Below, one piece after another: positions 1 through 64,000 of a DNA stretch of 64,000 bases; position 1 is the stretch's first letter, and each line of letters opens with the position of its first letter. This stretch comes from Diprion similis. Its lineage: Eukaryota; Arthropoda; Insecta; Hymenoptera; Diprionidae. The translations under genes were made by a program, and so were the position numbers. The stretch is taken from assembly GCF_021155765.1 (NCBI RefSeq), contig NC_060116.1, forward strand, positions 11,780,001 through 11,844,000, given 5' to 3'. The notes beneath the pieces were generated by a model. It worked only from the letters and a program-made list of their open reading frames with translations. It had not been told where the DNA came from and ran no database searches.

Positions 1-2076
1 TGTAACTGTCGTACGACCTTCCGGAGAAGCTCGCGTATCTTGGGCTCAAGCTCGAATAAGCTCCGTGCGAATCGCTGGGGCTTCCGTAGGAGCTCGAGGG
101 TGCCGACGAGTAGGAGGAGTAGGACGAGCCTGCGTCGGAGCCTGAGTAAGAACCCGATGAAATTGGAAGGCTGTAGCTCGAGCTGTCCGAAGAGCCGCTG
201 GAGAGTCCGATGTGGGATGACGAAGGGCTGTAGGAGTCGGAACTGCCGTGGGAGGAGGACGAGATCACCGGGGAGTTGTAGCCTGACGAGGATCCGGAGG
301 CGCTGGCGGAAGCCAGGGCACTCAATATGGACCCGGACCCGTGGGATGAACCGGATGACGACGGGGAGCCGTAGCTCGAGCTCAGGGACGAGGAGCCCAG
401 GCTGTATCCGGAGGAGGAGGGCGAGCCGTAGCTCGAGGAGGGTGCGCCGTAGTTAGAGGAGGGCGCGCCGTAGCTTGAGGAGAGCGAGGAGATTCCGTGA
501 GAAGAGGAACCGGACGACGAGGGAAGGCCGTAGCTCGTTGACGGTGAGCTGTAGCTCGACGAATCCGAGGAGAGTCCGTGAGACGAGCTCGATGAAGACG
601 GGAAGTTGTAAGAGCTGGAGGATATTCCGTGGGATGAGCCGGAAGAAGATGGGAGGCTGTAGCTTGAGCTGGAAGAGGATGGGAGGCTGTAGCTGGAGCT
701 AGACGAAGAAGGGTAGCTGAACGAGCTGGATGAGATTCCGTGAGAGGAGCTGGAGGAAGGTGAGCTGTAGCTCGAGCCCGAGGAGACAGAAAGCGGAGCG
801 CCGTAGCTGCCGGATATACCGTGAGAAGAAACAGCGGAAGACGGGAGGCTGTATGAGGAGCTCTGGATCCCGGAGGAGAGTGAGCCGAGAGAAATTCCGT
901 GTGAGGAGGAGGATGAGGGGAAGCTGTAGGAAGAGCCGAGGGAGGCCGAGCTCAAGGGGAGGCTGTAGCTCGCGCCGGAAGAGACGGGAAGACCGAAGCT
1001 CGAGGCACCGGAAGAAGAGAGGCCGTGCAGAGAAGCTCCGGAGGAAATCGGGAGGCTGTACGATGAGCTCGCGCCGTTGCCGTAGGCCGAAAGACCCTGG
1101 ATCCCGGTGGCGTAGACCGGAGGTGTGTAGCTTCCGCTGTGGAGGCCGAAGGTGACGGGTCCCTGCTTACCGGCGGAGGCGATCAACGCACCTCCGTAGC
1201 CGCCTCCGAATCCGCCGCCTCCAACGCTAAGGGAAGACGCGCTGGGCAGCGAATACGACAGTCCGTGAGCTCCGAGGCCTTGGCTCACCGAGGGGAAGGA
1301 GTAGCCACTGCCGCCTCCGAGGCTGAGCCCGCCGAGGTTGTAGCCTCCTCCGAATCCTCCGAGGCCTCCGAAGCCCTGGAAGCTTCCGTGGCCCAGGGAA
1401 AGGGGGCTGCTTGATCCGCCGAGGGAGTATCCCGAGCTCAGAGAAGGCGCTGCGTAGCCTCCGAAGCTCTGGATAGGCGCCGATGAGTAGCCGGACGATC
1501 CTCCGAGGGACGAGCCTCCGATGTAACCTCCATCGGATACTCCTCGCTTCCCTTTAGTCGACGTAGATGAATACTTTTTGCCCTCGGATGATTTTCCGTC
1601 TTCGACTTTCTCGGATATTACGCTTGCTAGAAGCAGGACGCAGATACCGAGTACAACCTGGAATTATAAGGTGTGGGAATTAAGTTACATACGTGTATGT
1701 GTGTGTGTATGTGTGGCTGTGTCAGTGGGGGATTTTGTAGATGATGGATGAGAAAGAAGAACGAAAAAGAACACATATGTATACCGGCTCCACACTTTCG
1801 ATTGACCTCGTTCGACCGAGAACTCGGACCGGTCGCTCGATTTGACCAATATTCGATATCGTTTTCTAGTAATACTGGAGGATGAGAAGCACAGCTATTC
1901 CATAGTAGGTTATCGAAATTTTACGAATTTTGAATCAATCGTGGGTACGACTATAAAACAGCTCGTGCTAAACCGGATTTAGTCGTTGATCGAAAAAATT
2001 GACTGTAACCGGAAGAATGCGGGAAGTTCAATGTCAGATGATCGAAGTTTGACTAAATACTTACGAATGGTTTCAT
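1..2076 (-). CDS. Secreted Ser/Gly-rich low-complexity protein, 3' end outside window
   Basis: Two coding exons are visible. Exon 1 (2065-2076) encodes only MKPF and ends in a GTAAGT donor at 2064. Exon 2 starts at 1657 after a TTCCAG acceptor, in phase 0, and stays open to base 1, giving at least 556 residues with no stop in the window. The joined N-terminus, MKPFVVLGICVLLLASVIS, is a clear signal peptide. A short charged segment follows and ends in KGKR (residues 39-42), a furin-type dibasic site. The rest is Gly/Ser/Tyr/Leu-rich: first GGFGG-type blocks, then irregular repeats built from SYSLPSSSS, SSHGISSSS and SYGAPSS units. No enzymatic domain is seen. The composition suggests an extracellular structural protein of cuticle, egg coat or secretion; which one cannot be told. 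Plus-strand Arg/Ser-rich frames over the same bases are shadows. The partial C-terminus limits identification. Confidence 0.8.
1658..2064 (-). other. Intron 1 of the Ser/Gly-rich gene, with a TG microsatellite
   Basis: A 407-bp phase-0 intron with donor GTAAGT and acceptor TTCCAG. The plus strand holds a short (TG)n/TATG tract around 1690-1716. Nothing else is recognised in it. Confidence 0.7.
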
Positions 2077-2177
2077 CTTAATCGTGTTTCTCTGCCTTCG
2101 GGATTATCTGGAGAACGAGCGACTACCAAATCAGTACTGAGGTGTGGTATCTGACGGAATTGCACCTCAGATGAGAT

Positions 2178-2187
2178 CTTTTATATA
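2178..2187 (-). promoter_or_regulatory. TATA box of the Ser/Gly-rich secreted protein gene
   Basis: On the minus strand the bases read TATATAAAAG. A TCAGATA initiator-like element lies about 35 bases downstream, with its A near 2152, and the ATG follows at 2076, giving a 5' UTR of about 75 bases. The spacing is slightly longer than usual, so the exact start is approximate. Confidence 0.6.
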
Positions 2188-2189
2188 CC

Positions 2190-2593
2190 GCATCCCCTCT
2201 CGCCGGCGAAAGAAAGGTCTAGGTGAAGGTAGCGTCGACTCTGGTTCTCCGGCTGCTATACCTGAATGTGCATGGAGTCGAGAGGCCAGAGCCTGATACA
2301 CATCAATGAATTCGAACTGTTGACGATCGGTAGGTATTGAATTCGTACACGATACGATGGAAAAAAGACTCTACGTGCTGGGTGAATTTCGTATCTGCCA
2401 AAATGACAATTGTCACACGCGTTCCTTGTGAAAAACGTTGCGCAAAATTTATCAATCATCTCAATCAGTCGTCGAATACGATCGAAACATCCAGGTTAGA
2501 AAGGAGTTAATTATTCCGATATCCTTGAAACAGTCAGTCCGTTTTACAGAGAGCGCTAAATTTTTGTTCAGTGTTACTTTAAATTAATGCATG

Positions 2594-2624
<31 letters not shown>

Positions 2625-5600
2625 CTGAATCGAGGATGATCACGTTCAAACTTAAGACAGTAAAGTCGATGCTGACGAGCAGTGAAAATCACGTGTGCAA
2701 TTATGAAGAGAAAATTTTTCTCGACCACTCGCTTTTTTAGTGACAAATCGTGGAAGTATGGGATTCGAAAAAAGTCCTCATGCCAAAATAGCCTGCGACT
2801 CATCTCACTTGAAAATATGAATCAACGACTTCCAAATCATAGTCAGTAAAAGCGAGCTGCAGGTATACCAGAATTTGTATTAAAGTTGACCGGGCCAAGT
2901 TTGCTTGGAGTTAATTTCTCTTTTTCAAATTCCTGTCAACGTGAATCCTGAACTATTGAGAACTACATTTGTCGACTGACCAAATCCTTGAAACTGCAGA
3001 ATAGCTTCGCCTCGATTTCCATAACCGGGTATTCAACCGCGATTGGAGATCTGTCGGTTAAATGAATTTTCACTCCGATAGAAATTCAAGATAATCTCAC
3101 TCTCAGATTTATTCAAATTATTCTCGGATACTGTTATTCTCTCATTTTTCCTCTCAAGTTTTTCTTCATCTCTCTTTTTCCTTTCAGTGTTTTCACACAC
3201 TTGGGAGAAAAATTATTGTGCACTAAATTTGCATGGCCGTAATTCTGCAAAAATTTTCCATTTTTTTTTTCTCTGCCATGATAAAATTGATCGGTGAAGT
3301 TACAAATGTTCGGATAACCTTCATCTCCTACTCAGGCCTTGATTTACTAGAAATTTTCGTTTTCGTTGATCGTCGGTTTTCCTATTCCGGGAAAAAATTT
3401 GCCTTTTTATGGATGACGCTTTCACCTTGACGAAAAACGATATTTCAATTCCATTACTAATTGAAGAAAACATTGCCTCAAGTCGACGAGAATCGCGTAG
3501 TTATCAGATCTTTCTCACCGATGCCGCAGTCAGTTTCCAAGATTGAATTACGTAAACGGGTGTGTTTGTATGCACGAGTATGGATGTATGTATGTACTCA
3601 TGTCAGCGAATAAATGCTAATGAATTCTTTGCGGTACCAGACCGCGTACATAATCGACATCGTGATGCGGTATTACAGCTACATCTCTAAAGGACCATTG
3701 CCGATATATGGGACAATGCCACCGATTCAAATACGCCGACGTAATTAGTCTAATCGAAAATTCCCACTCGAGGTATTGTGTTAAAATGTGCAAAAGCCTC
3801 CGGAACATGTACGGATATTATTTAGAAAGTATAATTAACCTCCACGATGTAATTGTCAATTCTAAATATCAAATGACGGGTGTTTTGTAGCAGCGCTGAT
3901 CTTTGACGGGACGCGACATATTGCATGTGATATATTTATTCTCCCATAGCGAACAAAAAATTATAACATTCAAATCACGTTCCATTAAAGTCTGATCAGA
4001 TTTTGTTTTCTTTCTTATAATCTCTCATACGTCGACACTGTCACTTTATTACAATCGATATTCGCTATCTAATTCTGTAAACATTCTAATATTCGGCGAA
4101 GATTTGAACTTTTCTTGTTACGCGCCAAGATCCACAAGCCATTGAATAGATACCTGAGGGAAATATAAATTTGAAAAATAAACACTGGGCGATAGTTTTT
4201 TGCTATCTGGGCTTCTAAATAATCCTGCTTATTGTTAGTTTCTCTTTTTTGATTGTAGTCTTATATAGTTGGGTGGACTTAATAAGCCTCATATATACAC
4301 CTTTCGCGCCAGTAAAGCGGTCTTTATTGCCTTTCCAAACTCATTGTCGATAGCAATTGTGTGTGTATTTTTTTACTCTCTTCAAATTCTCTCTCAGTCT
4401 GCAGTTGAAACTTATTATCATCATCATTTTTTTTTTTTTTTTATTTGTTTCGTGATCGATGATTGTTTCGGGTGACTTGTAAAGCTGTACTCGTAGATTC
4501 CTCTTCTTCGCACTTGTCAGATTGGTGCTAAGATTATACAAGGCTGATATTAAGATACATCAATGTCGCAGAACAGGTGACCAAATACTTACCGTTCGCT
4601 TGTTGATCCAGAAAGATCAAAAAGGCAATTGATTTCGTTTCACTTTCTCCACGGTGGTATACACGTCCACAAATCGAGTCGACATCCGATTTTGGTGCAA
4701 AGCGAAACAAGTTTAAAGACGAGCCTATGCCACGCCATGAACTCTCCGCATTCTCATACCTAGCTTGAATAAATTGTCCACTCGAATAGAATCTACGCTA
4801 GAATCCAGGTCATCAGTGTATTATTTCATATATTTGTTTATAACTGTAGTTTCATGGATTCGACTACGTACAGAATCTTACAAGCCAAACGGGATTCGAA
4901 AAAAAATGTTACGTATTATTTTTTGTCCAATCCCGTTTTGCCTGCAAGATTTAAATATTAGACGAGAGTGTTTGTGACGTGTTATTAATTAATCTAGTTG
5001 CGTGCACGATGAAGTAATTATTCTTTCCAGAGATACTCATCTATTCACAAACATGCTGTACCATCGCATGGTTTTATTAATACGCTTAATATTACGACGA
5101 ACAGCAAGTCAGGATACATATAATAGCGACCAGCTCAAGTTTATAGTCAATTATCATGAAAATAACATGGTGCAATATCACACACGTCAGGCGAAGTGTA
5201 CTTTGAGAAACTTTCGATGAACTATTATGTATCTTATACTTGTTAGAATTTTTCTAAATTCTTCTCTCTCTCTCTATCTGCCATTCTCTCTCTCTGTGTA
5301 TCTTTCTCTCGAATTACGTGAATTTATGAATTCACACGCTTATCAACCCACCTCAAAAGCCGTATATAATTTCGAAGACCGTTTGAATCCCTATTCGAAA
5401 ATTACAGTCACTAGTTCGGATTTGATTCCACTTGATAATTTAGGCATCGTTCTCGGGCCCTCAGGGCTCAGTCTCGATCTTCGTGCCGAGTTGTCCATAT
5501 TCAATCCCGAAATTTAAGATGCGGTAGATATGTCAGCGCTCACAAGTTAAGTCAAAATTATTCGAGACAGCGGAACTTACACGCTCCATTAATTCAGCCG

Positions 5601-8118
5601 GGGCCCCGTCGAAAGGGATAAAACTAAAACGCCTTGGAGGCGAGGGAACAAAAATGTAACCGATGTTTTTAGTGCATCCATTCTATCACTGCGCGGTTTT
5701 TCTTTTTCTCCATTCATCCAACACTCGAACGGCTCGGCAGCGGTTAGATTTGACCATTATAGTGCATTTCGTGATTTAGCAAAAGCAGCTCAATATAGAA
5801 ATGAAAAATAAACGAGGCGTCAGTCGCATTCGAAAATAGAGAAAAGGGAAAGGGATCTCTGATCGCGATCTGGGAGGGGCTCGAACGATCGGACACCTCT
5901 TCGCCCGAGAGATTTCCCAAGATCCAGACGGCATCCGCTGCCGGGATGAAACGCGACGATAGTCGGTAGAACCGGTATTACCACGTGCGCAGGCGTGTGC
6001 GTGCGTGTATATAAAAGTAGAACAAAATAACGAGATAAATTCAGGTCGATAACACGGAAAGTGAATCCGTCTTCGACTTCTGCTAACGCTTGAAAAAAAG
6101 CTGCTGAAAGCTCCCTGCGTTGAAAAAATTGCCACCGTGCAGTTAATGCATCCTCAGGATGGTCGATCGTGTCTCGGTTCACCGCAACCCGATGTAAACG
6201 CCCTGATGCAGATGGTAGCTGTTGAACTGCACCCGGAACCGCGCTTTCACGACACAAGATCGTTAATCCTGCAGTATAAACGCTAACAGAATAACCTATC
6301 ATTATCCACCGTCATTTTGACGAACACGTTCGCCTCATTATCGGATTCATTCACGAAATTGTACCTTTCCCAACATCATGATACTAAGAGTTGTCAAAAT
6401 TATGTCTGAAAGATATCTTTTGGGCGTAAGAATATTTTTTCGAGACGAAAAAAGGGGTCGTAAGATATTTCTTGGAAGGTCTTTTTGGTGGTTTTTAGTT
6501 TTTTGATATCTGGGTCGTTTCATCGATTGCTGATCGATATTAATGTAACATGTATTCAATTGGGGATGAAAAATTGCGTTATGGAATAGTTGCGTGTCAG
6601 GCCGTGAAGTTTATCAAATTCCATCGTGGCATTTAGTTGGGAACTCTCGGAATTCTGTTAGATCACCTTAGCGTGTTTCAAGATCGATATCGCGAATCGC
6701 CCGATGCGAACTTTCTTCGCCGCGTATAACACTGCGTCCTTGCCGGGAGTTTTCGTGGACGTACCACGTACAGCCTATTGTCCAATTCAAAGTGAAGGAT
6801 ATTATAATACGTGAATATCCTTTTGATCGAAAATAAAACCAATTTTCCAGACCCTTTGTATTTGAATACAGATATCGTTCTTTGATTTCTGCGTAGCTCA
6901 TGCCATCATTCAATAGAAACTGTATTTTGAATAAAGTTCCTTGAATTTTCAGGACATACAAGGATCAGAGTGAATGAGAATTACTTATTAATCGTTTATC
7001 GCCTCTTTAGACTCTTATTTTACCAAATTTTGACAGAATTTTGTTAGAAATTTGCCAATCGAGTCTCAAAAATTTTCTTACAACGGTGGCCAAATGGCTC
7101 GTGATTTTCAGGATCATTTGACGAATCTGTAACAAGGAAAAACGGGAAGCAATAACACCGATAAGTAACATATTTCTCGGTGAATGTCTGTTTTCGCAAT
7201 AATTAAAATTATCTCCAAGTAGCGTGATCTTAATTTTCGGCCTACAGATCGCAGCGCCGTTTATGAATAATGCATTAATTTTCTTGCAAATCATTCTGTA
7301 GATGAAAGTGAGAATGGCAGCAGTTTGTACCAGGCGGGCCGAGTCAATGTTTCACCCATTTCCTTTTCCTCTCGAGCGATCAAACCGCTGTGCTCCGATT
7401 TGTACGAAGTGAACGCATTTCGCATTTCGCTGCTCGCGAGCCTCGGGCTATGCGCAAAAGCTGGATCGTAGCCGTAGTTAAATCGGTTGACATTCACGAA
7501 GGCGAGTCATGCCGGATAATTAATTTCCAAACGCTTCACTCCCTGAAGCGCTGAACTTTGACTCACTATCAGTGCACGACAAACAATGAGAATTGATTTT
7601 GATTATTGCTGACTCGATATGGCACGAATGATATTTAAAAGTAGAAAATTTGCATCTTATTTTGCAAAGCGATTGCAATTGCATTTTCCTCACTGACAAT
7701 GACTTTCGCAGGGCAAATTTCACCCGTCAAATTGGCTCTTCTGAATTTTATTAGATTTAAAAAAGCATTTTTTTTAACGAAGACTATAATAATTTTATCG
7801 AGTTGTTACAACTCAACTTTCTATATAACATCATGCAGATACGATCATCCTGTTCTCATTGTAAAATCTGGCAATGCATTATACATTTTTATTATCAAGA
7901 TATACATTTACGTAACGCTCTGCAGTTCTTTGATCTCGATTATTATGGTTTGAGATGCATGCGCAAAGTTTTGACAGCTAAATGTAAAATAAAAAAAACA
8001 GACTTAAATTCGTTCAAGAACTTCCTTATACGATCATAGAGTGAAAAATCACGTAACATCGGTGTCAGGAGCTATAAATGAAATACGACAAAGTTAATAA
8101 AAAGAGAAATATAACAAT
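2190..8118. other. AT-rich intergenic region without a convincing gene
   Basis: About 5.9 kb. Visible items are a 28-base T run at 2597-2624 (possibly the tail of an old retroposed insert on the minus strand), a T run near 4427-4442, a (CT)n tract near 5263-5300, and a GC-richer patch at about 5830-6290 that includes a TATA/initiator pair. Open frames here are short, lack family-like features and have no supporting splice context, so none is annotated. Confidence 0.5.
6008..6017 (+). promoter_or_regulatory. Possible orphan core promoter (TATA plus initiator)
   Basis: TATATAAAAG on the plus strand is followed by TTCAGGTC, whose A is at 6043, about 33 bases from the TATAAA start. That is a good core-promoter spacing. 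The first ATG downstream is at 6146 and opens only 46 codons (to 6286), which I do not recognise. The surrounding GC-richer patch could be the 5' end of a gene or a non-coding RNA, or chance. Confidence 0.25.
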
Positions 8119-8124
8119 TTTATT
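8119..8124 (-). terminator. Poly(A) signal candidate of the Gln/Pro-rich gene
   Basis: The minus strand reads AATAAA here, about 280 bases past the stop codon. It is the first clear hexamer found downstream, so the 3' UTR would be about 300 bases. Confidence 0.5.
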
Positions 8125-8404
8125 TATAAAAATAAATACAAGCTTTGTATTTACAACTCCACTGGCGAAGAAATTTGTGCGTTAAAAACACGTGTCGAAA
8201 AATGTAGAATTTCAGCCAAACAAGCTTTTACCTACATTATCATATCCTAGATTTACAAAATAATCATACGATGCATAAATAAAAACATTCTCGTTAAAAC
8301 TGAACAACTGTTTTTCTGCCGACAGGTATAGGTGTACAAAAATATCCGAATATTAAACAATAAAAAACAACAAAAACATATTTACAAGTAGACGCGAGGC
8401 GAAC

Positions 8405-10711
8405 TTATTTCCAAATTTGAGCAGGTTTCGCTTGTGCATAAGACGGTGCATAGCTCCACGGGTAAGTGGGAAGCGCCGGTTTTTGCACCTGATATGGCAA
8501 ATTGGGATAATAATAAACAGGATAAACATTCTTGACAGGCTTATAGAGCAACGGATTGAAGACGCCCGGTTGAATTCCATAACTCGGATGAGCCGCCACT
8601 GGCGCTGTGTGAACCGGAGCAACCGCCGGTGCAACTGCGGGCAAAACCGGATGTACAGGAGAAGCAACCGGCTGCAGGGGCTGACTCAGGATGGGATGAA
8701 ACTGCTGTACGCCGTGGAGAGTGGTGGAAATCGGATGAAGGGGTGCGATCGGGTGCACAGGTTGAATCGGCTGCAGTGGATGAACCGGAAGTGCGGCTGG
8801 CCGAGTGACAAAACTCGGTGACGAAGGGAGGGTCGCTGGCTGAGGGGGATGATGCGCCGTTCCTGGAGTCTGTGGCTGCTGAGCTGCATTGGGGTCCTGG
8901 GGGATCGGTAAGCCGAAGTGTGTAGGGGATGATTCTGCCGGCTGAACAGGCGCCGGGACGAATCCCGAGCCGACGGTACCGTAGCTCGGCAAACCCCCGA
9001 CGAAACCGGGACTGCCGATAAGGGAAGGTACGAATCCTCCGTACTGCGGAAAACTCGGGTTCGAAGCGGGGGGTGCAGATGGTGCCGGAACCGAAGAGCC
9101 AGTCTGAGAACTTCCGGCGGGACTCTGGGACGGAGGGATGGGGGATGCGGTCGTGGTCGTCGTCGTCGTTGTCGACGTTGGAGTCTGCTGGGTGGTCAGG
9201 CCGTACCCTAGAGTGAAAGTGGGGGTGGTGCTGGTGCCAGGAACGAAGGGTGCCTGACCGAAGGCTGTGTTGGCGGGGCTGAATCCACCCCCGGGATTCG
9301 CGTTCTGGCCTCCGTTGTACTTCTGCTGATTCTGCAACTGCGAGCTTATCGCGGCCAGGAGCTTCTGGTTCTCAATGTAGTTGCCGTGGCTCTGGGCGTA
9401 CTGACCGATCAGCTCCGCACTCGCGGCGTTCTGCGATTGACTCTGACTCAGCAACGTCTGCAGCTCGGCTATCAGTCTGTCCTTTTCTTTAGACTGGATC
9501 TGCTCCAGCGACTCATCCGGGCCAAGGGTGCCCGATGCGTAGGAGGGCAGCGAGCCCTGGAACCTTTGCGTCGATTGACCATTGTTAAACTGCTGATCCT
9601 GGAACTGGTTGTTCTGTCCAAAGGAGGGACCAGCCACTCCCTGTATCTGGTTGCTTCCGCCGGAGAAGTCTTCGTTGTTTGGAGCAAAGCTTTGGTCCGT
9701 TGCTGGAGCTCCGTAGAGCTGAGATATGGCTTGGGCGTTTTGGGAGAGGAAATTTGCCGCGTCGGAAATTGTGCCTTGGTTTGAACTCTGCTCCTGAAAG
9801 CTTGCGCTCTGATCCTGCTGCTGAAAATTCACGCTCTGTATCTGCTGCTGAGGGTTCTGTTGCTGGAACACTTGTTGACCAGCCTGAAATTTATTCGGTG
9901 CCGAATACGTCGGCAGCTCTTGATTCTTTGGAGGGAGGTAGAGGGCCGTGTTCGAACCGAACGGTTGATCATTTTGACTGGCTACCGGGTTGGGCGGGAC
10001 GAAATCGACGTGCCTAACAGGACTGGGAACCCTCTGACTGAAGAATCCGTTGCTCTGCTGTGAAAACTGACCCGAGGAATGCTGGTTTTGATGGTTTTGC
10101 TGACTACTGAACTGGCTCTGTTGGGGCCTCAACTGGTTCTGATGACCACCGAAATTGCTGCTCTGTGGACCGGAGTACTGACTGCTTGGTCTTCGCACTG
10201 GTTCACTCTGAACCGGCGTTCCGTAGCTTGTAAAGGGCCGTTGACTCTGGCTGGGGTATCTGGATACAATTTTGGCCCTGTAACCATTTGAGCTTTGTCG
10301 GTAACCGTGACCGTTGAATCTCTGACCAGCCGTGAGTCGGTCCGGTCTGTTATACACGTAACCAGAGTCTCTTTTTCTTTGCGATTCGGAGATCTTCACG
10401 TTTGACTCGTCGCTCAGTTCACCCAGGTCCACGACTTCCAATTTAGTCACATCCGACGAGTTGCTTTCTTCGGCCAATGTGCAAGCCAGACTAAGAGCCA
10501 GTGCGACGAATATCTAAAAAGAAATAGAAACCTCGCTTAATAATGGTGACATTATCTTGTCTTGACACTTTAATTGAATAAACCGCGATAGCTCTGACAT
10601 TCGACATGCTGGGCTGAGAGAACCGGAAGAAAGGTAGTGAGATAGTGCTTGATTTTCGAGAGGCTTTTCATAGTTGTTGCTTGTTTTAGTGCCAAGACTT
10701 ACCAGCTTCAT
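8405..10711 (-). CDS. Secreted Gln/Pro-rich protein, 705 residues
   Basis: Exon 1 (10703-10711) encodes MKL with donor GTAAGT. Exon 2 (8405-10513) follows a TTTTTAG acceptor in phase 0 and ends in TAA. The joined start MKLIFVALALSLACTLA is a signal peptide; an acidic Ser-rich segment then ends in QRKR (48-51), a possible proprotein-convertase site. From about residue 60 to 400 the chain is Gln/Asn/Ser-rich, including a short helical, coiled-coil-like stretch near 330-390 (DRLIAELQTLLSQSQ). A run of eight threonines follows near 450, then a long Pro/His/Ala/Val-rich C-terminus and a Tyr-rich end (NVYPVYYYPNLPY). No catalytic motif is seen. Cuticle or other extracellular matrix is the likely location. 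I do not recognise a named orthologue. Starting downstream at 10477 would delete the signal peptide, so the two-exon model is preferred. Confidence 0.85.
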
Positions 10712-10924
10712 GGTCCCGCGGTGTAATATCCAATTGACACTTGACACTAGCACCAGTGACGGAACTGGTAAATAGTCTAAAGTGCGTTTTTTTTTTTTCT
10801 TTTGTTTAAGTTCCGGTATTTAATTGGGACACTCGGATAATGCTAGTGCGGTACTGCACCAATGATTATTAGGTAGAGGGTGGACGGACGGAGGTCGACT
10901 AAGGACACTGCCATACCTGCACAT

Positions 10925-10932
10925 GTATAAAT
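10925..10932 (-). promoter_or_regulatory. Weak TATA-like element upstream of the Gln/Pro-rich gene
   Basis: The minus strand reads TATTTATA about 215 bases upstream of the ATG. The same bases read TATAAATA on the plus strand, so orientation is ambiguous and no gene is seen on the plus side. A 5' UTR of roughly 190 bases would result. Confidence 0.25.
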
Positions 10933-10939
10933 ACAGTCG

Positions 10940-13349
10940 GCCACGACCGTCCACGAATTACAATAGACTTTCTTGCCTGCTTTCATCGCTTGCACTTAGG
11001 CAATACTGTTACGGATTGTATGTGTTACACATATCGAAATGTAATATTACATTTTACAGATAGCCGAACATTGGGCGCGGATGGACGCGCAGGTGTCGAA
11101 ACTTCATCGTCACCCCAAAGGGCCACGGAATTCGACAGGTCTCCCATCATCTTATACAATTCCAGTGTGAAAACGAAATCGCTCGAGCCGATAATCTCAA
11201 ACATCCATTGGCATACTTTTGAGGTCGCGCGTGACCGGAAACAGGTGCTATAGGCGATAAAATTCTCACTTTTATCCAACTGCGCTGCAGGGACCGTTTC
11301 TGCTAGCTTAAATTTCTCGCAGAATCACTAATGCGCAGCTGTGACGAGGGTCTCGTTTTATAGCGAAGTTCGAATTTGGTAAGACAAAAGGTTTTTTATA
11401 AAACATTCCCCGCTGTTTCAGTTCTTGATTCTAGACTAATCTAGACCTTTTTTTCGTCAAATTTCAGTTGGAATACTTGTGATTGCTGAGTATCCCTGAT
11501 ACATCAATCTTTAGAAATCAACTTGGTGACCAAAAAAGTTTTGTTACACGCAGCCGGCGGCAACTGAATAAGAGAGCTACCATATATGTATGGCTAAGGT
11601 GAGAACGCTTCGTATAAATATCAGATAACCAAGACTAACAATAAGGTTGTAGTGAAAAATGTGGTCAGAATTGTCGGGCATAAATTTGAATGTCAGATTT
11701 GTCCAAATATATAAGTTGCTATCGTAACGCGGAGCGGTGAAGAATAAAAATGAAGCTAGTGGAATGGAAAATCCAGAGTGTACGAAGTCTAGGACGTTAT
11801 TGATTGATTTGGGTCGTGTCGATCTTGTGGGATCGTCGCGTGGTCGTTGACTAATTCGAGTCACGCGCGAATCGAGTGCGTCTTGTGAGTGAAAGTCTTT
11901 AGCTGCACGAGTCTCGTACCTACGTCTTAAAGAATACTGAATCAGGAATAACTCACATGGGAATTATTCACGTTGCGTAAGCACGTGACAATTGTTCACG
12001 GTTATAAAATTTTCGTATTACGTGGAAAGCGAACGACTGCTTGGAATTTGCAATCGGTATGAATTACGCACGTATCCGTGTTACGTTGCAAATTTCAAAT
12101 CAGCCAGAGTGCAACGTCTGCTTCTGCAAATATACGTGAGTGTGGGTACACAGTGTAGAAACACGTCACTTCTGTAAGCACGTATCGGGGAGTGGTCGTC
12201 TAGTGTCACTACACATATACATATCCGTAGACATACCGTAGATCCTTCGTGTGTTTAACATGACGTTTCCCGAGCTGGACGAATTGGGTTGCGAAGAGGA
12301 CCAGGATCAAATGTGTGATGAAATTTTTCTGCAGATCGATGTTGTTTATCACACCTCCAACAGAGACACCGTTTTAAAACAGAGAATCCCTGTTTTTGCG
12401 CAGCACAAAAAGGCTACTTCTAACAAGGTTACTTTTTCCTGAGGTAGATGTTGAGAAAAACTCGTCTACAATTGACGATTTATTGGGAAATCAGAAAACA
12501 TCTTATTGACGTTTACTTAGACCGTTTTTTCTTATTCCCGCAAACAACAGGTAGCTTCATCTTTAAATCTTTCACTATTTTACTCTCACTGCGGTCTCTC
12601 TCTGACTTTTTTTATTCTACCGCAAAAGAAATCAGCAGGCAAGAAAGCATGGAATTCAGATGCCATTGAATCGGTTGAGGAACAACGAAGGATAGTCGGG
12701 AAAAGTTGAATCTTGATTACAAGTTGGGTGTAGAAGAAATGGATAAATGCAGACACGCAGAATCTGGAAAAATTGGGCAGGCTATTAAATTTTACCGGAG
12801 CCACCATTTAATGCATCTGAGAAAAATTGCCGTGTATTTAAGGAATTCTAGTAACATCCCATCAGATTTGGAATAGATTTTTATGGATTACTACGTGTGC
12901 CATTTGCAACGTTGAATAGGGACGAGCGTAAGCCTGATCCGAGACGAGAGAAACGATCGTAGTATCCAGTCAGAGAAAGGGAAGGATTAATATGCAACAA
13001 TTTATTCTAACATCAATCGTTTGTTTTCACAGAGAGTTTGATGAGACCATTCGGTCTTGTAGAACAAGGGCGGCAGTTTTATTATCTAGTTAACATTATG
13101 TAAAGCAATCATCCTGGCTTTCGAACTCGGGAGGTAATAGGTGAGCGGTGCATGTACTGTAATTGAAAATCATTCGAGCGAAGCAGTTTATGAACTGACA
13201 ATAAGCAGGTGCACGCGGTGCAGTAGAGTTTGTAGTAGAAGAATGTAATGAAATCTTCTATATCGAAAGTGCATATTTAGGATGTGGTCGCTAGGAACAT
13301 GCACGAGTAAAAACATAAGTAGTCTCAATATTCTGTAATGCATATTTGT
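10940..13349. other. Intergenic region, no supported gene
   Basis: About 2.4 kb of AT-rich sequence between two minus-strand secreted-protein genes. A 63-codon plus-strand frame at 12251-12442 has a somewhat protein-like composition but no start, splice or family support. Nothing else is recognised. Confidence 0.45.
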
Positions 13350-13355
13350 TTTATT
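13350..13355 (-). terminator. Poly(A) signal candidate of the small cuticle-type gene
   Basis: AATAAA on the minus strand, about 385 bases after the stop codon. It lies in an AT-rich stretch where chance matches occur. Confidence 0.4.
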
Positions 13356-13739
13356 TATATTTTACAATATAATACATGATAAAATAATCGTTGGCAATTT
13401 CTGAACTACAATTTCGTTTACACAGTTAGAATAGTTATTTTAGTTGAATTTTATCAGGTGTTGTAACACGGTGTTCACATTTCCTGTATCCACCCGCCTT
13501 TGGATGAATCTTAAATTTTATCGTAAACATCAGTCAGCGCTTTGATCGTAAGGTGAAAAGGAGAAAAAAAAGAACAAGATATCAATGCTGCAATCGGTCG
13601 AACACTTTGCAATTGTAAAATGCTCGCTTCCTGGTTTTCTACGAAAGTACGAAATTGTCAACGATTAATTGAAATTCACTTCATTGTTCACGCGGGTCGT
13701 CGTCAGTCTTCGAGTGGACGAAGATCGGCAGAAGGATTT

Positions 13740-14434
13740 CTAACCGACGATGTAGGGAGCGCTTGCGTAGGCAGCCGAGTAGTAAGGATAAGCAGAGTAA
13801 GCGTAGGGGTACGCGCTGTACGCCGAGTAGGCGGCAACCGGTGCTACAGGAGCGGTGTAGGCGCTGTAGGCAACAGGCGCCGTGTAGGCAGCAGCGCCCA
13901 ACAAAACGCCTCGCTTGTCCCTTGCTTGGGTGTTGGATGGTTCCACGGATTCAACTTCCTGGGGCTTCGTGTCGGCCAGAGCGACGGCGGCGAGGGCCAG
14001 GAGCATGACAGCCTGAAAGTGAACGATTGTGAGTAAATTCACTGAAAGGAATGTGGGAAATTTCAGTGCAGATCTAGCAAAATCAATTTATAGTGAGCTT
14101 TAGGACACTGTTTCAGATTAAGATCAGGAATGGTTTTAATTACTGAGTTACTGATATGAGTGAAAATAAAGAACTGTAGTTTATATCACAGAGAGTTTAC
14201 ATAGCAAGGAATCGAAATAGTGAATTTTTAAGTAAATGATTGCAGGAATGGAAACGATTGTCGAGACTGTATTGGTGATTGGGGATGAATATTAATTCCT
14301 TTTACTGGTTAATGTTCCAAGTATTGCAAATGTATTGTAAACCAATTTTTGGGTATCTGGTAATTGGAGAAGTGATATTCTACAATGGTGATTGTAATCC
14401 TACAATGTTGAATACTTACAACGAAGAATTTCAT
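13740..14434 (-). CDS. Small cuticle-type secreted protein (AYTAPVA/AYPYY repeats), 95 residues
   Basis: Exon 1 (14420-14434) encodes MKFFV and ends in GTAAGT. Exon 2 (13740-14012) follows an ACTTTCAG acceptor in phase 0 and ends in TAG. The start MKFFVAVMLLALAAVALA is a textbook signal peptide. An acidic pro-segment (19-35) ends at RDKR (36-39), a furin consensus, and the mature part would begin GVLLGAAAY. It is made of AYTAPVAYSAYTAPVA and YSAYPYAYSAYPYYSAAY repeats, typical of insect low-complexity cuticle proteins and of the related neuropeptide-like (Nplp3-type) precursors. Structural cuticle is my preferred role. A frame starting inside the intron would give a poor signal sequence and is rejected. 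The 407-bp intron equals in length that of the Ser/Gly-rich gene, probably by chance. Confidence 0.9.
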
Positions 14435-14519
14435 GTTGGTGGTTGGTTTTGGTTGATTGACTGAAGAGTCGATGAGGAGGTCTGAAGACTGTTTGATGCT
14501 TTTGGATCCGCGGTGCGGT

Positions 14520-14528
14520 CTTTATATA
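14520..14528 (-). promoter_or_regulatory. TATA box of the small cuticle-type gene
   Basis: TATATAAAG on the minus strand, with an ACAGTC initiator-like element near 14490 and the ATG at 14434. It suggests a TATA-driven, probably stage- or tissue-regulated promoter, as is usual for cuticle genes. Confidence 0.65.
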
Positions 14529-14534
14529 CCGATT

Positions 14535-15455
14535 CGATCATCTTTGGCGATCCGTGCATTGATTCCTAAACACTTGACGAGGTTGCAGGACAGTATTGCG
14601 TGCGCGTGAGTATTGTCTTTGGGTTTACCTCATGCCACGTATGTTGCGAGGTGGAGTCTTCGCGGTTCTGTATGTGTGTAGGTGAATAATTTGCGTTTGC
14701 GGAAGGCTGCACGTGCTCCGAGACTTGGGTGCACGTATCACCTCCTTCTTGTAGAAAATTGAGCAACTGGAGAACCTTGGCTATCCTCCAAATACGATCG
14801 AAAGTCTTTTATAATACTTTGGTAATCGCACAGCACTCCAAGGAATGATTGCATTATTTTCTACAAGTTGCAACCGAATTGATTAGTTTATTGTCTCAGA
14901 TACGATCTATCGAATTGTTTGACTATTAAGTATAAGTCCATTTTGAACCCCAACCACATATAACAAATTTTTGTTTCATTATGAAAAGATTACTTCAAGA
15001 TTTTGCAATACTCCGGTGCCTTCCCGAATCGTTTAAAAAATTTTATTAAGATTTTAATTCAGTCAAACTTTTGCTGCTGGTTAGCTAATTTTCATTATTG
15101 GTATCATCAATGTTGTATGATAATTTATTTCTCAATTGAAATCAGGTGAAAGATTCCCTAGAAAAATAATAGCATAATTTTAATTGATAGTATGTTGAAA
15201 ATGTTTACATTTTTACTTCCATTCAAAAAATGCTCTTAGTAGTAGTCGAACATCTGTTCGAATTGAAATAATAAATGAGATTGTTCCCATTTGTCTAATA
15301 AACAAATGAAAATATTCCAGTACGAGAATTAATTTCCAGAATAAAAAAATGTCAGATTCTGCTGAAGATTGAAAATTAATATTACGCCCAAGATATTCTC
15401 TCTGTTGGAGCGACGACAAATGGCGGTAAATTTGAATTTGTTAACTCTTCATTCT
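14535..15455. other. Intergenic region, nothing recognised
   Basis: About 0.9 kb of AT-rich DNA between the promoter of the minus-strand cuticle-type gene and the promoter region of the plus-strand membrane-protein gene. No family-like reading frame, structured RNA or repeat is seen. Confidence 0.4.
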
Positions 15456-15464
15456 GGAGCGATG

Positions 15465-15577
15465 GCGCATGCGCTCTGCGACGGGTATTGACCACACTGA
15501 AATATAGTAGAACCTCGAAGTCGAACGTCAGTCGATACTCGACCCGCCAGCCTCAGCTATGGATGGCGCAGATGCGC
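15465..15577 (+). promoter_or_regulatory. Two NRF-1-type palindromic sites in a TATA-less promoter
   Basis: GCGCATGCGC at 15465-15474 is a perfect NRF-1 core palindrome. GCGCAGATGCGC at 15566-15577 is a close variant. They lie 190 and 85 bases upstream of the ATG of the small membrane protein. NRF-1 (Ewg in Drosophila) is known to drive many nuclear genes for mitochondrial proteins. The second site overlaps a seven-codon upstream frame (15559-15582) that would be in the 5' UTR if transcription starts before it. Confidence 0.5.
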
Positions 15578-15652
15578 AGTAAGCAGTTGGAGATTCACCG
15601 GGCTCCTGTGATAAAGTTGCATAATTCAATTACGTTCTAAAAAAATTGTAAA

Positions 15653-16102
15653 ATGTCTACTGCCACGCCGAAATTTTTTCACAAATTCCAATTCCCCATT
15701 ATAATGGGTAGTTTTCTCGTTGGAGCATGCACGGCTTTTATGTTTCGGTAGGCTGTCTACTTACGTTCAAAAATCAAAATCGTTAGGAATCTAAACAAGA
15801 CTTCTTACCTAACCTAACTTTACGCTGTTCATCATACCTATAAGCCTTGTATACAAAACCGATTCGATTTTTAAGATAAACAAATTCACTGCAGATGCGA
15901 CTTGAACGATTGACGAGATGTTTCAAATTCTTGCACCATGCACTTCGATATTCAATCCGTCACGTTTCATCATATTGTTTATGCTTTCAGATACAGCTTA
16001 ATGGGGGATTTGGAACCACAACGTGAGATTTTAGTCCCCGAAGACAAAGAGAGTCGAGCTCTTGGAGAGCAGGGAATAAGAGAACATTGGCAAAAATCCT
16101 GA
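15653..16102 (+). CDS. Small single-span membrane protein, 68 residues, possibly mitochondrial
   Basis: Exon 1 (15653-15747) begins with ATG in an AAAATG context and ends at a GTAGGC donor. Exon 2 (15991-16102) follows a pyrimidine-rich CTTTCAG acceptor; the junction splits an Arg codon and the frame ends in TGA. The protein has a short basic/aromatic N-terminus (KFFHKFQFP, 7-15), one hydrophobic span (about 14-30, IIMGSFLVGACTAFMF) and a charged tail rich in Glu, Asp, Arg and Gln that ends HWQKS. Length and topology resemble small inner-membrane or assembly-factor proteins of mitochondria, and the NRF-1-type promoter fits that. I do not recognise a specific family, so no symbol is given. Reading past 15747 without splicing would hit a stop at once, which supports the intron. 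Confidence 0.7.
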
Positions 16103-18554
16103 GCACCCATAGGAGCAAGTTTTTCGTCTTTGCTATTCAAGCTGCTCATCATTTGTAAAGACGGTGTATGTGCTGATACAGTATTTTTGCATCTCCAGTA
16201 CTTTGGAGATCCCAGCAGCCGTAGAATCATCAGGACCGGCTATTGCCATTGACATACATTTTATATTTTTCGAGATCCATTAACTTAGGTAGACACAATA
16301 CTATACGCATTTATGTATCTACATACGGTTGATCCACGGTATATCAGGAAATGTTTTATTTAATACAGTTACATGAGAAAAGGGTGAAGCTAATAATTTA
16401 CTTCTACATGTTCACAATATTCGAGTTGAATGAAACCGTAATACCTGCTATATATAACTTGATAATATTGTAGTTTTAAATAAGCAATGCGAGCAATCAC
16501 GTAACGGGTTTATTTATTCATTCGTCAAACAATTTGTATGCAAATTTTGGAAACCGATTACGTAAAATACGTTGTGAGTTACCTTGAAATTGTATCGCTT
16601 TGGTTGAAATAAATGTAATTGTTTTCGCCGGTCAGTTTATTGCGCAGCTGACGCGAGTGCAGCTATGGAATACTAATAAACGGTTTGTCAATTCTTGAGA
16701 TTCAATCGCATCAACGCCGGCATTTTATCGCCAATGATTTCGCAATTTTTCGGTATATCGCTCTGGCTTAACTTTGTATTATTCAAATAACATGTACAAG
16801 TCGTGATTCGTTTGCGCATTCGTTGTTCGTTAACAGATTAATTTTGCCAAACTTGTTATCACGAATCACGTGATGTTTTATTTTGCATGCAGACCAAAAG
16901 CGAACGGACATTAATATTGTTGGTATAACGTACGCCAAAAATATATGACACGAGTAAAATATTTTAACAGCAGAAAACGTACTTGCAAATTTAACGTTGG
17001 CCCGTATATGAACGCATTTTACTTTTGGATTAGAATTCAAATGTCGACTCCACCCAACGCAGACAGTTACGCAATAAATCTCGCTTTGAATTTCTATTCT
17101 GTTAACGATTTTTTTTTCTCGCTTGTTTCTCTTTTTTCGAGAGGTGATTCCACGTGTAAAAATGTATCATATCAATCACAGTACGATGGCAAGAAAAAGA
17201 CGATGAGCAATTCTCTGCAGTCGGTCAAAGAATAGAAATGCGGTCATCGTCCAAGGACTGTAATGCGAACGCCTCTGATTGGTCTCAGCTTCGATTATTT
17301 CACAGGATAATCTTGATGCGTGCGAATATTCGTCGGTGGGAAAACGACTTGGCAATCCAATCTTGGATGCGTCGATCGTTATTCGTCGAGCCAATCTGAG
17401 GTCCACCAGAATTGCAGATTCTATTCATTGAGAAAAAATGAGTCCGCTTATTTATGAAACTGTTGTATGCTTAGGATCCAATTCGAAGGAAGTGGTCAGC
17501 TCATCGACGCGCAATGACCGTCCATTCAAATTGCAGGATTTTCATTATTAATCAAGGCTCGTACACGCCTGTAACTAAATTCCCGCAAAATAGATGTCTC
17601 AAGTTTGAAGATAATTTAAATTTAGATTCAACTCAGAAGTAACTCTTACGTCTTTTGGAAAGCTGAAATGACTCCTGCAAATGTGATAAAATCCCATGAA
17701 ATCCTGGGTCGTCATGATCGCGAAAGAGCCGCAACAGTGTCCATTTTATAGACCAGGATGTAAAACTTCTAGCGGTCAACTACCTATGAATGTAGGTTTG
17801 ATGTACTCAGAGTTAGGTGTCATAGAGATTAACCAGCGATCGCTAATGAAAACGAATTCCGTATCTCATTCGGTCAGATTACGATTGATTGCGCTAAGCT
17901 AACGTCCTTTGATGAGTTAAGAACCTTTGATGGTTTTGAAATTTTACTGCAGATAATTTCTTCTGTGTATCATACAGCGAGTATAACGTTTGTTTGTTTT
18001 TACAACACGTGGGAAAGATATTATAGATCAATTTGAGGAATGTCTGTTTATAGATGAATCATCATTGTCACGAATTTGGGCTTCGAGACGTGACAGGCGC
18101 TTGCCAAGACTGCCTGAGTGAATTATGTGGTTATTTTGGCAAGTGACACACTAGATATGATACTGATCAGGTAAAATCAAATGTTAATGATATTCTGGAT
18201 ATTATGTTTGAATGTAGCTAGAGATACCACAATCCTAATCAATATTTGCTTCATGTCAGCGTAACATGTAGTTAATTAGATGTACATGCATATGTCAATT
18301 CCGTTTTTCGGAAGGCCGTGTCAATCAAACTCTATTTTCCATTTTGGTTCGAAGTGGAGAAAAAAGAATGAACGCAAGCCTGAATAACTTATGTCGTCAT
18401 ATTTTTTCTTCAAATAACAATTTTAGAATAATATACGAAATTCTATGTTTCTTCATTCTGTTTAAAACTATTTTTCTTATTTAAATAAACGGAACAACAG
18501 ATCGGTTAGATAATTGTGGTCGTTGCGATCCGAATGGATTCCACGAACTTCGAG
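16103..18554. other. Intergenic region without a supported gene
   Basis: About 2.4 kb of AT-rich DNA holding the 3' flanks of two convergent genes. AATAAA occurs near 16607 on the plus strand, but it is about 500 bases from the stop codon of the membrane-protein gene, so its use is uncertain. No further gene or repeat is recognised. Confidence 0.4.
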
Positions 18555-20638
18555 TTAACCGATAGTATGAACTTCCGGATACCCGAGATTCCTGGTTTCA
18601 CCAATTACCGCAATGAGCGAATCGATAAATTCAAGGGAATTGGGGATAATCTGTTCTGCAGGAAGCAGGAATCCGTAGGTCCCAGTGTCCCTAAATTCGT
18701 AGCAATAGACAATCGGAGTGTTGTGCACTCCTTTCACGTAGTCGGTACTGGTACCACTAGCAATATCTGAAAAAGAAACCACAATGGATAGTAATAAATT
18801 CAGGCAATTAGTCTATGAATTAATAGGTACGTGATCAAATAGCGCTTACAAATTGCTTCGGCAGTCGATCCCACGATGTATTCGGTACCATATCTTTTGG
18901 CCAAAGCATCGGCCGCAATTTCGCCGACATTCAACTGCAACAATGTGCTTATCACAGCTTTTGCATTTAAAAAACCGCGCTGGTAAAAGCCATCGTGAGT
19001 ATTATACTTACAGCCTCTGCGTAGTTGTCCAAATGTTCGTAGGTGTATCCGTATGGCAGTAAAATCAGCTGGCTGTAACTGTGTATACTCAAATAGATGT
19101 GAAATTTATCACTGACCGAGGCGATGTAGTCTGCCAACGCCTTGACCTCAACCTCGGAAAATGGTTCGGATCCAGCATAAGTCTCACTGCAGGAATTGTT
19201 GCTGGCTCCGCCGTTGGCTAAACAGAAAAAATATTTCGGCCATACTTATTCAACGATCTAAATGATCTGCGTCGTCACACTTATCATTTTCGGACTTCGG
19301 AGAAGCATCGAGTGTCGGAATAGAACGTAAGTCAAATTCGAATGATTACTTAGCCAGTAATAGTCCCAGTTTCTGTTCGGGTCGGCACCCCAACAGTCAT
19401 TGTCGTACGGTTTTCTCGTTTTCCGCCACATCCTGTTCTGCAATAAATATATATATATTTACAAAATGAGTATCAGGGCGAAACTGGAGAAGGTATCGAC
19501 CACTAATTACAATAAAATTATAATTGCTGAGTATTTGGATGACCAACCGTTGTATGAGTGTATTCGTAGCCGTCGGGATTTGTGTTTGGAAATATGAACC
19601 AGTTATGAGCCCGAGCGAGTAGGTTGAATGCCTCGTTTGTCGACGTTAGGATTTCGTTCGTCAGGTAGGTGACGGTGGCTGGAGTTATCCACTCGCGAGC
19701 ATGCATGCCTAGAAATTATTTAGCGGAACGCGAAAAGCTTGTCGATTAGTTAAGCAAATTTGAGTCAACTGCTTGTAAATCATGCAGCGAGGATTGCGAC
19801 GGCGGATTGTAATCGCTCATATATCTACCTCCTTCGATAAAAATTCCAGGATTATTTTCATCGAACGTAATCTTGATCCCCTTTATTAATCGACCCTCGT
19901 ACGAATTTCCAATAACGATCACTTCCACCAAGTCTGGATAAGTCTCCGCTAATTCGTCGAGCCAATTGTATATCTACAATGTCACAGGCACCAAAGAGAT
20001 AATGCGAAAATATGCAATTCACAATGTTTTGCCGAATCAGCCGAAGAACCACATGTTGCGAATATTTCATTTCTGACATACGTACGACGTCGAGACGGTG
20101 ATACGCGGTCCAGTTTAACGAAGAAGTGACCTCTTCGGCCCGTAGTGACTGATGTTCAATGTCAGGGGTTTGATTTCCGACCAAGGTCTGCACGTCCTCG
20201 ATCAAAGTCTTGTAGGACATGCCCGCTGTTTCGAAAGTCGATAGTATTTCATCCTCTCGTTCGGGAGATACCATCACGTCCGTGTCGGAATTTAGCGCGC
20301 CTCCAATCAACCAGAATAAAATCTGCGATATTAATAAGCAGAGTCATTATCCTTATTTTCATTCGTATATTCAATATCCAGAAGCACGTTCGACGTAGCT
20401 TAGATGAGCAGGCAATTATCGCTCACATAAGCAACGTGCTTTCTTTAGGTCATGCACTTACACCTTCCTTGGCCTGGTCTTCCATGGATTTCAGGAGATG
20501 CAGGTGCTCTCTGGTAGTTGCGGTTACTCTGTAGACCTTGTGTCCATCGTAACGTTGGTATTCTTCCTCGGGAGTTGGCAAAGCAGTCCCAACAAGTAGA
20601 ACAGCGCAAATAACGCTGCAAAGAGTGATGACTTTCAT
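18555..20638 (-). CDS. Zinc procarboxypeptidase, M14A, carboxypeptidase A-like, 436 residues
   Basis: Eight exons join in frame: 20462-20638, 20086-20322, 19829-19973, 19548-19708, 19350-19437, 19012-19217, 18850-18934, 18555-18766. A signal peptide ([19 protein letters not shown]) is followed by an activation propeptide (about 20-120, with FWLIGG, DVMVSPE and LIEDVQ, cut probably after Arg120). The catalytic domain keeps all key residues: zinc ligands His189 and Glu192 (GMHAREW) and His315 (SIHSYSQ); Arg245 (MWRKTR); Asn261-Arg262 (PNRNW); Tyr367 (Tyr248 of bovine CPA); Glu390 (YEFRDTG). Cys255 and Cys279 match the CPA disulphide. The specificity position equivalent to CPA 255 is Thr374, not Asp, which favours A-type over B-type cleavage. 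A secreted digestive enzyme is likely. Exon 4 ends in a weaker donor, GTTGGT, but the protein homology fixes it. Confidence 0.95.
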
Positions 20639-20686
20639 CGTGGAGCTTGAGAGTTGGGACTAGCCGTTTAGGACGAGCAGAGGCTT

Positions 20687-20694
20687 CTTTTATA
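20687..20694 (-). promoter_or_regulatory. TATA box of the carboxypeptidase gene
   Basis: TATAAAAG on the minus strand, 49 bases upstream of the ATG. Transcription would start near 20660, leaving a 5' UTR of only about 20-25 bases. A strong TATA and a short leader are common in highly expressed digestive enzyme genes. Confidence 0.7.
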
Positions 20695-20699
20695 CTTGA

Positions 20700-21854
20700 G
20701 ACATAATTACGGTATCGAAAAAATTCACTTACCACTTGACACAAATCGCTGGTCATTAATCCCATCCTCTGCTACCATTTTAAGATAAGCCAGAAGTCAA
20801 TTATCATTGGAGACATTGTTCAGATAAACTTATTTTATCGTCAGTATCTCTTGTTTTATGACCATCATGTAGGTATGAGGGGACATAGTTTCGAAACTAG
20901 TAAAATACGAGGAGGAACTATCACCAACGTTTCGATTACTTCCTGAAACGTCAAACAATGAGGAAATGCACTGTAATATCTCAGATCAGTTACGCAAACT
21001 ATCATTCTGACTAATACTGCACAACGAAATTTAGTAAGAGTAAGTGCTTCGTACTTTTTTTGGTAATGCACTTGACGGTATATTTGGATAACCGATTTAG
21101 CTGCTACCTCTACTGGGTTCAATAATCTTATTTATCGTTTTCGTAACACAGAACCTCTGACGATAATCTTTACGGTAGTATGGGTGCATGATCAGGGTGT
21201 TCACTTATTTGTGAAATTGAGCGATGCAGGTTTTTCAGACAATAATCATTGTTTATTCAGGTTGTTCTCATGTACACACATAAATGAAATGACACAATAG
21301 TCATACGAACAAGAATATTTTATATTTGACTAGTAGACAGCTCATTGTGAATTCGCTGGCACGTGCACTTTTTGAGAAATCCGGGCTTGGTTCATGACCA
21401 TTTTCTGAAAGTTAAAGGAAAATATTTCTATGAATCTAGGATGAAAATTAGTAATTCCAGATACATGAGATTTCCAGGGTTTTTTCAGAGGATATCAAAT
21501 TCCCTGAGAATTCCGATTCCATAATTTCCATGAATACTGGACACCCTGATTATAGATGATACGAAATTTCAATTGTCAATAGGCGAGAAAGCAGAAATTA
21601 GTAATGACTTGTGGAGAAAATAAAAAAGTTAAGAAAAATTAAAAACCCAAGAATAATCCGATTCCTATCCGCTTGTATTTTTTCAAATTATCATCTAACG
21701 GTTTATATATTTGTTCAAATTAAAAAAGAAACGTTTAGCTAATTATCCTACTGTTCGATGTTGATGAATGCTATTAAGGTGGAATTATTTCACAGGATAC
21801 ATATAGACTAACAATTTACGATTAAAGAGTACGATAGAGTAAAATTTGTACGTA
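20700..21854. other. Intergenic region, nothing recognised
   Basis: AT-rich DNA between the carboxypeptidase promoter and the 3' end of the METTL6 downstream unit. Short frames only. Confidence 0.4.
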
Positions 21855-21860
21855 TTTATT
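21855..21860 (-). terminator. Poly(A) signal of the METTL6 downstream unit
   Basis: AATAAA on the minus strand, about 100 bases after the end of the 94-codon frame. It is the first hexamer found after the METTL6 stop in the spliced order of exons. Confidence 0.55.
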
Positions 21861-21961
21861 ATCGGCATACAACAGTTGTGTAAAGTAAAAACACTTGATA
21901 GATTCTTTAGTCGAGGTTCAACCATCCGCATCAGACTTGGCTAGGTCCAGGACTAGTAATG

Positions 21962-23079
21962 TCAAATTACTGCACATCCTACAACACGAAATGTCCTCGA
22001 TGTTTAGTTGGAGTTGAAGGTAAGTTTTGACAATGTAAATTACGTATTTTGTAAGTATCAGATAGAGCTAATATTTGGTATAGTCATTCACGTAAGATTC
22101 AGCGAGTTTATTCATCATTATAATACTTTAAACACATTTTCCGAGAAAAAAAATATAGTAAAATTGTAATAGTACCTTTGCAGTTTGGGTACGAAAAACC
22201 GTGATCTTGTAATGTTGGAGATGAAAATCCGTAGCGGCAATCTAGAATAAAAGACCAAGTAATTAGATGTGATGTATGCACGTATACACCGAACAACGTA
22301 AATTAGATAAATTTTTTGTTATACAATATCTCAGTGGTAGTGACGAAATGTTTATTCATCATAAAATTATTTCAACTTGCAACAGTATTTTTACATCATC
22401 GATAATAAGAAACTACCTAATTGCATTGCAAAATTAAAGATTCAAATAATGTTAGAAACTTACGATATCTCGGGATGAGACGATGTTTCTTCACTCTCGC
22501 GTAACGGGAAACACTAGAAAACAAACGTTTAACGAAAATTATTCAATTATCAATTAGGCGTTCATTACTGAGTAATTTTAAACAAAATCAGATAGGAGCG
22601 AAAGACATTTATTCATGTGTACATCAAAATGCTTCAGTTGAACTATGAAATCATCACATTATTTTTTGTTCACTCACATGTATGTACTTGATAATATTGT
22701 TACAATTAACTTTTATATGATGTTACCTAACAATCTCATCGATGTTGAGGTCTTTGGAGTATCGCTTGAAGGTAAGATATGACAAATTGATCTCTTTCAT
22801 TTCCTTTGCCGAGCACCTCTGGGTGGAGACAAGTGTTTTGTACTGCACCGCAAGCAAGTAAGTCCTGAAACGAATATTGAGATATAATTAATAACCTGTT
22901 GCACAAATTGCATCAGCTGGAATTCTTATTAAATATCAGTCAGAACTAGTAGCTAAAATTTTCGTCACATTCACAAAAAAATGTGTATCGGTTGAACTAT
23001 GGAATCATCACTTCAATATTATCGGCTCCAAGTTATTAACGATCAGAAACTTAGGGTTGTCTTACCTAATCAATCTCAT
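21962..23079 (-). CDS. Downstream spliced unit of METTL6 (snoRNA host exons), possible 94-residue ORF
   Basis: Five exon segments with consensus splice sites follow METTL6: up to 23066, 22727-22864, 22464-22513, 22176-22241 and from 21978. Starting at ATG 23079 (MRLIRTYLLAVQYKTL) they join in one frame of 94 codons to a TGA at 21962, ending YPNCKGCAVI. An AATAAA at 21855-21860 follows. I recognise no family, and the exons may be a non-coding host RNA with a frame open by chance. Every intron holds one C/D-box snoRNA at the usual distance from its 3' splice site, which strongly supports the exon structure itself. The first segment begins 88 bases after the METTL6 stop with no promoter evident, so the unit may be a 3' extension of the METTL6 transcript. 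Confidence 0.45.
22054..22128 (-). ncRNA. C/D-box snoRNA, SNORD44-type guide to 18S rRNA
   Basis: Minus strand: C box ATGATGA (22112-22118), D' box CTGA (22099-22102), C'-like TGAATGA (22084-22090), D box CTGA (22058-22061), and an AAGTA/TACTT terminal stem. The guide TATTAGCTCTA is complementary to the conserved 18S segment UAGAGCUAAUA. Human SNORD44, a GAS5-encoded snoRNA for 18S A166, has nearly the same guide. The spacing to the 3' splice site at 21978 is about 80 nt. Confidence 0.75.
22327..22404 (-). ncRNA. C/D-box snoRNA with a 13-nt match to 18S rRNA
   Basis: Minus strand: C box ATGATGT (22393-22399), D'-like CTGT (22382-22385), perfect C' box ATGATGA (22356-22362), D box CTGA (22331-22334), and a GATA/TATC terminal stem. 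The bases before the D box, TTTCGTCACTACC, are complementary to the conserved 18S segment GGUAGUGACGAAA. With one unpaired base next to the box, the rule points to the A of GGUA. I cannot assign a human or yeast counterpart with confidence. It sits about 90 nt from the 3' splice site at 22241. Confidence 0.7.
22584..22661 (-). ncRNA. C/D-box snoRNA, SNORD80/snR60 type, copy 4
   Basis: Minus strand: C box GTGATGA (22651-22657), guide CATAGTTCAA with D' CTGA, C' box TTGATGT, guide GTCTTTCGCTCCTAT with D box CTGA (22588-22591), 74 nt from the 3' splice site at 22513. It is intact and predicted to guide the same A and G methylations in 28S as copies 1 and 2. Confidence 0.88.
22935..23015 (-). ncRNA. 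Diverged C/D-box snoRNA, copy 3 with altered D guide
   Basis: Minus strand: perfect C box GTGATGA (23005-23011) and CATAGTTCAA as in the other copies, but D' is degenerate (CCGA), C' is weak (TGTGACG) and the D region reads AGCTACTAGTTCTGACTGA, with two overlapping D-box candidates (22936-22939, 22940-22943). The usual GTCTTTCG guide is gone. AGCTACTAG is complementary to CUAGUAGCU, which occurs in 28S some 20 nt downstream of the ancestral target, with a mismatch next to the box. Position in the intron (75 nt from the 3' splice site) is conserved. It may be a re-targeted snoRNA or a decaying copy. Confidence 0.55.
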
Positions 23080-23166
23080 TGTCAATGCTTAGCATCGAGG
23101 ACGGGTTCAAGTCCATCAGTTTGAAAGATTCATGGCACTAGCGTACCGTGTTAGTTTGTTCATCCT

Positions 23167-24711
23167 TCACGGTCTCTTGAATTTAGCTTGAACAAATATT
23201 CTGGGTACATTGATATTTTCCTTGACATTTATCGTCCGCCTCTGTACGTAGCAGCAGCTGAGTTCTTGGAAACCAGCAGAGAGGAAGATGTCCCTTACTT
23301 CTTCGATGGAGAAATAGTAGCTCCTAAAGTACGATATAAAGTATGGTTAGCCGTATTATTCACAAATTGTGTAACACGCGTTGATTATTGAGATTGAATC
23401 AGATAGGAGCGAAAGACATTGCTTAATGTAGACATCAACAATTTCTATTTTCAGTTGAACTATGGGATCATCAGATTAAAATTATATTCGTGATTTTAAA
23501 TACATATAAGTTTCTTTACAAGTCCACGACTGCATATAAATTTTACCTGGTTCCATCTTGTCGAACATAGAAATTCTCGGATATTTTGTGTCCTGGTTTG
23601 AACCTCAGCTGTGCCATATCATAAAGTCCGTAATCTCGAAATAAGACAGTTCCACCGGTATTCATAACAGCATATACATGTTCAGCAACCCTGAAAGAAC
23701 CCATTTGAAATTAACTTGAAGTAACTACAAAACTTAAAAATATTCTACTATATAAAATCATCAGATAGGGGCGAAAGACGTTGCCTAGTAATAACATCAA
23801 TGACCATCAGTTGAACTATGGTATCATCATAAAAGAAGCGAACTGTTTTAAAAAAGGATGTTATTGCGAGTAGAAGTGGTTAACTTACATTTTAAATTTC
23901 TCTGGATGGATAGCGGATAAGACGAAAATCAGGGTGGCCACATTCACCGGAAGATCGATTGCAGAAAAGCACTCAGCTTGGGTAACGTCCGCTTGAAAGG
24001 GAACTATTTTTACTGGATCGAACAATTTGTGACTCTAGAATAATTAATACAGTAGTTTATATTAGATTAGGATTTTACGGATAATTATCAATACATCATA
24101 TAGGTATGTATCAAGCTAATTCAACATTTCTAGAGGAATGTAACTGATGTTTCATGAATCGAATAAATATCCAAACATTCCGCGATTGCATTGTACAAAA
24201 ATTATCCAGTGGGAGAAGGAAAAGTGATTTCAAGTCTGCGTTTAGATTTAAATTCGAAAAACTTTATCGTCGGTAATTTCAGTCGGTAAAAAAGGCACGC
24301 AGCGTCGCCTTAAGATTTGAACTCATGCTTTCCAACTTCAAATTTTACCTTCACGAGGTCAACGGCTCTGGGAGAAAGATCGCAGGCGTAAATTTTCCTC
24401 ATTTTAAGTCCATCTTCGAGCAGCGGGTAGAATAAATTCCCGACGCCGCAGCCAACTTCGAGCAAAACGCCGTCGTCGACGCCGAGGCCCAGAAGTTCCT
24501 CGAACTCCCTCGTGGTCCAGTGACGATCCTTGAAGAACCGGGTCTCGTTTCGCTTGTAGAATAAATCCCAGTGCTTCTTAGCGTCCTTTTCGAATTGCGC
24601 AGCTTTCCGTTCTGGTACCAAACGCGAATCCTGTTCGAGCATTCGGCTCTCCTCATCGGCCGTTAAGCGCTTCGCCACGTGGCTGATCTGCCCAGCGTCG
24701 CTCTTTTCCAT
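23167..24711 (-). CDS. METTL6: METTL6, tRNA(Ser) N3-methylcytidine-32 methyltransferase, 269 residues
   Basis: Four exons join in frame: 24349-24711, 23889-24034, 23547-23690, 23167-23323. METTL6 enzymes transfer a methyl group from S-adenosylmethionine to C32 of serine tRNAs. The N-terminal part (AKRLTADEE, then [20 protein letters not shown], 48-67) follows the METTL6 pattern more closely than METTL2/8. SAM motif I is LEVGCGVGN (84-92), the next acidic motif ACDLSPRA (109-116), then [13 protein letters not shown] (155-167), LFRDYGLYD (186-194), [15 protein letters not shown] (208-222) and the family C-terminus [10 protein letters not shown] (257-266). Human METTL6 is slightly longer (about 284). 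The ATG at 24711 is the first; an upstream extension has only a TTG. Introns 2 and 3 each hold a C/D snoRNA. No poly(A) signal follows the stop before a splice donor at 23065, so the transcript probably runs on into the downstream exons. Confidence 0.92.
23395..23478 (-). ncRNA. C/D-box snoRNA, SNORD80/snR60 type, copy 2 (METTL6 intron 3)
   Basis: Minus strand: C box CTGATGA (23468-23474), D' guide CATAGTTCAA with CTGA, C' box TTGATGT, D guide GTCTTTCGCTCCTAT and D box CTGA (23399-23402), 75 nt from the 3' splice site. The T in CTCC pairs with rRNA as a G-U wobble, exactly as I recall for human SNORD80. The predicted targets are the same two 28S sites as for copy 1. Confidence 0.88.
23757..23835 (-). 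ncRNA. C/D-box snoRNA, SNORD80/snR60 type, copy 1 (METTL6 intron 2)
   Basis: Minus strand: C box ATGATGA (23824-23830), D' box CTGA preceded by CATAGTTCAA, C' box TTGATGT, D box CTGA (23761-23764) preceded by GTCTTTCGCCCCTAT. The D guide is fully complementary to the conserved 28S segment AUAGGGGCGAAAGAC, and the D' guide to UUGAACUAUG. The fifth-nucleotide rule predicts 2'-O-methylation of a G and an A that are 91 nt apart in 28S, the same spacing as human A1521/G1612 and yeast A817/G908. The D box lies 70 nt from the 3' splice site. This copy pairs without a G-U wobble, unlike copies 2 and 4. Confidence 0.88.
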
Positions 24712-25050
24712 CGTAAAATGTCGGCCGATCGAATCCCCGCGTTTCGAAACGACTCGTCTCTCACTCAAAGTTGCAGTATAACGTCGCTATTCCCATGTAA
24801 ACTTTACAGTTATATGCGATCCATGACGCGGATTGCAGCAGATTCCGAACAGGCTAACTCGACGCGATCCTGTGAGTAAGTGAACGAGGAAATGGCTGTC
24901 TGGGCGATGTTCCTGGGAGCTGGAAATAACTCACGATGATTGGCTGACGCCTAAAAAGTGGGGAACTTCCGCTGCTGCGCCGTGTCTTCCCGCCTACAAC
25001 ATCTGGCGCGCAATTTTCGAAGGTTCTTCGCTTCTCGAATTCTAATCATC
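24712..25050. promoter_or_regulatory. Probable TATA-less METTL6 promoter region
   Basis: A GC-richer stretch upstream of the METTL6 ATG, with no TATA box. It contains TTCCCGCC and a nearby GGCGCGC (about 24985-25015), resembling E2F-type elements. The METTL6 start site itself cannot be placed. A housekeeping promoter is expected for this gene. Confidence 0.3.
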
Positions 25051-28000
25051 TCTGTCACTATCGTCGATGAATATCTTTCTAACGACGGTAATATTTGGAG
25101 AGACGAAACGCTTGCGTAATGACACTAAACCAATCGGCATTAATTTTTCGTTCAACGGACTATAAAATAAATTACTGTTTATTACTGAACTCTAAACAAC
25201 TGCACTTGAAAATCAGGTCAATCTTATGATATTGACGTAGATTTCGTTCTCAGTGGAACGTTACATGGTCTAATATAATTTATGAAATATACGATTTGCA
25301 CACATTTTGCTAAGAACGTGAAACTAAACGAGCTACGATGCGAATATCGTGTAGGCGTTACTAATTAGACAATTATTCCAGAAATTGGAACGAAATAATT
25401 GAGAGCCACCATGTAATTATAATTATTGGCACGCAAGATGTAAGTGCATACTATGGCATTCGCGAATTTGTGACACCATCGTGCATTGACTGGATTTCGG
25501 TCACGCTTAACCCATTTCAACACTGTGTCACTGCAACTCGGCAAATACAATATCGCTATATGGTATGTACTTACAGATATGTATATATGGATGGAAAATA
25601 TTATTTCTTGATTGCGCATCCTGAATATTGATCGCGAGGCGACTGCCATTATACGTGATACGACTGCTGAGATTTAAAAAATAATTCGTGCCACACAATA
25701 TAACTCAGACTGATTGAATCGACGAAGCATTAAATAAACCGTCGTTAAATTCCTCACTTACTGCGTCACTATAAAAACATTGTATTTATTCATTCATTTT
25801 TATAATCACGTTTTTGCCAATTGTACAGAATATACCGTCGACAGTACTGAATATTTTCAACCTGAAAGATCACGATAAGCTGCACGACGATTACTCGAGG
25901 CTGTTTCTAAAAATACAAACTCTCCTTTCGAATTTCTATCAGTTTCTATACACCGAATTCCAAGCGAGGAGTAAAACTTTCATTATACCTGTGTGCGGAT
26001 GGAGAGCTCAATAAACGGAAGATATTAGCACAGATACAGAATCGTAAAAGTGCTAGATGCAAGATTTCTAAAGCAGTATATATATATTTCGTGAGGGTCT
26101 GAATTTTTCGCACGTGTATGACAATAGATTGATAATGAATTTCCAGGCGTCAAAATACTCCGAATGTTTCACTTAAAATAGTCGTCAGCCCACAGTTATG
26201 CCGGTTTTTCGTTGTATGCTGTTTGTGTAGATATTTATTATCCGGACGTCGTCGTCGTCGTCGAATACAGATGCATACATACAACGAAAGGTACAGGAGT
26301 GTACCTACGGTCGAGCGTGTATATCGAAGTATGCTAAGAACACACGCCGTTCGTTCCTTCCCTCTTGAGCATTCCGACTGGATTTCTGGTCACCGCAGTT
26401 GTAAGCCGCGAACCGATGCGCGCACTTTCGAGTTCTCTTAGTCCGCTCGACTTTTTTTCATCGTAAAATATAATATCTCGTCGATTAAATCTCGTGCGGG
26501 AGAATTCCGAGTTTGGCAAAATAAAACTAAGTCATCGAAAAGTCTCTGACGAGTTAATTAGCATTTTGTCTGCTTCAAAAACTTCGTAGTGTGTATACAT
26601 CTAAACGATCTTAACGATACAGGAGACCAGTTTAATTGAAGGACGATCGTTTTACCTCGATCCATCTAACGATGCTGTGACACTGGACAAACCGTGATCT
26701 TTACAAGGGATTTTAATTTACGTGAGTATCACTTGTTGCCTATGCTAACATTTCTTCGATATCATGACGGTTTTTATAACCGTTGTTTTTTAACGATCTA
26801 ACAATCCGATTAAACCAACCGTCGTGTAAGATATTTGATAAATCTTACATGCAGAGCAAACGATTTACGTACCCGAGCTTATAAATGTCCAGGTATAAAA
26901 ATATCTGTGCACGAAAGAATGCGCTTAATTTTCATACAGGCATACACAAGCGCAGTCCTTAATTAAACGAGGTAAGCTAAATTCTCAAAACATTTGCGTG
27001 ACAATGTGCCGAGCTTATTTTTATTCCAAAGCACGCGCTGACGTCCTGCAGGATGACGTTAACATATCTGAATCATAAATTACCTGCACAGCACCGTATT
27101 TCATTAAATTTGAGTATTGTAATCCACGGATCTCGTATAGTCTGTGTGAACCTGTAAAATTACAAGTAAAAAAAGAATGAAAATAGTTGGAACAACTGTT
27201 AAGCGTTAGAAACTTCTCTTTTTTTCCACGGCCAAATTCTCTTATCATTATTATTCCTTTTTCGAATGTACCGCACACTCTACTGCGATCTAGGTTATTT
27301 CGTAGGTGTTATTACTCCAGGTGTAACGGGTTTGATGTTATTGTTACTGGTCTTGCTGCGTGGTCGTCGACGTCGCCGTCGTCGTCGTCGGTCACTCGCG
27401 GTCACTTCAAAGTAGGTGTACCGTTGCCCGTTGCTCCGTTCCTGGGACATACCTGGGATCGTAAATGACCATAGCGTTGGCCTAGGTGAACGGGGCCTAG
27501 CTTATGGGGCCAGGCGGGCCAGCGCCCATGGCGTTGCTTTCGCGTGCCGTTATCTATACCTTCCGCCGTAGAACATTCGGTGTATCGGAAGCCGCGAGCT
27601 GATGGCAGAGAACACGCGACTCCAAGAGAGCAATAATGAATTTTGAAATTCGACTTTGGTCGTGTTTTACACTTGTTATCGTCTCATCGCGAGGAAGCAA
27701 TGTCTGATAGCCTGCATGAATTTTTTAGAACATGACCGGTTGATTATACCCTCTAATTTTGGCGGCATGTTGTAAACCGCACCCAAATGTTGGATCACAG
27801 CGTAAAAGAGATTGATTGGTTATAAAATATCCGATGTATAAAGCGTATGTAATCCGTGGTGGAAAAAAACTCGGTTACACAAACGAAGGAGTAAAAAGTA
27901 CTGCCTGCAGGAATGCACGCGTTCAGTCAACGGTGTCTATACTTATGCATATGCGAGGTGTTTTCGTGTGCGTTAATGTATATTGTAAATAAAAGAAAAA

Positions 28001-29870
28001 CACAACCGCGACTTTTCAAGGATTCCATGAGACACCGTTCATCGTAAACGCAGAGCGAGATTCACGCACGTTATTCTTGCGGCTGCATCATACCGAAGTC
28101 TTGTATAGCAATTATGTACCATGGTTACATACATACGTGTACATAAACACATATATCAGCACAATCGGGTCTTACGTAATGGCTGGCACATACGCCTAGG
28201 GCGGTAATTAATATAAGTAATAATAAAAAGGCGTCGAGTTTTAAACTCGAGGTAGGAAACTGGGTCACGACGAAATATTCTTTTTCTTATTATTATAAAT
28301 TATTTGGCAATAAGATACAACCGCTCTGCCCTTCGCTCCATCTAACCCCGCTGGCTCGATCAATAAACACCTGCATGAGTGAAAATTCAACTTTCCACAA
28401 TTCAAATGCCGTAGAACGCGCGTGATTTGCGAAGACAGTTGCTGCACCGAAAGTTCGTGTGTTATGGCGCGTCAAGACAATGCCAGGCATTGGATATCGG
28501 AATGCGCGTGGCCACTGAAACGTATCCTTTGACTCTGTTCGAGATTAGATAGCGTGTAGACATAGCTATGCAGATTGCGAACGCGTTCCGCGTCATCGGT
28601 TACGCAGCGGAAGCCTCGAATCCAGCAAGTGTGAACGCGGCTTAATCGCGGGACGGGCTTCGAAGGCTTGGCTTGAGAATAAATAAAGATGACATCGAGT
28701 CATTAGCATGAAGTGGTAAAAGCTGTGTTTCAACTCATCTAACGGTGCCATATACAGCACATATTCCTCTGCATTGCCTCTTTTTTTATAATAATAATAA
28801 CAATTATTATAATTATTATCATTACTATTTCATTTATTATTATACGTCGCGTGCAGAAAAATGTGACGGTCATTATGCTGAGTGCAAAAAAGGAAACGCT
28901 CTCTGCAACGTGTTCATCGCCTGGGCTCGGCTTCGTTGCAGTGCAGAATCACGGAAGAAAGCCTTTACTGTTTCTCCACCTGTTGGTGGTCAGCAACCGC
29001 TGAGTGACTGCATTCCAGAGAAAGTTGCCGCAGGCCCCTGACTTCCCCTCCTTTCCTCAGGGCGACGTACTTACACGCTGCACGGAGTACCTACTATTAT
29101 ACCTCTGCATACCGATTTTTAAGACTACGGAGTACGGGGTGAAGTGTGTACCTACTTGAATGCACTTGAACTTTGGGTTGTACGATGTGTGTAGGTAATT
29201 CTGCATGTATGTGGGGATAAAAATAAACGCCTGCAGTCGAGTATTACATGCGAACTTCAAGTATCGGAATCCGGATTGCAATTTGCATAGATCAGCGTGT
29301 TATCAGCGTTGAATTACTCAACTTTCAGCTTTCTTTGGAATTTATATGCTCAGCGTAGTCAGCCAGGCTTGTCATTACTCAGACTATAGCAAAGGATTAC
29401 TTGGTATGTTTTTATCCAAATGATGTGTAAGGAATTAAATGTTAACATTTACGCAGTACCCTTGACCACACCAGATTTTTCGGCCTTTCGTTATGTAACC
29501 GGTTTTCACGTCTAGGTACAGTATCAAAACGTTTAGTAAGACCAACGGAATTAATCAGTGACTCGACGAGATGAGTTAAACACGCAACGAAATTTCAGCT
29601 TTGCGCATTCTGCCGCACCGTTTTCCGACCTTTGACATCGGCTTTTGACAGAACGTGTCATTGAATTGATCGTAGTTGATGACACGTGGATAGTCCGTGG
29701 ATAGTCGCCAGAATAGCATAGATATTGTGCGTACTGCGTTCATTTTCTGATCGTTAGGCTCATCTGGTACCCGGCTATGACGACAAAGAGATCAGTGTGA
29801 AACTGGGAAACGGAAGGACAGATGTTCGGAAATTCTGGGCCTTCAGCTTCCGAAAATAGAATCAGGTAGA
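25051..29870. other. Intergenic region with simple-sequence repeats
   Basis: About 4.8 kb without a supported gene. It holds (GTC)n at about 26247-26262, an interrupted (GTC/GAC)n tract at about 27363-27390, an (AAT)n/(ATT)n region at about 28788-28845, and a short palindrome TCGAGTTTTAAACTCGA at 28234-28250. Some GC-richer patches (27440-27560, 28560-28640) have no recognisable coding or RNA content. Confidence 0.45.
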
Positions 29871-30330
29871 ACGCACACCGACATCTAAATCTGTTAAGGA
29901 TTGCCCCTCAAACTTGGGGATACGATCGCTTTGCTGGAAAAGTAACGAAGGTCTACCATTAGGGGCGTAAGGCTACCTCTGTAACCTTGTAGTTTGGCTA
30001 CAGAATCCTCAGTAGCGTCTGGAATAGGTACGCGGCTCCTCGAGCCGTACAAAGGCATTAATACCCTGGAGAGGTTATCTCGCCAGTCAAAGGTAGTCTA
30101 GGGCGGCAATGAAGCCTGAAGCGGGGTGAGGGAATGGCTGTGACAAGGGTGCTGGCTGCTCCCTATTGTCGTATGATTTGTGTATCGGGATGTTGCGAAC
30201 CCTCGGAGCGACCGCCCTAATAACGGGCTGAGACGGGCAGTCCTTGGTAAACTTGGACAATGTGCTTGCCGAAACGTACGTGGACGTAGCAATGGGTTGA
30301 CCACATGCAGTGCTATATATGCGGCTACGG
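29870..30330. mobile_element. Possible fragment of a mobile element (GC-richer island)
   Basis: This stretch differs in composition from its AT-rich surroundings, starting near ATTGCCCCTCAAACTTGGGG and ending near GGGTTGACCAC. It has no long reading frame and no terminal repeats that I can see. The texture is like the 5' untranslated part of a non-LTR retrotransposon, but no domain supports this, so the call is tentative. Confidence 0.2.
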
Positions 30331-31289
30331 GCGTGATATTCAGCTCTCTAGTTCATCACATGGACGATTCAATCGTGTTTTATAAACTTTCTAAAAATAA
30401 CACGTGATAATCTTGCCTATTTCAAAAATACGAAAACGACAGGAAAGCAAACACTGAGTCAAATCACTGCGATTGTAGCTTCAGCGAATACTGCCCAAAA
30501 TTGAAAAACTTGACGGTGGTTTCTTCGTATTTCCTCAGCTGTTCTAGATAACTTTTTTGCATGTCTGGGGGTACAAGTGGTGTAGGAGAGAACTTTCTAA
30601 TCGATTTTCAGTAGAAAGATTTTTTGTTTCAAACATTCTATGAAAGAAGGGTGATTAATCGTTTCGGGTTTTACGATCACAATTTTCCTAAATCTGGATA
30701 AAGCTACTATCAATTATGTGATACGATATGACAACATGATTTTGCGAGAAAAACCAATTGCGCGCAGTAGAAGTACGCTGCGGGTATCGAATCAAAAGTT
30801 ATGATCAGAAACTTCAAATTTGCGACTAGTATTTCAAGAGGTGGGGAACCAACACACAAATTTACAATCACGAATTTCTAGTTGCGTTTGATTCAGTGTG
30901 CCATGATTCTGGTACAAGTGTTCAGGTGTCAGTGTATAGTACTTATAAAGTTGTTGAATACTATGAAAGTGAGAGACGAGGAGAAATGGGAATGAATAAT
31001 CAATCGATACATGAGAGAAATGACTACTCCGAAAGAATGAGGAAATCTATTTACTAATCTAGAACATAATATAGAATAGGATACTATTTAAATAGATATA
31101 ATAGTGGTTACTATACGTAGTTTAGGTGACAAACTGCGTGCAGGTGCAGTGCGCCTTGGCAGAATACCTACTATAGTTGGGATACTAGACTGCTGATATA
31201 CTATGTGTAATATGGATTTGAATAAATGATTCATTACATTTCTGTAGTTTTTCTTCCTATTTTCTCAACAGCCAGTCCTACAATGCTCT
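30331..31289. other. AT-rich flank of the satellite array
   Basis: No gene, RNA or repeat is recognised. It ends where satellite-like sequence begins, near 31270-31310. Confidence 0.4.
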
Positions 31290-31770
31290 CAACGCCTTTG
31301 CCGCGATCCGTGGGTTCGACTGAGTTTATGGAGGGTCAAAAGAATCAATTCCAAAACGAGAAGTTTTTCGGCCGACAAAAAGTAAGGCTGACCGCTTTGT
31401 AGTTTGGCAAGAATCGGTGAAAATTTGGTGAATGCTGCGAACAGATTGCTCGTGCACTATTCCACAGTAATTTTGCTAGAAAATCGATTGAGGCAGTCCG
31501 AATAGGCTGCGAGCAACAGATCAAAATTGACAGCCAAAAAACTGCAGATTTGCATGGTCATTTCTCTGCTGTTGGTTCTACGCTTTTTTCAATGTGTTTT
31601 TTGAGTTCCTAGGGTTCCGATGAGCCAAGAAACTGTCACACAAATCGAATCGGAGACCAAAAATTTTCAGCTCGAAAAATCACGAAAAAAGTAAGGTTAA
31701 CCCCTTTGGATTTTTGGCCAAAATTTCGACGACTTTGAAAACTGCTGCAATCAATTCTTGAGGGGAACTA
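31290..31770. repeat. Diverged left-edge satellite monomers
   Basis: The first one and a half monomers align only loosely with the core. Diagnostic bases are CGGAGACCAAAAATTTTCAG and AAATCACGAAAAAAGTAAGG in place of the core CCGGAACAAAAGATTTTTCGGCC segment. The exact left boundary is uncertain by a few tens of bases. Early core monomers are also atypical: one near 32306 lacks about eight bases of the CTAACCCC segment. Confidence 0.75.
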
Positions 31771-34700
31771 TTCCGACGTAATTTTGCGAGAGAAATCGAT
31801 TGATCGCAGTCCCAATGCGCTGCGAGCAACACCTGTAAAGTTACAGCCGAAAAACTGCAGATTTTCACCGTCATTTCTCTGCTGATGGTCCTACGCTCTT
31901 TTCCATGTGTTTTCTGAGTTCCTGGGGGACGAATTACTCTAGAGATGGTCATACGAATCAATTCCGAAACAAAAGATTTTTCGGCCAAAAAAAATCCAAG
32001 GCTAACCCCTTTGCATTTTTGGTGAAAATTTCGACGACTTTGAAAAGTGCTGCAATTAATTTTTGAGGGCACTATTCCGACGTAATTTTGCGAGAGAAAT
32101 CGATTGATCGCAGTCCCAATGCGCTGCGAGCAACACCTGTAAAGTTACAGCCGAAAAACTGCAGATTTTCACCGTCATTTCTCTGCTGATGGTCCTACGC
32201 TCTTTTTCATGTGTTTTCTGAGTTCCTGGGGGTCGAATTTCTCTAGAGATGGTCATACAAATCGATTCCGGAACAAAAGATTTTTCGGCCAAAAAAAATC
32301 CAAGGCATTTTGCATTTTTGGTGAAAATTTCGACGACTTTGAAAAGTGCTGCAATTAATTTTTGAGGGCACTATTCCGACGTAATTTTGCGAGAGAAATC
32401 GATTGATCGCAGTCCCAATGCGCTGCGAGCAACACCTGTAAAGTTACAGCCGAAAAACTGCAGATTTTCACCGTCATTTCTCTGCTGATGGTCCTACGCT
32501 CTTTTTCATGTGTTTTCTGAGTTCCTGGGGGTCGAATTACTCTAGAGATGGTCATACAAATCGATTCCGGAACAAAAGATTTTTCGGCCAAAAAAAATCC
32601 AAGGCTAACCCCTTTGCATTTTTGGTGAAAATTTCGACGACTTTGAAAAGTGCTGCAATTAATTTTTGAGGGCACTATTCCGACGTAATTTTGCGAGAGA
32701 AATCGATTGATCGCAGTCCCAATGCGCTGCGAGCAACACCTGTAAAGTTACAGCCGAAAAACTGCAGATTTTCACCGTCATTTCTCTGCTGATGGTCCTA
32801 CGCTCTTTTTCATGTGTTTTCTGAGTTCCTGGGGGTCGAATTTCTCTAGAGATGGTCATACAAATCGATTCCGGAACAAAAGATTTTTCGGCCAAAAAAA
32901 ATCCAAGGCTAACCCCTTTGCATTTTTGGTGAAAATTTCGACGACTTTGAAAAGTGCTGCAATTAATTTTTGAGGGCACTATTCCGACGTAATTTTGCGA
33001 GAGAAATCGATTGATCGCAGTCCCAATGCGCTGCGAGCAACACCTGTAAAGTTACAGCCGAAAAACTGCAGATTTTCACCGTCATTTCTCTGCTGATGGT
33101 CCTACGCTCTTTTTCATGTGTTTTCTGAGTTCCTGGGGGTCGAATTACTCTAGAGATGGTCATACAAATCGATTCCGGAACAAAAGATTTTTCGGCCAAA
33201 AAAAATCCAAGGCTAACCCCTTTGCATTTTTGGTGAAAATTTCGACGACTTTGAAAAGTGCTGCAATTAATTTTTGAGGGCACTATTCCGACGTAATTTT
33301 GCGAGAGAAATCGATTGATCGCAGTCCCAATGCGCTGCGAGCAACACCTGTAAAGTTACAGCCGAAAAACTGCAGATTTTCACCGTCATTTCTCTGCTGA
33401 TGGTCCTACGCTCTTTTTCATGTGTTTTCTGAGTTCCTGGGGGTCGAATTACTCTAGAGATGGTCATACAAATCGATTCCGGAACAAAAGATTTTTCGGC
33501 CAAAAAAAATCCAAGGCTAACCCCTTTGCATTTTTGGTGAAAATTTCGACGACTTTGAAAAGTGCTGCAATTAATTTTTGAGGGCACTATTCCGACGTAA
33601 TTTTGCGAGAGAAATCGATTGATCGCAGTCCCAATGCGCTGCGAGCAACACCTGTAAAGTTACAGCCGAAAAACTGCAGATTTTCACCGTCATTTCTCTG
33701 CTGATGGTCCTACGCTCTTTTTCATGTGTTTTCTGAGTTCCTGGGGGTCGAATTACTCTAGAGATGGTCATACAAATCGATTCCGGAACAAAAGATTTTT
33801 CGGCCAAAAAAAATCCAAGGCTAACCCCTTTGCATTTTTGGTGAAAATTTCGACGACTTTGAAAAGTGCTGCAATTAATTTTTGAGGGCACTATTCCGAC
33901 GTAATTTTGCGAGAGAAATCGATTGACCGCAGTCCCAATGCGCTGCGAGCAACACTTGTAAAGTTACAGCCGAAAAACTGCAGATTTTCACCGTCATTTC
34001 TCTGCTGATGGTCCTACGCTCTTTTTCATGTGTTTTCTGAGTTCCTGGGGGTCGAATTACTCTAGAGATGGTCATACAAATCGATTCCGGAACAAAAGAT
34101 TTTTCGGCCAAAAAAAATCCAAGGCTAACCCCTTTGCATTTTTGGTGAAAATTTCGACGACTTTGAAAAGTGCTGCAATTAATTTTTGAGGGCACTATTC
34201 CGACGTAATTTTGCGAGAGAAATCGATTGATCGCAGTCCCAATGCGCTGCGAGCAACACCTGTAAAGTTACAGCCGAAAAACTGCAGATTTTCACCGTCA
34301 TTTCTCTGCTGATGGTCCTACGCTCTTTTTCATGTGTTTTCTGAGTTCCTGGGGGTCGAATTACTCTAGAGATGGTCATACAAATCGATTCCGGAACAAA
34401 AGATTTTTCGGCCAAAAAAAATCCAAGGCTAACCCCTTTGCATTTTTGGTGAAAATTTCGACGACTTTGAAAAGTGCTGCAATTAATTTTTGAGGGCACT
34501 ATTCGGACGTAATTTTGCGAGAGAAATCGATTGATCGCAGTCCCAATGCGCTGCGAGCAACACCTGTAAAGTTACAGCCGAAAAACTGCAGATTTTCACC
34601 GTCATTTCTCTGCTGATGGTCCTACGCTCTTTTTCATGTGTTTTCTGAGTTCCTGGGGGTCGAATTACTCTAGAGATGGTCATACAAATCGATTCCGGAA

Positions 34701-34786
34701 CAAAAGATTTTTCGGCCAAAAAAAATCCAAGGCTAACCCCTTTGCATTTTTGGTGAAAATTTCGACGACTTTGAAAAGTGCTGCAA

Positions 34787-37700
34787 TTAATTTTTGAGGG
34801 CACTATTCCGACGTAATTTTGCGAGAGAAATCGATTGATCGCAGTCCCAATGCGCTGCGAGCAACACCTGTAAAGTTACAGCCGAAAAACTGCAGATTTT
34901 CACCGTCATTTCTCTGCTGATGGTCCTACGCTCTTTTTCATGTGTTTTCTGAGTTCCTGGGGGTCGAATTACTCTAGAGATGGTCATACAAATCGATTCC
35001 GGAACAAAAGATTTTTCGGCCAAAAAAAATCCAAGGCTAACCCCTTTGCATTTTTGGTGAAAATTTCGACGACTTTGAAAAGTGCTGCAATTAATTTTTG
35101 AGGGCACTATTCCGACGTAATTTTGCGAGAGAAATCGATTGATCGCAGTCCCAATGCGCTGCGAGCAACACCTGTAAAGTTACAGCCGAAAAACTGCAGA
35201 TTTTCACCGTCATTTCTCTGCTGATGGTCCTACGCTCTTTTTCATGTGTTTTCTGAGTTCCTGGGGGACGAATTACTCTAGAGATGGTCATACAAATCGA
35301 TTCCGGAACAAAAGATTTTTCGGCCAAAAAAAATCCAAGGCTAACCCCTTTGCATTTTTGGTGAAAATTTCGACGACTTTGAAAAGTGCTGCAATTAATT
35401 TTTGAGGGCACTATTCCGACGTAATTTTGCGAGAGAAATCGATTGATCGCAGTCCCAATGCGCTGCGAGCAACACCTGTAAAGTTACAGCCGAAAAACTG
35501 CAGATTTGCACCTTCATTTCTCTGCTGATGGTCCTACGCTCTTTTTCATGTGTTTTCTGAGTTCCTGGGGGTCGAATTACTCTAGAGATGGTCATATAAA
35601 TCGATTCCGGAACAAAAGATTTTTCGGCCAAAAAAAATCCAAGGCTAACCCCTTTGCATTTTTGGTGAAAATTTCGACGACTTTGAAAAGTGCTGCAATT
35701 AATTTTTGAGGGCACTATTCCGACGTAATTTTGCGAGAGAAATCGATTTATCGCAGTCCCAATGCGCTGCGAGCAACACCTGTAAAGTTACAGCCGAAAA
35801 ACTGCAGATTTTCACCGTCATTTCTCTGCTGATGGTCCTACGCTCTTTTTCATGTGTTTTCTGAGTTCCTGGGGGTCGAATTACTCTAGAGATGGTCATA
35901 CAAATCGATTCCGGAACAAAAGATTTTTCGGCCAAAAAAAATCCAAGGCTAACCCCTTTGCATTTTTGGTGAAATTTTCGACGACTTTGAAAAGTGCTGC
36001 AATTAATTTTTGAGGGCACTATTCCGACGTAATTTTGCGACAGAAATCGATTGATCGCAGTCCCAATGCGCTGCGAGCAACACCTGTAAAGTTACAGCCG
36101 AAAAACTGCAGATTTTCACCGTCATTTCTCTGCTGATGGTCCTACGCTCTTTTTCATGTGTTTTCTGAGTTCCTGGGGGTCGAATTACTCTAGAGATGGT
36201 CATACAAATCGATTCCGGAACAAAAGATTTTTCGGCCAAAAAAAATCCAAGGCTAACCCCTTTGCATTTTTGGTGAAAATTTCGACGACTTTGAAAAGTG
36301 CTGCAATTAATTTTTGAGGGCACTATTCCGACGTAATTTTGCGAGAGAAATCGATTGATCGCAGTCCCAATGCGCTGCGAGCAACACCTGTAAAGTTACA
36401 GCCGAAAAACTGCAGATTTTCACCGTCATTTCTCTGCTGATGGTCCTACGCTCTTTTTCATGTGTTTTCTGAGTTCCTGGGGGTCGAATTACTCTAGAGA
36501 TGGTCATACAAATCGATTCCGGAACAAAAGATTTTTCGGCCAAAAAAAATCCAAGGCTAACCCCTTTGCATTTTTGGTGAAATTTTCGACGACTTTGAAA
36601 AGTGCTGCAATTAATTTTTGAGGGCACTATTCCGACGTAATTTTGCGACAGAAATCGATTGATCGCAGTCCCAATGCGCTGCGAGCAACACCTGTAAAGT
36701 TACAGCCGAAAAACTGCAGATTTTCACCGTCATTTCTCTGCTGATGGTCCTACGCTCTTTTTCATGTGTTTTCTGAGTTCCTGGGGGTCGAATTACTCTA
36801 GAGATGGTCATACAAATCGATTCCGGAACAAAAGATTTTTCGGCCAAAAAAAATCCAAGGCTAACCCCTTTGCATTTTTGGTGAAAATTTCGACGACTTT
36901 GAAAAGTGCTGCAATTAATTTTTGAGGGCACTATTCCGACGTAATTTTGCGAGAGAAATCGATTGATCGCAGTCCCAATGCGCTGCGAGCAACACCTGTA
37001 AAGTTACAGCCGAAAAACTGCAGATTTTCACCGTCATTTCTCTGCTGATGGTCCTACGCTCTTTTTCATGTGTTTTCTGAGTTCCTGGGGGTCGAATTAC
37101 TCTAGAGATGGTCATACAAATCGATTCCGGAACAAAAGATTTTTTGGCCAAAAAAAAATCCGAGGCTAACCCCTTTGCATTTTTGGTGAAAATTTCGACG
37201 ACTTTGAAAAGTGCTGCAATTATTTTTTGAGGGCACTATTCGGACGTAATTTTGCGAGAGAAATCGATTGATCGCAGTCCCAATGCGCTGCGAGCAACAC
37301 TTGTGAAGTTACAGCCGAAAAACTGCAGATTTTCACCGTCATTTCTCTGCTGATGGTCCTACGCTCTTTTTCATGTGTTTTCTGAGTTCCTGGGGGTCGA
37401 ATTACTCTAGAGATGGTCATACAAATCGATTCCGGAACAAAAGATTTTTCGGCCAAAAAAAATCCAAGGCTAACCCCTTTGCATTTTTGGTGAAAATTTC
37501 GACGACTTTGAAAAGTGCTGCAATTAATTTTTGAGGGCACTATTCCGACGTAATTTTGCGAGAGAAATCGATTGATCGCAGTCCCAATGCGCTGCGAGCA
37601 ACACCTGTAAAGTTACAGCCGAAAAACTGCAGATTTTCACCGTCATTTCTCTGCTGATGGTCCTACGCTCTTTTTCATGTGTTTTCTGAGTTCCTGGGGG

Positions 37701-40700
37701 TTGAATTACTCTAGCGATGGTCATACAAATCGATTCCGGAACAAAAGATTTTTCGGCCAAAAAAAATCCAAGGCTAACCCCTTTGCATTTTTGGTGAAAA
37801 TTTCGACGACTTTGAAAAGTGCTGCAATTAATTTTTGAGGGCACTATTCCGTCGTAATTTTGCGAGAGAAATCGATTAATCGCAGTTCCAATGCGCTGCG
37901 AGCAACACCTGTAAAGTTACAGCCGAAAAACTGCAGATTTTCACCGTCATTTCTCTGTAGATGGTCCTACGCTCTTTTTTATGTGTTTTCTGAGTTCCTG
38001 AGGGTCGAATTACTCTAGAGATGGTCATACAAATCGATTCCGGAACAAAAGATTTTTCGGCCAAAAAAAATCCAAGGCTAACCCCTTTGCATTTTTGGTG
38101 AAAATTTCGACGACTTTGAAAAGTGCTGCAATTAATTTTTGAGGGCACTATTCCGACGTAATTTTGCGAGAGAAATCGATTTATCGCAGTCCCAATGCGC
38201 TGCGAGCAACACCTGTAAAGTTACAGCCGAAAAACTGCAGATTTTCACCGTCATTTCTCTGCTGATGGTCCTACGCTCTTTTTCATGTGTTTTCTGAGTT
38301 CCTGGGGGTCGAATTACTCGAGAGATGGTCATACGAATCGATTCCGGAATAAAAGATTTTTCGGCCAAAAAAAATCCAAGGCTAACCCCTTTGCATTTTT
38401 GGTGAAAATTTCGACGACTTTGAAAAGTGCTGCAATTAATTTTTGAGGGCACTATTCCGACGTAATTTTGCGAGAGAAATCGATTGATCGCAGTCCCAAT
38501 GCGCTGCGAGCAACACCTGTAAAGTTACAGCCGAAAAACTGCAGATTTTCACCGTCATTTCTCTGCTGATGGTCCTACGCTCTTTTTCATGTGTTTTCTG
38601 AGTTCCTGGGGGTCGAATTACTCTAGAGATGGTCATACAAATCGATTCCGGAACAAAAGATTTTTCGGCCAAAAAAAATCCAAGGCTAACCCCTTTGCAT
38701 TTTTGGTGAAAATTTCGACGACTTTGAAAAGTGCTGCAATTAATTTTTGAGGGCACTATTCCGACGTAATTTTGCGAGAGAAATCGATTGATCGCAGTCC
38801 CAATGCGCTGCGAGCAACACCTGTAAAGTTACAGCCGAAAAACTGCAGATTTTCACCGTCATTTCTCTGCTGATGGTCCTACGCTCTTTTTCATGTGTTT
38901 TCTGAGTTCCTGGGGGTCGAATTACTCTAGAGATGGTCATACAAATCGATTCCGGAACAAAAGATTTTTCGGCCAAAAAAAATCCAAGGCTAACCCCTTT
39001 GCATTTTTGGTGAAAATTTCGACGACTTTGAAAAGTGCTGCAATTAATTTTTGAGGGCACTATTCCGACGTAATTTTGCGAGAGAAATCGATTGATCGCA
39101 GTCCCAATGCGCTGCGAGCAACACCTGTAAAGTTACAGCCGAAAAACTGCAGATTTTCACCGTCATTTCTCTGCTGATGGTCCTACGCTCTTTTTCATGT
39201 GTTTTCTGAGTTCCTGGGGGTCGAATTACTCTAGAGATGGTCATACAAATCGATTCCGGAACAAAAGATTTTTCGGCCAAAAAAAATCCAAGGCTAACCC
39301 CTTTGCATTTTTGGTGAAAATTTCGACGACTTTGAAAAGTGCTGCAATTAATTTTTGAGGGCACTATTCCGACGTAATTTTGCGAGAGAAATCGATTGAT
39401 CGCAGTCCCAATGCGCTGCGAGCAACACCTGTAAAGTTACAGCCGAAAAACTGCAGATTTTCACCGTCATTTCTCTGCTGATGGTCCTACGCTCTTTTTC
39501 ATGTGTTTTCTGAGTTCCTGGGGGACGAATTACTCTAGAGATGGTCATACAAATCGATTCCGGAACAAAAGATTTTTCGGCCAAAAAAAATCCAAGGCTA
39601 ACCCCTTTGCATTTTTGGTGAAAATTTCGACGACTTTGAAAAGTGCTGCAATTAATTTTTGAGGGCACTATTCCGACGTAATTTTGCGAGAGAAATCGAT
39701 TGATCGCAGTCCCAATGCGCTGCGAGCAACACCTGTAAAGTTACAGCCGAAAAACTGCAGATTTGCACCTTCATTTCTCTGCTGATGGTCCTACGCTCTT
39801 TTTCATGTGTTTTCTGAGTTCCTGGGGGTCGAATTACTCTAGAGATGGTCATATAAATCGATTCCGGAACAAAAGATTTTTCGGCCAAAAAAAATCCAAG
39901 GCTAACCCCTTTGCATTTTTGGTGAAAATTTCGACGACTTTGAAAAGTGCTGCAATTAATTTTTGAGGGCACTATTCCGACGTAATTTTGCGAGAGAAAT
40001 CGATTTATCGCAGTCCCAATGCGCTGCGAGCAACACCTGTAAAGTTACAGCCGAAAAACTGCAGATTTTCACCGTCATTTCTCTGCTGATGGTCCTACGC
40101 TCTTTTTCATGTGTTTTCTGAGTTCCTGGGGGTCGAATTACCCTAGAGATGGTCATACAAATCGATTCCGGAACAAAAGATTTTTCGGCCAAAAAAAATC
40201 CAAGGCTAACCCCTTTGCATTTTTGGTGAAATTTTCGACGACTTTGAAAAGTGCTGCAATTAATTTTTGAGGGCACTATTCCGACGTAATTTTGCGACAG
40301 AAATCGATTGATCGCAGTCCCAATGCGCTGCGAGCAACACCTGTAAAGTTACAGCCGAAAAACTGCAGATTTTCACCGTCATTTCTCTGCTGATGGTCCT
40401 ACGCTCTTTTTCATGTGTTTTCTGAGTTCCTGGGGGTCGAATTACTCTAGAGATGGTCATACAAATCGATTCCGGAACAAAAGATTTTTCGGCCAAAAAA
40501 AATCCAAGGCTAACCCCTTTGCATTTTTGGTGAAAATTTCGACGACTTTGAAAAGTGCTGCAATTAATTTTTGAGGGCACTATTCCGACGTAATTTTGCG
40601 AGAGAAATCGATTGATCGCAGTCCCAATGCGCTGCGAGCAACACCTGTAAAGTTACAGCCGAAAAACTGCAGATTTTCACCGTCATTTCTCTGCTGATGG

Positions 40701-41780
40701 TCCTACGCTCTTTTTCATGTGTTTTCTGAGTTCCTGGGGGTCGAATTACTCTAGAGATGGTCATACAAATCGATTCCGGAACAAAAGATTTTTTGGCCAA
40801 AAAAAAATCCGAGGCTAACCCCTTTGCATTTTTGGTGAAAATTTCGACGACTTTGAAAAGTGCTGCAATTATTTTTTGAGGGCACTATTCCGACGTAATT
40901 TTGCGAGAGAAATCGATTGATCGCAGTCCCAATGCGCTGCGAGCAACACTTGTGAAGTTACAGCCGAAAAACTGCAGATTTTCACCGTCATTTCTCTGCT
41001 GATGGTCCTACGCTCTTTTTCATGTGTTTTCTGAGTTCCTGGGGGTCGAATTACTCTAGAGATGGTCATACAAATCGATTCCGGAACAAAAGATTTTTCG
41101 GCCAAAAAAAATCCAAGGCTAACCCCTTTGCATTTTTGGTGAAAATTTCGACGACTTTGAAAAGTGCTGCAATTAATTTTTGAGGGCACTATTCCGACGT
41201 AATTTTGCGAGAGAAATCGATTGATCGCAGTCCCAATGCGCTGCGAGCAACACCTGTAAAGTTACAGCCGAAAAACTGCAGATTTTCACCGTCATTTCTC
41301 TGCTGATGGTCCTACGCTCTTTTTCATGTGTTTTCTGAGTTCCTGGGGGTTGAATTACTCTAGCGATGGTCATACAAATCGATTCCGGAACAAAAGATTT
41401 TTCGGCCAAAAAAAATCCAAGGCTAACCCCTTTGCATTTTTGGTGAAAATTTCGACGACTTTGAAAAGTGCTGCAATTAATTTTTGAGGGCACTATTCCG
41501 TCGTAATTTTGCGAGAGAAATCGATTAATCGCAGTTCCAATGCGCTGCGAGCAACACCTGTAAAGTTACAGCCGAAAAACTGCAGATTTTCACCGTCATT
41601 TCTCTGTAGATGGTCCTACGCTCTTTTTTATGTGTTTTCTGAGTTCCTGAGGGTCGAATTACTCTAGAGATGGTCATACAAATCGATTCCGGAACAAAAG
41701 ATTTTTCGGCCAAAAAAAATCCAAGGCTAACCCCTTTGCATTTTTGGTGAAAATTTCGACGACTTTGAAAAGTGCTGCAA
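34787..41780. repeat. Higher-order duplication within the satellite
   Basis: Marker variants recur in the same order at a fixed distance. A monomer with ATATAAATCG and TTTGCACCTTC (35395-35715) and the next two recur 4257 bp on (39652-40580), which is 14 monomers. A four-monomer motif (305-bp variant with TTTTTTGGCC; variant with CACTTGTGAAG; variant with TTGAATTACTCTAGCG; variant with CTGTAGATGG) at 36915-38148 recurs 3649 bp on (40564-41797), which is 12 monomers. The two-monomer difference is explained by an extra duplication at about 36307-36914 in the first copy. Confidence 0.8.
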
Positions 41781-42692
41781 TTAATTTTTGAGGGCACTAT
41801 TCCGACGTAATTTTGCGAGAGAAATCGATTGATCGCAGTCCCAATGCGCTGCGAGCAACACTTGTAAAGTTACAGCCGAAAAACTGCAGATTTTCACCGT
41901 CATTTCTCTGCTGATGGTCCTACGCTCTTTTTCATGTGTTTTCTGAGTTCCTGGGGGTCGAATTACTCTAGAGATGGTCATACAAATCGATTCCGGAACA
42001 AAAGATTTTTCGGCCAAAAAAAATCCAAGGCTAACCCCTTTGCATTTTTGGTGAAAATTTCGACGACTTTGAAAAGTGCTGCAATTAATTTTTGAGGGCA
42101 CTATTCCGACGTAATTTTGCGAGAGAAATCGATTGATCGCAGTCCCAATGCGCTGCGAGCAACACCTGTAAAGTTACAGCCGAAAAACTGCAGATTTTCA
42201 CCGTCATTTCTCTGCTGATGGTCCTACGCTCTTTTTCATGTGTTTTCTGAGTTCCTGGGGGTCGAATTACTCTAGAGATGGTCATACAAATCGATTCCGG
42301 AACAAAAGATTTTTCGGCCAAAAAAAATCCAAGGCTAACCCCTTTGCATTTTTGGTGAAAATTTCGACGACTTTGAAAAGTGCTGCAATTAATTTTTGAG
42401 GGCACTATTCCGACGTAATTTTGCGAGAGAAATCGATTGATCGCAGTCCCAATGCGCTGCGAGCAACACCTGTAAAGTTACAGCCGAAAAACTGCAGATT
42501 TTCACCGTCATTTCTCTGCTGATGGTCCTACGCTCTTTTTCATGTGTTTTCTGAGTTCCTGGGGGTCGAATTACTCTAGAGATGGTCATACAAATCGATT
42601 CCGGAACAAAAGATTTTTCGGCCAAAAAAAATCCAAGGCTAACCCCTTTGCATTTTTGGTGAAAATTTCGACGACTTTGAAAAGTGCTGCAA

Positions 42693-45600
42693 TTAATTTT
42701 TGAGGGCACTATTCCGACGTAATTTTGCGAGAGAAATCGATTGATCGCAGTCCCAATGCGCTGCGAGCAACACCTGTAAAGTTACAGCCGAAAAACTGCA
42801 GATTTTCACCGTCATTTCTCTGCTGATGGTCCTACGCTCTTTTTCATGTGTTTTCTGAGTTCCTGGGGGTCGAATCACTCTAGAGATGGTCATACAAATC
42901 GATTCCGGAACAAAAGATTTTTCGGCCAAAAAAAATCCAAGGCTCACCCCTTTGCATTTTTGGTGAAGATTTCGACGACTTTGAAAAGTGCTGCAATTGA
43001 TTTTTGAGGGCACTATTCCGACGTAATTTTGCGAGAGAAATCGATTGATCGCAGTCCCAATGCGCTGCGAGCAACACTTGTGAAGTTACAGCCGAAAAAC
43101 TGCAGATTTTCACCGTCATTTCTCTGCTGATGGTCCTACGCTCTTTTTCATGTGTTTTCTGAGTTCCTGGGGGTCGAATTACTCTAGAGATGGTCATACA
43201 AATCGATTCCGGAACAAAAGATTTTTCGGCCAAAAAAAATCCAAGGCTAACCCCTTTGCATTTTTGGTGAAAATTTCGACGACTTTGAAAAGTGCTGCAA
43301 TTAATTTTTGAGGGCACTATTCCGACGTAATTTTGCGAGAGAAATCGATTGATCGCAGTCCCAATGCGCTGCGAGCAACACCTGTAAAGTTACAGCCGAA
43401 AAACTGCAGATTTTCACCGTCATTTCTCTGCTGATGGTCCTACGCTCTTTTTCATGTGTTTTCTGAGTTCCTGGGGGTCGAATTACTCTAGAGATGGTCA
43501 TACAAATCGATTCCGGAACAAAAGATTTTTTGGCCAAAAAAAAATCCGAGGCTAACCCCTTTGCATTTTTGGTGAAAATTTCGACGACTTTGAAAAGTGC
43601 TGCAATTATTTTTTGAGGGCACTATTCCGACGTAATTTTGCGAGAGAAATCGATTGATCGCAGTCCCAATGCGCTGCGAGCAACACTTGTGAAGTTACAG
43701 CCGAAAAACTGCAGATTTTCACCGTCATTTCTCTGCTGATGGTCCTACGCTCTTTTTCATGTGTTTTCTGAGTTCCTGGGGGTCGAATTACTCTAGAGAT
43801 GGTCATACAAATCGATTCCGGAACAAAAGATTTTTCGGCCAAAAAAAATCCAAGGCTAACCCCTTTGCATTTTTGGTGAAAATTTCGACGACTTTGAAAA
43901 GTGCTGCAATTAATTTTTGAGGGCACTATTCCGACGTAATTTTGCGAGAGAAATCGATTGATCGCAGTCCCAATGCGCTGCGAGCAACACCTGTAAAGTT
44001 ACAGCCGAAAAACTGCAGATTTTCACCGTCATTTCTCTGCTGATGGTCCTACGCTCTTTTTCATGTGTTTTCTGAGTTCCTGGGGGTTGAATTACTCTAG
44101 CGATGGTCATACAAATCGATTCCGGAACAAAAGATTTTTCGGCCAAAAAAAATCCAAGGCTAACCCCTTTGCATTTTTGGTGAAAATTTCGACGACTTTG
44201 AAAAGTGCTGCAATTAATTTTTGAGGGCACTATTCCGTCGTAATTTTGCGAGAGAAATCGATTAATCGCAGTTCCAATGCGCTGCGAGCAACACCTGTAA
44301 AGTTACAGCCGAAAAACTGCAGATTTTCACCGTCATTTCTCTGTAGATGGTCCTACGCTCTTTTTTATGTGTTTTCTGAGTTCCTGAGGGTCGAATTACT
44401 CTAGAGATGGTCATACAAATCGATTCCGGAACAAAAGATTTTTCGGCCAAAAAAAATCCAAGGCTAACCCCTTTGCATTTTTGGTGAAAATTTCGACGAC
44501 TTTGAAAAGTGCTGCAATTAATTTTTGAGGGCACTATTCCGACGTAATTTTGCGAGAGAAATCGATTGATCGCAGTCCCAATGCGCTGCGAGCAACACTT
44601 GTAAAGTTACAGCCGAAAAACTGCAGATTTTCACCGTCATTTCTCTGCTGATGGTCCTACGCTCTTTTTCATGTGTTTTCTGAGTTCCTGGGGGTCGAAT
44701 TACTCTAGAGATGGTCATACAAATCGATTCCGGAACAAAAGATTTTTCGGCCAAAAAAAATCCAAGGCTAACCCCTTTGCATTTTTGGTGAAAATTTCGA
44801 CGACTTTGAAAAGTGCTGCAATTAATTTTTGAGGGCACTATTCCGACGTAATTTTGCGAGAGAAATCGATTGATCGCAGTCCCAATGCGCTGCGAGCAAC
44901 ACCTGTAAAGTTACAGCCGAAAAACTGCAGATTTTCACCGTCATTTCTCTGCTGATGGTCCTACGCTCTTTTTCATGTGTTTTCTGAGTTCCTGGGGGTC
45001 GAATTACTCTGGAGATGGTCATACAAATCGATTCCGGAACAAAAGATTTTTTGGCCAAAAAAAAATCCGAGGCTAACCCCTTTGCATTTTTGGTGAAAAT
45101 TTCGACGACTTTGAAAAGTGCTGCAATTATTTTTTGAGGGCACTATTCCGACGTAATTTTGCGAGAGAAATCGATTGATCGCAGTCCCAATGCGCTGCGA
45201 GCAACACTTGTGAAGTTACAGCCGAAAAACTGCAGATTTTCACCGTCATTTCTCTGCTGATGGTCCTACGCTCTTTTTCATGTGTTTTCTGAGTTCCTGG
45301 GGGTCGAATTACTCTAGAGATGGTCATACAAATCGATTCCGGAACAAAAGATTTTTCGGCCAAAAAAAATCCAAGGCTAACCCCTTTGCATTTTTGGTGA
45401 AAATTTCGACGACTTTGAAAAGTGCTGCAATTAATTTTTGAGGGCACTATTCCGACGTAATTTTGCGAGAGAAATCGATTGATCGCAGTCCCAATGCGCT
45501 GCGAGCAACACCTGTAAAGTTACAGCCGAAAAACTGCAGATTTTCACCGTCATTTCTCTGCTGATGGTCCTACGCTCTTTTTCATGTGTTTTCTGAGTTC

Positions 45601-48600
45601 CTGGGGGTTGAATTACTCTAGCGATGGTCATACAAATCGATTCCGGAACAAAAGATTTTTCGGCCAAAAAAAATCCAAGGCTAACCCCTTTGCATTTTTG
45701 GTGAAAATTTCGACGACTTTGAAAAGTGCTGCAATTAATTTTTGAGGGCACTATTCCGTCGTAATTTTGCGAGAGAAATCGATTAATCGCAGTTCCAATG
45801 CGCTGCGAGCAACACCTGTAAAGTTACAGCCGAAAAACTGCAGATTTTCACCGTCATTTCTCTGTAGATGGTCCTACGCTCTTTTTTATGTGTTTTCTGA
45901 GTTCCTGAGGGTCGAATTACTCTAGAGATGGTCATACAAATCGATTCCGGAACAAAAGATTTTTCGGCCAAAAAAAATCCAAGGCTAACCCCTTTGCATT
46001 TTTGGTGAAAATTTCGACGACTTTGAAAAGTGCTGCAATTAATTTTTGAGGGCACTATTCCGACGTAATTTTGCGAGAGAAATCGATTGATCGCAGTCCC
46101 AATGCGCTGCGAGCAACACTTGTAAAGTTACAGCCGAAAAACTGCAGATTTTCACCGTCATTTCTCTGCTGATGGTCCTACGCTCTTTTTCATGTGTTTT
46201 CTGAGTTCCTGGGGGTCGAATTACTCTAGAGATGGTCATACAAATCGATTCCGGAACAAAAGATTTTTCGGCCAAAAAAAATCCAAGGCTAACCCCTTTG
46301 CATTTTTGGTGAAAATTTCGACGACTTTGAAAAGTGCTGCAATTAATTTTTGAGGGCACTATTCCGACGTAATTTTGCGAGAGAAATCGATTGATCGCAG
46401 TCCCAATGCGCTGCGAGCAACACCTGTAAAGTTACAGCCGAAAAACTGCAGATTTTCACCGTCATTTCTCTGCTGATGGTCCTACGCTCTTTTTCATGTG
46501 TTTTCTGAGTTCCTGGGGGTCGAATTACTCTAGAGATGGTCATACAAATCGATTCCGGAACAAAAGATTTTTCGGCCAAAAAAAATCCAAGGCTAACCCC
46601 TTTGCATTTTTGGTGAAAATTTCGACGACTTTGAAAAGTGCTGCAATTAATTTTTGAGGGCACTATTCCGACGTAATTTTGCGAGAGAAATCGATTGATC
46701 GCAGTCCCAATGCGCTGCGAGCAACACCTGTAAAGTTACAGCCGAAAAACTGCAGATTTTCACCGTCATTTCTCTGCTGATGGTCCTACGCTCTTTTTCA
46801 TGTGTTTTCTGAGTTCCTGGGGGTCGAATTACTCTAGAGATGGTCATACAAATCGATTCCGGAACAAAAGATTTTTCGGCCAAAAAAAATCCAAGGCTAA
46901 CCCCTTTGCATTTTTGGTGAAAATTTCGACGACTTTGAAAAGTGCTGCAATTAATTTTTGAGGGCACTATTCCGACGTAATTTTGCGAGAGAAATCGATT
47001 GATCGCAGTCCCAATGCGCTGCGAGCAACACCTGTAAAGTTACAGCCGAAAAACTGCAGATTTTCACCGTCATTTCTCTGCTGATGGTCCTACGCTCTTT
47101 TTCATGTGTTTTCTGAGTTCCTGGGGGTCGAATTACTCTAGAGATGGTCATACAAATCGATTCCGGAACAAAAGATTTTTCGGCCAAAAAAAATCCAAGG
47201 CTAACCCCTTTGCATTTTTGGTGAAAATTTCGACGACTTTGAAAAGTGCTGCAATTAATTTTTGAGGGCACTATTCCGACGTAATTTTGCGAGAGAAATC
47301 GATTGATCGCAGTCCCAATGCGCTGCGAGCAACACTTGTAAAGTTACAGCCGAAAAACTGCAGATTTTCACCGTCATTTCTCTGCTGATGGTCCTACGCT
47401 CTTTTTCATGTGTTTTCTGAGTTCCTGGGGGTCGAATTACTCTAGAGATGGTCATACAAATCGATTCCGGAACAAAAGATTTTTCGGCCAAAAAAAATCC
47501 AAGGCTAACCCCTTTGCATTTTTGGTGAAAATTTCGACGACTTTGAAAAGTGCTGCAATTAATTTTTGAGGGCACTATTCCGACGTAATTTTGCGAGAGA
47601 AATCGATTGATCGCAGTCCCAATGCGCTGCGAGCAACACCTGTAAAGTTACAGCCGAAAAACTGCAGATTTTCACCGTCATTTCTCTGCTGATGGTCCTA
47701 CGCTCTTTTTCATGTGTTTTCTGAGTTCCTGGGGGTCGAATTACTCTAGAGATGGTCATACAAATCGATTCCGGAACAAAAGATTTTTCGGCCAAAAAAA
47801 ATCCAAGGCTAACCCCTTTGCATTTTTGGTGAAAATTTCGACGACTTTGAAAAGTGCTGCAATTAATTTTTGAGGGCACTATTCCGACGTAATTTTGCGA
47901 GAGAAATCGATTGATCGCAGTCCCAATGCGCTGCGAGCAACACCTGTAAAGTTACAGCCGAAAAACTGCAGATTTTCACCGTCATTTCTCTGCTGATGGT
48001 CCTACGCTCTTTTTCATGTGTTTTCTGAGTTCCTGGGGGTCGAATTACTCTAGAGATGGTCATACAAATCGATTCCGGAACAAAAGATTTTTCGGCCAAA
48101 AAAAATCCAAGGCTAACCCCTTTGCATTTTTGGTGAAAATTTCGACGACTTTGAAAAGTGCTGCAATTAATTTTTGAGGGCACTATTCCGACGTAATTTT
48201 GCGAGAGAAATCGATTGATCGCAGTCCCAATGCGCTGCGAGCAACACCTGTAAAGTTACAGCCGAAAAACTGCAGATTTTCACCGTCATTTCTCTGCTGA
48301 TGGTCCTACGCTCTTTTTCATGTGTTTTCTGAGTTCCTGGGGGTCGAATTACTCTAGAGATGGTCATACAAATCGATTCCGGAACAAAAGATTTTTCGGC
48401 CAAAAAAAATCCAAGGCTAACCCCTTTGCATTTTTGGTGAAAATTTCGACGACTTTGAAAAGTGCTGCAATTAATTTTTGAGGGCACTATTCCGACGTAA
48501 TTTTGCGAGAGAAATCGATTGATCGCAGTCCCAATGCGCTGCGAGCAACACCTGTAAAGTTACAGCCGAAAAACTGCAGATTTTCACCGTCATTTCTCTG

Positions 48601-51600
48601 CTGATGGTCCTACGCTCTTTTTCATGTGTTTTCTGAGTTCCTGGGGGTCGAATTACTCTAGAGATGGTCATACAAATCGATTCCGGAACAAAAGATTTTT
48701 CGGCCAAAAAAAATCCAAGGCTAACCCCTTTGCATTTTTGGTGAAAATTTCGACGACTTTGAAAAGTGCTGCAATTAATTTTTGAGGGCACTATTCCGAC
48801 GTAATTTTGCGAGAGAAATCGATTGATCGCAGTCCCAATGCGCTGCGAGCAACACTTGTAAAGTTACAGCCGAAAAACTGCAGATTTTCACCGTCATTTC
48901 TCTGCTGATGGTCCTACGCTCTTTTTCATGTGTTTTCTGAGTTCCTGGGGGTCGAATTACTCTAGAGATGGTCATACAAATCGATTCCGGAACAAAAGAT
49001 TTTTCGGCCAAAAAAAATCCAAGGCTAACCCCTTTGCATTTTTGGTGAAAATTTCGACGACTTTGAAAAGTGCTGCAATTAATTTTTGAGGGCACTATTC
49101 CGACGTAATTTTGCGAGAGAAATCGATTGATCGCAGTCCCAATGCGCTGCGAGCAACACCTGTAAAGTTACAGCCGAAAAACTGCAGATTTTCACCGTCA
49201 TTTCTCTGCTGATGGTCCTACGCTCTTTTTCATGTGTTTTCTGAGTTCCTGGGGGTCGAATTACTCTAGAGATGGTCATACAAATCGATTCCGGAACAAA
49301 AGATTTTTCGGCCAAAAAAAATCCAAGGCTAACCCCTTTGCATTTTTGGTGAAAATTTCGACGACTTTGAAAAGTGCTGCAATTAATTTTTGAGGGCACT
49401 ATTCCGACGTAATTTTGCGAGAGAAATCGATTGATCGCAGTCCCAATGCGCTGCGAGCAACACCTGTAAAGTTACAGCCGAAAAACTGCAGATTTTCACC
49501 GTCATTTCTCTGCTGATGGTCCTACGCTCTTTTTCATGTGTTTTCTGAGTTCCTGGGGGTCGAATTACTCTAGAGATGGTCATACAAATCGATTCCGGAA
49601 CAAAAGATTTTTCGGCCAAAAAAAATCCAAGGCTAACCCCTTTGCATTTTTGGTGAAAATTTCGACGACTTTGAAAAGTGCTGCAATTAATTTTTGAGGG
49701 CACTATTCCGACGTAATTTTGCGAGAGAAATCGATTGATCGCAGTCCCAATGCGCTGCGAGCAACACCTGTAAAGTTACAGCCGAAAAACTGCAGATTTT
49801 CACCGTCATTTCTCTGCTGATGGTCCTACGCTCTTTTTCATGTGTTTTCTGAGTTCCTGGGGGTCGAATTACTCTAGAGATGGTCATACAAATCGATTCC
49901 GGAACAAAAGATTTTTCGGCCAAAAAAAATCCAAGGCTAACCCCTTTGCATTTTTGGTGAAAATTTCGACGACTTTGAAAAGTGCTGCAATTAATTTTTG
50001 AGGGCACTATTCCGACGTAATTTTGCGAGAGAAATCGATTGATCGCAGTCCCAATGCGCTGCGAGCAACACCTGTAAAGTTACAGCCGAAAAACTGCAGA
50101 TTTTCACCGTCATTTCTCTGCTGATGGTCCTACGCTCTTTTTCATGTGTTTTCTGAGTTCCTGGGGGTCGAATTACTCTAGAGATGGTCATACAAATCGA
50201 TTCCGGAACAAAAGATTTTTCGGCCAAAAAAAATCCAAGGCTAACCCCTTTGCATTTTTGGTGAAAATTTCGACGACTTTGAAAAGTGCTGCAATTAATT
50301 TTTGAGGGCACTATTCCGACGTAATTTTGCGAGAGAAATCGATTGATCGCAGTCCCAATGCGCTGCGAGCAACACCTGTAAAGTTACAGCCGAAAAACTG
50401 CAGATTTTCACCGTCATTTCTCTGCTGATGGTCCTACGCTCTTTTTCATGTGTTTTCTGAGTTCCTGGGGGTCGAATCACTCTAGAGATGGTCATACAAA
50501 TCGATTCCGGAACAAAAGATTTTTCGGCCAAAAAAAATCCAAGGCTCACCCCTTTGCATTTTTGGTGAAGATTTCGACGACTTTGAAAAGTGCTGCAATT
50601 GATTTTTGAGGGCACTATTCCGACGTAATTTTGCGAGAGAAATCGATTGATCGCAGTCCCAATGCGCTGCGAGCAACACTTGTGAAGTTACAGCCGAAAA
50701 ACTGCAGATTTTCACCGTCATTTCTCTGCTGATGGTCCTACGCTCTTTTTCATGTGTTTTCTGAGTTCCTGGGGGTCGAATTACTCTAGAGATGGTCATA
50801 CAAATCGATTCCGGAACAAAAGATTTTTCGGCCAAAAAAAATCCAAGGCTAACCCCTTTGCATTTTTGGTGAAAATTTCGACGACTTTGAAAAGTGCTGC
50901 AATTAATTTTTGAGGGCACTATTCCGACGTAATTTTGCGAGAGAAATCGATTGATCGCAGTCCCAATGCGCTGCGAGCAACACCTGTAAAGTTACAGCCG
51001 AAAAACTGCAGATTTTCACCGTCATTTCTCTGCTGATGGTCCTACGCTCTTTTTCATGTGTTTTCTGAGTTCCTGGGGGTCGAATTACTCTAGAGATGGT
51101 CATACAAATCGATTCCGGAACAAAAGATTTTTTGGCCAAAAAAAAATCCGAGGCTAACCCCTTTGCATTTTTGGTGAAAATTTCGACGACTTTGAAAAGT
51201 GCTGCAATTATTTTTTGAGGGCACTATTCCGACGTAATTTTGCGAGAGAAATCGATTGATCGCAGTCCCAATGCGCTGCGAGCAACACTTGTGAAGTTAC
51301 AGCCGAAAAACTGCAGATTTTCACCGTCATTTCTCTGCTGATGGTCCTACGCTCTTTTTCATGTGTTTTCTGAGTTCCTGGGGGTCGAATTACTCTAGAG
51401 ATGGTCATACAAATCGATTCCGGAACAAAAGATTTTTTGGCCAAAAAAAAATCCGAGGCTAACCCCTTTGCATTTTTGGTGAAAATTTCGACGACTTTGA
51501 AAAGTGCTGCAATTATTTTTTGAGGGCACTATTCCGACGTAATTTTGCGAGAGAAATCGATTGATCGCAGTCCCAATGCGCTGCGAGCAACACTTGTGAA

Positions 51601-54600
51601 GTTACAGCCGAAAAACTGCAAATTTTCACCGTCATTTCTCTGCTGATGGTCCTACGCTCTTTTTCATGTGTTTTCTGAGTTCCTGGGGGTCGAATTACTC
51701 TAGAGATGGTCATACAAATCGATTCCGGAACAAAAGATTTTTCGGCCAAAAAAAATCCAAGGCTAACCCCTTTGCATTTTTGGTGAAAATTTCGACGACT
51801 TTGAAAAGTGCTGCAATTAATTTTTGAGGGCACTATTCCGACGTAATTTTGCGAGAGAAATCGATTGATCGCAGTCCCAATGCGCTGCGAGCAACACCTG
51901 TAAAGTTACAGCCGAAAAACTGCAGATTTTCACCGTCATTTCTCTGCTGATGGTCCTACGCTCTTTTTCATGTGTTTTCTGAGTTCCTGGGGGTTGAATT
52001 ACTCTAGCGATGGTCATACAAATCGATTCCGGAACAAAAGATTTTTCGGCCAAAAAAAATCCAAGGCTAACCCCTTTGCATTTTTGGTGAAAATTTCGAC
52101 GACTTTGAAAAGTGCTGCAATTAATTTTTGAGGGCACTATTCCGACGTAATTTTGCGAGAGAAATCGATTGATCGCAGTCCCAATGCGCTGCGAGCAACA
52201 CCTGTAAAGTTACAGCCGAAAAACTGCAGATTTTCACCGTCATTTCTCTGCTGATGGTCCTACGCTCTTTTTCATGTGTTTTCTGAGTTCCTGGGGGTCG
52301 AATTACTCTAGAGATGGTCATACAAATCGATTCCGGAACAAAAGATTTTTCGGCCAAAAAAAATCCAAGGCTAACCCCTTTGCATTTTTGGTGAAAATTT
52401 CGACGACTTTGAAAAGTGCTGCAATTAATTTTTAAGGGCACTATTCCGACGTAATTTTGCGAGAGAAATCGATTTATCGCAGTCCCAATGCGCTGCGAGC
52501 AACACCTGTAAAGTTACAGCCGAAAAACTGCAGATTTTCACCGTCATTTCTCTGCTGATGGTCCTACGCTCTTTTTCATGTGTTTTCTGAGTTCCTGGGG
52601 GTCGAATTACTCTAGAGATGGTCATACAAATCGATTCCGGAACAAAAGATTTCTCGGCCAAAAAAAATCCAAGGCTAACCCCTTTGCATTTTTGGTGAAA
52701 ATTTCGACGACTTTGAAAAGTGCTGCAATTAATTTTTGAGGGCACTATTCCGACGTAATTTTGCGAGAGAAATCGATTGATCGCAGTCCCAATGCGCTGC
52801 GAGCAACACCTGTAAAGTTACAGCCGAAAAACTGCAGATTTTCACCGTCATTTCTCTGCTGATGGTCCTACGCTCTTTTTCATGTGTTTTCTGAGTTCCT
52901 GGGGGTTGAATTACTCTAGCGATGGTCATACAAATCGATTCCGGAACAAAAGATTTTTCGGCCAAAAAAAATCCAAGGCTAACCCCTTTGCATTTTTGGT
53001 GAAAATTTCGACGACTTTGAAAAGTGCTGCAATTAATTTTTGAGGGCACTATTCCGACGTAATTTTGCGAGAGAAATCGATTGATCGCAGTCCCAATGCG
53101 CTGCGAGCAACACCTGTAAAGTTACAGCCGAAAAACTGCAGATTTTCACCGTCATTTCTCTGCTGATGGTCCTACGCTCTTTTTCATGTGTTTTCTGAGT
53201 TCCTGGGGGTCGAATTACTCTAGAGATGGTCATACAAATCGATTCCGGAACAAAAGATTTTTCGGCCAAAAAAAATCCAAGGCTAACCCCTTTGCATTTT
53301 TGGTGAAAATTTCGACGACTTTGAAAAGTGCTGCAATTAATTTTTGAGGGCACTATTCCGACGTAATTTTGCGAGAGAAATCGATTGATCGCAGTCCCAA
53401 TGCGCTGCGAGCAACACCTGTAAAGTTACAGCCGAAAAACTGCAGATTTTCACCGTCATTTCTCTGCTGATGGTCCTACGCTCTTTTTCATGTGTTTTCT
53501 GAGTTCCTGGGGGTCGAATCACTCTAGAGATGGTCATACAAATCGATTCCGGAACAAAAGATTTTTCGGCCAAAAAAAATCCAAGGCTCACCCCTTTGCA
53601 TTTTTGGTGAAGATTTCGACGACTTTGAAAAGTGCTGCAATTGATTTTTGAGGGCACTATTCCGACGTAATTTTGCGAGAGAAATCGATTGATCGCAGTC
53701 CCAATGCGCTGCGAGCAACACCTGTAAAGTTACAGCCGAAAAACTGCAGATTTTCACCGTCATTTCTCTGCTGATGGTCCTACGCTCTTTTTCATGTGTT
53801 TTCTGAGTTCCTGGGGGTCGAATTACTCTAGAGATGGTCATACAAATCGATTCCGGAACAAAAGATTTTTCGGCCAAAAAAAATCCAAGGCTAACCCCTT
53901 TGCATTTTTGGTGAAAATTTCGACGACTTTGAAAAGTGCTGCAATTAATTTTTAAGGGCACTATTCCGACGTAATTTTGCGAGAGAAATCGATTTATCGC
54001 AGTCCCAATGCGCTGCGAGCAACACCTGTAAAGTTACAGCCGAAAAACTGCAGATTTTCACCGTCATTTCTCTGCTGATGGTCCTACGCTCTTTTTCATG
54101 TGTTTTCTGAGTTCCTGGGGGTCGAATTACTCTAGAGATGGTCATACAAATCGATTCCGGAACAAAAGATTTCTCGGCCAAAAAAAATCCAAGGCTAACC
54201 CCTTTGCATTTTTGGTGAAAATTTCGACGACTTTGAAAAGTGCTGCAATTAATTTTTGAGGGCACTATTCCGACGTAATTTTGCGAGAGAAATCGATTGA
54301 TCGCAGTCCCAATGCGCTGCGAGCAACACCTGTAAAGTTACAGCCGAAAAACTGCAGATTTTCACCGTCATTTCTCTGCTGATGGTCCTACGCTCTTTTT
54401 CATGTGTTTTCTGAGTTCCTGGGGGTCGAATTACTCTAGAGATGGTCATACAAATCGATTCCGGAACAAAAGATTTTTTGGCCAAAAAAAAATCCGAGGC
54501 TAACCCCTTTGCATTTTTGGTGAAAATTTCGACGACTTTGAAAAGTGCTGCAATTATTTTTTGAGGGCACTATTCCGACGTAATTTTGCGAGAGAAATCG

Positions 54601-57600
54601 ATTGATCGCAGTCCCAATGCGCTGCGAGCAACACTTGTGAAGTTACAGCCGAAAAACTGCAGATTTTCACCGTCATTTCTCTGCTGATGGTCCTACGCTC
54701 TTTTTCATGTGTTTTCTGAGTTCCTGGGGGTCGAATTACTCTAGAGATGGTCATACAAATCGATTCCGGAACAAAAGATTTTTTGGCCAAAAAAAAATCC
54801 GAGGCTAACCCCTTTGCATTTTTGGTGAAAATTTCGACGACTTTGAAAAGTGCTGCAATTATTTTTTGAGGGCACTATTCCGACGTAATTTTGCGAGAGA
54901 AATCGATTGATCGCAGTCCCAATGCGCTGCGAGCAACACTTGTGAAGTTACAGCCGAAAAACTGCAGATTTTCACCGTCATTTCTCTGCTGATGGTCCTA
55001 CGCTCTTTTTCATGTGTTTTCTGAGTTCCTGGGGGTCGAATTACTCTAGAGATGGTCATACAAATCGATTCCGGAACAAAAGATTTTTCGGCCAAAAAAA
55101 ATCCAAGGCTAACCCCTTTGCATTTTTGGTGAAAATTTCGACGACTTTGAAAAGTGCTGCAATTAATTTTTGAGGGCACTATTCCGACGTAATTTTGCGA
55201 GAGAAATCGATTGATCGCAGTCCCAATGCGCTGCGAGCAACACCTGTAAAGTTACAGCCGAAAAACTGCAGATTTTCACCGTCATTTCTCTGCTGATGGT
55301 CCTACGCTCTTTTTCATGTGTTTTCTGAGTTCCTGGGGGTTGAATTACTCTAGCGATGGTCATACAAATCGATTCCGGAACAAAAGATTTTTCGGCCAAA
55401 AAAAATCCAAGGCTAACCCCTTTGCATTTTTGGTGAAAATTTCGACGACTTTGAAAAGTGCTGCAATTAATTTTTGAGGGCACTATTCCGACGTAATTTT
55501 GCGAGAGAAATCGATTGATCGCAGTCCCAATGCGCTGCGAGCAACACCTGTAAAGTTACAGCCGAAAAACTGCAGATTTTCACCGTCATTTCTCTGCTGA
55601 TGGTCCTACGCTCTTTTTCATGTGTTTTCTGAGTTCCTGGGGGTCGAATTACTCTAGAGATGGTCATACAAATCGATTCCGGAACAAAAGATTTTTCGGC
55701 CAAAAAAAATCCAAGGCTAACCCCTTTGCATTTTTGGTGAAAATTTCGACGACTTTGAAAAGTGCTGCAATTAATTTTTGAGGGCACTATTCCGACGTAA
55801 TTTTGCGAGAGAAATCGATTGATCGCAGTCCCAATGCGCTGCGAGCAACACCTGTAAAGTTACAGCCGAAAAACTGCAGATTTTCACCGTCATTTCTCTG
55901 CTGATGGTCCTACGCTCTTTTTCATGTGTTTTCTGAGTTCCTGGGGGTCGAATTACTCTAGAGATGGTCATACAAATCGATTCCGGAACAAAAGATTTTT
56001 CGGCCAAAAAAAATCCAAGGCTAACCCCTTTGCATTTTTGGTGAAAATTTCGACGACTTTGAAAAGTGCTGCAATTAATTTTTGAGGGCACTATTCCGAC
56101 GTAATTTTGCGAGAGAAATCGATTGATCGCAGTCCCAATGCGCTGCGAGCAACACCTGTAAAGTTACAGCCGAAAAACTGCAGATTTTCACCGTCATTTC
56201 TCTGCTGATGGTCCTACGCTCTTTTTCATGTGTTTTCTGAGTTCCTGGGGGTCGAATCACTCTAGAGATGGTCATACAAATCGATTCCGGAACAAAAGAT
56301 TTTTCGGCCAAAAAAAATCCAAGGCTCACCCCTTTGCATTTTTGGTGAAGATTTCGACGACTTTGAAAAGTGCTGCAATTGATTTTTGAGGGCACTATTC
56401 CGACGTAATTTTGCGAGAGAAATCGATTGATCGCAGTCCCAATGCGCTGCGAGCAACACCTGTAAAGTTACAGCCGAAAAACTGCAGATTTTCACCGTCA
56501 TTTCTCTGCTGATGGTCCTACGCTCTTTTTCATGTGTTTTCTGAGTTCCTGGGGGTCGAATTACTCTAGAGATGGTCATACAAATCGATTCCGGAACAAA
56601 AGATTTTTCGGCCAAAAAAAATCCAAGGCTAACCCCTTTGCATTTTTGGTGAAAATTTCGACGACTTTGAAAAGTGCTGCAATTAATTTTTAAGGGCACT
56701 ATTCCGACGTAATTTTGCGAGAGAAATCGATTTATCGCAGTCCCAATGCGCTGCGAGCAACACCTGTAAAGTTACAGCCGAAAAACTGCAGATTTTCACC
56801 GTCATTTCTCTGCTGATGGTCCTACGCTCTTTTTCATGTGTTTTCTGAGTTCCTGGGGGTCGAATTACTCTAGAGATGGTCATACAAATCGATTCCGGAA
56901 CAAAAGATTTTTCGGCCAAAAAAAATCCAAGGCTAACCCCTTTGCATTTTTGGTGAAAATTTCGACGACTTTGAAAAGTGCTGCAATTAATTTTTGAGGG
57001 CACTATTCCGACGTAATTTTGCGACAGAAATCGATTGATCGCAGTCCCAATGCGCTGCGAGCAACACCTGTAAAGTTACAGCCGAAAAACTGCAGATTTT
57101 CACCGTCATTTCTCTGCTGATGGTCCTACGCTCTTTTTCATGTGTTTTCTGAGTTCCTGGGGGTCGAATTACTCTAGAGATGGTCATACAAATCGATTCC
57201 GGAACAAAAGATTTTTCGGCCAAAAAAAATCCAAGGCTAACCCCTTTGCATTTTTGGTGAAAATTTCGACGACTTTGAAAAGTGCTGCAATTAATTTTTG
57301 AGGGCACTATTCCGACGTAATTTTGCGAGAGAAATCGATTGATCGCTGTCCCAATGCGCTGCGAGCAACACCTGTAAAGTTACAGCCGAAAAACTGCAGA
57401 TTTTCACCGTCATTTCTCTGCTGATGGTCCTACGCTCTTTTTCATGTGTTTTCTGAGTTCCTGGGGGTCGAATTACTCTAGAGATGGTCATACAAATCGA
57501 TTCCGGAACAAAAGATTTTTTGGCCAAAAAAAAATCCGAGGCTAACCCCTTTGCATTTTTGGTGAAAATTTCGACGACTTTGAAAAGTGCTGCAATTATT

Positions 57601-58524
57601 TTTTGAGGGCACTATTCCGACGTAATTTTGCGAGAGAAATCGATTGATCGCAGTCCCAATGCGCTGCGAGCAACACTTGTGAAGTTACAGCCGAAAAACT
57701 GCAGATTTTCACCGTCATTTCTCTGCTGATGGTCCTACGCTCTTTTTCATGTGTTTTCTGAGTTCCTGGGGGTCGAATTACTCTAGAGATGGTCATACAA
57801 ATCGATTCCGGAACAAAAGATTTTTCGGCCAAAAAAAATCCAAGGCTAACCCCTTTGCATTTTTGGTGAAAATTTCGACGACTTTGAAAAGTGCTGCAAT
57901 TAATTTTTGAGGGCACTATTCCGACGTAATTTTGCGAGAGAAATCGATTGATCGCAGTCCCAATGCGCTGCGAGCAACACCTGTAAAGTTACAGCCGAAA
58001 AACTGCAGATTTTCACCGTCATTTCTCTGCTGATGGTCCTACGCTCTTTTTCATGTGTTTTCTGAGTTCCTGGGGGTCGAATTACTCTAGAGATGGTCAT
58101 ACAAATCGATTCCGGAACAAAAGATTTTTCGGCCAAAAAAAATCCAAGGCTAACCCCTTTGCATTTTTGGTGAAAATTTCGACGACTTTGAAAAGTGCTG
58201 CAATTAATTTTTGAGGGCACTATTCCGTCGTAATTTTGCGAGAGAAATCGATTAATCGCAGTTCCAATGCGCTGCGAGCAACACCTGTAAAGTTACAGCC
58301 GAAAAACTGCAGATTTTCACCGTCATTTCTCTGTAGATGGTCCTACGCTCTTTTTTATGTGTTTTCTGAGTTCCTGAGGGTCGAATTACTCTAGAGATGG
58401 TCATACAAATCGATTCCGGAACAAAAGATTTTTCGGCCAAAAAAAATCCAAGGCTAACCCCTTTGCATTTTTGGTGAAAATTTCGACGACTTTGAAAAGT
58501 GCTGCAATTAATTTTTGAGGGCAC
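42693..58524. repeat. Further multi-monomer repeat blocks in the satellite core
   Basis: The 305-bp-variant block recurs starting at 43301, 44822 and 57291, and in an altered form with the 305-bp monomer doubled at 50903 and 54249, which are 11 monomers apart. A second marker (CGAATCACTC with GGCTCACCCC and GGTGAAGATTTC) occurs at 42693, 50295, 53337 and 56075, spaced 25, 10 and 9 monomers. Between about 46039 and 50295, fourteen monomers are nearly uniform. The pattern fits repeated unequal exchange of blocks of several monomers. Confidence 0.75.
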
Positions 58525-58811
58525 TATTCCGACGTAATTTTGCGAGAGAAATCGATTGATCGCAGTCCCAATGCGCTGCGAGCAACACCTGTAAAGTTAC
58601 AGCCGAAAAACTGCAGATTTTCACCGTCATTTCTCTGCTGATGGTCCTACGCTCTTTTTCATGTGTTTTCTGAGTTCCTGGGGGTCGAATTACTCTAGAG
58701 ATGGTCATACAAATCGATTCCGGAACAAAAGATTTTTCGGCCAAAAAAAATCCAAGGCTAACCCCTTTGCATTTTTGGTGAAAATTTCGACGACTTTGAA
58801 AAGTGCTGCAA

Positions 58812-60348
58812 TTAATTTTTGAGGGCACTATTCCGACGTAATTTTGCGAGAGAAATCGATTGATCGCAGTCCCAATGCGCTGCGAGCAACACCTGTAAAG
58901 TTACAGCCGAAAAACTGCAGATTTTCACCGTCATTTCTCTGCTGATGGTCCTACGCTCTTTTTCATGTGTTTTCTGAGTTCCTGGGGGTCGAATTACTCT
59001 AGAGATGGTCATACAAATCGATTTCGGAACAAAAGATTTTTCGGCCAAAAAAAATCCAAGGCTAGACCCTTTGCATTTTTGGTGAAAATTTCGACGTCTT
59101 TGAAAAGTGCTGCAATTAATTTTTGAGGGCACTATTCCGACGTAATTTTGCGAGAGAAATCGATTGATCGCAGTCCCAATGCGCTGCGAGCAACACCTGT
59201 AAAGTTACAGCCGAAAAACTGCAGATTTTCACCGTCATTTCTCTGCTGATGGTCCTACGCTCTTTTTCATGTGTTTTCTGAGTTCCTGGGGGTCGAATTA
59301 CTCTAGAGATGGTCATACAAATCGATTCCGGAACAAAAGATTTTTCGGCCAAAAAAAATCCAAGGCTAACCCCTTTGCATTTTTGGTGAAAATTTCGACG
59401 ACTTTGAAAAGTGCTGCAATTAATTTTTGAGGGCACTATTCCGACGTAATTTTGCGAGAGAAATCGATTGATCGCAGTCCCAATGCGCTGCGAGCAACAC
59501 CTGTAAAGTTACAGCCGAAAAACTGCAGATTTTCACCGTCATTTCTCTGCTGATGGTCCTACGCTCTTTTTCATGTGTTTTCTGAGTTCCTGGGGGTCGA
59601 ATTACTCTAGAGATGGTCATACAAATCGATTCCGGAACAAAAGATTTTTCGGCCAAAAAAAATCCAAGGCTAACCCCTTTGCATTTTTGGTGAAAATTTC
59701 GACGACTTTGAAAAGTGCTGCAATTAATTTTTGAGGGCACTATTCCGACGTAATTTTGCGAGAGAAATCGATTGATCGCAGTCCCAATGCGCTGCGAGCA
59801 ACACCTGTAATGTTACAGCCGAAAAACTGCAGATTTTCACCGTCATTTCTCTGCTGATGGTCCTACGCTCTTTTTCATGTGTTTTCTGAGTTCCTGGGGG
59901 TCGAATTACTCTAGAGATGGTCATACAAATCGATTCCGGAACAAAAGATTTTTCGGCCAAAAAAAATCCAAGGCTAACCCCTTTGCATTTTTGGTGAAAA
60001 TTTCGACGACTTTGAAAAGTGCTGCAATTAATTTTTGAGGGCACTATTCCGACGTAATTTTGCGAGAGAAATCGATTGATCGCAGTCCCAATGCGCTGCG
60101 AGCAACACCTGTAAAGTTACAGCCGAAAAACTGCAGATTTTCACCGTCATTTCTCTGCTGATGGTCCTACGCTCTTTTTCATGTGTTTTCTGAGTTCCTG
60201 GGGGTCGTATTACTCTAGAGATGGTCATACAAATCGATTTCGGAACAAAAGATTTTTCGGCCAAAAAAAATCCAAGGCTAGACCCTTTGCATTTTTGGTG
60301 AAAATTTCGACGTCTTTGAAAAGTGCTGCAATTAATTTTTGAGGGCAC
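58812..60348. repeat. Four-monomer satellite duplication
   Basis: A monomer with GGCTAGACCC, GATTTCGG and GACGTCTTTG at 58812-59132 recurs at 60028-60348, exactly 1216 bp (four monomers) away, with three ordinary monomers between. This is a recent local duplication. Confidence 0.75.
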
Positions 60349-63300
60349 TATTCCGACGTAATTTTGCGAGAGAAATCGATTGATCGCAGTCCCAATGCGC
60401 TGCGAGCAACACCTGTAAAGTTACAGCCGAAAAACTGCAGATTTTCACCGTCATTTCTCTGCTGATGGTCCTACGCTCTTTTTCATGTGTTTTCTGAGTT
60501 CCTGGGGGTCGAATTACTCTAGAGATGGTCATACAAATCGATTCCGGAACAAAAGATTTTTCGGCCAAAAAAAATCCAAGGCTAACCCCTTTGCATTTTT
60601 GGTGAAAATTTCGACGACTTTGAAAAGTGCTGCAATTAATTTTTGAGGGCACTATTCCGACGTAATTTTGCGAGAGAAATCGATTGATCGCAGTCCCAAT
60701 GCGCTGCGAGCAACACCTGTAAAGTTACAGCCGAAAAACTGCAGATTTTCACCGTCATTTCTCTGCTGATGGTCCTACGCTCTTTTTCATGTGTTTTCTG
60801 AGTTCCTGGGGGTCGAATTACTCTAGAGATGGTCATACAAATCGATTCCGGAACAAAAGATTTTTCGGCCAAAAAAAATCCAAGGCTAACCCCTTTGCAT
60901 TTTTGGTGAAAATTTCGACGACTTTGAAAAGTGCTGCAATTAATTTTTGAGGGCACTATTCCGACGTAATTTTGCGAGAGAAATCGATTTATCGCAGTCC
61001 CAATGCGCTGCGAGCAACACCTGTAAAGTTACAGCCGAAAAACTGCAGATTTTCACCGTCATTTCTCTGCTGATGGTCCTACGCTCTTTTTCATGTGTTT
61101 TCTGAGTTCCTGGGGGTCGAATTACTCTAGAGATGGTCATACAAATCGATTCCGGAACAAAAGATTTTTTGGCCAAAAAAAAATCCAAGGCTAACCCCTT
61201 TGCATTTTTGGTGAAAATTTCGACGACTTTGAAAAGTGCTGCAATTAATTTTTGAGGGCACTATTCCGACGTAATTTTGCGAGAGAAATCGATTGATCGC
61301 AGTCCCAATGCGCTGCGAGCAACACTTGTGAAGTTACAGCCGAAAAACTGCAGATTTTCACCGTCATTTCTCTGCTGATGGTCCTACGCTCTTTTTCATG
61401 TGTTTTCTGAGTTCCTGGGGGTCGAATTACTCTAGAGATGGTCATACAAATCGATTCCGGAACAAAAGATTTTTCGGCCAAAAAAAATCCAAGGCTAACC
61501 CCTTTGCATTTTTGGTGAAATTTTCGACGACTTTGAAAAGTGCTGCAATTAATTTTTGAGGGCACTATTCCGACGTAATTTTGCGAGAGAAATCGATTGA
61601 TCGCAGTCCCAATGCGCTGCGAGCAACACCTGTAAAGTTACAGCCGAAAAACTGCAGATTTTCACCGTCATTTCTCTGCTGATGGTCCTACGCTCGTTTT
61701 CATGTGTTTTCTGAGTTCCTGGGGGTCGAATTACTCTAGAGATGGTCATACAAATCGATTCCGGAACAAAAGATTTTTCGGCCAAAAAAAATCCAAGGCT
61801 AACCCCTTTGCATTTTTGGTGAAAATTTCGACGACTTCGAAAAGTGCTGCAATTAATTTTTGAGGGCACTATTCCGACGTAATTTTGCGAGAGAAATCGA
61901 TTGATCGCAGTCCCAATGCGCTGCGAGCAACACTTGTAAAGTTACAGCCGAAAAACTGCAGATTTTCACCGTCATTTCTCTGCTGATGGTCCTACGCTCT
62001 TTTTCATGTGTTTTCTGAGTTCCTGGGGGTCGAATTACTCTAGAGATGGTCATACAAATCGATTCCGGAACAAAAGATTTTTCGGCCAAAAAAAATCCAA
62101 GGCTAACCCCTTTGCATTTTTGGTGAAAATTTCGACGACTTTGAAAAGTGCTGCAATTAATTTTTGAGGGCACTATTCCGACGTAATTTTGCGAGAGAAA
62201 TCGATTGATCGCAGTCCCAATGCGCTGCGAGCAACACTTGTAAAGTTACAGCTGAAAAACTGCAGATTTTCACCGTCATTTCTCTGCTGATGGTCCTACG
62301 CTCTTTTTCATGTGTTTTCTGAGTTCCTGGGGGTCGAATTACTCTAGAGATGGTCATACAAATCGATTCCGGAACAAAAGATTTTTCGGCCAAAAAAAAT
62401 CCAAGGCTGACCCCTTTGCATTTTTGGTGAAAATTTCGACGACTTTGAAAAGTGCTGCAATTAATTTTTGAGGGCACTATTCCGACGTAATTTTGCGAGA
62501 GAAATCGATTGATCGCAGTCCCAATGCGCTGCGAGCAACACTTGTAAAGTTACAGCCGAAAAACTGCAGATTTTCACCGTCATTTCTCTGCTGATGGTCC
62601 TACGCTCTTTTTCATGTGTTTTCTGAGTTCCTGGGGGTCGAATTACTCTAGAGATGGTCATACAAATCGATTCCGGAACAAAAGATTTTTCGGCCAAAAA
62701 AAATCCAAGGCTAACCCCTTTGCATTTTTGGTGAAAATTTCGACGACTTTGAAAAGTGCTGCAATTAATTTTTGAGGGCACTATTCCGACGTAATTTTGC
62801 GAGGGAAATCGATTGATCGTAGTCCCAATGCGCTGCGAGCAACACCTGTAAAGTTACAGCCGAAAAACTGCAGATTTTCACCGTCATTTCTCTGCTGATG
62901 GTCCTACGCTCTTTTTCATGTGTTTTCTGAGTTCCTGGGGGTCGAATTACTCTAGAGATGGTCATACAAATCGATTCCGGAACAAAAGATTTTTCGGCCA
63001 AAAAAAATCCAAGGCTAACCCCTTTGCATTTTTGGTGAAAATTTCGACGACTTTGAAAAGTGCTGCAATTAATTTTTGAGGGCACTATTCCGACGTAATT
63101 TTGCGAGGGAAATCGATTGATCGTAGTCCCAATGCGCTGCGAGCAACACCTGTAAAGTTACAGCCGAAAAACTGCAGATTTTCACCGTCATTTCTCTGCT
63201 GATGGTCCTACGCTCTTTTTCATGTGTTTTCTGAGTTCCTGGGGGTCGAATTACTCTAGAGATGGTCATACAAATCGATTCCGGAACAAGAGATTTTTCG

Positions 63301-63399
63301 GCCAAAAAAAATCCAAGGCTAACCCCTGTGCATTATTGGTAAAAATTTCGACGACTTTGAAAAGTGCTGCAATTAATTTTTGAGGGCACTATTCCGACG

Positions 63400-64000
63400 T
63401 AATTTCGCGAGAAATATCGATTGACCGCAGTCCCAATACGCTGCAAGGAACCGATCAAAAGTTACAGCCAAAAAACTGCATATTTCCATCGTCATTTCTT
63501 TGCTGTTAGTCTTACGCTTTTTTTAATGTGTTTTTTGAGTTCCTGGGGTTCCAATCAACCGAGAAACGGTCATACGAATCAATTCGGAGACCAGAAATTT
63601 TCAGCTCAAAAAATCACGAAAAAAGTAAGGCTAACCCCTTTTGATTTTTGGCGAAAATTTCGACGACTTTGAAAACTGCTGCAATTAATTCTTTAGGACT
63701 TTATTCCGACGTAATTTCGCGAGAGAAATCGATCGAGCGTGGTCCCAATACGCTGCGAGCAACGGATCAAAAGTTACAGCCAAAAAACTGCAGATTTTCA
63801 TCGTCATTTCTCTGCTGTTTGTCCTACGCTTGTTTTAATGTGTTTTTCGAGTTTCTGGGGTTCCAATTAGCCTAGAAACGGTCACACAAATCAATTCGAA
63901 GATCAGAAATTTTCAGCTCTAAAAATCGCAAAACAAGCAATGCTAACCCCTTTGGAATCTAGACAAATTTTTGACGAATCTGAAAAATGCTGCAAGCAAT
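63400..64000. repeat. Diverged right-edge satellite monomers
   Basis: From about 63400 the monomers depart from the core and show CGGAGACCAGAAATTTTCAG and AAATCACGAAAAAAGTAAGG, the same diagnostic segments as at the left edge. Still further diverged sequence reaches the window end, so the array or its remnants continue beyond it. Confidence 0.75.

Follow-up and report, generated by a model that had tools for sequence, protein, structure and literature searches.

Predicted box C/D snoRNAs in six introns of a METTL6 gene and its putative non-coding tail in Diprion similis

The METTL6 gene and the predicted snoRNAs in its introns

The window analysed here is a stretch of 64,000 nucleotides of Diprion similis (assembly GCF_021155765.1, contig NC_060116.1, positions 11,780,001 to 11,844,000), and its minus strand carries a complete METTL6 open reading frame of 269 amino acids in four exons, which begins at 24711 and ends in exon 4 (Table 1). 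Residues 13-269 align to solved METTL6 structures through the last residue (E 1.1e-80), a full-length similarity which places the protein in METTL6, and the four METTL6 matches listed for the 269-Mb assembly are each one exon of this copy. For the unit as a whole, eight exons and seven GT-AG introns were deduced, and the limits of exons 5 to 8, which are putative non-coding exons, were set by splice signals only. The first 35 nt of exon 5 have a single occurrence in the genome allowing up to 3 mismatches. Duplication of exons was rejected as no exon matched another at E up to 0.01, and duplication of whole introns was rejected as similarity between the introns is confined to the snoRNAs. The right half of the window is filled by a satellite array (31454-63897) with a 304-bp unit in 106.7 copies at 98% matches, and the minus strand of the array has five open frames of 130-145 aa, almost identical to one another, which are probably not genes.

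Table 1. Exons, introns and predicted snoRNAs of the METTL6 unit (coordinates in the window)
Feature	Coordinates	Strand	Boxes	Evidence
METTL6 exon 1, coding part from ATG	24349..24711	-		gene model, protein match
Intron 1, 314 nt	24035..24348	-		without detected snoRNA
METTL6 exon 2	23889..24034	-		gene model, protein match
Intron 2 snoRNA, snR60/SNORD80 type, two guides	23753..23841	-	C 23830-23824, D' 23810-23807, D 23764-23761	RF00309 48.7 bits, above gathering
METTL6 exon 3	23547..23690	-		gene model, protein match
Intron 3 snoRNA, snR60/SNORD80 type	23391..23483	-	C (CTGATGA) from 23474, D' 23454-23451, D 23402-23399	RF00309 56.8 bits, above gathering
Exon 4: METTL6 C-terminus, stop 23169-23167, 101 nt non-coding to donor	23066..23323	-
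Intron 4 snoRNA, paralogue	22932..23020	-		RF00309 26.2 bits (gathering 41), alignment
Non-coding exon 5	22727..22864	-		splice signals
Intron 5 snoRNA, snR60/SNORD80 type	22580..22666	-	C 22657-22651, D' 22637-22634, D 22591-22588	RF00309 55.4 bits, above gathering
Non-coding exon 6, 50 nt	22464..22513	-		splice signals
Intron 6 snoRNA, SNORD70-like	22319..22412	-	C (ATGATGT) from 22399, C' 22362-22356, D 22334-22331	SNORD70 41.8 bits, E 0.00042 (gathering 50)
Non-coding exon 7	22176..22241	-		splice signals
Intron 7 snoRNA, SNORD44-like by D guide only	22050..22129	-	C 22118-22112, CTGA 22102-22099 as D', D 22061-22058	rRNA pairing
Putative last non-coding exon 8, AATAAA starting 21860	21855..21978	-		splice signals, poly(A) motif

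The results confirmed that six of the seven introns, namely introns 2 to 7, each hold one predicted box C/D snoRNA; in intron 1 none was detected by a below-gathering Rfam scan or a box search. At the gathering thresholds Rfam gave three matches in the window, which are the snoRNAs of introns 2, 3 and 5, all to RF00309. Aligned with one another, these three agree at 45 of 46 columns in boxes and guides in comparison to 9 of 51 columns elsewhere, as is expected under selection for snoRNA function. The paralogue in intron 4 has retained the D' guide (with D' box CCGA) and has lost the C' box and the D guide; two neighbouring D box candidates lie at 22943-22936 (CTGACTGA). The snoRNA of intron 6 stays below the gathering threshold of SNORD70 (RF00575) and is thus called SNORD70-like only. 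For intron 7 there was no convincing Rfam match (the best being snoZ102_R77, E 7.8), and it is absent among the 13 weak matches to SNORD44 (RF00287) in the genome at E up to 10; assignment to SNORD44 by Rfam was thus rejected, as the weak matches lie elsewhere only and 11 of 14 control genomes also gave matches.

The distance from C to D box is 61-76 nt in all six snoRNAs, within the range of about 60-80 nt. The C boxes of introns 3 and 6 are one base off, the C' box of intron 7 is weak, and the terminal stems of introns 2, 4, 5 and 7 are short and weak (0.2 to -1.4 kcal/mol). A scan for loosely matching C-to-D motifs gave eight starts on the minus strand of the window, six of which are the C boxes of introns 2 to 7, the remaining two being at 23764 (the D box of intron 2 itself) and 13533; on the plus strand there were two starts (10139 and 29676). 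From the D box to the 3' splice site, introns 2 to 7 measure 70, 75, 71 or 75 (for the two D box candidates), 74, 89 and 79 nt, and in a crude simulation of random placement the probability of all six D boxes falling at 65-90 nt was about 4e-4. One snoRNA per intron at a regular distance (70-89 nt) from the 3' splice site in six of seven introns is the pattern of a multi-snoRNA host.

A preliminary description of this DNA had proposed one C/D snoRNA in each of six consecutive introns with the D box 70-90 nt from the 3' splice site, and both statements are borne out by the boxes, the measured spacing and, for introns 2, 3 and 5, Rfam. Its further statement that C, D', C' and D boxes are recognisable throughout holds for six C/D units, save that intron 4 has lost its C' box and that of intron 7 is weak. 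The families which it named (SNORD80/77, snR60 and SNORD44) and proposed to check with Rfam models are retained for introns 2 to 5, and for intron 7 by its guide only, and are replaced by a SNORD70-like assignment for intron 6; RF00309 accepts introns 2, 3 and 5 and places 4 below gathering, SNORD70 places 6 below gathering, and 7 has no convincing match.

Predicted rRNA targets and occurrence in the genome

The rDNA of the species itself was located via a typed 28S stretch, found in five places; three stretches were fetched, and the guide scan used the one with 18S, 5.8S and 28S landmarks (L010, to which the positions below refer). Equivalence to human sites was judged by recognised conserved rRNA context rather than by a full alignment to human rRNA. 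In introns 2, 3 and 5 the D guide forms 15 pairs with ATAGGGGCGAAAGAC, one of them a G-U in introns 3 and 5, and puts the +5 nucleotide on the G at 5862, matching the predicted equivalent of human 28S G1612. For intron 6, the D guide match to 18S GGTAGTGACGAAA is 13 positions long and has +5 on A 1953, matching the predicted equivalent of human 18S A512, which SNORD70 also serves, and for intron 7 the match to 18S TAGAGCTAATA is 11 positions long and has +5 on A 1629, matching the predicted equivalent of human 18S A166. The number of shuffles reaching the score of the D guide was 0, 1, 0, 0 and 2 out of 60 for introns 2, 3, 5, 6 and 7, respectively. The human sites are listed as methylated, with U80/U77 for Am1521, U80 for Gm1612, U44 for Am166 and U45a for Am512, and with snR60 for yeast sites (PMC3511168).

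The D' guides of introns 2 to 5 fit TGAACTATG at 5767, which by register puts +5 on A 5771, and 5771 and 5862 are 91 nt apart, the same spacing as human A1521 and G1612. The D' guides fit this A1521 equivalent less specifically than the D guides fit their sites: the best D' score was matched by 10, 11, 15 and 1 of 60 shuffles for introns 2, 3, 4 and 5, respectively, and another 28S site, 6044-6055 with +5 on A 6048, outscored the A1521 site in all four copies (12 pairs in intron 5); the A1521 site had rank 2 in introns 4 and 5 and rank 3 in introns 2 and 3. The D' stretch of intron 7 had no target above chance (54 of 60 shuffles as good).

The D guide of intron 4 was rejected as its best rRNA match is no better than shuffles (6/60 and 5/60 for the two possible D boxes), and the 9-bp fit of the first candidate to 28S at 5885 is at chance level. 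The complementarity to conserved rRNA claimed in the preliminary description is thus kept for the D guides of introns 2, 3, 5, 6 and 7, whereas intron 4 has no second guide and reaches a +5 site by its D' guide only, no better than shuffles. It is quite possible, if doubtful, that some copies, intron 4 foremost, are decaying duplicates with no role as methylation guides, as the missing C' box and D guide and the score below gathering would suggest; against such decay, the C box, the D' guide and a D box of intron 4 are intact and could suffice for a single-guide snoRNA, for which human SNORD77, sharing its target A1521 with SNORD80, is a precedent (PMC6856654).

In the 269-Mb assembly, the search with RF00309, in which the best 61 candidates were scored, listed three places, which are introns 2, 3 and 5, and none of 14 control genomes gave a match. 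The pattern of a C box plus D' guide had four occurrences in the assembly, one per intron in introns 2 to 5 (backwards control 0), and that of a C box plus the A166 guide motif had one, in intron 7 (control 0), both patterns being written from the METTL6 locus itself. For SNORD70, with the best 60 candidates scored, one place was listed at E up to 1, which is intron 6 (E 0.0045, below the cut-off), and 3 of 14 control genomes also matched at that limit. The METTL6 locus is thus the sole place found for these families and motifs within the limits of the searches, which covered RF00309, SNORD70 and the two patterns, SNORD77 and SNORD45 lying outside them, and in which divergent copies elsewhere may have fallen outside the candidates scored.

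A probable single transcription unit and its alternatives

From the genes, boxes, spacing, rRNA complementarity and genome-wide scarcity seen in the sequence, we infer, with a probability of about 0.85, that METTL6 and the downstream sequence form one transcription unit, which would be the intronic host of six C/D snoRNAs with the targets predicted above and a candidate for nonsense-mediated decay (NMD). Polymerase II would read through METTL6 into a spliced non-coding 3' tail resembling Uhg and GAS5, and splicing would free six introns, each to be processed into one C/D snoRNP. As targets of 2'-O-methylation, those of introns 2, 3 and 5 would have the counterparts of 28S A1521 (through the D' guide) and G1612 (through the D guide), that of intron 4 the A1521 counterpart only, and those of introns 6 and 7 the counterparts of 18S A512 and A166, respectively. 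That the spacing of the snoRNAs is regular both before and after the stop codon is the strongest argument from sequence for the tail introns being spliced.

With 101 nt between its METTL6 stop codon and the following exon junction, the spliced RNA is a possible target of NMD and may be short-lived; GAS5 RNA is reported to be subject to NMD, and a block of NMD is described to stabilise several snoRNA hosts (UHG, GAS5) but not all (e.g., U17HG and U87HG) (PMC6954239). METTL6 protein would then come from RNA with an early 3' end in or after exon 4, or from RNA that escapes decay. The minus strand from 24800 to 21500 has four AATAAA and no ATTAAA, three of the former being inside the snoRNAs of introns 5, 6 and 7 (at 22613, 22356 and 22112 on the transcribed strand) and the fourth in exon 8. 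As these two motifs are absent near exon 4, an early 3' end there would need another signal.

Unlikely in our judgement is the alternative that METTL6 terminates within exon 4 or close to it and carries introns 2 and 3 alone, with introns 4 to 7 belonging to a separate non-coding host which has its own promoter near exon 4. Coding does stop within exon 4, and no protein family is recognisable in the frame of the tail, which makes the tail resemble the Drosophila Uhg genes, described as lacking a recognisable open frame (PMC4430873); however, paralogues of one snoRNA family occur before as well as after the stop codon (introns 2-5), and the minus strand from 24800 to 22614 is free of AATAAA and ATTAAA, the first candidate being within the intron 5 snoRNA. 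A search with one narrow pattern gave no TCT- or TOP-like start around exons 3-4, where such a promoter would be expected to lie; it gave none upstream of METTL6 either, which counts against the favoured single unit. That the gene has two cistrons, with the tail exons encoding a small second protein, is very improbable, for the 97 codons that follow one another without a stop from exon 4 to exon 8 (window about 23090-21960, spliced), even though they pass four inferred junctions, were equalled in length by 232 of 5000 first-order Markov sequences, and their frame matched nothing in Pfam or PDB at E up to 10, so that this open stretch is likely due to chance.

Comparison with known snoRNA hosts

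GAS5, the vertebrate multi-snoRNA host that is known best, is non-coding, whereas the first four exons of the METTL6 unit are coding, and we know of no METTL6 part in GAS5. The cargo common to both is the SNORD80/77 type and the SNORD44 type. GAS5 has ten intronic C/D snoRNAs, SNORD80, SNORD77 and SNORD44 being among them (PMC6856654), and the targets listed for these three (28S A1521 and G1612 and 18S A166; PMC3511168) are the ones predicted for introns 2 to 5 and 7. The intron 4 snoRNA resembles SNORD77 of GAS5 as a single-guide relative sharing A1521. The two hosts differ in that SNORD70 is outside the GAS5 list in PMC6856654 while the METTL6 unit has a SNORD70-like snoRNA in intron 6, and in that the GAS5 member SNORD74 gave no match in the Diprion similis genome at E up to 0.1.

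Drosophila Uhg is described as a multi-intron host with one snoRNA in nearly every intron, similar to the METTL6 unit, but as having no recognisable open frame, in comparison to METTL6 in the first four exons here (PMC4430873). In Drosophila S2 cells, ribosomal proteins are reported to be the products of 30% (73/239) of the snoRNA host genes (PMC13228274). Like METTL6, such genes carry snoRNAs in introns of a translation-related protein gene; the METTL6 unit differs from them in that its stop codon is followed by four of the seven introns, all of them with a snoRNA, and in that the host is a tRNA methyltransferase gene.

The idea of a multi-snoRNA host built onto METTL6, put forward in the preliminary description, fits the sequence evidence. 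Its impression that such an arrangement had not been described holds in part: METTL6 as host and the overlap with the GAS5 cargo are unusual, and no description of METTL6 as a snoRNA host was found in titles and abstract openings of the open-licence PMC literature, whereas the plan of one snoRNA per intron is already known from Uhg (PMC4430873) and GAS5 is a multi-snoRNA host. The link between rRNA and tRNA modification which it drew may possibly amount to co-expression only.

Shared ancestry with GAS5 is a lead rather than a result. It is distinctly unlikely, on present grounds, that the METTL6 tail is the insect descendant of an ancestral animal host of GAS5 type, with cargo of SNORD80/77/44 type, that was captured by METTL6, so that one promoter would yield either METTL6 mRNA with an early 3' end or snoRNAs together with exons doomed to NMD. 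If this were true, the supply of a tRNA m3C enzyme would be tied to the supply of rRNA methylation guides.

In general, the analysis points to one gene as the sole place found to encode guides for four conserved rRNA methylations, further guide families for these sites, such as SNORD45 for A512, lying outside the searches, so that one knock-down would test all four together. The METTL6 unit would add a mixed coding and non-coding host to the known ones, and may serve as a test of whether GAS5-like sets of snoRNAs are ancient.
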